Source of the DNA: Clostridiales bacterium
GTDB taxonomy: Bacteria > Bacillota > Clostridia > Lachnospirales > Lachnospiraceae
Length of the DNA stretch: 43,297 bases
Assembly: GCA_012519565.1 (NCBI GenBank)
Contig: JAAYPX010000222.1
Span: forward strand, 1 to 43,297
Direction: 5' to 3'
The notes under the pieces are model-generated. The model made no database searches. It saw only the letters and a list, made by a program, of their open reading frames with translations, and was not told the origin of the DNA. Shown in pieces: positions 1-43,297 of the stretch. Within the stretch, counting starts at the first letter, position 1; the number at the start of each line of letters is the position of its first letter. The position numbers were made by a program, and so were the translations under genes.

Positions 1-1637
1 AAATGGCCTGTGTTTTTGACAGTATACTTGGCCTGTTTCATGGATCTTAAAGTTAGACGACTAATTAAAGCTTCTTCTGGCGAATCTTCTATTTTAGCCA
101 GAAGTTTTTGTAGCTCTTTAGGATGTATCTCATCCCTGCCTATTTTAATGCTGTATCCAAAGTTATTTATTAATATGGCAAGCTTCTTAATTTTCTCTTC
201 ATCAGGATTTTCGTGGGTCCTATATAAGAATGGTAGCTCCTGCCAAAAGAAATCCTCTGCAACGGTTTCATTGGCAATCAACATAAACTCCTCAATAATC
301 TTATGGGCCTTATTTCTCTCATAAGCTGCTATCTCTATAGGTTTACCCCTTTCATCTACAATAATCTTACTTTCTGGGAAGTCAAAATTAATGGAACCTC
401 TCTTATGCCTTCTGGCCTTTAATACTTCAGAAAGTTCAAGCATAAGTTCAAACATTGGAACCAAGTCTTCATATTTCTTTCTTTCCTCTTCATCCTGGTC
501 CTCTATTATTTTTGATACACTGGTATAGGTCATCCTTTGATCTACTCTTATTACTGTCTCTGCTAACTTATGGCCAATAACATTTCCCTTGCTATCAATT
601 TCCATCAGACAACTAAGGGCTAATCGGTCTACTCCCGCATTTAGGGAGCATATGCCATTGGAAAGCTTATGGGGTAACATTGGTATTACCCTGTCTACCA
701 GATATACACTGGTTCCTCTTTTTAATGCTTCTTTATCAAGGTGAGAGCCTTCTTTAACATAATTAGTTACATCAGCAATATGAACTCCTAAATGATAGAT
801 GTCCCCTTTCTTAGTAATAGTAACAGCATCATCTAAATCCTTGGCATCTTCCCCATCAATGGTAACAGTCTGAAGATCCCTAAGATCTAATCTTCCAAAA
901 TAATCACTCTCACTAAGTTCCTCAGGTATCTGATCCAACTGTCTCATAACTTCCTTGGGAAACTCTACTGGAAGCTCAAAAGCCCTAACCACTGACATAA
1001 TATCAACGCCAGGATCATTTAAATGGCCTAGTATCTCAACAACCTTACCCTCCGGATTCCTTGTTTCGTCCCCATAGTTGGTTATTTTAACAACTACCTT
1101 ATGACCAGAAACAGCTCCTTTTGTATGCTCAATGGGTATAAAAACATCCTTACCAAATTTATGGTTATCAGGAAGCACAAAGCCAAAATTCTTACTCTTC
1201 TGGAAGGTTCCAACAATCTCGGTTTTCCCCCGTTCTATTATTCTTATAACATTGCCTTCTTTTCTTCTTCCAGATTGTTCCCCTTTTATACTTATTAATA
1301 CCTTATCCCCATGAAATGCACCTAAGGTAGCATTTTCAGGTATATATATATCTTCCTTTTCATCCTCTAAAATGACAAAACCATAACCCCGTTGGGTTCC
1401 TGAAAAAACCCCTATCTTAATATTATCGCCAGGTTTACGATAGCGCCCTTTTGAATCTATTATGATTTTTGCTTCCGATATTAATTGGTCCAAAATCCCC
1501 TTTAACTCATGCTTTGATCCTCTTGGTACTTGAAGTAAAGCCATAAGCTCTTTAAATTTCATAGGTTTATATTCTTCACTCTGAAATAACTCTTCAAGCA
1601 TTAATTTTCTATCTTCAGCAACTTTTTTATCATCCAT
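1..1637 (-). CDS. rnr: Ribonuclease R, 3' end cut off by window edge
   Basis: Processive 3'-to-5' exoribonuclease that degrades structured RNA. About 545 residues are visible and the frame runs off the left edge, so the end of the RNB domain and the S1 domain are missing. In order: an N-terminal winged-helix segment (about residues 1-66), two cold-shock-like OB folds (with GYGFVI and NFGFVLPDN), then the RNB catalytic domain opening with the metal-binding motif IDGEDAKDLDDAV. The last visible residues, VKNTGH, match the conserved NxGHFGL region of RNB. The ATG at 1635-1637 is chosen because GAGGG lies just upstream; an in-frame ATG at 1647-1649 has no such site. rnr next to secG is a common Firmicute arrangement, usually followed by smpB, which would lie outside the window. 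Confidence 0.95.
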   Translation of the reverse strand, partial: MDDKKVAEDRKLMLEELFQSEEYKPMKFKELMALLQVPRGSKHELKGILDQLISEAKIIIDSKGRYRKPGDNIKIGVFSGTQRGYGFVILEDEKEDIYIPENATLGAFHGDKVLISIKGEQSGRRKEGNVIRIIERGKTEIVGTFQKSKNFGFVLPDNHKFGKDVFIPIEHTKGAVSGHKVVVKITNYGDETRNPEGKVVEILGHLNDPGVDIMSVVRAFELPVEFPKEVMRQLDQIPEELSESDYFGRLDLRDLQTVTIDGEDAKDLDDAVTITKKGDIYHLGVHIADVTNYVKEGSHLDKEALKRGTSVYLVDRVIPMLPHKLSNGICSLNAGVDRLALSCLMEIDSKGNVIGHKLAETVIRVDQRMTYTSVSKIIEDQDEEERKKYEDLVPMFELMLELSEVLKARRHKRGSINFDFPESKIIVDERGKPIEIAAYERNKAHKIIEEFMLIANETVAEDFFWQELPFLYRTHENPDEEKIKKLAILINNFGYSIKIGRDEIHPKELQKLLAKIEDSPEEALISRLTLRSMKQAKYTVKNTGH

Positions 1638-1781
1638 ATTTTCCCTCATTTCTGTTACTTACTCGTCATCTAATGACATATGATATACAAAATATATGCA
1701 AATAGGCAGTAGTAAAATATTGTTTCCACCGCTCTATTTATTATAAGTATTTGCAAATATATAAATTATTACTATAAATTC

Positions 1782-1787
1782 AGTATA
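1782..1787 (-). promoter_or_regulatory. Extended -10 promoter for rnr
   Basis: On the minus strand the hexamer TATACT is preceded by TGG, giving an extended -10 (TGnTATACT) about 145 bases upstream of the rnr start. No good -35 is seen. The rest of the 313-base rnr-secG interval is AT-rich and includes a 9-bp inverted repeat, ACTTATATT / AATATAAGT (1870-1893). Confidence 0.45.
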
Positions 1788-1904
1788 CCATATATTACAA
1801 AAACAGAAAATATATTTCTCTTAAGCTATAGTTTAATCTATTGCAAAAACATAAGACTTTCCCTTACTAACTTATATTTTTATCAATATAAGTTTTATAG
1901 GCGA

Positions 1905-1943
1905 GAAAAAAGGGGCTTGCAAATCATGCAATAACCCCTTCTC
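1905..1943 (-). terminator. Rho-independent terminator after secG
   Basis: Read on the minus strand, AAGGGG..TTGCA pairs with TGCAA.CCCCTT across a short loop, followed directly by a T run. It begins a few bases past the secG stop codon and separates secG from rnr. Confidence 0.85.
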
Positions 1944-1950
1944 TTATTCT

Positions 1951-2190
1951 CTACCAATTTAAATTTAAAACTACAGAAAGTACTATAAATAAAGCAGCTA
2001 ATATCTTTGTAGCTCTAGAAAGAGCCCCTTCTACGGAACGGCCTTTGTTCTTTCCCCAATAGGTTTCAGATGCACCGGTCAATGCTCCTGATAACCCAGC
2101 AGATTTACCCTCCTGCATTAAAACAATCACTGTTAATCCAATGCAAATCAATATATATATGATTTGAACCATCATCTTTAATACGTCCAT
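1951..2190 (-). CDS. secG: Preprotein translocase subunit SecG
   Basis: Small accessory subunit of the SecYEG channel in the cytoplasmic membrane. The 79-residue product has two hydrophobic segments (about residues 8-24 and 61-77) around a Gly-rich loop with the family signature VLMQEGKSAGLSGALTG. Length is normal. The start is the ATG at 2188-2190, preceded by a perfect AGGAGGT; a longer in-frame extension upstream has no ribosome site. A strong promoter sits immediately upstream and a hairpin terminator immediately downstream, so secG can form its own short transcript. Confidence 0.95.
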   Translation of the reverse strand: MDVLKMMVQIIYILICIGLTVIVLMQEGKSAGLSGALTGASETYWGKNKGRSVEGALSRATKILAALFIVLSVVLNLNW

Positions 2191-2215
2191 TGCGCACCTC
2201 CTAAAAACTATGCCT

Positions 2216-2244
2216 ATTTTAACATAGTAATAGAATAATTTCAA
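2216..2244 (-). promoter_or_regulatory. Sigma-A promoter for secG
   Basis: Minus strand TTGAAA (2239-2244), a 17-base spacer and TAAAAT (2216-2221). It lies 25-55 bases upstream of the secG start, between the gpmI stop and secG. Confidence 0.7.
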
Positions 2245-2289
2245 CTTGTTTTTAGTACAAATACCCCTGTTATAGCTTATTGCAAAGGA

Positions 2290-3831
2290 TTATTTTTTAA
2301 CTAACAAGGATTTACCTGTCATTTCTTCTGGTTTAGCAAGTCCCATCATTTCAATTAGAGTAGGGATGATGTCAGCCAAACATCCACCTTCAGCTAAGGT
2401 ATAATCTTTATCATAATTTACAAGAATAAATGGAACCATATTGGTAGTGTGAGCAGTAAATGGATCGCCAGTTTCATAATCAACTAATTGCTCTGCATTT
2501 CCATGGTCTGCACAAATAAACATCTGACCATCAACTTTAAGTAAGGCATCAACAGCCTTGCCCACGCATTCATCCACTGTTTCAATTGCTTTAATTGCTG
2601 CATCTTCTATTCCAGTATGACCAACCATATCAGGATTTGCGAAATTAACTATAATAACATCATACTTTAGCGACTCAATTGCTTCTACCAAATGCTTAGC
2701 TACTTCTGGAGCACTCATCTCTGGTTGAAGATCATAGGTGGCTACCTTTGGAGAATTTACAAGAATTCTCTCTTCTCCTTCATTAGGAACTTCTACACCA
2801 GCATTGAAGAAGAAGGTAACATGGGCATACTTCTCTGTTTCAGCAAGACGTAGCTGAGTCTTATGATTTTTTGCAAGGAATTGGCCAAAGGTATTATCTA
2901 TGGATACCTTATGGAATGCTACTAATTTATTGGGTATTGTAATATCATACTCAGTAAAGCATACATAAGTAAGCTCAAGTCTCTTATCTCTATCAAAACC
3001 ATCAAATTCATTATCACAGAAAGCCCTAGTAATCTCTCTTGCCCTATCTGGCCTAAAGTTATAGAATATAACAGAATCTTTATCTTTTATAGTAGCAACA
3101 GGTTTCCCGTTTTCAGTAATTACTGTTGGTATAACGAATTCGTCATATTTTTCAGCATCATAGGAATTCTGTACAGCTAAGATAGCATTTTCTGAAGTTT
3201 CACCTTCACCATAGGCCATAGCGCGATATGCTTTTTCAACTCTGTCCCAACGGTTATCACGATCCATTACATAGTAACGGCCCATAACTGTTGCTATCTT
3301 TCCTACCCCTGTAATCTTTATTTGATCTTCCAATTGCTCAATAAAACTTTTACCTGATGTTGGAGGTGTATCCCTTCCATCAAGGAAAGCGTGAACGTAT
3401 ACATTCTCTATGCCTTGTTTTTTAGCCAGTTGTAGTAAAGCATATAGGTGGGTATTATGACTGTGAACACCACCATCGGATAATAATCCAAATAAGTGAA
3501 GATCAGAATTATTTCTCTTACAATTATCTATCGCTGCTAAAAGCGCTGAATTTTGAAAGAATACTCCATCCTGAATCTCCTTAGTTATTCTAGTTAACTC
3601 TTGATATACAATTCTACCTGCACCCATATTAATATGGCCAACTTCTGAATTACCCATCTGTCCTTCAGGAAGTCCTACTGCCATTCCGCTGGCATTTCCT
3701 TTAACAAATGGATACTCAGCCATTAATCTATCCATAACAGGTGTTTTTGCTTTAGCTACTGCATTATTTTCTGTCTTATCATTTAATCCATAACCATCTA
3801 GTATCATTAACACTGTGGGTTTTTTACTCAT
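2290..3831 (-). CDS. gpmI: 2,3-bisphosphoglycerate-independent phosphoglycerate mutase
   Basis: Interconverts 3- and 2-phosphoglycerate in lower glycolysis; a cytosolic Mn-dependent enzyme of the alkaline phosphatase superfamily. The 513 residues match the usual family length. Catalytic Ser62 is visible in [14 protein letters not shown], metal-binding Asp12 in LDGYG, the substrate-binding segment [11 protein letters not shown] in the phosphotransferase domain, and late metal ligands in [12 protein letters not shown] and CADHGNAEQ. The gene is downstream of tpiA, from which it is separated by a 253-base interval holding an inverted-repeat element. This spacing suggests that gpmI may be only partly cotranscribed with tpiA. 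Confidence 0.97.
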
Positions 3832-3937
3832 TCCTTATAAACTCCTTTTCATCTTACACTAGTTGCCATCGTGGATAACCACAAAATCTCTGCTGGGCTT
3901 ATGCAGCCTAGCAAAGATGATATTCCAAATTATATAC

Positions 3938-4082
3938 GGAGTATACAGGTATTGTTGCAATACACCCTTATGTGAAGAACACTGGAATTTGTATAATATA
4001 GGTACATTTTATGTCCGAAATATGGCATACAAATCAAGCGACTGTGCTTATACCGGGGTGTGAACCATTACCTGTATCTCCC
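3938..4082. repeat. MITE-like inverted-repeat element, copy 1
   Basis: A gene-free interval between gpmI and tpiA holds a 145-base imperfect palindrome. The terminal arms are GGAGTATACAGGTA (3938-3951) and TACCTGTATCTCCC (4069-4082), with nine exactly paired bases. Further inside, CACCC pairs with GGGTG and TTTGTAT with ATACAAA. TATACAGGT, 12 bases, then CACCCTTAT is also found in the element at 35808-35892. No credible protein is encoded. Confidence 0.55.
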
Positions 4083-4092
4083 TATAAACTAT

Positions 4093-4839
4093 TTATTTGT
4101 AATTTACAACCTTACCAAAATCAGCCTTTAAACTTGCTCCGCCAACTAATCCACCGTCGATATTGGCCTGGGCAAATAATTCCGCTGCATTTTCAGCGTT
4201 TACACTACCGCCGTATTGAATACGAATCGCTTCAGCAGTAGCATCATCATAGATTTCAGCTATGCACTTACGAATTGCACTACATACTTCTTCAGCCTGC
4301 TCTGTGGTAGCTACCTTACCAGTACCAATTGCCCAAATAGGCTCATATGCAATTACAACATTCTTAGCTTGATCTGCTGTAACTCCTAATAGAGCAATCT
4401 TAACCTGTTGACGGATAAGGTCAATGGTAACTCCCTGCTCTCTCTGCTGTAAAGTCTCACCACAGCAAATAATTGGTGTAATATTATGCTCAATAGCTTT
4501 TAGTACTTTCTTATTTACAGTCTCATCTGTTTCACCAAAATATTCTCTTCTTTCAGAGTGACCTATAATAACATATTTTACACCAATATCAGTCAACATA
4601 CTAGCAGAAATTTCACCAGTATAGGCACCGCTTTCCTCGAAGTGCATGTTCTGAGCACCTATCTCGATATTGCTACCTTTTGCAACTTCTTTAGCAATTG
4701 TAAGGGATACTGCGGGTACACAAAAAACCACATCCGCATCCTCAGTTGCAACTAAAGGTTTTAATTCATTAATTAGTTTAACAGTCTCACTGGGAGTCTT
4801 ATTCATCTTCCAGTTACCTGCAATTATTTTTCTACGCAT
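4093..4839 (-). CDS. tpiA: Triosephosphate isomerase
   Basis: Interconverts dihydroxyacetone phosphate and glyceraldehyde 3-phosphate in the cytosol. The 248 residues are the standard TIM-barrel length. Catalytic residues are all visible: Lys11 in AGNWKMNK, His94 in IGHSERR and Glu166 in [12 protein letters not shown]; the phosphate-binding GGSVN and GGLVGGASL loops are near the end. It lies between pgk and gpmI in the usual order of a clostridial glycolytic cluster. A candidate promoter in the 145-base gap after pgk could give it its own transcript. Confidence 0.97.
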
Positions 4840-4917
4840 AATTATCCTCTTTCTTTAACTTTCTTATATCTCCATTGTATCTCATTTTCTAATATTTCTT
4901 AATTAGATTTCCTATAG

Positions 4918-4947
4918 ATATTATTATTCTTTATTTTTATTGTTCAA
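4918..4947 (-). promoter_or_regulatory. Candidate promoter for tpiA
   Basis: Minus strand TTGAAC (4942-4947), an 18-base spacer and TAATAT (4918-4923), in the 145-base pgk-tpiA gap. The surroundings are very AT-rich, so chance matches are likely. Confidence 0.4.
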
Positions 4948-4984
4948 GCTTTTGTTCCTGCTACACTCTTGATATCATCACTGA

Positions 4985-6175
4985 TTATTTATCATTGGCA
5001 GCAGCTACGCCAGGTAATTCTTTTCCTTCTAGGAATTCTAAGGATGCTCCTCCACCTGTGGAAATATGAGTCATCTTATCTCCATAACCTAGGATATTTA
5101 CAGCAGCAGCAGAATCTCCACCACCGATAATAGTAATAGCATCTATTTCAGCTAGTGCCTTAGCCATAGCTTTAGTTCCTTCTGCAAAATTAGACATCTC
5201 GAATACACCCATAGGTCCATTCCATACTACTGTTTTTGCATCTTTAACAGCGTCAGCATATAGCTTGCAAGTTTTTTCACCGATATCAAGTCCTTGCCAT
5301 CCTGGCTCAATTCCATCATTTTCTACTGTTTTAAATTCTGCATCATTGGAGAATTCTTTAGCCACAACATTATCGATAGGAAGTAATAAGTTAACTCCCT
5401 TTTTCTCAGCTTTCTCAAGCATCTCCTTAGCATATTCGATATAATCTTCCTCTAGTAGAGAATTACCTACTTCCTCACCTTTAGCCTTTAAGAAAGTATA
5501 GGACATACCTCCACCGATAATTAAGGTATCAACTTTATCTAAAAGATTATTGATAACAGATATTTTACTGGATACCTTAGAACCACCAAGGATTGCAACA
5601 AAAGGTCTTTGAGGATTATTCACAGCGTTACCAAGGAATTCGATTTCTTTCTGCATTAAATAACCCACTACTGCAGTATCAACAAATTTTGTTACACCTA
5701 CGTTGGAGCAGTGAGCTCTGTGGGCAGTACCGAAAGCATCATTTACGAATACATCACAGATAGATGCTAAATCTTGGCTGAATGTATCAATGTTCTTAGT
5801 TTCTTCTGCTCTAAAACGGGTATTCTCAAGAAGAATAACATCTCCTTCTTTCATAGCCTCAACCGCTGCCCTTGCATTATCACCTACAACATTATCATCG
5901 TTAGCAAATTTAACTTCTTGTCCCAATAACTCAGATAATCTCACTGCAACAGGTGCTAAAGAGAAGTCAGGATTTGGTCCCTTGGGTTTTCCTAAGTGGG
6001 AGCAAAGTATTACCTTACCACCATCACCAATTAATTTCTTAATTGTAGGTAACGCAGCTACAAGACGGTTCTCATCAGTAATCTTACCCTCCTGTAAGGG
6101 AACATTAAAATCGCAACGAACTAATACTCGTTTTCCTTTTACATTAATATCATCAACAGATTTTTTATTTAACAT
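4985..6175 (-). CDS. pgk: Phosphoglycerate kinase
   Basis: Transfers phosphate from 1,3-bisphosphoglycerate to ADP, the first ATP-forming step of glycolysis. The 396 residues match bacterial PGK. Visible signatures are the N-terminal substrate-binding [11 protein letters not shown] and CSHLGKPKG, the middle [11 protein letters not shown], and the nucleotide-binding end [18 protein letters not shown] and [15 protein letters not shown]. The ATG follows a clear AAGGAG. It is separated from gap by one strong and one weaker hairpin terminator, so it can be regulated apart from gap although both serve the same pathway. Confidence 0.97.
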
Positions 6176-6237
6176 TTCGTTACTCCTTTCATTTACATAT
6201 ACTTCTAGTAGAAAAGTAGGCTACTAATCTTAGCTTA

Positions 6238-6265
6238 CTTATATATAATAAAGGGATAGCCCCTT
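6238..6265 (-). terminator. Weak second terminator-like hairpin upstream of pgk
   Basis: Minus strand AAGGG, a five-base loop, CCCTT, then TATTATATATA. It sits about 75 bases before pgk and 75 bases after the stronger gap terminator. It could be a backup terminator or a leader attenuator for pgk. Confidence 0.4.
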
Positions 6266-6325
6266 CTACTTTAGACCAAAATAATCTATTACTTATTATT
6301 ATATAATAAGATAATCGAGAAGTAT

Positions 6326-6366
6326 ATTATTATATAATAAAGGTCCGGTCCATATAGACCGGACCC
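6326..6366 (-). terminator. Strong terminator after gap
   Basis: On the minus strand GGTCCGGTC pairs perfectly with GACCGGACC around a six-base loop, followed by a T-rich tail (TTTATTATATAATAATA). It begins about 37 bases past the gap stop. Confidence 0.9.
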
Positions 6367-6402
6367 ATGATGGATCAATTAGAAAACAAATTTAATTATA
6401 TA

Positions 6403-7419
<1,017 letters not shown>

Positions 7420-7521
7420 TTATTCCTCCTAATTGATTAATTTATAATTTACTGCCAAAAGACAGTAATTTATCTAGTTACTTACAATTCAGATTGACAA
7501 AATTTTCTCAATCTAACTTAT

Positions 7522-7550
7522 ATTTTATCTAACTTGTGCCAAAATATCAA
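7522..7550 (-). promoter_or_regulatory. Sigma-A promoter for gap
   Basis: Minus strand TTGATA (7545-7550), a 17-base spacer and TAAAAT (7522-7527). A 9-base direct repeat, ATCTAACTT on the plus strand, occurs at 7527-7535 and 7511-7519, touching the -10 and covering the likely start site. A short inverted repeat TTACTG / CAGTAA (7449-7468) lies in the leader. Both could be operator sites. No CggR-type operator is seen. Confidence 0.7.
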
Positions 7551-7661
7551 GAGCTAATTATTCTTTTCCCGATTATTATGATTATGTTTATTTTTTATTA
7601 ATTTTATCCAACTTTTTTGTGCAAATTTGAAATTAATTATATACAGTGCTATTTTAATTAT

Positions 7662-9326
7662 TTAATCCTGATCATCTTCTATAAATTGAGCTATGTTCAG
7701 AGAGTGATCTGATATACGTTCAAGGTTAGTTAAGGTATCAATAAAGATAATTCCAGTTTCAGAATTACAAATTCCTTGGGATAACCGTTCTATATGGGCT
7801 TGTCTTAAATCTTCCCATAAAACATCCACCATCTTCTCCATCTGCTCTACATTAGCTACATAAGTAATATTGCCTGTTTCTCTCGCTTTTATAGCATTTT
7901 CCAGCGCGCTAATGGTAGTATCACATATTTCTTTTAACTCTCGATATGCCTGATCAGAAAAATGAATACTATTTTCTATTTTCTCAATAGCTAATTCTGC
8001 TATATTTTCTGCATGATCTCCTACCCTTTCTATATTACTTACGGTATAGAATAGATTTTTTACAATCAAGTGTTGTTTTTCCGTTAATGATAAGTTGGTA
8101 ATCTTAATAAGATAGTCAATTATTAATTTTGTATGCTTATCAATAACTTTTTCCACTTCAAAAACTCTATTTGCCATTTGCTCATCGTTTTCCAGTAGTG
8201 CTTCAATAGAATTTTTAGTGTTATCAAAGGTTATCTTACCAAGATTAACAATTTCCTTAATAACATTTTCTACAGCAAATGAAGGAGACTTAAAAATCCT
8301 CTCATCTAAATGTCTAAGGCTTACCTCGTACTCATCTTCATCATCAACCTTGGTTTTTTCACGGATAAAGACTCCTGATAATTTAACCAATAGTTCAGCA
8401 AAGGGAAAGAGGATAATGGTATTAGTTAGGTTAAATACTGTATGGAACATGGATATCTCAACACTATTAATCTTGGATGATGCAAACTGTGGAGATACCA
8501 TAAAAACAATATACATTATAATACCAAATATTACGGCCCCAACTACATTGAATAATAAATGAATTGTAGCTGCTCTTTTAGCTGTTTTATTGGCACCGAT
8601 ACTAGATAGCATAGCAGTAACACAGGTACCAATATTTTGACCTAGGGTAATAAATATAGCTGAACTCCAGTTGACTACTCCATTCATAGCAAGGGTTTGT
8701 AAAATTCCCACTGAAGCCGATGAACTTTGTATAATAGCTGTAACAATCACGCCTACCAATATGCCAAGTAAAGGATTCCTTCCTAATGCAACAAAGGCTT
8801 TACTAAAGACTGGACTATCCTGGAATGGTTTAATAACATCGGACATTATATTTAGACCAATAAATAGAAGTCCAAAACCAACTAGAATCTCTCCAATATC
8901 TTTGCGCTTCTCTTTTTTACCACTGAACAGTATGGTAAATGCACCAATACCCACTAACAAAGGAGCAAAAAAATCTGGTTTAAAAAGGGCTCCCCATTCG
9001 TTCATGGATACTAACCAGGCAGTAACTGTAGTTCCAATATTGGCTCCCATAATTACACCTACAGCTTGACTTAAGTTCATTAGTCCAGCATTAACGAAAC
9101 CAACAACCATTACTGTGGTTGCTGATGAACTTTGTATAATGCTAGTTACCAGCATTCCAACAATAGCACCAATAAAAGGGTTTCTAGTCAAATAACCCAG
9201 TAATTGCTTTAATTTGTTACCTGCTGATTTTTGTAATCCATCAGCCATAACATTCATTCCATACAGGAACATACCTAGGCCTCCAGCAAAACTAAAAATC
9301 AGACCAAGAATCTCAAATTTACTCAT
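7662..9326 (-). CDS. Na+/phosphate symporter with PhoU-like tail
   Basis: Predicted cytoplasmic-membrane Na/Pi cotransporter of the NptA/YjbB family. The 554 residues contain two homologous transporter repeats, each with the family's QSSSA signature (QSSSATTVMVVG and QSSSASVGILQT) and a glycine loop (GANIGTTVTAW, GQNIGTCVTAM). About residues 340-554 form a soluble helical PhoU-like domain. The ATG at 9324-9326 follows GGAGG at good spacing; an upstream extension of 12 codons lacks a site. It stands alone, with its own promoter. Phosphate is the family substrate; export versus uptake cannot be told from the sequence. Confidence 0.9.
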   Translation of the reverse strand: MSKFEILGLIFSFAGGLGMFLYGMNVMADGLQKSAGNKLKQLLGYLTRNPFIGAIVGMLVTSIIQSSSATTVMVVGFVNAGLMNLSQAVGVIMGANIGTTVTAWLVSMNEWGALFKPDFFAPLLVGIGAFTILFSGKKEKRKDIGEILVGFGLLFIGLNIMSDVIKPFQDSPVFSKAFVALGRNPLLGILVGVIVTAIIQSSSASVGILQTLAMNGVVNWSSAIFITLGQNIGTCVTAMLSSIGANKTAKRAATIHLLFNVVGAVIFGIIMYIVFMVSPQFASSKINSVEISMFHTVFNLTNTIILFPFAELLVKLSGVFIREKTKVDDEDEYEVSLRHLDERIFKSPSFAVENVIKEIVNLGKITFDNTKNSIEALLENDEQMANRVFEVEKVIDKHTKLIIDYLIKITNLSLTEKQHLIVKNLFYTVSNIERVGDHAENIAELAIEKIENSIHFSDQAYRELKEICDTTISALENAIKARETGNITYVANVEQMEKMVDVLWEDLRQAHIERLSQGICNSETGIIFIDTLTNLERISDHSLNIAQFIEDDQD

Positions 9327-9371
9327 TATAACCTCCACAATTTTGCTTTTAAAAATACACATACAAAAATA

Positions 9372-9400
9372 ATATTATCATAGGTAAAAGAAAAGGTAAA
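9372..9400 (-). promoter_or_regulatory. Promoter for the Na/Pi symporter
   Basis: Minus strand TTTACC (9395-9400), a 17-base spacer and TAATAT (9372-9377), with TG one base before the -10. It is about 45 bases upstream of the chosen start. Confidence 0.6.
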
Positions 9401-9577
9401 TTATTTTTTACTTCTTTTTTAATAATTTCTATAATTTTTATTAATAAATTATTAATATTGTTTGATATAAGGTTATAATCGCTAGTCATTCACCATATTA
9501 TGTATTATTGTTCCAGGGAAAGCCTCTATACGAATTTTAATAATGTAGATACTGATGATTATTAATTAAATACAAGT

Positions 9578-9628
9578 CTTTATTTATTGTATAGGAAATC
9601 CCTTGAATTTCCTATACAATAAATAAAG
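9578..9628. repeat. Perfect 22-bp hairpin between spo0A and the symporter
   Basis: Two 22-base arms (9578-9599 and 9607-9628) are exact inverted repeats around a 7-base loop. The right arm overlaps by four bases the hairpin of the spo0A terminator, so the two structures compete at their junction. The rest of the 458-base gene-free interval is AT-rich, with the symporter promoter at its lower end. Confidence 0.8.
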
Positions 9629-9670
9629 GCTACTATATAATGCATAGAATATACATTCATAGTAGCCTTT
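9614..9670 (-). terminator. Terminator after spo0A
   Basis: AAAGGCTACTAT (9625-9636) pairs perfectly with ATAGTAGCCTTT (9659-9670). Read on the minus strand the stem ends in TTTATTTATTG. It lies about 115 bases past the spo0A stop and could work in both directions. Confidence 0.75.
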
Positions 9671-9784
9671 TGAAGCTGATCAGCCATAAAACGCCATGAG
9701 GACAATTTAAAATAATTGATCTGATTATACCGTTTATATATACGACCATAATTTATAGAATAAGTGTGGTCTTGCCTTTAACTA

Positions 9785-10588
9785 TTAAGAACGTAATTTA
9801 TATTCTAAACGAATTTTGTCTGCAATTAAAGCTACAAACTCTGAATTCGTAGGTTTTCCTTTGCCGTTATTAACAGTATATCCGAATAATTCATCTATAG
9901 TATCCATCTTGCCCCTGCTCCAAGCAACTTCAATTGCATGGCGGATTGCCCTCTCTACTCTACTTGGGGTTGTTTTATGCCTTTTGGCAATAGAAGGATA
10001 TAATAATTTTGTGATAGAATTTAACATCTCGGTATCTTTAACTGACATCATAATTGCATCACGTAAATACTGATATCCTTTAATATGTGCCGGAACACCT
10101 ATCTCATGAATTATATTCGTAACATCAGATTCTAAATTTCTTTCCATATATGTACTTTTATTCTCAAAAGCACTTACTCTATTATGATTATCGATTAATT
10201 TACTATGGTAATCTCCTTTAATTTGCTTAATCCTAGATAAAATCACATTATTGTCAAATGGTTTCATTATATAGTAATTTGCACCTAATTCAAAAGCACT
10301 CTCGGTAACACCTTCCTGCCCTATGGCAGTTATCACAATAAAGGCTGGAGTCTTTTTAAAGTCAGAATCTCTTCTAATCTTCTCCATCACACCTAAACCA
10401 TCTAACTTAGGCATAATCAAATCTAGCAATACGACATCTGGTTTTTTCTCTTGAATCATCTCTAATGCATCAATACCGTTATCTGATTTACCTACAACTT
10501 CAATATCTGAATCGCTTTTTAAAATGTCCTCTAGAAGTTTCACCATCCTCTCATTATCGTCAACAATAGCTACATTAATCTTACTCAT
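9785..10588 (-). CDS. spo0A: Sporulation master regulator Spo0A
   Basis: Phosphorylation-activated transcription factor that starts endospore formation. The 267 residues give an N-terminal receiver domain with acidic pocket Asp10/Asp11, phosphoacceptor Asp56 in VVLLDLIMP, Thr87 and Lys109 in IMKPFD, then a C-terminal DNA-binding domain with the family's [16 protein letters not shown] and the recognition helix region [24 protein letters not shown] lies 11 bases before the ATG, somewhat far. spoIVB and recN lie upstream in the conserved Firmicute order. The long upstream interval carries two promoters and a 0A box. Confidence 0.98.
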
Positions 10589-10740
10589 TTACCATCCAAC
10601 CTCCATTATTCTTATTCCAAAAATGGTCTTTTGAACCACCATCCCCCATTGGTGTGTTGTGAATTCGGGATTTCTGTACCGCTTTTCACATTTTGTGATT
10701 TTTAGGATTACACTTTTGCTTTTATGTTGTTCTGTGCTAT

Positions 10741-10769
10741 ATTATATCTCTTTGGCAAGTCATAGTCAA
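10741..10769 (-). promoter_or_regulatory. spo0A proximal sigma-A promoter
   Basis: Minus strand TTGACT (10764-10769), a 17-base spacer and TATAAT (10741-10746). This predicts a leader of about 145 bases before spo0A. The leader holds a small inverted repeat TCACA / TGTGA (10686-10698). Confidence 0.75.
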
Positions 10770-10914
10770 TGAATATTCGTTAAGCATATTACACAAAATG
10801 TCATTTTTATATTTTGACTATATTACAGCATTAGATATTTTACACTTGATCAAACAAAATAACCAAATCACATTTGTAAAAGCGGATAATTATGTTAATA
10901 TTTACCACGTTTTT

Positions 10915-10943
10915 ATTATATCTCTTTGATTTTGAACATTCAA
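10915..10943 (-). promoter_or_regulatory. spo0A distal sigma-A promoter
   Basis: Minus strand TTGAAT (10938-10943), a 17-base spacer and TATAAT (10915-10920). Its spacer end and -10, CAAAGAGATATAATA, are identical to those of the proximal promoter 174 bases downstream. A 0A box lies just upstream. Confidence 0.65.
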
Positions 10944-10961
10944 TTCTTTCTTTTCGCACCA

Positions 10962-10968
10962 TTCGACA
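10962..10968 (-). promoter_or_regulatory. 0A box (Spo0A binding site)
   Basis: Minus strand TGTCGAA, an exact match to the Spo0A core site. Its centre is about 57 bases upstream of the predicted start of the distal spo0A promoter, a suitable place for an activator. Autoregulation of spo0A is inferred. Confidence 0.6.
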
Positions 10969-10991
10969 GTTAAAATTTGTAAATATGCGTT

Positions 10992-11026
10992 AAAAATCTC
11001 AATATACAATATTTTGTATATTGAGA
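10992..11026 (-). terminator. Terminator after spoIVB
   Basis: TCTCAATATACAA (10997-11009) and TTGTATATTGAGA (11014-11026) are perfect 13-base inverted repeats with a four-base loop; on the minus strand TTTTTA follows. It is about 90 bases past the spoIVB stop and separates it from spo0A transcription. Confidence 0.85.
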
Positions 11027-11118
11027 ATAAATTCATGTATAATATGATGTTAATTAATAAAAAAAATACTTGCTTTTTAAATTATTAAGTCGACTTCTTT
11101 TTAAAACAAAACAATTTA

Positions 11119-12402
11119 TTATTCTAAATTATTTACCATGTTTTCAATGAATGTACCGTAACCTTTCGTTGAATCCTGTATAAATACATGGGTAACAGCT
11201 CCTATTATCTTGTTATTTTGAATTATAGGGCTACCACTCATACCCTGTACAATTCCTCCAGTAAGTTCCAATAATTTCTCATCTGTTATGCGTATTACTA
11301 TCCCTTTGCTAAGATTACTATTACTTATATCCACATGTTCTATTTGAATCTCATACTCACCTATTTCATCACCAACTGTGCATAATATCTTTGCTTTACC
11401 AATCTTTACATCCTGTTTCAGTCCTATTTCCAGCGGTTTATCCTTAGCAAAGCCATTATAATTTTCATTTACTTTTCCGAATATGCCTTGATAGGAATTG
11501 ACCCTTATGCTGCCCATCCTATACTTGTTACTCTGCTTAATCATTCCTATAAGTTCACCGGGTTCTCCCTCTTTCCCTTTAATTATAGACATAATTTGTG
11601 CCGCATAAATTGAACCAGATTTTATCTCCATTAAAACCCCAGTATCTATATCTGTTATTCCATGTCCAAGGGCTCCAAAATAACCATTGGTAGATACAAA
11701 GGTTAAGGTTCCTATACCTTGGGTATTGTCTCTAATCCATGCTCCAATTTTATAACTGCCGCTAGGAGTTTTTACTGGAGTTATACGAACTGTAATTTCA
11801 TCCCCATTTCTTCTAACAAGAAGCGTAACATCTTTCCCATTACATTTTTGTATCTCCTCAATCAGCTCATTCTTGTTTGCTAATTTTTTATTATTTATAG
11901 CTAAAATATAATCTCCAGACTTTAATTTATTGTTAACTGGTTCATAATTCAGTCCATCTTCACCGGTTATCTTACCACTTCCTAAAACCAGAATTCCATC
12001 AGTGTCAATATAGATACCAATCGGCTCTCCACTGGGAATTAACTCAATCTTTTCTATTACATCCAAGGAAATACTTTTAAAATTAAATAATCCAAATAAC
12101 TTCAGGTTAACTTTATAATTACCGGTTTTTGATGATGATATTTTAAAAGGCTCATTTAAATTAATATTAATTTGATTAGATGGAACCTTAAGATCGTTAA
12201 CACTAATAACACCTATATCATCAGTCTTTATATTTGCTTTCATAGGAATATTAAAATTAAACTCTTCCTCATTACCAACTAAAATCTTAATATCATTTGG
12301 TATGCTCTTAACCAATTTGTAATAATAAAAACCAAAAATAGCAATTAGAATGATAAAAAAGAGTGAAATTAATACCCTTCTGTAGTTTTTTACGCTTCTC
12401 AT
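11119..12402 (-). CDS. spoIVB: SpoIVB serine peptidase (S55)
   Basis: Signalling protease secreted from the forespore into the intermembrane space, where in known sporeformers it triggers activation of the mother-cell sigma-K pathway. The 427 residues start with a basic stretch and a membrane anchor (about 10-28), followed by a PDZ domain (about 125-210, with SGDYILAINNKKL) and the S55 peptidase domain with GALGHGITD (catalytic His) and GMSGSPII (catalytic Ser near residue 389-391). Length equals the family norm. The start follows GAGGTG. No sigma-F or sigma-G promoter could be identified confidently in the 302-base interval upstream, which holds the recN terminator and a 7-bp hairpin (12537-12554). 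Confidence 0.96.
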   Translation of the reverse strand: MRSVKNYRRVLISLFFIILIAIFGFYYYKLVKSIPNDIKILVGNEEEFNFNIPMKANIKTDDIGVISVNDLKVPSNQININLNEPFKISSSKTGNYKVNLKLFGLFNFKSISLDVIEKIELIPSGEPIGIYIDTDGILVLGSGKITGEDGLNYEPVNNKLKSGDYILAINNKKLANKNELIEEIQKCNGKDVTLLVRRNGDEITVRITPVKTPSGSYKIGAWIRDNTQGIGTLTFVSTNGYFGALGHGITDIDTGVLMEIKSGSIYAAQIMSIIKGKEGEPGELIGMIKQSNKYRMGSIRVNSYQGIFGKVNENYNGFAKDKPLEIGLKQDVKIGKAKILCTVGDEIGEYEIQIEHVDISNSNLSKGIVIRITDEKLLELTGGIVQGMSGSPIIQNNKIIGAVTHVFIQDSTKGYGTFIENMVNNLE

Positions 12403-12644
12403 CCTTGCACCTCATACATGTAATATTATATTTCCCTCTGATTTTAATAAATATATATTTCCATAGGTCTAACCTATCATATTATCTGCGGTAAGTATCA
12501 ATCCACCATTGATGATATAAACTCTGCCAGTGTGCTAGTACGCTGTTGCGTACTTGAATTATAATCAATAAGTACAATTAGATTCAGATTAGGAAATAAG
12601 TCTGAAAATGTTTAAGTATAAGACCATTAAGATGACCTATGAAT

Positions 12645-12677
12645 CAAAAAAGGATATACTTAGTATTGTATATCCTT
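12645..12677 (-). terminator. Terminator after recN
   Basis: AAGGATATAC (12650-12659) pairs perfectly with GTATATCCTT (12668-12677) around eight bases; on the minus strand the stem runs into TTTTTTG. It lies 27 bases past the recN stop. Confidence 0.9.
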
Positions 12678-12704
12678 AAGTTTAGTATACGTCTTTTTTA
12701 TTTT

Positions 12705-14390
12705 TTATATTTTGTATTTTTTAGTAGCCAAAGCCAACTCTTTCATCTCTTTGGCACTTTCTGTAACCCTATGGGTTATTACTGCACCACCTAGGATTCT
12801 CGCTAATTCTTCTACAGCTTCATCATAATCTAATTCTTTTATCTGAGTTTGGGTTGTTACATTATCTGTAACTTTCTCTATAATGTAATGACTATCAGCC
12901 ATTGCAGCAATCTGAGCTAAATGAGTAATACATATAATTTGATGATGTTTTGCAATCTCTGCCAATTGCTCCGATACTTTTTGTGCTGTTCTTCCACTAA
13001 TACCAGTATCGATCTCATCAAAAATTAAGGTTTCGATTTCATCTTTATCTGCTAAGACAGATTTAATCCCTAGCATAACTCTTGACAGTTCACCACCTGA
13101 TGCCACCTTGGCCAAAGGTTTAAGATCCTCACCAGGATTAGTTGATATGATAAATTCAGCATCATCTATACCATTGGATGTATAATCCTTTAATGTATTA
13201 AATACCATCTCAAATTTGACATCTAAGAAATTGAGGGCCACCAATGCTTCTTTGATTTTTTCCGTTAGCAGAGTAGCCTTTCTCTTTCTGATTTCAGACA
13301 ATTTTAATGATATATCCCTAAGTTTTAACTCCGCCTTATCAACAGACTTCTTTAGATCACTGATATAAATATCATAATCTCTGTACTTATTTAATTTTAC
13401 CTCACAATTATCACAATATGCTTTTATTTCTTCTATAGAATTACCATATTTAGCTTTTAAATGATTTATAAGATCTAAGCGTTTTGTAACTTCATCAAAC
13501 TCTTCCTCATAATTGTCCATCTCTGAGAGATACTGTGCAATATCCCTGTTAAAATCATTTAATATACCATCTATGTCAGTTAATTGCTTGGAAAAGTCCT
13601 GTAGTCTTTCATCTAATTCAACTACTTTGGCCATCTGCTTTAACGCTCTACCTATGGCATCACCTGCTGAGCCTGCATCATATCCTGTGCTGGCATAGAT
13701 ACTATTTAGGACTGTTGAGATAGCATTGGCATTGGATAATCTTTTGTAAGCTGCAGATAACTCCTCATCTTCACCAGCTATAAGAGATGCGCTTTTAATT
13801 TCATTAATCTCATATTCTAAAAACGAAATCTCTCTTAGCCTTTTTTCTTCATCCATACCTGCCTGACTTAATTCCTGCCTTAGCTTATTATATTCTCTAT
13901 AGCTTGTCTCCAATTCTTCTTTCAGATTACCGATCTCATCTTTTGCAAAACGGTCTACAATCTCCAGATGCTTAGCTTTATTTAATAAGGATTGATGTTC
14001 GTGTTGGCCATGGATATCAATTAGTAAGCTGGCTATTGTAGTCAGAGTGCTAGTAGTAACATTCTCCCCGTTAATCTTGCATATACTCCTTTTAGCCATA
14101 ATTTTTCTTGAAATAATAATTTGTCCATCATCAACAGGCAAATCCAGTTCTCTCATCGCATCCAGAACCTTTTCATCCTTGGTTTCAAAAACCAGTTGAA
14201 CCAATGCATATTCTGCTCCATTCCGAATAATATCCTTGGGTACCTTGGCACCTAATGCTGCATTTATTGAGCCAATAATAATTGATTTACCTGCTCCTGT
14301 TTCACCTGTAAGTATGTTAAGATGATCCTTAAATAATACCTCTATCTCATTAATAATAGCAAAATTTTTTACATATAGACTTACTAACAT
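12705..14390 (-). CDS. recN: DNA repair protein RecN
   Basis: SMC-like ATPase that acts early at DNA double-strand breaks. The 561 residues show Walker A GETGAGKS at 29-36, the family's DIHGQHEHQSLL, a long central coiled-coil region, the ABC signature KVASGGELSRVMLG and Walker B LIFDEIDTGISG. GGGAGG lies 7 bases before the ATG. Its own promoter overlaps a LexA-type box, which suggests SOS control. In most Firmicutes argR is directly upstream; here a 7-kb block lies between them. Confidence 0.98.
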   Translation of the reverse strand: MLVSLYVKNFAIINEIEVLFKDHLNILTGETGAGKSIIIGSINAALGAKVPKDIIRNGAEYALVQLVFETKDEKVLDAMRELDLPVDDGQIIISRKIMAKRSICKINGENVTTSTLTTIASLLIDIHGQHEHQSLLNKAKHLEIVDRFAKDEIGNLKEELETSYREYNKLRQELSQAGMDEEKRLREISFLEYEINEIKSASLIAGEDEELSAAYKRLSNANAISTVLNSIYASTGYDAGSAGDAIGRALKQMAKVVELDERLQDFSKQLTDIDGILNDFNRDIAQYLSEMDNYEEEFDEVTKRLDLINHLKAKYGNSIEEIKAYCDNCEVKLNKYRDYDIYISDLKKSVDKAELKLRDISLKLSEIRKRKATLLTEKIKEALVALNFLDVKFEMVFNTLKDYTSNGIDDAEFIISTNPGEDLKPLAKVASGGELSRVMLGIKSVLADKDEIETLIFDEIDTGISGRTAQKVSEQLAEIAKHHQIICITHLAQIAAMADSHYIIEKVTDNVTTQTQIKELDYDEAVEELARILGGAVITHRVTESAKEMKELALATKKYKI

Positions 14391-14429
14391 TGAATTCCTC
14401 CCAACTTCTCTTATGCAGGCTTTATTTTA

Positions 14430-14441
14430 AAACATATGTTC
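14430..14441 (-). promoter_or_regulatory. LexA (SOS) box at recN
   Basis: Minus strand AGAACATATGTTTT matches the Firmicute LexA consensus CGAACRNRYGTTYC at all but the first and last positions; the listed span is its GAAC-N4-GTTT core. It overlaps the predicted recN transcription start, where binding would block transcription. Confidence 0.65.
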
Positions 14442-14448
14442 TGCTTTT

Positions 14449-14477
14449 ATTTTAACATATTGGTAATATTTATTCAA
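14449..14477 (-). promoter_or_regulatory. Sigma-A promoter for recN
   Basis: Minus strand TTGAAT (14472-14477), a 17-base spacer and TAAAAT (14449-14454), predicting transcription from about 14442. The rest of the 377-base interval up to 14767 holds the next gene's terminator and nothing else recognised. Confidence 0.7.
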
Positions 14478-14644
14478 TTCATTTCTTTAATATCGTCATT
14501 AAGTCTATTATTCTAATTAATCCTTAAGCATATTACCGATTTTCAAACCATATAATAAAATTTATTACAGGGGTCTAAACTTTAATCTGCATAGGAAAGC
14601 ATCGGGCTTTATTTTAATTTAGCCCAACATAAATAATAGCTCCT

Positions 14645-14703
14645 ATAAAAAACAGATGATATAAAACAGTACTAAGCCTATGCCCATAATGTTTTATATC
14701 ATC
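14645..14703 (-). terminator. Terminator after the BIG2 protein gene
   Basis: GATGATATAAAACA (14655-14668) and TGTTTTATATCATC (14690-14703) form a perfect 14-base stem with a 21-base loop; on the minus strand TGTTTTTTATAG follows. Confidence 0.85.
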
Positions 14704-14767
14704 CATTATTAAATCACTTTACTGGTTTTGTATTATAATTATGTAAGTAATAAATAGCATTAAATAT

Positions 14768-17700
14768 TTACTTTATTTTTGTTACTTTAATCTTACAGGT
14801 CAGTGTCTTACCATCTACTTTAGCTGTTATCGTAGCTTCACCAACAGCCTTGGTAGTAACCATACCATTTCTAACCTGGGCTACAGAAGGTTTATTGGAA
14901 GTCCAAATTACTCTTGATGTATTCCCCTCAACCTGTAACATAAATTGCTCATATTGTTCCAGGGTTATACTGTTGATATTAAGTCCAACTACATTTATTT
15001 CTACTGTTGCTGATTTGCCAGATTCCGTCATTGCAGTTATAGTAGCTGTTCCAGTAGATTTTGCTTTTATCTTACCAGTCTTGGTGTTAACCTCTACTAC
15101 AGAAGAATTGCTAGAACTCCATGTAACACCGTCAGTAGAATCTGCCGGCCTTAAGACTGCCTTTAAGGTTCTTTCTTCACCTCTGGACATGACTATTTTT
15201 TTATCTGATAAGGTTAATGCTGTAGATGGTATTTCATCTTTAACAGTTAGGTAAGCAACGGCTTTCTTTCCACTATTATCATTGGCGTAAGCTGTTATAG
15301 TTGCTTTACCAGCTTTTAAAGCTGTTATGGTTCCATCTTCTTCAATCACTGCCACATCCTCATCACTAGATACCCATTTAACATTACGGTATGTTGCATT
15401 AGATGGTTTGATGGTAGGTTTCAATACTCGATTAGTACCTACTATCATTGTAAAGTATGAGGTGTCCAGTTTAATGCTAGTTACAGGTCTTACAACTCTT
15501 ATTACACAACTAGCTTGTATATTGCTTCCATCTTTGGTTGTTGCTGTAATTGTGGCATATCCCAAGGCTACACCAGTTACTTTACCACTTTTATCTACTC
15601 TAGCCACACTTTTATCACTGCTAGTCCATGTAACATTTTTATTACTAGTTGTAGCCGGAAGAATTTCTGCTTCTAAATTAAGACTCTCTTTTAATCCAAG
15701 ATTATAAGTTTCATAGTTTAATTTTATCGAATTAGCCAACTCAATAACCTTAACTACACAAGTTGCCTTAATTCCCCCATCTTCAGTGGTAACTGTAATT
15801 GTTGCAGAACCTCCTCTTTTTCCTTCAACAATTCCATCTTCAGTAACTGCTGCCACTTCAGGATCAGAAGTAGACCATGTTACCTTTAGATTGGATGCAT
15901 CACTAGGTGTTACAGAGGCTCTTAATCTGAATGTTTGATTCACATAAATGGTCTTCTCAGAGAAATTCAGTATAACTCCTGTAACTGGTTGTTTGACTGT
16001 TATTTTACAGATAGCCTCTGCTCCAGCTTCAGTTCTTACAGTAACTGTGGCAATACCAGATGCTTTTGCAGTGACTTTACCCTTATGATCAACTGTTACA
16101 ACATTACTATCACTGGTCTCCCAGAGCAGACGAGTTTTTGTACTGTTTTGTGGTATTATAGTAGTTTCAAATATGTAAGTATCTCCAACCATTAATTCCA
16201 AAGTATTCACATCCAGAGAAACACCAGTAGCTTCCTGACTTACCGTAATAGTACAGTAATCCGTATATCCACCATCATTACTCCTAACTATAATAACTGC
16301 TGTACCTGGGCTTTTAGCCGTTACCTTACCCGATGCATCTACAGATGCCACCCTGTCATTGGTAGAGCTCCACGTTACCAAGGTATTACTGGAAGTCAAA
16401 GGTAGCAAATTATATGTAAGGACAGCTGTTTGATCTACAAACATTGTCTTCTCTTTTTCGGTAATAGAAATTCCTGAAACACCAACTTCTATATTAATCT
16501 CACACATTGCCTTAACATTTAAATCATTATCAGAGGTAGCATATATTGTAACTGTACCTGGTTTTATTAAGGTCACCAAACCATTATCATCTACTCTGGC
16601 TTTAGATGTATCTGATGAGGACCAGTGTACCTTTTTATTATAGGCATTTTCAGGATAAACAATTGCGTTTAGTTGTATTCTACCAACAGACAAGTCTACT
16701 GTCATACTACTTTCCGATAAGGATATGCTTTTAACAGGCTGTTCTACCGTTACATGACAATATCCTACCACTACATTATCAGTGTTGATTGCAGAGATAA
16801 CAGCATTACCTCCTGCCTTACCCTGAATTACTACTGAAGGTCCATTGATACTAACTATTGATACAATATTTTCATCTGATGACTCCCAGGTTATTGCCGA
16901 GGATGTATGATCTTTGGGGCTGACATTGGCAATTAATGTTTTGGTACCATTAATAGGTATAATTACCTGGGACGGCTCTACTACTACCTTCTCTATTGCT
17001 TGTAGAACGGTAATCTCACAGGTCGCCTTTTTAACAATACCATCGATAGTTTGTGTTGCAGTAATTGTTACAATACCTGGTTTTAAAGCCTTTACCAAAC
17101 CATCTTCTACAGTTGCAATACTTTCATTGCTACTAGTCCACTGCACAGGTTTAGTTTCATCTGTTAATCTGGCATATAACTGCAGGCTACCTGTTGTATA
17201 GATTGAGGCTTCTGTTTTACTTAGGGCAATACCGTCAATTACTTTTATATTAATCTCAATCGACTCATTTAATCCTAATTTATTTCGAGTTGAAACATCA
17301 TATAGGTTACTGCTATTTTCATATGTTAAAAAGATCGTTTCCTCTCCATACTTATTGGCAGTAAATATTCCTCTATTCTTATCTATACTGACAATACTAG
17401 AAGTACCAGTTTTTGGACTGTACTTAAACACCTTAGCATCTGGAATATTGGAATTGTCCAGAATATTATAGATGTCACCTACTGTCATATTAAGATTTCG
17501 ATTATTAATTATAACAGGAACTACTATTTTCAAGTAGGCATAAGGTACATCGGAACTCTTATTATATGTATTATCTGCATAAGCAAATATCTCATATGTT
17601 CCTGCTTTCACATTAGTAAACATTATACTACCACTTAATTCACTTATGTTATAACTCATCTTTGATGTGTCATTAGGAGAAATTAGTTTTCCCGTACTAA

Positions 17701-18616
17701 GATCATATATCTCCCACTTTAAATTATTAGCCCGTCTTGCGTTAGAGTTAATTGTAAATTCAGATGGGACTATAGCAGGCTCACCTAGTTTATCTACCTT
17801 ATCTACAGAATAAACATTATGGGGCATAGCATCAGTGTCATAATATGATAGGCTAAAAGCTGGTCTTACAACTACCTTTATTTTAACTTCTTGGGGGCTA
17901 CCATTTTTAGAAAAAGTTTTGGTTGTTGCTTTTATATATGTAGTTCCTGCTCCCTTAGCTACTACCTTACCATTGGAATCAACAGTAGCAATATTGTTAT
18001 TCTCACTTGTCCACAAAACTAATGGAGAAGTATCGCCACCATCCACATATCTTAGATATAGTTGCTGCTCACCTGCTGGCTCTAGATCCTGATCAAGTTT
18101 ATATAGTACAAGTGTAGTTTCTTGATCATCTTCTAACAATTCATTATCTACTCCCAGGTTTTGCCTGATCTTACCATAGTCCCATTCTAGTCCAACTTTA
18201 ACATGTAAAATCATTGTATAAGAATAGGCACCAAGCTTTAAATTAGCCGTAATTGTAGCAAAACCAGGCCCTTTACGAATCATTTTCTGATTATAGATCT
18301 GATGAGGAACAGGTTCTAATACAATTACATTCTCATCAGAAGAATACCAAGTTACTTCTGTTGCATCGCTTTTCCATTCATCAGGTACTAGTATTTGTAT
18401 TACCTCTTGTATGTCTAGCATCTCATATTCTTCACCAGATTTTACTTTAGCGTTTTTTATATTAAAAATATACTCATCTGGTCTTAAAATTCCATCACCC
18501 TCATCAACCTCTGCTGCTCTGGCGTGAATTGTGTTGATACCCAGCAGCATAGATAAAAAGAGCAAGGATATAATCAAGGACATCCCTAGTGTTTTCCTTC
18601 TTTTTGAAACAATCAT
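14768..18616 (-). CDS. Secreted protein with BIG2 Ig-like repeats
   Basis: A 1282-residue exported protein of unknown role. A basic start and hydrophobic segment (about 5-30) end in HARA, a good signal peptidase I site near residue 34. About residues 461-1282 form ten back-to-back BIG2-type units of 80-85 residues, recognised by recurring WSSSD..VA.VD..G.V.A...G.ATITA. Two more diverged units lie at about 60-140 and 165-250, with a less clear region (255-460) between. There is no LPxTG motif, S-layer domain, cell-wall binding repeat or enzymatic domain; the protein ends in KVTKIK. BIG2 domains occur in surface and adhesin-like proteins, so a cell-surface structural or adhesive role is likely but unproven. 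The start follows AGGAGGT. It has its own terminator. Confidence 0.9.
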   Translation of the reverse strand: MIVSKRRKTLGMSLIISLLFLSMLLGINTIHARAAEVDEGDGILRPDEYIFNIKNAKVKSGEEYEMLDIQEVIQILVPDEWKSDATEVTWYSSDENVIVLEPVPHQIYNQKMIRKGPGFATITANLKLGAYSYTMILHVKVGLEWDYGKIRQNLGVDNELLEDDQETTLVLYKLDQDLEPAGEQQLYLRYVDGGDTSPLVLWTSENNNIATVDSNGKVVAKGAGTTYIKATTKTFSKNGSPQEVKIKVVVRPAFSLSYYDTDAMPHNVYSVDKVDKLGEPAIVPSEFTINSNARRANNLKWEIYDLSTGKLISPNDTSKMSYNISELSGSIMFTNVKAGTYEIFAYADNTYNKSSDVPYAYLKIVVPVIINNRNLNMTVGDIYNILDNSNIPDAKVFKYSPKTGTSSIVSIDKNRGIFTANKYGEETIFLTYENSSNLYDVSTRNKLGLNESIEINIKVIDGIALSKTEASIYTTGSLQLYARLTDETKPVQWTSSNESIATVEDGLVKALKPGIVTITATQTIDGIVKKATCEITVLQAIEKVVVEPSQVIIPINGTKTLIANVSPKDHTSSAITWESSDENIVSIVSINGPSVVIQGKAGGNAVISAINTDNVVVGYCHVTVEQPVKSISLSESSMTVDLSVGRIQLNAIVYPENAYNKKVHWSSSDTSKARVDDNGLVTLIKPGTVTIYATSDNDLNVKAMCEINIEVGVSGISITEKEKTMFVDQTAVLTYNLLPLTSSNTLVTWSSTNDRVASVDASGKVTAKSPGTAVIIVRSNDGGYTDYCTITVSQEATGVSLDVNTLELMVGDTYIFETTIIPQNSTKTRLLWETSDSNVVTVDHKGKVTAKASGIATVTVRTEAGAEAICKITVKQPVTGVILNFSEKTIYVNQTFRLRASVTPSDASNLKVTWSTSDPEVAAVTEDGIVEGKRGGSATITVTTEDGGIKATCVVKVIELANSIKLNYETYNLGLKESLNLEAEILPATTSNKNVTWTSSDKSVARVDKSGKVTGVALGYATITATTKDGSNIQASCVIRVVRPVTSIKLDTSYFTMIVGTNRVLKPTIKPSNATYRNVKWVSSDEDVAVIEEDGTITALKAGKATITAYANDNSGKKAVAYLTVKDEIPSTALTLSDKKIVMSRGEERTLKAVLRPADSTDGVTWSSSNSSVVEVNTKTGKIKAKSTGTATITAMTESGKSATVEINVVGLNINSITLEQYEQFMLQVEGNTSRVIWTSNKPSVAQVRNGMVTTKAVGEATITAKVDGKTLTCKIKVTKIK

Positions 18617-18674
18617 TATGTACCTCCTAAAATCTGCTATACATTATGTATCGGCATAATTTACTGGAAACTTA

Positions 18675-18703
18675 AAATTATTTAATATAATTTTATGTGT
18701 AAA
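18675..18703 (-). promoter_or_regulatory. Possible promoter for the BIG2 protein gene
   Basis: Minus strand TTTACA (18698-18703), a 17-base spacer and TAATTT (18675-18680), directly after the hairpin that ends the MATE gene. The -10 is imperfect. Confidence 0.35.
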
Positions 18704-18744
18704 TTTTGGCAGTTATGTGTCACATTCTATCATAACTGCCAAAA
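18698..18744 (-). terminator. Terminator-like hairpin after the MATE gene
   Basis: TTTTGGCAGTTATG (18704-18717) and CATAACTGCCAAAA (18731-18744) form a perfect 14-base stem. On the minus strand it is followed by TTTACA, only a short T run, so it is a moderate terminator. Confidence 0.65.
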
Positions 18745-18784
18745 CTAATATAGATATACCTAAAACAGTACCAAAGTACTATAA

Positions 18785-20110
18785 TCAAATTAATGACAAG
18801 GTTTTATATTTTTCCCTTTTAAATCTGACTATAAAACAAATGGATCTAAACAGCCAGTCAATCGACATCGCTATCCATACTCCTAGCACACCGAGACTGG
18901 TGAAATTGACTAGTACTATACTAAAACCAATTCTCCAAGTAAACATTGACACTATAGAAATAATCATTGTAAATTTAACATCATTAGCTGCCCGTAAAGC
19001 GTTAGGCAAAGCAAAGGATGTAGGCCAAATAAGAGCTGCAAGAGTACAGTGATACAGTATTAACTGCATCATAATATCGCCTGTTTCAGCGCTAAATCCA
19101 TAGATTTGTACTATCAAGGGTGATAACAAGGCGATAACGATATTAATTCCAGCCATAATAATATATACGACTTTCATCAATTTTTTAGTATAATACTTCA
19201 CCCCTTCATAATCCCTTGCCCCAACCAATTGCCCTACAACAGTAATTAGAGCCAGGCCTATGGCACTTCCAGGAAGAACACCAAAACTACCAACTGTACC
19301 TGCAACAGAATTGGCAGCAGTAGCTGCTGTACCCAATTTGGCTACAATACCTAGAACAATAATTTTACCTACTTGAAACACACTGTTCTCTAAACCATTG
19401 GGTATACCTATTTGTAGTATTTTCTTTATAATAATCTTATTCAAACGAAACATTCTAAAACTGCCAATCCTTATATCACCTTTATTATTGGCAAGTAATA
19501 TCATTATAGCAATAGCGGCAAAAACCCTGGCAATTAAAGTTGCTATGGCAGCTCCAGCCACTCCCATGCTAAAACCAAAAATAAGTATAGCATTACCGGT
19601 AACATTGATTAAATTCATAATCAATGAGGTAAACATAGATATCTTAGAGTTACCCATGGATCTAAATAATGCAGCTCCCGCATTATATAATGCAAGGAAA
19701 GGATAGGATAAAGCAGACCAGAAAAAATAGGTTATTGCATTTTCCATCACATCAGCTTCAACATGACCAAAGATTAGTTTTAATAGAGATAATCTAAAAA
19801 GGAGGGCAAATGCCATGATTAACATTGATATAGCAAAAGTTACAACAATCAGCTGTTCCGCTGCCAAACTGGCATTCTCCTTTTGCTTATGCCCAAGAAA
19901 CTGGGCAGCTACTACTGCTCCACCAGTAGCTAAGGCTGAAAATAGACCAATCAACAACACACTGATACTATCAACCAAAGACACGCCAGATACTGCTGCT
20001 TCACCAACTCTAGCTACCATTATACCATCTGCCATACCTACAGTAACGGCCAAAATCTGCTCAATAATAAGCGGTATTATTAATCTCATTAAATCTTTTC
20101 TTGAAAACAT
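18785..20110 (-). CDS. MATE family efflux transporter
   Basis: Predicted cation-coupled multidrug/toxin exporter in the cytoplasmic membrane. The 441 residues are the usual length for twelve membrane segments, with the typical N-terminal pattern IIEQILAVTVGMADGIMVARVGEAAVSGVSL split over helices 1-2 and the mirrored second half (GLENSVFQVGKI, then LGTAATAANSVAG). The ATG follows GGTGGAGGG. It sits between yebC and the BIG2 gene, with long gaps on both sides, so it is probably transcribed alone. Substrate cannot be predicted. Confidence 0.92.
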   Translation of the reverse strand: MFSRKDLMRLIIPLIIEQILAVTVGMADGIMVARVGEAAVSGVSLVDSISVLLIGLFSALATGGAVVAAQFLGHKQKENASLAAEQLIVVTFAISMLIMAFALLFRLSLLKLIFGHVEADVMENAITYFFWSALSYPFLALYNAGAALFRSMGNSKISMFTSLIMNLINVTGNAILIFGFSMGVAGAAIATLIARVFAAIAIMILLANNKGDIRIGSFRMFRLNKIIIKKILQIGIPNGLENSVFQVGKIIVLGIVAKLGTAATAANSVAGTVGSFGVLPGSAIGLALITVVGQLVGARDYEGVKYYTKKLMKVVYIIMAGINIVIALLSPLIVQIYGFSAETGDIMMQLILYHCTLAALIWPTSFALPNALRAANDVKFTMIISIVSMFTWRIGFSIVLVNFTSLGVLGVWIAMSIDWLFRSICFIVRFKREKYKTLSLI

Positions 20111-20192
20111 TTACCCTCCACCTTCCTAGGTCAAAGCATAATTGAGTACTACTTAACCTCTACATAATTGCAAACATACTTTCGTAATAAAA

Positions 20193-20229
20193 TAGGGACT
20201 TCCGATATTGTAACCGGATTGCCCCTGTA
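20193..20229 (-). promoter_or_regulatory. Hairpin in the leader region of the MATE gene
   Basis: AGGG..CCG pairs with CGG..CCCT over an AT-containing loop; on the minus strand TATTTTATT follows. It could be an attenuator upstream of the MATE gene. The 461-base interval 20111-20571 otherwise holds one inverted repeat near yebC (20478-20519) and AT-rich sequence. Confidence 0.3.
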
Positions 20230-20477
20230 TATTTAAATTAGTAGCTTATCTTTCTAATTCTAAAACTCTAATCAATTATAAATATACCATATAAATATGG
20301 CAATTAATAGACCTTTCGATAAAATATTTAGTTGTATATTTTATACAATTTCTTAAAAGCTGTATACTTTTATTTAATTTATCATTATCAAAGTCACCAA
20401 CTTGATTAATGATCTTGTCTCGATAGTATATATTAGAAAGATGTAAATTTCAATTACTTTATCCTCCTTTAACGCGA

Positions 20478-20519
20478 ATAGACCTTCTCAACATTGTATA
20501 AATATTGAAAAGGTCTATC
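20478..20519. repeat. Inverted repeat downstream of yebC
   Basis: ATAGACCTT and AAGGTCTAT bracket a further partly paired centre. Neither strand has a T run after the stem, so it is not a classical intrinsic terminator; on the minus strand an isolated AAAGGAGG follows without a usable reading frame. Confidence 0.55.
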
Positions 20520-20571
20520 TGCCTATGTTCATTCAAACCCTTGAAACCACTAGGTTTTCTTATTTAACTTC

Positions 20572-21300
20572 CTATTCATCCCAGTTATGGTACACCTCTT
20601 GCACATCATCATCTTCTTCAAGAAGATTGAGGATTTTGTTCATGTTCTTAATATCTGCCTCATCGGATAATTCCACATAGGTCTGAGGTAACATAGTTAC
20701 TTCTGCTTGTACCATAGGAATGCCTGCTTCTTCTAAAGAATCACGAACACTGCCAAAAACATCTGGATCTGTAAGGATTTCAAAACTGTCTTCCTCTTCT
20801 ACGAAGTCTTCGGCTCCTGCATCCAGGGCTATAAGCATAAGGTCATCGGCCTTCATATCGCATTCTTCTTTGTCAATGATTATCTGACCCTTCTTATCAA
20901 ACATATATGACACGCAACCAGGAGTACCAATATTACCACTGCCTTTGGTAAAAGCACTACGAACATTAGCTGCGGTTCTATTCTTATTATCGGTCAGGGC
21001 ATTAACTATAATAGCAATACCGTTAGGCCCGTATCCTTCATAAGTAACATTTTCATAATCAACTGCATTAGCATCTCCAGCTGCCTTCTTAATACTTCTT
21101 TCAATGGTATCATTGGGCATATTATTGGATTTAGCCTTTGCTATAACATCTTTTAAACGACTGTTAGTGTTGGGGTCTGGACCGCCTTCCTTAACAGCAA
21201 CAGCAATCTCTCTGCCTAATTTTGTAAATATTTTACCTTTAGCTGCATCATTCTTTTCTTTCTTGTGTTTTATATTAGCAAACTTAGAATGTCCTGCCAT
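20572..21300 (-). CDS. yebC: YebC/PmpR family protein
   Basis: Member of the widespread YebC family (242 residues, normal length). The family was annotated as transcriptional regulators; more recent work links members to relieving ribosome stalling. The N-terminus [23 protein letters not shown] is characteristic (split here as the start and Lys-rich segment); [15 protein letters not shown] and the acidic C-terminus with [14 protein letters not shown] are also typical. The start at 21298-21300 follows AAGGAGAG; a 7-codon upstream extension has no site. There is no clear terminator between it and argR 96 bases upstream, so the two may be cotranscribed. Confidence 0.94.
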
Positions 21301-21396
21301 TATAACTCTCCTTATCCTCAAAACCTTTTATTAAATTACTAACTTTAGTTAACTCTATAAATATTTATTTTTTTATATTTTTAATTTCTTATATAT

Positions 21397-21852
21397 TTAT
21401 TCTGCATTAATTAATTTACTTAACTTCTCCATTACTAAAACAGTCTCTTCATTGGTACGTATTGCGCACATTACTGTATCATCACCAGCGATGCTACCAA
21501 CAACACTGCTCATCTGAAGGGCATCCAGTGCTGCAGCTACTGCCATGGCCATACCTGGAACAGTTTTTATAACCAGTATATTTTGTGCCATATCCATTGA
21601 CAAGAACCCTTCCTTCAAAACTCTGATATACTTTTCACTAATATCAGGATCAGTGTTCTTAAGTACAATATATTTTTGCTTACCGTTATCACTGGTAACC
21701 TTAGTCAATTTTAATTCTCTAATATCCCTTGAAACTGTAGCCTGTGTTACATTATATCCAGCCTGCAAAAGACGTTCTGCCAATTCTTCTTGGGTCTCAA
21801 TATCATATTTATTGATAAGTTCAATTATCTTACTTTGTCTGCTAATTTTCAT
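21397..21852 (-). CDS. argR: Arginine repressor ArgR/AhrC
   Basis: Arginine-sensing hexameric regulator of arginine metabolism. The 151 residues comprise an N-terminal winged helix (about 1-70, with ETQEELAERLLQAGYNVTQ and TVSRDIRELKL) and a C-terminal oligomerisation and arginine-binding domain with VGSIAGDDTVMCAIR. Length is normal. It is 46 bases downstream of nadK and in the place where recN would normally follow. No biosynthetic target genes lie in the window. Confidence 0.97.
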   Translation of the reverse strand: MKISRQSKIIELINKYDIETQEELAERLLQAGYNVTQATVSRDIRELKLTKVTSDNGKQKYIVLKNTDPDISEKYIRVLKEGFLSMDMAQNILVIKTVPGMAMAVAAALDALQMSSVVGSIAGDDTVMCAIRTNEETVLVMEKLSKLINAE

Positions 21853-21898
21853 AATCTACCTTTGCCTTTCTATAATATTTGTAGACCTTAAACATTAA

Positions 21899-22759
21899 TT
21901 AATACCTTAGTTTAGATTGCAGAATCTCATAAATTCCCGTGCTACTTAACTTAATCAATATTGTATCATATTGTGCTTTTCTAATAGTTATAAAATCATC
22001 GGTGCCTAAGTCTATGCCCTCGTTGCCATCAAATGTTGCCGTTGCCTCTGCGTCCATGTTCTTTGTGCTTTTATCAATAACTACTTTTATTGTATCAGAT
22101 GCCGATACCACAATACTCTTAAGTCCTAAAGAATGGGGACAGATTGGAGTTATTACCATAACATAAGCATCAGGAATTACCAAGGGTCCACCAGCCGATA
22201 AATTATATGCTGTAGACCCGGTAGGGGTAGATATTATTACTCCATCTCCACGAAAACGATATATCAGTTCATCATTAACATATATACCCAGACCAATAAT
22301 TCTAGAAAAACCTTTTCTGGCAATTACTATATCATTTAAAGCATATCCCTTAATCCCAGTATCCCCCTTAGGAATTTGAGCTTCTATTCCATGATACTGT
22401 ATATTACCTTCTAACATCATCCTTTTTTCAATTCTATATTCTCCACGGAAAAGACAATCCAACGCCTGCGTTACATGATGTTCTTCTATCTCTGCAAGAA
22501 AGCCAACAGTTCCAAGATTAACACCCAAAATCGGAATATTAAGTCCCATCAAACCATTGGCCGCTCTAATAATCGTTCCATCTCCGCCCAGTACTATAGC
22601 ACAATGAGCATCTCGTATCTTGTTCCCAAAATTTTCATCATATGGATCACCTACTAAAGTAACCTGTTTTCCAGCCTCTTCTATATATGCAGCAATCCTT
22701 TTAGTTACGAGATAATTAATATCTTTATCTTGATTAGTTATTATTAAAAAATGTTCCAT
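21899..22759 (-). CDS. nadK: NAD kinase
   Basis: Phosphorylates NAD to NADP in the cytosol. The 286 residues match the family. The phosphate-donor motif LGGDGTIIRAA, the GTVGFLAE strand and the NAD-binding TPTGSTAYNLSAGGP are all visible. A GGGGAG lies about 11 bases before the ATG. A 169-base interval with a candidate promoter separates it from tlyA, so nadK and argR may be transcribed apart from the isoprenoid operon as well as by read-through. Confidence 0.97.
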   Translation of the reverse strand: MEHFLIITNQDKDINYLVTKRIAAYIEEAGKQVTLVGDPYDENFGNKIRDAHCAIVLGGDGTIIRAANGLMGLNIPILGVNLGTVGFLAEIEEHHVTQALDCLFRGEYRIEKRMMLEGNIQYHGIEAQIPKGDTGIKGYALNDIVIARKGFSRIIGLGIYVNDELIYRFRGDGVIISTPTGSTAYNLSAGGPLVIPDAYVMVITPICPHSLGLKSIVVSASDTIKVVIDKSTKNMDAEATATFDGNEGIDLGTDDFITIRKAQYDTILIKLSSTGIYEILQSKLRY

Positions 22760-22862
22760 CCCAATTGCTGCTCCCCTTATATTTATTCAAGTAAGCCTGG
22801 CCTCCCAGTGCCAATTGCATAGTTGTGCATAACTAAAAAAATCACATCAAGATGATAAAAAA

Positions 22863-22891
22863 AGTTTATCATAGTATTCTAAAAATTACAA
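22863..22891 (-). promoter_or_regulatory. Candidate promoter for nadK-argR
   Basis: Minus strand TTGTAA (22886-22891), a 17-base spacer and TAAACT (22863-22868). A near palindrome TAGTT-N6-AACTA lies downstream at about 22822-22837 and might be an operator. Confidence 0.35.
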
Positions 22892-22928
22892 GCAAGTTAC
22901 TCTAAAATCAATAATTATAAACAATTAT

Positions 22929-23768
22929 TTATAAACTTAAATGTGCCTTATTAACAATATTTTGTATCAAATTATTATCCAGATCAACACCAAGTATTAC
23001 ATTCTTATCCTCTACTGATAAATCTTGATTAAGGGATTTATCCTTTTTCATATATAGCAAATATTCAATGTTTCCTTCTGGTCCCTTAATCGGTGAGTAG
23101 TCTAAATAAATACAATTAAAACCAATAGATGCTGCATATAAGCTAACCTTATCAATTACCTCCACATGCACTTCTTTATCTCTGACAACCCCCTTCTTAC
23201 CAACCTTATCTCTACCAGCTTCAAATTGGGGTTTTATTAGGCAAACAACTTCTGCCTTTGGTGCTAAAAGCTCCCATACAGGCATTAACACCTTTGTCAA
23301 AGAAATAAAGGATACGTCAATGGATGCAAAGGCTATCTGATCTTCTATCTGGTCAGGAGTAAGATAGCGGATGTTAGTCTTCTCCATTGTAACCACCCGT
23401 TCATCCTGCCTTAACTTCCAAGCCAATTGATTTGTTCCCACATCCACTGCTTAAACCTTGGCTGCTCCGTTTTGAAGCATGCAATCAGTAAATCCACCGG
23501 TAGATGAGCCAATATCCATGCAGATCTTACCCTCTAGGGAAATACCATATTGCTCTATGGCCTTCTCAAGCTTTAAGCCACCCCGACTCACATATTTCAA
23601 AGGACTTCCTTTTACCTCTATGGTCACATCCTCTGGAAATGTACTGCCTGCCTTATCTTCCCTTTGTCCATCTACAAAAACATTACCGGACATAATTATT
23701 GCCTTAGCCTTCTCCCTGCTTTCAGCTAAATTTCTATTAACTAATAATACATCTAAACGTTGCTTCAT
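22929..23768 (-). pseudogene. tlyA: TlyA-type rRNA methyltransferase with premature stop
   Basis: TlyA proteins are 2'-O-methyltransferases acting on ribosomal RNA. The reading frame is complete (about 279 codons, normal length) except for an in-frame TAA at 23451-23453, codon 106. Before the stop: an S4 RNA-binding domain (about residues 1-60), SRGGLKLEKA and the SAM-binding DIGSSTGGFTD (85-95). After it, in the same frame: AVDVGTNQLAWKLR, IDVSFISL, IKPQFE and GPEGNIEYL. Family members have KVYAVDVG here, so one base change of a Tyr codon explains the stop. A GTG at 23445-23447 with AAGG eight bases upstream might restart translation, but that fragment lacks the S4 and SAM motifs. Either a real nonsense mutation or a sequence error. 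Confidence 0.9.
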
Positions 23769-23813
23769 CTATACACCATCCTTGGATACTAATATAACTG
23801 CTAAAGCACTCTA

Positions 23814-25682
23814 TTACAAAGCAGATAGAATTCTCTTTGCTATACTAGCTCCATCCATTCCTAATCTTTCTTTCAGCTCGTCAACTCCGCCCTGCTCAAC
23901 GAATACATTAGGTACAGAAATATTAATTTGACGAACTCCTTCAATAAATTCATCACATAAAAATGCTGATACTTTCTCACCGTATCCCCCGCTTTTTACG
24001 TTTTCCTCCATAGTTACCAGTAGTCTATGATTTTGGGATAGTTCCCTTATAATCTCCCTGTCAAATGGCGCCACGAATCTTACATTTACCATCGTTGCAT
24101 TAATGCCTGACTCCTTAAGGATATCTACTACTTCAGCAGCAGTCTTTACCATACTTCCAACTGCCAGTATAGCCACCTGCTCTCCCTTATAAATAAGCTC
24201 ACTTTTACCGTGTACTATGGGAGATTGGTAACCCTCAAGCCCTTCATATGCCATACCTTTAGGATAACGAATGGCTACAGGACCAGGATAACTTAATGCA
24301 TACCCCAGCATTATGTCTAGTTCATAACTATTCTTAGGAGCCATCACAGTCATATTTGGAAAATGGGTTAAAAAAGATAGGTCAAATAACCCTTGATGGG
24401 TCTCCCCATCCCTTCCTGTAATTCCAGCCCTATCAATGGCAAATACCACTGGAAGATTGTTAATGCATACATCATGTAATATCTGATCATAGGCTCTTTG
24501 TAGAAATGTTGAATAGATTGCTACCACTGGTTTATATCCACTTGCAGCAAGTCCCCCTGCAAAAGTTACCGCATGTTCTTCCGCAATACCCACATCAAAG
24601 AAGCGCTTAGGATAATGCCTTTTAAAATCTATGAGTCCTACACCTTTAGGCATAGCTGCTGTTATTGCAACTATTTTGTCATCTACTGCCCCGTATCGCA
24701 CCAAGGCATCTGAAAACACCTTAGTATATGAGGTGCCCTCATCTTTTTTTGTAGGTTTACCATTATTAATATTAAAGGGATCAACTCCATGAAATCTACT
24801 GGGATACTTCTCTGCTAAGGGGTAACCTTTACCTTTCTTGGTAACGGCATGGATAACAACTGCTTTATTTACTTTAGACGCTGCTTTTAGAGCAGTTATT
24901 ATCTGACCTATATTATGCCCATCTATTGGACCAATGTAAGTAAGCCCCATATCCTCAAAGAACATACTGGGTATCATAAAATACTTAATAGCATCCTTAG
25001 AGCGTTTAAGCACATCTACTATAGGTTCACCAACCCCTGGCATTAAGCGGGTTAGACGGTTTTCTACATTTTCCTTAAAACCAGTGTATTTGGAATTGGT
25101 TCTTAATTTAGCCAGATAATTAGCCATACCTCCTACGTTCTCGGAGATAGACATATTATTATCATTTAAAATAATAATAAGATTAGATTTCATTCTTCCA
25201 GCATTATTTAAGGCCTCATAGGCCAGACCGCCGGTCAAAGCCCCATCTCCCAATACTGCCACAATTTTATTATTATTACCGCCAATATCTCTAGCCTTAG
25301 CCATTCCCAAGGCAGCAGAAATTGCCGTAGAACTATGGCCAGTATCAAAACTGTCGCATTCAGACTCTTTCCTCTTGGGGAAACCACTGATTCCATCTAA
25401 TTGCCTTAAAGTAGCAAAGACATCCTTTCTTCCCGTTAGAATTTTATGGGTATAGGACTGGTGTCCAACATCCCATATCAACTTATCCTTAGGTAAGTCT
25501 AAGAACAGATGCAGAGCCATAGTTAGCTCTACTACACCTAGATTAGCGGCCAGGTGTCCTCCTGTCTTACTAACATTTTCAATTAAAAAAAATCGGATTT
25601 CCTTAGCTAATAAATCATAATCTTTTTTATTAATCTTTTTTATATCATTAGCTAAATTAATATTATCTAATATCCTATACAT
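23814..25682 (-). CDS. dxs: 1-deoxy-D-xylulose-5-phosphate synthase
   Basis: Thiamine-diphosphate enzyme joining pyruvate and glyceraldehyde 3-phosphate, first step of the MEP isoprenoid pathway. The 622 residues are intact: DVGHQSYTHKILTGR, the ThDP motif GDGALTGG..LNDNNMSIS, catalytic Glu in IAEEHAVTFAGG, and DRAGITGRDGETHQG. The ATG at 25680-25682 (MYRILDN) follows GGAG; an upstream ATG nine codons earlier is less well placed. It lies between ispA and tlyA in the classic Firmicute order, so loss of the two flanking genes but not dxs is notable. Confidence 0.97.
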   Translation of the reverse strand: MYRILDNINLANDIKKINKKDYDLLAKEIRFFLIENVSKTGGHLAANLGVVELTMALHLFLDLPKDKLIWDVGHQSYTHKILTGRKDVFATLRQLDGISGFPKRKESECDSFDTGHSSTAISAALGMAKARDIGGNNNKIVAVLGDGALTGGLAYEALNNAGRMKSNLIIILNDNNMSISENVGGMANYLAKLRTNSKYTGFKENVENRLTRLMPGVGEPIVDVLKRSKDAIKYFMIPSMFFEDMGLTYIGPIDGHNIGQIITALKAASKVNKAVVIHAVTKKGKGYPLAEKYPSRFHGVDPFNINNGKPTKKDEGTSYTKVFSDALVRYGAVDDKIVAITAAMPKGVGLIDFKRHYPKRFFDVGIAEEHAVTFAGGLAASGYKPVVAIYSTFLQRAYDQILHDVCINNLPVVFAIDRAGITGRDGETHQGLFDLSFLTHFPNMTVMAPKNSYELDIMLGYALSYPGPVAIRYPKGMAYEGLEGYQSPIVHGKSELIYKGEQVAILAVGSMVKTAAEVVDILKESGINATMVNVRFVAPFDREIIRELSQNHRLLVTMEENVKSGGYGEKVSAFLCDEFIEGVRQINISVPNVFVEQGGVDELKERLGMDGASIAKRILSAL

Positions 25683-25748
25683 ATAAACTCCATTTCCAGA
25701 TAAATACATCTTTACTTAGTAAAGTTAACTTATCTTGCGAAACACCAA

Positions 25749-26666
25749 TTAACTTTCTCTATTAATTAGCTTGTATATTAATAATTTTAAATATTCATTA
25801 TTATGATTTAAGGTTTCAAAAGCTTTTATGGCTCTCTGGGAAATAAACTCCACCTCATCCATAGCTTTATCGATACCTAAAACTGATACATAGGTGGCTT
25901 TGTCATTTTTCTCATCACTATGAACAGGTTTCCCAAGTGCCTCTTCTGTTCCAATAACATCTAAGATATCATCTCTAATTTGAAAGGCCAAACCTATATC
26001 TCCAGCAATCTGTTCAACAGTCTTAATTTCACCCTCTGTAGCTCCTGCTAAAATAGCACCAATCATCATAGAAGCTTCTACTAAAGCACTGGTTTTTAAT
26101 TTGTAAATAAAATCCAGTCTCTCCTTGTCCATTATACCATTAAATTCCATAACATCAACTGTTTGGCCACCAATCATTCCATATATTCCAGCCTTGTTTG
26201 CTAAGATTTCTAATGACTTGCTTACCTTCCTATACTTATGTAGCTCTTCCAAATCATTATTGCCATCAATTAAACTAAAGGCCTTTGAAGCTGTCTCAAA
26301 TGCATAATTAAGTAAGCCATCACCTGCTAATATAGCAATAGCTTCTCCAAATACCACATGGGTTGTCTTTCTCCCTCTTCTATAGTCATCATTATCCATT
26401 GCTGGCAGATCATCATGAACCAGGGAGTATGTGTGAATCATTTCTATGGCCGCCATGAAAGGTTCTAGCAATTTTTGATCCTTACCATCGAAAAGCCTAA
26501 AGGTTTCACCCATTAACATAGGTCTTAACCTTTTTCAACCGGCTAAAACACTATAGTTCATAGCTTTCATTACAATACTCTGATAACCTTCTTCCTTGGG
26601 AAGAAATTTATCCAGTATTCCTTCTATTTCATCTAACCTTCTCTGGCGCTCCTGCTCAAAGTTCAT
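25749..26666 (-). pseudogene. ispA: Polyprenyl (farnesyl) diphosphate synthase with premature stop
   Basis: IspA condenses IPP with DMAPP or GPP to make farnesyl/geranylgeranyl diphosphate. From the ATG at 26664-26666 the frame reads MNFEQERQRRL..., reaching YSVLAG at residue 43, then TGA (26535-26537), then KRLRPMLMGETF in the same frame to the end. The conserved motif is GGKRxRP, so a GGA glycine codon has become TGA by one substitution. Both Asp-rich motifs, DDLPAMDND and QIRDDILD, are intact. A restart at the ATG 26517-26519 (AAGG nine bases upstream) would give 256 residues without the IPP-binding Lys/Arg. The first 11 bases overlap xseB. TGA serves as a normal stop elsewhere here (MATE gene, spoIIIAD), so general recoding is unlikely. 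Confidence 0.92.
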
Positions 26667-26865
26667 TTATATCTCCCTTTTCATTTAAAATTATAAGTTC
26701 TTTCTCAACCTTATCAATGGAAGTATTACATACTTTAATTAATTTCATTCCCTCCTGATACAAGTTAAAAGAATTTTCCAGACTAATATCCGGTTTCTCC
26801 AGTTCTTCCATTATATGATTCAAACGTTCAAATGCATCTTCTAATTTTATATCTTTCTCATTCAT
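26656..26865 (-). CDS. xseB: Exodeoxyribonuclease VII small subunit
   Basis: Small helical subunit that binds several-fold to XseA in exonuclease VII. The 69-residue product carries LEDAFERLNHIMEELEKPDISLENS and LYQEGMKLIKVCN, the family's two-helix pattern (quoted in part). The start is uncertain: the ATG at 26863-26865 has GGAAAGG 12 bases upstream, while an ATG seven codons earlier has no site. The 3' end overlaps the ispA start by 11 bases, indicating translational coupling. Confidence 0.92.
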   Translation of the reverse strand: MNEKDIKLEDAFERLNHIMEELEKPDISLENSFNLYQEGMKLIKVCNTSIDKVEKELIILNEKGDINEL

Positions 26866-26932
26866 AGCGATACCATGCCTTTCCATACACTTAAATTCAC
26901 TTCAATGAAACTATCATAAGCCATCAAATTTT

Positions 26933-28147
26933 TTATTTATATCCACGTTCTATTTCTGAAATTTCTTCTACCCTTGCTTTAACCTCTCCATCCAATAAGG
27001 ACAGGGTTATTACTTCATCTACGGAAATATTTTTTGCACTTTGTACAGGCTTACCATCTTCCCCTATTACCATAGCATAGCCTCTGCTTAATTTTTTCAA
27101 TGGGGATAAACCCTCTAACTTAGTAATTATAAGCTGTAGTTGATGCTTTTTAAGTTTCAAGCTTCTTTCCATTAAGTAATGAAGCTTTTGCTCTGTATCA
27201 ATAAGTCTCTGTCTTTTTTGTTGTATCTGATAACTTGGACTACTGTAGTCTAAGCGAAGTTTGTATTCCCTAACCAGACCTCTACTGTAAGTGATCTTTT
27301 GTATCATTATTTTATTTAGTTGCCTTTGATAGTCAGAAATTGTTGTTAAGAAGGTACGGTAATCATTAACCGCCAGCTCTGCCGCTGCTGAGGGGGTTGG
27401 GGCACGAAGATCTGCAACAAAATCAGCTATGGTTACATCGGTTTCGTGACCCACAGCTGATATAATAGGTGTGTTGCAATTAAAAATTGTCCGAGCTACT
27501 AACTCTTCATTAAATGCCCACAGATCTTCTATTGAACCACCACCTCTTCCCACAATTATGGTGTCCAGATTAAGCTTGTCCAAGGCCATAATACCTTTGG
27601 CTATACTCTGGGCTGCCCCTATCCCTTGAACCTGGGCGGGGTATAATATTAACTGGACATAAGGATTTCTACGCTTGGCAATGTTAAGTATGTCCTGGAT
27701 GGCAGCTCCTGTGCTGGCCGTCACTATTCCTATCTTTGTAGGATACTGAGGAATTGGCTTCTTATGGGACTTATCAAACAGCCCTTCCATCTCCAATGCT
27801 TTTTTAAGTCTTTCATATTGCTCATATAAACGACCTAAACCGTCCAATTGGATACTACTTGCATACAACTGATACTTGCCGTCCCTCTCATATACATTAA
27901 TACTGCCTAGTACAATTACACTTTGTCCCTCTTCCAGGCGAAATGTTAGCCCCCTCCGCTGTCCTGCGAACATAACACAAGCTAACTGACCAGCTGCATC
28001 CTTAAGAGTAAAATAAATATGTCCTGAGGTATGATATTTACAGTTTGATACTTCTCCTTTGATGTATACACGATTGAGAATTTGGTCCCTAATGAAGATA
28101 TTTTTTATATATTGATTTATCTGTGTGACTGTATATGCTTGATTCAT
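26933..28147 (-). CDS. xseA: Exodeoxyribonuclease VII large subunit
   Basis: Catalytic subunit of exonuclease VII, which degrades single-stranded DNA. The 404 residues show an N-terminal OB fold (about 1-100: VYIKGEVSNCKYHTSGHIYFTLKD, quoted only partly as the family start) and the catalytic core with GIVTASTGAAIQDI, VGRGGGSIEDLWAFNEE and SAVGHETDVTIADFVADLRAPTPS (in two parts), followed by coiled-coil helices. AGGAGG precedes the ATG. It is 15 bases after nusB and 67 before xseB in the standard operon. Confidence 0.97.
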   Translation of the reverse strand: MNQAYTVTQINQYIKNIFIRDQILNRVYIKGEVSNCKYHTSGHIYFTLKDAAGQLACVMFAGQRRGLTFRLEEGQSVIVLGSINVYERDGKYQLYASSIQLDGLGRLYEQYERLKKALEMEGLFDKSHKKPIPQYPTKIGIVTASTGAAIQDILNIAKRRNPYVQLILYPAQVQGIGAAQSIAKGIMALDKLNLDTIIVGRGGGSIEDLWAFNEELVARTIFNCNTPIISAVGHETDVTIADFVADLRAPTPSAAAELAVNDYRTFLTTISDYQRQLNKIMIQKITYSRGLVREYKLRLDYSSPSYQIQQKRQRLIDTEQKLHYLMERSLKLKKHQLQLIITKLEGLSPLKKLSRGYAMVIGEDGKPVQSAKNISVDEVITLSLLDGEVKARVEEISEIERGYK

Positions 28148-28162
28148 GGTATCCTCCTATTT

Positions 28163-28558
28163 CTAGGCAATCTTAGCTAGGATGCCATTGATAAAACTGG
28201 GTGATTCCTCCCCGCCAAATATCTTTGCCAATTCTACAGCTTCATTGATTGCAACCTTGACAGGTATATTATCATCAAATCGCATCTCAAATACTGCTAG
28301 ACGAAGTATTGTTAAATCTACTTTCCCCATACGGGATAGTTTCCATCCACTGGAGGCTTCGCTCAGAATTTCATCTATTTCATCTAACTTATCTATAATT
28401 AATTGGAAGCGCGTTGACAGATATACCTGCTCTTCCTCCGTCGGTTCTTCTATATCCAAAAGGTATAATTTCTTCTGTTCCTCTAAATCCATTCCCTGGT
28501 GAAATTCCTTAAGAAACAGCATTTTAAAAATGTGTTTTCTTATTTCTCTTCTCGTCAT
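28163..28558 (-). CDS. nusB: Transcription antitermination factor NusB
   Basis: RNA-binding partner of NusE (S10) in ribosomal RNA antitermination. The 131 residues start MTRREIRKHIFKMLFL and include DLTILRLAVFEM, IPVKVAINEAVELAK and a closing FINGILAKIA, all typical. The ATG at 28556-28558 follows AGGAGG; a longer reading frame upstream is not supported by a ribosome site. It heads the nusB-xseA-xseB-ispA-dxs-tlyA run. Confidence 0.96.
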   Translation of the reverse strand: MTRREIRKHIFKMLFLKEFHQGMDLEEQKKLYLLDIEEPTEEEQVYLSTRFQLIIDKLDEIDEILSEASSGWKLSRMGKVDLTILRLAVFEMRFDDNIPVKVAINEAVELAKIFGGEESPSFINGILAKIA

Positions 28559-28643
28559 AGACGGTCCTCCTATAATAATCTGGATATTCATTCCGTACTT
28601 CGATTTTATCTTATTATATATATATTCTAACCATATAGTCATC

Positions 28644-28673
28644 TATATAGAAAATCTATTGTTATTCTCTCAA
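28644..28673 (-). promoter_or_regulatory. Candidate promoter for the nusB operon
   Basis: Minus strand TTGAGA (28668-28673), an 18-base spacer and TATATA (28644-28649), downstream of the hairpin that follows the Asp23 gene and about 85 bases upstream of nusB. AT-rich surroundings limit confidence. Confidence 0.35.
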
Positions 28674-28688
28674 TAGTTCTTTATCAAG

Positions 28689-28720
28689 AAGGTAAAGTTA
28701 CATAAAGGTAAAGTTACACA
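28689..28720. repeat. Two tandem 16-base repeats
   Basis: AAGGTAAAGTTACATA is followed directly by AAGGTAAAGTTACACA, two copies with one mismatch, between the Asp23-gene terminator and the candidate nusB promoter. Confidence 0.8.
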
Positions 28721-28726
28721 GGAAGA

Positions 28727-28774
28727 AACAAGGGACTGCTGCAAAACCTATAGTAGTTGCTACAGCCCCTTGTT
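28727..28774 (-). terminator. Terminator after the Asp23/YqhY gene
   Basis: AACAAGGG.CTG pairs with CAG.CCCTTGTT around a partly paired loop; on the minus strand TTTCTTCC follows. It starts within 10 bases of the gene's stop codon, so nusB needs read-through or its own promoter. Confidence 0.7.
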
Positions 28775-28782
28775 AAGGAGTT

Positions 28783-29169
28783 TTAATCTTTAACGATATT
28801 GACACCTGCTATCCTAATGTTAACTTCACAAACTTGTAATCCAGTCATATTTTCTATCGCTAATTTAACCTTTTCTTGTACCTGTTTTGCTGTTTCAGGA
28901 ATACCATATCCATAATCTAAGGTTAATGCCATATCAACTGACACATAATCAGGATTTACCAGAACCTTAATACCTTTGGATAAGTTTTTCATTCCTAACT
29001 TACCAGTTAATTCACTGGTGGGATTACCTGATACGGCAGCTACGCCTTTTACTTCAGAGGCAGCAAGTCTTGCAATTACAGCAACAACCTCATCTGCTAT
29101 CTGAACTTCTCCCACTTTACCATTTTCGTGTATTTTATATGTGTTTCTTATTTCCGGTTCCTTGTTCAC
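28783..29169 (-). CDS. Asp23/Gls24 family (YqhY-like) protein
   Basis: Small cytosolic Asp23-type protein (128 residues). In Bacillus the gene in this position, yqhY, is linked to fatty-acid synthesis control; that role is not shown here. The family pattern is visible: VGEVQIADEVVAVIARLAA, EVKGVAAVSG, and the ending TGLQVCEVNIRIAGV. The best start is GTG at 29167-29169, with AGGAGGT six bases upstream; an ATG 12 codons earlier has no site and would put the Shine-Dalgarno inside the coding region. Upstream of nusB is its usual location. Confidence 0.9.
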   Translation of the reverse strand: MNKEPEIRNTYKIHENGKVGEVQIADEVVAVIARLAASEVKGVAAVSGNPTSELTGKLGMKNLSKGIKVLVNPDYVSVDMALTLDYGYGIPETAKQVQEKVKLAIENMTGLQVCEVNIRIAGVNIVKD

Positions 29170-29226
29170 GGCAATACCTCCTAAGTTCCTAACATTACTG
29201 GCCATACCATATCTCTAATATATAGT

Positions 29227-29254
29227 ATTATACCAAATTAATCAACTTTTGCAA
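29227..29254 (-). promoter_or_regulatory. Promoter for the Asp23/YqhY gene
   Basis: Minus strand TTGCAA (29249-29254), a 16-base spacer and TATAAT (29227-29232) with an extended TGG. It separates this gene from the spoIIIA operon just upstream. Confidence 0.65.
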
Positions 29255-29274
29255 TTATATTTAAAATTTTTATA

Positions 29275-30087
29275 TTATTCCTCAAGAACTACAGGATGTA
29301 TTGACATATTTTCAACACCTATACCAGTTTTATCCTTAATTACTTGTTCAATAATAGCTACCTGTTGATCATCAATAGTTGGAGCGTTAATAACTACGTC
29401 AACCCTTTCATCAACTATGTAAACTATGGAACCTTCAAATCCTTTAGCTTCTAACAGTAATTCAGCGGCATTTTCTCTTTCAGCAATTGAATTTAATTCT
29501 ATCATTCTATCAACTGCATCCTTCTTAGCACTTTCACTTAATGATGCATTTTCAATAATTGCTCTCATATCAGCTTTTGCTTTTGCCCTATCTTGTTCTC
29601 TTTTTAATCTGGCTGACTTAAAATAACCAGGATCCAAAGTAGTACTAACTAATATTGCCTCTCCTGGAACAGTTTCACCGGTTTCTATTTCACCAGTATC
29701 TTTTACATTATTTGCAGCATCTAGGATATCTTGATCAGATATGTCACCTAACTCCTGGGTATCACCATCTATATCAACTGGTACTGTATCATTATCAGTA
29801 TCTGTTGCATTTATATCTGTAGTTTCGTTATTCTCATCTAAAGCATCATCTATATCTTCTGTCACCTCATCTAAAATATTATTATCATCTCCATTGGTGG
29901 CCTGAGCAAGATCATAAGCATCCTGACCAACAATTCCTGCCATATCATCTGTATCAGGGTTAGTGGTTTGTATGCTATCTGGTATATCTGATGCATCATC
30001 CCTGGTAAAACTAATATACCCTGCGATGGCAATCATAATTGCTAATGCTGTAATTATGATTTGATTCTTCTTGAATATATTTTTCAT
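29275..30087 (-). CDS. spoIIIAH: Stage III sporulation protein AH
   Basis: Mother-cell half of the SpoIIQ-SpoIIIAH channel across the intermembrane space of the engulfed forespore. The 270 residues have one N-terminal membrane segment (about 10-27), a long Asp/Thr/Glu-rich linker (about 29-145) and a C-terminal domain (about 155-270) with the ring-building YscJ/FliF-like fold of the family (helical stretch, then GFEGSIVYI and VDVVINAP). The linker makes it longer than the Bacillus protein. It is the last gene of the spoIIIA operon. Confidence 0.94.
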   Translation of the reverse strand: MKNIFKKNQIIITALAIMIAIAGYISFTRDDASDIPDSIQTTNPDTDDMAGIVGQDAYDLAQATNGDDNNILDEVTEDIDDALDENNETTDINATDTDNDTVPVDIDGDTQELGDISDQDILDAANNVKDTGEIETGETVPGEAILVSTTLDPGYFKSARLKREQDRAKAKADMRAIIENASLSESAKKDAVDRMIELNSIAERENAAELLLEAKGFEGSIVYIVDERVDVVINAPTIDDQQVAIIEQVIKDKTGIGVENMSIHPVVLEE

Positions 30088-30104
30088 CTTTAACCTCCTA
30101 ATTT

Positions 30105-30701
30105 TTATAATCCAGCACCCATCTTCATTACTTTAACTTTATGCAAAGGCACTCCAAATAATACCTCTGCGGCTTCCATAATGTCACTAATTACAGTAAT
30201 GTTGTCACCACCTTCTGCCACTATGACTATGCCCTCTATTTCCGGCTCAATCTCTTTTACTATGTAAGGTACTGATTTTCCAGCCTCTGTTGTAACCATA
30301 ACGGTACTCTCTTCCCGCCTTATTTCACTATATGTTCTGCTTCCGCCCTCCCCGTCTGCTTCGTTAGAGTTTTCCTGAGTATAAGGGGTATCCTTTAAAG
30401 TTACCTGTTCCTTTGATTCTTTTAAGGTGATCATTACTTTAACATCACCAACTCCGTCTACTTTCCTAAGTACATTCTCCAGTTTTTCTTCCATTAAGCT
30501 TATATAATCTTTAGTCTCTTCAGTAGTACTATTGCTACTTGTCTGTGGTATGGCGTCACTGGTATCTGTGGCTTTATTCTTATTTGATTGTGGAATTAAC
30601 GTATCTGGAAATGTCAGTAATATTAATAGTATACCTAGGATACATATACCTATTAATTTTGGCATTCCAATTTCCTTCAGGGAAATTTTCTTTTTATCCA
30701 T
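30105..30701 (-). CDS. spoIIIAG: Stage III sporulation protein AG
   Basis: Ring-forming component of the mother-cell-to-forespore feeding channel. The 198 residues have one membrane segment (about 14-32), a polar linker and a soluble domain with LENVLRKVDGVGDVKVMITL and the ending EAAEVLFGVPLHKVKVMKM, typical of SpoIIIAG. It begins one base after the spoIIIAF stop, indicating translational coupling. Confidence 0.95.
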   Translation of the reverse strand: MDKKKISLKEIGMPKLIGICILGILLILLTFPDTLIPQSNKNKATDTSDAIPQTSSNSTTEETKDYISLMEEKLENVLRKVDGVGDVKVMITLKESKEQVTLKDTPYTQENSNEADGEGGSRTYSEIRREESTVMVTTEAGKSVPYIVKEIEPEIEGIVIVAEGGDNITVISDIMEAAEVLFGVPLHKVKVMKMGAGL

Positions 30702-30702
30702 A

Positions 30703-31320
30703 TTATCCTCCCTGTATATTAATATTTATATTATCCGGTTTTATATTATAGAAGTCAGATAATTTATTTTTTATATTAATTTCAATTGGAGAAGGTATTT
30801 TTTCACTATTCTCCTTTTCCTTAAACTCAATAACTATAGGATCTATTGTAATAGGCTCTACACCATTATTAAATGCAGGCCTATCCTCAGCCTTATATTC
30901 ACCTTTAATATTTATCCTTAATATTTCTCCAAACCCTGATTTATCTATATCATCCTGAAATTCTACATTAAAATTACTAAGTACGATATTATCCTCCTGC
31001 AAGCTTTCCCTAACCTGTTTTTCTATTTTAACCTCATATTCTTCAAATATTGCCTGCCTTTGATTTTCCTCCATACGTTGCAAAGTGTTCTTAAACTCAG
31101 CAGTTTCCACAGCAAAGTTATTGGACCTAAATAAAAAATCAAATCTATCATCCATAGACAGTAAATCCAGTAAAGGGGAGACTACCAGTAACACCAATAT
31201 TAAACCAGACACCATACTGACATATTTTTTATAACTGCTATCCCCCAGCAGATTGGTGATTATTGCATTTACTATCATATATATTACTATATTTTTAACC
31301 CATTGATATAACTGCCCCAT
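30703..31320 (-). CDS. spoIIIAF: Stage III sporulation protein AF
   Basis: Membrane component of the SpoIIIA-SpoIIQ apparatus. The 205 residues start with two closely spaced hydrophobic segments (about 10-25 and 35-52, with KKYVSMVSGLILVLLVVSPLL) followed by a soluble domain predicted to sit in the intermembrane space. Recognition rests on the N-terminal pattern and position between AE and AG. Confidence 0.93.
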   Translation of the reverse strand: MGQLYQWVKNIVIYMIVNAIITNLLGDSSYKKYVSMVSGLILVLLVVSPLLDLLSMDDRFDFLFRSNNFAVETAEFKNTLQRMEENQRQAIFEEYEVKIEKQVRESLQEDNIVLSNFNVEFQDDIDKSGFGEILRINIKGEYKAEDRPAFNNGVEPITIDPIVIEFKEKENSEKIPSPIEINIKNKLSDFYNIKPDNININIQGG

Positions 31321-31330
31321 AATACTCCTC

Positions 31331-32491
31331 CTAACCCCCAGTACTTACTGCCACTATGGTGATTGTTAGCATAAATAGTACTGCCCCAGTAAATACTGTT
31401 TGAAGTAAAAGTCCCGATGATTTTGCAGATGCTGACACACACTCGATTACTCTTTTATCCGAAATGGGTTGCAAGGCTGCACACCCAAATCTGTATATTA
31501 AATTGACAACAACAAGTTTTATAATTGGAATTGCACAGATGGTAATTATCATTACTAAACCTGCCACACCTATGGCATTTTTAAGCAGATATCCAGCTCC
31601 CAGCATAGTTTCAGCTACTCCACCGATGGCATTACCCACTCCTGGAATCGCTTCTGAGGCTTTAAGAAGTGCTGACTTTTTAATTCTGTCTGCTACTGGT
31701 ACTATAAGTCCTTGTATCCCGTTAAAACCAATAACTGCAGCCAGAAGGCTTTTAAGCCCCCAATCAACAATTGTTGAAATCACCCCAGCTAATTTGGATA
31801 GCATATCTTCCTTTGATATATTATTAATTAATGCTATAACCAAATAAAAATTTATTAAAGGTATTATTACTTTAATCAATATATAGTCTGCCGCTGTAAT
31901 TAAAAATAGGGAGGCCTCATAATAAACCAGTGAAGTAGTACTTCCACTACAAAATCCAACGGATATAAAATAAGCAGGAACTAATACCTTCATAAAATCC
32001 AGCAGTGAACCAATTGCCCTTGATGCTACCTGGGATGCGGATACGAAGGAGCTCATAAGTAAACCCTGTAGAAGCAAATGGGTAACATAATATCCAGTTT
32101 CTGATACCTGATTATTTTTAAACGCCATAGAAAAATTAGTAAATATTGCGGCTAATACTGCAATTGCTATTAACTTACCAAAGATATTGATATTACCCTT
32201 AATTTCGCTCTTGATTGATTTAATAAGTTTCTCCCCGATATCACTTAAGGAAAAGCTCTCTTGACCACTAACCAATCTCTCCACATATTCGTTAAAATCA
32301 AACTCTGTCTCATGGCTTAGAATATCATCGATTACATCTTGTATACCATCATAATCGATATTATTGTTTACTGGTCCCCTTGCCGTAGCAACTTCTGCCC
32401 TTAACAAGGCTGATATAATAACTATTAAGAGTACAATTAGCCATTTATTTAATACTATCCTCTTACGCTTGTCTACTTTTTTTCGGTCCAT
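31331..32491 (-). CDS. spoIIIAE: Stage III sporulation protein AE
   Basis: Largest integral membrane protein of the spoIIIA operon. The 386 residues have an N-terminal signal-like segment (about 14-33) ahead of an extracytoplasmic stretch and then about seven hydrophobic segments from residue 100 on, with the typical VPAYFISVGFCSGSTTS and LIVPVADRIKKSALLKASEAIPGVGN (quoted in part). It lies ten bases before spoIIIAF. Confidence 0.95.
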   Translation of the reverse strand: MDRKKVDKRKRIVLNKWLIVLLIVIISALLRAEVATARGPVNNNIDYDGIQDVIDDILSHETEFDFNEYVERLVSGQESFSLSDIGEKLIKSIKSEIKGNINIFGKLIAIAVLAAIFTNFSMAFKNNQVSETGYYVTHLLLQGLLMSSFVSASQVASRAIGSLLDFMKVLVPAYFISVGFCSGSTTSLVYYEASLFLITAADYILIKVIIPLINFYLVIALINNISKEDMLSKLAGVISTIVDWGLKSLLAAVIGFNGIQGLIVPVADRIKKSALLKASEAIPGVGNAIGGVAETMLGAGYLLKNAIGVAGLVMIITICAIPIIKLVVVNLIYRFGCAALQPISDKRVIECVSASAKSSGLLLQTVFTGAVLFMLTITIVAVSTGG

Positions 32492-32521
32492 ATCACCCTT
32501 AACCTTTCTTATGAAAACTAA

Positions 32522-32905
32522 TCATGCCGTAAGAAAACTACTAATAGTCTCCAATAATGCCAGTAGAATAGGCATACCCATAGCTAATATGGTGAGCTTG
32601 CCCACTAACTCAATTTGACCTGCAATAGCTTGGTAGCCGGAATCTTTGCATAAGGCTGAAGCAAACTCGGTTACATAGGTGATCCCAACAATTTTTATTA
32701 AAATATCTACGTAATTTTGATTTATATTAATATATCTTTTTAGTTTATCTATTGCATCTAGAATAACTTCCAGCTTACTAATCCCCATTAGTAGTATAAT
32801 AACGCAAGCTCCTATACTTATGTAAAATGAAAATTCTTCTTTTCCCTTTTTGAAAAGGATTGCTGTTATAATAGCTGTTATACCGACTAGGGCTACTTTA
32901 ATCAT
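32522..32905 (-). CDS. spoIIIAD: Stage III sporulation protein AD
   Basis: Small membrane protein of the spoIIIA apparatus, 127 residues with about four hydrophobic segments and the family stretch VGITYVTEFASALCKDSG. It ends in TGA, showing that this codon is a genuine stop in this genome. A hairpin-free 30-base gap leads to spoIIIAE. Confidence 0.95.
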   Translation of the reverse strand: MIKVALVGITAIITAILFKKGKEEFSFYISIGACVIILLMGISKLEVILDAIDKLKRYININQNYVDILIKIVGITYVTEFASALCKDSGYQAIAGQIELVGKLTILAMGMPILLALLETISSFLTA

Positions 32906-32980
32906 TCATTCCTATTCCTTTCTTTGGTAACACTGTTACCTATATCTAATCTACTTATCTATAACCTAAGTCCACCTAAA

Positions 32981-33178
32981 TTACGAAAGATTAAATAATC
33001 TCTGTAGGGTGGTTATCAAATCAGATATGTAGGGAATAATCTGTAATATTACAATAATAAGGCCTACCAAACTACTAAGAAAGGCCAGTTCATCCCTACC
33101 GGCTTGTTTTAATATCTGATTTATCAATGTAATTAAAATTCCGATAATAGCAATTCTTAGTATAAATTCAATCTCCAT
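32981..33178 (-). CDS. spoIIIAC: Stage III sporulation protein AC
   Basis: A 65-residue, two-segment membrane protein, normal length for SpoIIIAC, with NQILKQAGRDELAFLSSLVG. The ATG at 33176-33178 (MEIEFILR) follows GGAG; a start 15 codons further upstream would be atypical for the family. Confidence 0.94.
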   Translation of the reverse strand: MEIEFILRIAIIGILITLINQILKQAGRDELAFLSSLVGLIIVILQIIPYISDLITTLQRLFNLS

Positions 33179-33236
33179 ACTTTTCTCCAATCCTGTTAAG
33201 TTTTTATTGTTTATACTAATCAATAAAACAAAACAT

Positions 33237-33761
33237 TTATAGCAAAACTATTGAAATAAAAATACCTGCCATTATTCCAAGGCTACTATATAGGTACGAT
33301 TTTTCCTTTACTGTTTTTGACAATTCTCCAATCTCATCTTCCAATTGGGTTATGTATAAATCCATGGTATTCATCTGCATCTCCTTGTCCAGATAACCCA
33401 GATTCTCACCAAATTGAGATAGAAGTAATCTGTCCTTTTTTGCTAAGGATGTATTATCCAATTCTTTTTCCACAGCTTCCTTCCATATCTGAGTAAAGGA
33501 TGCCCCTGAAAGCTCATCTAGTCCCACATAAACTTTAGTGAAGAAAGACTTATAAACTCCCTCATGGCGTCTAGCAATAGAGTTAATGGCCTCAGGCAAG
33601 GGAGTTTTTGCAAACCGTATATCTCCCCTAAGTAAAACCATTAATTTTCTTAACTCCCTTAAATCTTCCACACGACCTTTAAGTTCACTGCTAATATATA
33701 GTCCCATACTTGTTGAGGATGTTATAACTAGAAAACAGCCGATTATTTTAGTTAATAACAT
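33237..33761 (-). CDS. spoIIIAB: Stage III sporulation protein AB
   Basis: Membrane component, 174 residues, with one N-terminal (about 3-22) and one C-terminal membrane segment (about 155-173) around a helical soluble domain; RVEDLRELRKLMVLLRGDI and TPLPEAINSIARR are family-typical. GGGGG lies before the ATG. It is 15 bases after spoIIIAA. Confidence 0.95.
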   Translation of the reverse strand: MLLTKIIGCFLVITSSTSMGLYISSELKGRVEDLRELRKLMVLLRGDIRFAKTPLPEAINSIARRHEGVYKSFFTKVYVGLDELSGASFTQIWKEAVEKELDNTSLAKKDRLLLSQFGENLGYLDKEMQMNTMDLYITQLEDEIGELSKTVKEKSYLYSSLGIMAGIFISIVLL

Positions 33762-33776
33762 ATAGTTTGTCCCCCT

Positions 33777-34742
33777 TTATCCCTTATAATTTCCCGATCG
33801 ATATACCATATTGCCTAAGGAATCGTAAATCTCATCTAAATGTCCAATACTTTTTCTATTACTTAAAATCACATACCGCTCAAATAATTGCTTTCTTACC
33901 AATTCACCCAGTATCGGTTTATTTCTGATATCATCAATGGAACTACCGTGGACTGTGGCGATCAACTTACATCCACATCCAATAACATAATCTATAGCCT
34001 CAAGATCCTCTAAAGAACCAATCTCATCCACAGCAATAATCTGAGGCGACATGGATCTGATTAACATCATCATTCCTATAGCTTTAGGACAACAATCTAG
34101 GATATCTGTTCTTAGTCCTATATCATTTTGGGGAATACCCATGTAGCAGGCTCCTATTTCAGAACGCTCGTCCACAACCCCAACTGACATTCCTTTCATA
34201 TAAAGAGAACCGTTAGATAATTGCCTAATTAGGTCCCTAAGCAAGGTTGTCTTACCACATCTTGGAGGGGATATAATTAATGTATGGTATATGGCTGATT
34301 TTTCTGAATCTATAATATAGGGAAGCACCTTATCAGCACATCCTTTTACCTGATGGGCTAAGCGTACATTAATAAATGAAATATGCTTCATCCCCTTAAC
34401 AATGTTGTTTTCCATAATTATTTTTCCTGCTATTCCAATTCTATGTCCCCCATTAATGGTTATAAATCCTTGTTTAATCTCATCTTCAAAAGCATATAAT
34501 GAGAAATTACTTATGTACTCCATAGTTTCCCTTAGCTCATTTTTAGTAATTATAAATGCTTGGGAACTATCATTGGTAAATGTGGAATTCTCCGTTACGA
34601 AGCTTTCCTTATTTTCATAAATCACCATCAGCGGTCCGTTCATCCTCAGCCTTATTTCTTGCATTTTACAGAAATCAACCTTTAGCTTATTTAAAATATT
34701 TCTTATCTTAATTGAAAATATTTTTAGGAGCTCGTCTTTCAT
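33777..34742 (-). CDS. spoIIIAA: Stage III sporulation protein AA (ATPase)
   Basis: Secretion-type ATPase of the mother-cell side of the SpoIIIA-SpoIIQ channel. The 321 residues show the nucleotide-binding loop SPPRCGKTTLLRDLIRQ, VVDERSEIGACYMGIPQNDIG (in part) and Walker B PQIIAVDEIGS, then ATVHGSS. The ATG at 34740-34742 follows AGGTAGGTG; a longer upstream reading frame is not supported. It is first in the intact eight-gene operon AA-AH. Confidence 0.96.
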   Translation of the reverse strand: MKDELLKIFSIKIRNILNKLKVDFCKMQEIRLRMNGPLMVIYENKESFVTENSTFTNDSSQAFIITKNELRETMEYISNFSLYAFEDEIKQGFITINGGHRIGIAGKIIMENNIVKGMKHISFINVRLAHQVKGCADKVLPYIIDSEKSAIYHTLIISPPRCGKTTLLRDLIRQLSNGSLYMKGMSVGVVDERSEIGACYMGIPQNDIGLRTDILDCCPKAIGMMMLIRSMSPQIIAVDEIGSLEDLEAIDYVIGCGCKLIATVHGSSIDDIRNKPILGELVRKQLFERYVILSNRKSIGHLDEIYDSLGNMVYRSGNYKG

Positions 34743-34801
34743 ATCGATTACGCACCTACCTTTTATATAAATTGAAGACAGCTTATCCACTTTCTTAAAA
34801 C

Positions 34802-34829
34802 AATATATTCTCACTAAATAAAAATATTC
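34802..34829 (-). promoter_or_regulatory. Candidate sigma-E promoter for the spoIIIA operon
   Basis: Minus strand GAATATT (34823-34829) matches the sigma-E -35; AATATATT (34802-34809) after a 13-base spacer is a partial match to the -10 CATACAAT. Sigma-E control of spoIIIA is established in Bacillus; this site is inference. Confidence 0.4.
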
Positions 34830-35010
34830 CGATTATAAGCTTTAAATTTTCTTGTTGCTGTAAAATAAATTGGAGCTAGCTACCATAGGGTTGCCATATC
34901 CTAAGATTTTAACAATAGCTTACATAAGGGAACTTATTCTAGAAAAGGGTAGACAGGGGGATTTTTAAAAGGTAAAATACCTTTAACATAGATATAAGGA
35001 GAGAGATAAG

Positions 35011-35775
35011 ATGGATTATGGTTTGATTGGTGAAAAACTTGGACATAGTTACTCTAAAATTATCCATGAGAAATTAGCTGATTATCAATACGATCTAAGG
35101 CCTTTAGCCCCAGATGAATTAGATAGCTTTATGTTGGCTAAGGATTTTAAGGCTATAAATGTAACTATCCCCTATAAGCAAGAGGTAATTCCCTATCTGG
35201 ATGAACTACATCCCCATGCCAAGGAGATTGGAGCAGTTAATACCATTGTAAATAGAGATGGAAAGCTTTATGGTTTTAATACCGATTATTATGGCTTTCT
35301 ATATATGATAGAACATAATAATATAGAAATTAAAGATAAGAAATGCCTAGTTCTAGGGAATGGCGGGGCCGCCAAAGCAGTAATAGCCGTCTTAAAGCAA
35401 CTTCAGGCCAAAAACATATTACTGGTCAGTAGAAGAAAGTCAGAAGAGACCATCACCTACGATGAATGTATGCAAAAGCACAGTGATGCTCAGATAATTG
35501 TAAATACTACACCTGTGGGGATGTATCCCGATATCGATAATTCCCCTATTAATCTGAATAATTTCCATAGCTGCGAGGCTGTACTGGATATTATATATAA
35601 TCCCATAAAAACCAAACTAACCTTACAGGCAGAAGAAAAAAATATAAAAGCCTTAACAGGACTGGAAATGCTTATAGCACAAGCAAAGAAAGCAGTGGAA
35701 TATTTTCTTGATATTAAATTAGATGATGCTGTAATGGAAAAGATCTATGAAGATTTGATTAAGACCTTGCAGTAA
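35011..35775 (+). CDS. aroE: Shikimate dehydrogenase
   Basis: Reduces 3-dehydroshikimate to shikimate with NADPH. The 254 residues begin YGLIGEKLGHSYSKIIHEKL; catalytic Lys is in NVTIPYKQEV and the substrate Asp in GFNTDYYGF; the NADP loop is VLGNGGAAKAV, followed by NTTPVGMYPD. AAGGAGAG precedes the ATG. It is the only plus-strand gene in the window, divergent from spoIIIAA and convergent with efp. A small inverted repeat AAAGGTA / TACCTTT (34968-34984) lies just upstream of the ribosome site and could be an operator or leader hairpin. Confidence 0.96.
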   Translation: MDYGLIGEKLGHSYSKIIHEKLADYQYDLRPLAPDELDSFMLAKDFKAINVTIPYKQEVIPYLDELHPHAKEIGAVNTIVNRDGKLYGFNTDYYGFLYMIEHNNIEIKDKKCLVLGNGGAAKAVIAVLKQLQAKNILLVSRRKSEETITYDECMQKHSDAQIIVNTTPVGMYPDIDNSPINLNNFHSCEAVLDIIYNPIKTKLTLQAEEKNIKALTGLEMLIAQAKKAVEYFLDIKLDDAVMEKIYEDLIKTLQ

Positions 35776-35807
35776 GTCTCCTTCAGCAATAGACTTTGGA
35801 TATCAAA

Positions 35808-35892
35808 AAGGGTATACAGGAGTAACCCCATACCGATACAAGTACAACAGTTGTACTTATAAGGGTGGATTATGGTTGACCTGTATACCCTT
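35808..35892. repeat. Large hairpin / MITE-like element, copy 2, between aroE and efp
   Basis: AAGGGTATACAGG (35808-35820) and CCTGTATACCCTT (35880-35892) are perfect 13-base inverted repeats. Inside, AACC.CATA pairs with TATGGTT, and AGTACAAC / GTTGTACT (35841-35857) form the tip. It may act as a bidirectional terminator for the convergent genes. ATAAGGGTG and ACCTGTATA, 11 bases apart, are the reverse complement of the pattern in the element at 3938-4082. Confidence 0.75.
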
Positions 35893-35936
35893 ATATGATT
35901 ACAAAAACTCTTATTCCAACTAAAAGATTTTAAAAA

Positions 35937-36494
35937 TTAAACTCTCTTCATGTATTCGCCAGTTCTGGTATCAATACTAATCTTATCACCAATCTCAACG
36001 AATAAAGGCACACTTACCTGTGCTCCAGTTTCTACTATTGCAGGTTTTGTTGCTCCAGTAGCTGTATCTCCCTTAAATCCTGGCTCTGTCTCAGTAACTA
36101 TTAATTCCACAAATAAAGGTGGCTCTATAGCGAAAACATTACCCTTATGGGACAGCATCTTAACCATGTCATTTTCTTTAATATATTTTAGAGTATCACC
36201 AACAGCTTCTTCTCCCAATGCTATTTGATCAAAAGTCTCAACATTCATGAAATAATATAACTCACCATCAGAATATAGATACTGCATATCACTTCTATCA
36301 ATGTGAGCTGTGGGGAACTTTTCCGTAGGACGGAAAGATTTCTCTATAACTCCACCATTTTTTATATCTCTTAATTTAGTTCTTACAAAAGCTGCACCTT
36401 TTCCAGGTTTTACATGTTGAAATTCTATAACTTGGTAAACAATACCCTCTATTTCAACTGTCAAGCCATTTCTAAAATCGCCTGCTGAAACCAT
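35937..36494 (-). CDS. efp: Elongation factor P
   Basis: Translation factor that relieves ribosome stalling at proline runs. The 185 residues show the three-domain family pattern; the modifiable Lys32 is in [15 protein letters not shown], and the C-terminal [17 protein letters not shown] is typical. AGGAGG precedes the ATG. It follows the M24 peptidase by 83 bases, the conserved pepP-efp order. A YebC protein, also linked to stalling relief, is elsewhere in the window. Confidence 0.98.
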
Positions 36495-36577
36495 TATTTA
36501 AATTCCTCCTTAAAATTGACTACTGTATAGTTTATCTTAAACTGCCATTATTTGCAACAGTTTTTTGTCGTAGTTTG

Positions 36578-37642
36578 CTATAATTCAATCAGTTGTTTAT
36601 CTGAATGGGTTAAGTTCTCACAGCCAGTCTCTGTAACTATAACCAAATCCTCAATTCTTACTCCACCAAAGCCTTTAATATATATACCTGGCTCTACAGT
36701 CTCAGTCATTCCCGCTTCCAGTATGGTATCATCTATAGGCGATAATCTTGGACCCTCGTGGATAAACAAGCCTACTCCATGACCCAATCCATGGCCAAAA
36801 CAGCCTTCATATCCAGCTCCGTAGATTATATCTCTAGCCACCTTATCTACATCCTTACCTCTGACACCGGCTCTAATAAAATCTAGAGCTGTCAGTTGTG
36901 CTTCCAGAACTATATTATATATCTCCTTTTGCTTATCAGATGCCTTGCCTATAACAATAGTTCTTGTCATATCTGAGCAATATCCCTTATATTCACAACC
37001 AAAATCCAAGGTCAGAAAATCTCCCTCTTCTACCTTCTTTTCCGATGGAACCGCATGGGGCATGGATGAATTAATACCAGAGGCCACAATAGCAGGGAAG
37101 CTGGATTTCTCTGCTCCATTCATCTTAAGAAGATATTCTATTCTAGCTGCTATTTGTATCTCTGTCATACCAGGCTTAATATAAGTTAAAATCTCTGTAA
37201 AAACCTCATCTCCGATAGCTTCAGCTCTTCTTATATAATCTAATTCCTGAGGGGTCTTTATTCTTCTTAAGCGGGTGATTTCATCTCTAATTGGGATTAG
37301 TTCCACATTAAGTTTTTCTTTAAGTTGCAGATAATTGGAATAAAGCATATCCTCAGATTCAAAACCCAGTAATTTAACTCCATCTGATATTAATATATCA
37401 TCGATAGCCTTTGGATATCCAAGGTTGTCAATGGTAATAACTTCATAATCAGGAGCTTCAATCTCAGCTTGAATTGTATACCTGAAATCGGTTATAACTG
37501 CATGTCTTTGTTTAGAGATATAGACATAACCTGTTTCACCGGCGAATCCACTGATATAGCGCATATTATTTCCATTGGAAATTAATACTGCATCAATGGA
37601 AAGGTCATTTAATAAACTCTGTACTTTCTTAAAATTATCCAT
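36578..37642 (-). CDS. Xaa-Pro aminopeptidase-like M24B peptidase
   Basis: Metallopeptidase predicted to remove N-terminal residues before proline. The 354 residues comprise a creatinase-like N-terminal domain (about 1-125) and the pita-bread catalytic domain with metal ligands in LTLDFGCEYKGYCSDMTRT (two Asp), GHGLGHGVGLFIHEGP (His) and MTETVEPGIY (Glu), and GGVRIED (Glu). The ATG at 37640-37642 is preferred; a TTG 12 codons upstream is possible and neither has a strong ribosome site. It lies in the aroQ-pepP-efp order common in Firmicutes. Confidence 0.94.
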   Translation of the reverse strand: MDNFKKVQSLLNDLSIDAVLISNGNNMRYISGFAGETGYVYISKQRHAVITDFRYTIQAEIEAPDYEVITIDNLGYPKAIDDILISDGVKLLGFESEDMLYSNYLQLKEKLNVELIPIRDEITRLRRIKTPQELDYIRRAEAIGDEVFTEILTYIKPGMTEIQIAARIEYLLKMNGAEKSSFPAIVASGINSSMPHAVPSEKKVEEGDFLTLDFGCEYKGYCSDMTRTIVIGKASDKQKEIYNIVLEAQLTALDFIRAGVRGKDVDKVARDIIYGAGYEGCFGHGLGHGVGLFIHEGPRLSPIDDTILEAGMTETVEPGIYIKGFGGVRIEDLVIVTETGCENLTHSDKQLIEL

Positions 37643-37694
37643 AATCTCACATACTTTCTTTTTATTTTTTCGACGCAATTTAAACCCTAAAATC

Positions 37695-38132
37695 TTAAGA
37701 CTTCTGCATTTGAACTAGGGCATCAATTGCCAAAACATATCCAAATAAGCCAAATCCTACTATCTGGCCATCACAGACAGGAGCAGTAACTGAATTATGA
37801 CGAAACTCCTCTCTCTTATGTACATTGGATATATGTACCTCCACTTTTGGTATTGTTATAGATGCTAAAGCATCACGAATAGCAATACTGTAATGGGTAT
37901 AGGCTCCCGGATTAATTACTATACCATCAATATTATCGTAATAGGCTTGCTGAATCCTATCAACAATTTCTCCTTCCCCATTACTTTGAAAGGTCTCTAT
38001 GATTATTTTCTCCTTATCTCCTTTTTCCTTCAGTAACGTAAGTAAGTCATTATAATTCTGGGATCCATAGATACCTTTCTCACGTATGCCAAGGAAATTT
38101 ATATTGGGACCATTGATAACCAAAATCCTCAT
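37695..38132 (-). CDS. aroQ: 3-dehydroquinate dehydratase, type II
   Basis: Converts 3-dehydroquinate to 3-dehydroshikimate in aromatic amino-acid synthesis. The 145 residues show INGPNINFLGIREKGIYG with the catalytic Arg and Tyr region, NPGAYTHYSIAIRDAL, and EVHISNVHKREEFRHNS with the catalytic His. Length is typical of the dodecameric type II enzyme. AAAGGAG precedes the ATG. aroK is upstream; aroE is 2 kb away on the other strand. Confidence 0.97.
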   Translation of the reverse strand: MRILVINGPNINFLGIREKGIYGSQNYNDLLTLLKEKGDKEKIIIETFQSNGEGEIVDRIQQAYYDNIDGIVINPGAYTHYSIAIRDALASITIPKVEVHISNVHKREEFRHNSVTAPVCDGQIVGFGLFGYVLAIDALVQMQKS

Positions 38133-38249
38133 GTTGATCTCCTTTATTATATCAATTCTCGTTAAATCAATCTATTCAAAAATTACTAGAATATCTGCTA
38201 AAATAATTTATTAAACCACCCTGTAATAAAGATCAATATATTAATACCA

Positions 38250-38780
38250 CTATTTTAACTTCTTATATCCTGATAATATGGCATCAACTATCTCTTCCTT
38301 AGACAAGTTATCAGATATAATAATATCATGGGCTGCCTTTCTATAATAAGCTTCCCTTGATTTTAATAGATTATCCACTCTTTCCGCCAAATCATATCCC
38401 TTAAGTAGGGGCCTTTTCGTATCTCCCTTTAACCTCTCTATCATTGTATCCCTAGATAATTTCAGGTATACCACATATCCCAGTTTTCTCATAATTTGAA
38501 TATTCTCTTCTCTAACCGGGATACCTCCACCAGTAGATAGGATTGTCCCAGTCAGATCTCTAGTTAATTCTTTTAGAAGACTTGTCTCTAAATCTCTAAA
38601 ATATTCTTCTCCATGGATACGAAAAATTTCATTAATGGTGGTAGCTGTTTTTTCTTCAATCATATAATCTGTATCCATGAACTTATAATTTAATCTATAG
38701 GCCAGTTCCTTTCCAACAGTAGTCTTTCCTGCTCCCATAAAGCCTACAAGAACAATATTCTGCTTTATCTGATCGTTCAT
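38250..38780 (-). CDS. aroK: Shikimate kinase
   Basis: Phosphorylates shikimate with ATP. The 176 residues show Walker A GFMGAGKTTVGK, the substrate-binding MDTDYMIEE, STGGGIPVREENI and the lid arginine in GDTKRPLLKG. AGGGGAGAG precedes the ATG. It starts 33 bases after yqeG and is 117 bases from aroQ. Confidence 0.97.
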   Translation of the reverse strand: MNDQIKQNIVLVGFMGAGKTTVGKELAYRLNYKFMDTDYMIEEKTATTINEIFRIHGEEYFRDLETSLLKELTRDLTGTILSTGGGIPVREENIQIMRKLGYVVYLKLSRDTMIERLKGDTKRPLLKGYDLAERVDNLLKSREAYYRKAAHDIIISDNLSKEEIVDAILSGYKKLK

Positions 38781-38813
38781 TTTCTCTCCCCTAAATTAAA
38801 AGATGAAAGTAAC

Positions 38814-39326
38814 TTATCTATTTCTTTGCTTTTTAAGATTTCTACGATAAAAATATAAAACTATCCGTTCTAAATAACGCTTAAAAACAATTTGAATCTC
38901 TTCCTTGGGACCTATAGGTTTTACTAGATATGTCATCATACCAACCCTATTAGCACCCCAGACATCGGTAAATAGCTGATCACCTATAAAAACCGTGTTA
39001 TCGATTTTGGTTTTCATTAAATGAGTAGCCATTATATAATTGTCTTTTAATGGCTTGCGAGCATTATAGATATAATTTACATTAATATCTTTGTTAAATC
39101 TTTTTACTCTGGCTTCCTTATTGTTGGATATTAAACACATACGAAAACCTATCTTCTTAAGTCTTTTAAATAAGTCCTTCGCCCTTTGGTCAGCATCTGC
39201 ACCATGGGCCACTAAAGTATTATCAATGTCAAATATTATACCACGGTAACCTTCATCATACAACTTCTGATAATCAATTCTGTAGGCAGACTCTGCCATT
39301 CTTTTTGGATAAAATATCTCTAGCAT
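38814..39326 (-). CDS. yqeG: YqeG family HAD IIIA phosphatase
   Basis: Haloacid-dehalogenase superfamily phosphatase of unknown substrate, 170 residues. The nucleophile motif is FDIDNTLVAHG; CLISNNKEARV is motif II with the Ser/Asn; GDQLFTDVWGANRVGM is motif IV. The C-terminus is rich in Arg/Lys. TAGGAGAAG precedes the ATG. In Bacillus yqeG lies beside aroE; here it heads aroK-aroQ. Confidence 0.94.
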   Translation of the reverse strand: MLEIFYPKRMAESAYRIDYQKLYDEGYRGIIFDIDNTLVAHGADADQRAKDLFKRLKKIGFRMCLISNNKEARVKRFNKDINVNYIYNARKPLKDNYIMATHLMKTKIDNTVFIGDQLFTDVWGANRVGMMTYLVKPIGPKEEIQIVFKRYLERIVLYFYRRNLKKQRNR

Positions 39327-39375
39327 CTGCTTCTCCTAACATTAATTTTATTATTATTTTATATTATATGCCATA

Positions 39376-39425
39376 AGCAGATTAGTATCATCTCAAAAGT
39401 AAATTTAAGTATTAACTAATCTGCT
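39376..39425 (-). terminator. Terminator-like hairpin after mscL
   Basis: AGCAGATTAGT (39376-39386) and ACTAATCTGCT (39415-39425) form a perfect 11-base stem starting just after the mscL stop. The following minus-strand sequence has only a weak T content. Confidence 0.55.
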
Positions 39426-39433
39426 CATTATAA

Positions 39434-39865
39434 TTACTCCTCGATATCTGCTGTACAATTCGGACATTTAGTTGCTTTAATATTAATGTCAGTATAACAA
39501 TATTTGCATTTCTTTGTTGTAGGTGGCGCTGCAACAGGCTTTTTTAATTTATTAATCCATCTTACTAAAAGAAAGACCACAAAGGCCATAATAAGGAAGT
39601 TTAGTACCCCGGATATAAAGGTTCCATAATTAAGGGTTGCAACATTTGCTTCTTTTGCTGCAGTTAGTGTTTCATATTTATTTCCGTCTAATGCAATGAA
39701 ATGGTTATTAAAGTCGATATTCCTTGTAAATAAACTTAGCAAGGGCATTATAATGTCATTAACTAAGGAATTAACGATCCCGTTAAAGGCTCCACCTATA
39801 ATTATACCCACAGCCATGTCTATCATATTACCTTTTAAAGCAAACTTTTTAAACTCTTTGAGCAT
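39434..39865 (-). CDS. mscL: Large-conductance mechanosensitive channel with C-terminal zinc ribbon
   Basis: Pentameric channel that opens on membrane tension to release solutes. The 143 residues start [31 protein letters not shown] (partly quoted family start: helix S1 and TM1), followed by a periplasmic loop and TM2 (about 86-105, [20 protein letters not shown]). Instead of the usual short helical bundle, the end is a zinc-ribbon-like module with CKYC and CPNC pairs (about 119-139). AGGAGGAGG precedes the ATG. It seems to have its own promoter in the upstream 449-base interval (TATAAT in AT-rich sequence near 39950). Confidence 0.95.
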
Positions 39866-40152
39866 ATTTCCTCCTCCTAAGTATCTCCAAGCGACTGTTA
39901 TCTCCTACCTAATAATTTGGTTGGCTTCTAGTTTATCTAACTTTATATCATTATAATATATATATAATAAAAATGAAATATACATTTGAGTTAACAAAGC
40001 TTGTATAGTTATTACTTGATATACTATTTTTTGTTCCTGGCTCTCTCATGGTCATATATTCATTAACCTTAACGGGTATATGATAGTAACTGAAAGTCCA
40101 TATAAAAGATTTTGAAGAAGCAAAATATAGTAGAAGGCAGGTAAAATTAATC

Positions 40153-40191
40153 CATCAGTTCTTCGATTACTATAGTAGTGAAAAACTGATG
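40153..40191. repeat. Inverted repeat in the mscL-acetyltransferase interval
   Basis: CATCAGTT (40153-40160) and AACTGATG (40184-40191) bracket the palindrome TACTATAGTA. It lies eight bases from a second hairpin. The remaining 39866-40152 sequence is AT-rich, without a recognised gene. Confidence 0.6.
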
Positions 40192-40194
40192 ACT

Positions 40195-40264
40195 TTAAAA
40201 GAGAACATCACACTTATGGCTACTTACCCAGTGGCATATATAACACAAATGCTGATGTTCTCTT
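40195..40264 (-). terminator. Terminator after the acetyltransferase gene
   Basis: AAGAGAACATCA (40199-40210) and TGATGTTCTCTT (40253-40264) form a perfect 12-base stem; on the minus strand TTTTAAAG follows. It starts 50 bases past the stop codon. Confidence 0.75.
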
Positions 40265-40314
40265 ATCTATTTTGCATATCTGATTTGTTTACTTATCTGA
40301 TTTGATAAATATCC

Positions 40315-40872
40315 TCAGTTAGGATCTTCCCTACCAATAATATATACTGCACAATCACATAGGCTTCCATCCCTGCGACGACTACATTGATATTCTATCC
40401 TATCAAAGGTCATCCCTGCCTTCTCCATCACTCTTCCCGAAGCAACATTAATTACATCATGTTTTGCCTGAACAGTTATATACCCAACTTCATAAAGCAG
40501 AAAATGTAAAACTGCCCTCAAGGCTTCGGTCATCAATCCCTGATTCCAGTATGCTTTTGACAAGCAATATCCTATTTCACAGGTTTTTCTTCTTTCATTG
40601 GAGATTTCAACACTGATGGAACCTACTATCTCATTGCCCCTCTTAGAATGTATTGCCCAATAATAAGCATTGTCAAAATTATACCGTTCTATAATGTGGT
40701 TTAACCTTGCCCTGGTTACTTTAATATCTCTATGGGGCCCCCAGGATAAGTATTTGCACACTTCTGGATCACTGGCCCAATTCTTAAACATCTGCTCTGC
40801 ATCCTTAGTTCTAAACTTGCGCAGTACTAAGCGGATAGTTTCAATTGTTACTGTTCCTTTATGCTCTAGCAT
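40315..40872 (-). CDS. GNAT acetyltransferase, RimJ/RimL-like
   Basis: Predicted acetyl-CoA-dependent N-acetyltransferase of the RimJ/RimL/ribosomal-protein group, substrate unknown. The 185 residues show the N-terminal ETIRLVLRKFRTKDAEQMF, the strand IVGSISVEI, the acetyl-CoA region EIGYCLSKAYWNQGLMTEAL, and NVASGRVMEKAGM, all family features. It is 62 bases downstream of pheT with no terminator seen between, so it may be cotranscribed with pheT. Confidence 0.9.
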   Translation of the reverse strand: MLEHKGTVTIETIRLVLRKFRTKDAEQMFKNWASDPEVCKYLSWGPHRDIKVTRARLNHIIERYNFDNAYYWAIHSKRGNEIVGSISVEISNERRKTCEIGYCLSKAYWNQGLMTEALRAVLHFLLYEVGYITVQAKHDVINVASGRVMEKAGMTFDRIEYQCSRRRDGSLCDCAVYIIGREDPN

Positions 40873-40934
40873 TTCCTCCCCCCTTTAGAAATGCATATAC
40901 ATCAAGGAAATAAAATATGCTAAAAAGGTAAATA

Positions 40935-43297
40935 TTACTTTCTTAATTCAATACCTTTTTTACCTAGAACAGCTAATAATTCCTCCACCATCTTATTAAT
41001 TTCCTGGCTCTCCAGGGTTCTTTCCATGGAAGCAAATTCAAATCTAACAGTCACACTCTTCTTGCCAGGAAGGACTTTTTCATCCTCAAAAATATCAACC
41101 AAGCTGTACTTTTGCAGATATTCACAGGAGAATTCCTTAATACTATCCACAACATTCTCGTATAATGAGTTCTTATCCACAAGTAAGCTTAAATCCACTG
41201 TAATTCCTGGATATTTTGATACTTCCATATAGCGTACTGGCTCAGCTATTACTTTCTCTAAATCATCCATATCAATTTCAGCATAGGCTACATGTAATTT
41301 CTTATCAATATTGTTTTTAATTCTAGGATTTAACACTGAGAAATATCCAATCTTGTTATCCTTTACATATATGCTGGCTGAATTAACTGGGTGTACATAG
41401 TTGTATTTATGCAAGGTTTCATCCATCTTAAAGGATACCCTAGTACTTTTGATGGTAAATACTAAGGTCTCAATAATCTCTTTAACTTTAAAGTATACAT
41501 CCTTCTCGCTAAGTTTCTTACTGCCAATTACAATTCCCAATCTTTTTCTTTCATCACAAAGTCCATCTTCTTTAAGTCCATTGGCAACCCTACCTATCTC
41601 AAATAAGCCCATCTCTGGATAGGAGTCTACATTTTTATATACAAAGCCTAGTAGACTTGGAATTATAGTTGATCTTATAGTATCATTTTCAGCTGTTACA
41701 GAGTTGATTATTCGGATATTTGGCTCTGTTACTATACCCATTTCCTTATTGATTTTACTTTCATACCATATATAGCTGTGTACTTCATTCATGGCATATC
41801 TGTCTGCCAGCAGAGATTTAATCCTATACTCATTATCCCTCTCCACATTATGATGAACAGGGGTCAAAAGATTTTTAGTAGATTTAATCTCAAAATTATC
41901 ATAGCCATAAATTCTAGTGATTTCTTCTATAATATCCGCCTTTATCGTAACATCCTTGGTAGCTCTCCATGTAGGAACTACAACAGTAAATGTTTCTCCT
42001 GATCTTGTTAATTCAAATCCTAAAGCCTTTAAGGTTTCTTCTATAAATTCTGAAGTAATATCTATTCCTGTATATTTATCCACATAGGCCTTATCAAATT
42101 GAATGGTTATGGTTTCATATTTTTTGACATAACAATCTGTAAGAGATGATGTTACCACTGCCCCAGTATCAATATCCATTAATAGTTTTAAGAAGCGCTC
42201 TATGGCTGGCACTGTTAGTTCAGGATCCAAGGTTTTTTCATATCTGGAACTAGCTTCAGTCCTTAGACCTAATTTAGTTGCAGATTTACGAACTAAGGAA
42301 CCTTCGAAGTTAGCTGACTCAAGCAGAACTGATGTGGTCTCATCGGTAATCTCTGATAATTCACCACCCATTATGCCTGCTACACCTACTGGACCCTTGT
42401 CATCACAGATCATCAAGGTATCAGTATCAATTGTTCTCTCCACCCCATCCAAGGTCAGGAACTTAATAGGCTGATCAAAGGTTTTTACCCTAATCCTTGA
42501 TACGATTTTATTATCATAGGCATGCATAGGTTGCCCTAGTTCAAGCATTAAGTAGTTAGTTAAATCCGCCAGCAGATTAATAGCTCTCATACCACAGTAA
42601 TATAAGCGTATTCTTAAATTAACCGGTGATTTTTTCTTAGTGATATTATCAATTGTGATGCCACTAAAACGGTATACTCTATCCCTACTATCTACCTGAA
42701 TATCTAGAGAATCTAAATGACTGTATTTACTGGTGTCCAATCGCTCTAAAGCCTTTAATGGGCGCTTGGTGAGTACTGATATCTCCCTTGCTATACCATA
42801 GTGCCCCCATAGGTCTGGACGATTGGTTAGGGATTTATTATCCACCTCAAATAAAGTATCTTCAATATCAAAAATACTCTTAATATCAGTACCTAGGGGG
42901 TAGATATCTTCCAGAATCATTAGACCTGAATTATCCTCACTGATGCCCAGCTCTTTTTCAGAGCAGCACATACCACGGCTGATCTCACCTGCAATCTTAA
43001 CCTCTTGTATGGTCAAGTCTCCTACTTGCCCCCCTAATTTAGCAAAAGGTACTAGGGCTCCTTCAAATACATTAGGTGCACCGCATACACACTCTACCAC
43101 TTCACTACCTATATCCACCTTTACTAGATGCAGTTTCTTAGAATTGGGATGATCTTTTACCTCAATAATCTTACCAACAACTACATCACGAATATCCTTA
43201 CCCTTTTCATAAATACCCTCAACTTCAGCAGTAGATAAGGTAAATCTATCTATTAACTGTGAAATCTGTGGTGGATCTGGTTGTCCAACCTGTAAAC
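40935..43297 (-). CDS. pheT: Phenylalanyl-tRNA synthetase beta chain, 5' end cut off
   Basis: Beta subunit of the (alpha-beta)2 enzyme that charges tRNA-Phe. About 787 codons are visible and the frame continues off the right edge; only about the first 10-20 residues seem missing. In order: EMAP-like tRNA-binding domain (HPNSKKLHLVKVDIG), B3/B4 editing region (NRPDLWGHYGIAREI, GVAGIMGGELSEI), B5 domain, catalytic-like core and the C-terminal anticodon-binding FDX-ACB domain (RYMEVSKYPGITVDLSLL to FASMERTLESQEI). pheS would lie just outside the window. Confidence 0.97.
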   Translation of the reverse strand, partial: LQVGQPDPPQISQLIDRFTLSTAEVEGIYEKGKDIRDVVVGKIIEVKDHPNSKKLHLVKVDIGSEVVECVCGAPNVFEGALVPFAKLGGQVGDLTIQEVKIAGEISRGMCCSEKELGISEDNSGLMILEDIYPLGTDIKSIFDIEDTLFEVDNKSLTNRPDLWGHYGIAREISVLTKRPLKALERLDTSKYSHLDSLDIQVDSRDRVYRFSGITIDNITKKKSPVNLRIRLYYCGMRAINLLADLTNYLMLELGQPMHAYDNKIVSRIRVKTFDQPIKFLTLDGVERTIDTDTLMICDDKGPVGVAGIMGGELSEITDETTSVLLESANFEGSLVRKSATKLGLRTEASSRYEKTLDPELTVPAIERFLKLLMDIDTGAVVTSSLTDCYVKKYETITIQFDKAYVDKYTGIDITSEFIEETLKALGFELTRSGETFTVVVPTWRATKDVTIKADIIEEITRIYGYDNFEIKSTKNLLTPVHHNVERDNEYRIKSLLADRYAMNEVHSYIWYESKINKEMGIVTEPNIRIINSVTAENDTIRSTIIPSLLGFVYKNVDSYPEMGLFEIGRVANGLKEDGLCDERKRLGIVIGSKKLSEKDVYFKVKEIIETLVFTIKSTRVSFKMDETLHKYNYVHPVNSASIYVKDNKIGYFSVLNPRIKNNIDKKLHVAYAEIDMDDLEKVIAEPVRYMEVSKYPGITVDLSLLVDKNSLYENVVDSIKEFSCEYLQKYSLVDIFEDEKVLPGKKSVTVRFEFASMERTLESQEINKMVEELLAVLGKKGIELRK

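Follow-up and report, generated by a model that had tools for sequence, protein, structure and literature searches.

The window, by which we mean the whole 43,297-nucleotide stretch of Clostridiales DNA that was analyzed, carries on its minus strand a cluster of genes that runs from xseA (26933..28147; TIGR00237, 497.5 bits) through an ORF that, from its position and sequence, we take to be xseB (26656..26886) to ispA, encoding farnesyl diphosphate synthase (25749..26666), dxs (23814..25709; TIGR00204, 786.5 bits), and tlyA, of the rRNA methyltransferase family TIGR00478 (22929..23768). The xseA, xseB, and dxs frames contain no internal stop, and ispA and tlyA are each interrupted once. In ispA, the interruption is an in-frame TGA at 26535..26537, where the minus strand reads GCC GGT TGA AAA AGG TTA AGA CCT; apart from this codon the frame is open from the ATG at 26666 to a TAA that ends at 25749. 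The first and second Asp-rich motifs are the marks of trans-prenyl diphosphate synthases, and the translation retains both (HDDLPAMDND and DDILD), whereas the GGKRxRP motif (GGKRLRP) is broken at its second Gly. A HMMER search of the organism's own draft genome (G000) with PF00348 scored ispA at 178.5 bits across the stop, against a cut-off of 27, and reported "1 TGA" inside the match. The sequence-only reading of this DNA had proposed a premature stop within this motif of ispA, and the gene, its coordinates, the motif, and the intact remainder of the frame were all borne out.

Conservation at the interrupted codon is nearly complete. In an alignment of 102 rows, one of which is the window's own locus and in which some genomes are entered twice (by genome handle and by named contig), the codon aligned with the TGA encodes Gly in 100 of the 101 other rows (GGA in 46, GGC in 32, GGT in 13, and GGG in 9) and Ser in the remaining one (AGC, L057), which agrees with the earlier statement that prenyl synthases have a second Gly at this place. 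The same reading had named family members that lack a residue here as something that would count against it; none of the 101 rows does. PF00348 matches were found in 59 of the 61 genomes searched, G000 included, and among the matches listed that of G000 alone contains a stop. Measured against 64 near-invariant columns (92 rows, near-duplicates removed), ispA departs from its family only at the stop itself, and we therefore rejected the idea that the gene is a decaying pseudogene.

The ispA stop has a neighbor that the sequence-only reading overlooked. Within the same gene cluster and 3.1 kb distant, tlyA has an in-frame TAA at 23451..23453, where 76 of 102 other rows have Tyr and 26 have Phe. 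The tlyA frame scores 284.8 bits across this stop ("1 TAA" inside; cut-off 185.8), and in a TIGR00478 search that matched 40 of 41 genomes an inside stop was listed for no match except that in the window. Like ispA, tlyA is otherwise undecayed, with departures at 0 of 95 near-invariant columns (58 rows); in dxs, which is unbroken, the figure is 3 of 199 (73 rows). An N-terminal truncation of pheT suggested by the list of ORFs was rejected, because the frame stays open almost to the end of the contig, with at most two bases to spare. The minus strand of the window also encodes, at 14768-18616 between the MATE ORF and an ORF taken as recN, a secreted-looking protein of 1282 residues with repeated Ig-like units, presumably of the Big_2 type.

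How the two stops are to be read depends on the draft in which they occur. G000 is a draft of 2.77 Mb spread over 269 contigs, with a completeness of 90.15%, and, judging only by its fragmentation, it is metagenome-assembled. We sampled 80 stretches of its other contigs, which together with the window make 81 stretches and 721,449 bases, or 26% of the 2.77 Mb, and scanned them ab initio for places where a lone stop separates two coding-like stretches in the same frame. The scan returned 44 candidates, most of which were judged by inspection to be ordinary gene boundaries, and homology confirmed only tlyA, ispA, fliY, and rplP among them, a count of four that is not complete. Thus, four in-frame stops in conserved genes were found in the 721,449 bases: the TGA in ispA and a TAA in each of tlyA, rplP, and fliY. 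In all four families the G000 match is reported with "1 TGA" or "1 TAA" and the other relatives' matches listed with "none." The rplP stop, in the gene for ribosomal protein L16, falls between RMG and GKGS (C17:12395-12397, in L158, minus strand; profile search and alignment), a point that two same-order relatives with the gene intact, at 80 and 82% identity, read straight through. G000 yielded a single rplP match, of 198.6 bits across "1 TAA," and a search of 41 genomes found rplP in 35, with no other inside stop among the matches listed. The fliY stop lies in the second CheC-like stretch (C77:10233-10235 of 10584, in L195, plus strand), which is open in two aligned relatives. The rplP and fliY stops are each no more than about 350 bases from a contig end, a location in which errors may be commoner, whereas the contig that holds the ispA stop is 43 kb long and has the stop in its interior. 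At the stops, the changed base might repeat a neighboring base, an observation from very few cases. Breaks are sparse in the draft, as three other examined matches from the same genome (prfB, uppS, and rpoC) contain no inside stop; rpoC is whole, and rpoB matches fall on two contigs (C169 and C172). Both rplP and fliY were looked up after the scan had flagged them and are not a random sample.

A single-contig relative of the same genus (G007) served as a control. The control set comprised 695 ORFs from 800 kb, of which 191 match G000 stretches, 162 of them at 35% identity or more. Five of these 162 matches hold a stop. We placed only the stops of ispA and tlyA inside genes; the remaining three matches (L142, L189, and L192) were set aside by eye, as their stops come within a few residues of one or the other end of the alignment. 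The same comparison revealed one frameshift, of a single base, in what we take from its sequence to be a cheR-like gene (at about L231:14379 on C230, plus strand). With the comparison reversed, stops were present in 6 of 159 matches; on inspection they were terminal or fell in gapped ends or antisense shadow ORFs. No frameshift appeared among the 159 matches, and we placed none of their stops within a sense gene. Applied to 800 kb of G007, the ab initio scan yielded 45 candidates versus 44 in G000, and by eye none of the 45 breaks a known housekeeping gene. The raw candidate count therefore fails to separate the two genomes, whereas homology-confirmed breaks do separate them; the difference between the two scans rests on reading the candidates by eye rather than on homology tests.

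The near-invariance of Gly at the interrupted ispA codon raises the question of whether the TGA could be read through, by selenocysteine insertion, reassignment of TGA, or a suppressor tRNA, and TGA does encode Gly in some candidate-phylum bacteria. In addition, RNA beginning just before the TGA (26474-26540, minus strand) folds slightly better than shuffled sequence (z = -1.87, with 8 of 200 shuffles at least as good), a difference that is probably due to chance. Against readthrough, TGA terminates 40 of 361 long stop-to-stop ORFs in the 721-kb sample, and it does serve as the normal terminator of both spoIIIAD and the MATE gene, as the sequence-only reading had observed. The release factor 2 gene prfB scores 529.2 bits (cut-off 370) without an inside stop, and a search for SelB in the 90%-complete draft gave 10 matches, none reaching the cut-off. 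A scan for tRNA genes that covered the window and 59 of the other 80 sampled stretches, which is thin evidence, found six, none in the window and no suppressor among them. The remaining in-frame stops are TAA, and we found nothing specific to TGA in the release factor, SelB, tRNAs, stop-codon use, or the fold, on which grounds recoding was rejected, as the sequence-only reading had also thought it unlikely; we regard it as very improbable. A broader version, in which all four stops are real and the only assembled trans-prenyl synthase gene and those for L16, FliY, and TlyA are usefully read through, would call for general leakiness at stop codons despite a normal-looking release factor 2, and strikes us as slightly less credible still.

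Translation might instead restart downstream of the stop and yield a shorter functional enzyme. An open frame of 256 residues follows (25749..26519, minus strand), with a possible start at the ATG at 26519 (Met50) preceded by AAAAGG, and the 256-residue piece scores 265.3 bits against the farnesyl diphosphate synthase family NF045485 (FPPsyn). This score is nevertheless under the curated cut-off of 275, and AAAAGG is merely the sequence that encodes Lys-Arg. The piece also lacks KRLRP, which binds IPP; it had been argued beforehand that a restart product would be without its IPP-binding residues, and initiation at Met50 would indeed lose the KRxR residues. We give a functional restart the least credence of the explanations considered here.

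A more serious alternative is that the TGA is genuine, either a nonsense allele that arose very recently in ispA or a strain variant within the population, and that it is tolerated because the missing tenth of the genome holds a synthase, because a different enzyme makes short prenyl diphosphates, or because there is low-level readthrough. The undecayed state of the rest of ispA is what would be expected of a very recent event, and 14 of 33 genomes of the same genus have at least two PF00348 matches. The other 19, including the single-contig G007, have just one, and so does G000, in which a search of the 90%-complete draft for a second match returned only the interrupted ispA. The suggestion that, if the stop were real, another synthase would make the C15 product thus finds no support in the draft. 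UppS requires an allylic primer, and the uppS gene of this genome is free of inside stops. Because no second PF00348 protein was found while UppS is unbroken, real loss of ispA would be costly. It is not impossible, since PMC12345219 describes Staphylococcus aureus ispA mutants, and also an ispA hepT double mutant, as viable; ispA is accordingly less clearly essential than the sequence-only reading had implied, and the argument for an error therefore rests mainly on rplP. A real allele would leave the stop in the only rplP found unexplained and would also require an independent event to have struck tlyA, at a distance of 3.1 kb. We consider it unlikely, yet clearly the strongest of the alternatives.

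We think it highly probable that the ispA TGA is a consensus base error of the 269-contig draft. L16 is located at the peptidyltransferase center of the ribosome. The draft most probably holds base errors because its one rplP has a stop and L16 is reported to be essential in Bacillus subtilis (PMC4199504). We infer that the other breaks are likewise errors and that the ispA stop would have the same cause, in which case a wrong consensus base would have given rise to the TGA, and ispA in the organism would be an ordinary intact farnesyl diphosphate synthase gene within an xseA-xseB-ispA-dxs-tlyA cluster. The stops are of two kinds and lie in unrelated genes, including one that ribosomes require, a pattern that fits base errors rather than recoding or an adaptive loss of ispA. 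The sequence-only reading had offered a very recent event or a base-call error, and both options were sound; of the two, the evidence favors a base-call or assembly error because tlyA, fliY, and rplP carry TAA and the cheR-like gene carries a frameshift. By themselves, the breaks in tlyA, fliY, and the cheR-like gene could mean that these three are true pseudogenes.

The implied error rate can be estimated from the four nonsense events in 196,689 coding codons. Given that 4.9% of random substitutions produce a stop, these events correspond to about 82 coding substitutions, or about 1.4e-4 per base, a rate that would be plausible for a thinly covered draft. By simple arithmetic, if four events were scattered at random over 721 kb, at least two of them would fall no more than 3.1 kb apart in roughly one case in twenty, so the ispA and tlyA stops form at most a mild cluster and perhaps mark a poorly covered spot.

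As a biological feature, then, the ispA stop is most probably not real but an artefact. A real stop would be relevant to the question of whether a bacterium can do without its one trans-prenyl synthase. A striking lesion in a single gene of a draft should be weighed against the rate of lesions in the same draft before it is given a metabolic explanation.

With respect to known systems, the gene belongs with IspA (PF00348; NCBIfam NF045485): its whole frame scores over the PF00348 cut-off, its Asp-rich motifs are kept, and dxs and tlyA lie close by as they do in the loci of relatives. It differs from the family in that a single in-frame TGA takes the place of the second Gly of GGKRxRP. Draft consensus sequences are known to contain errors of the nonsense and frameshift kinds, and whereas the error here is deduced from sequence rather than seen in reads, the likeness to such defects lies in isolated small breaks, with different stop codons, in unrelated conserved genes that include rplP.
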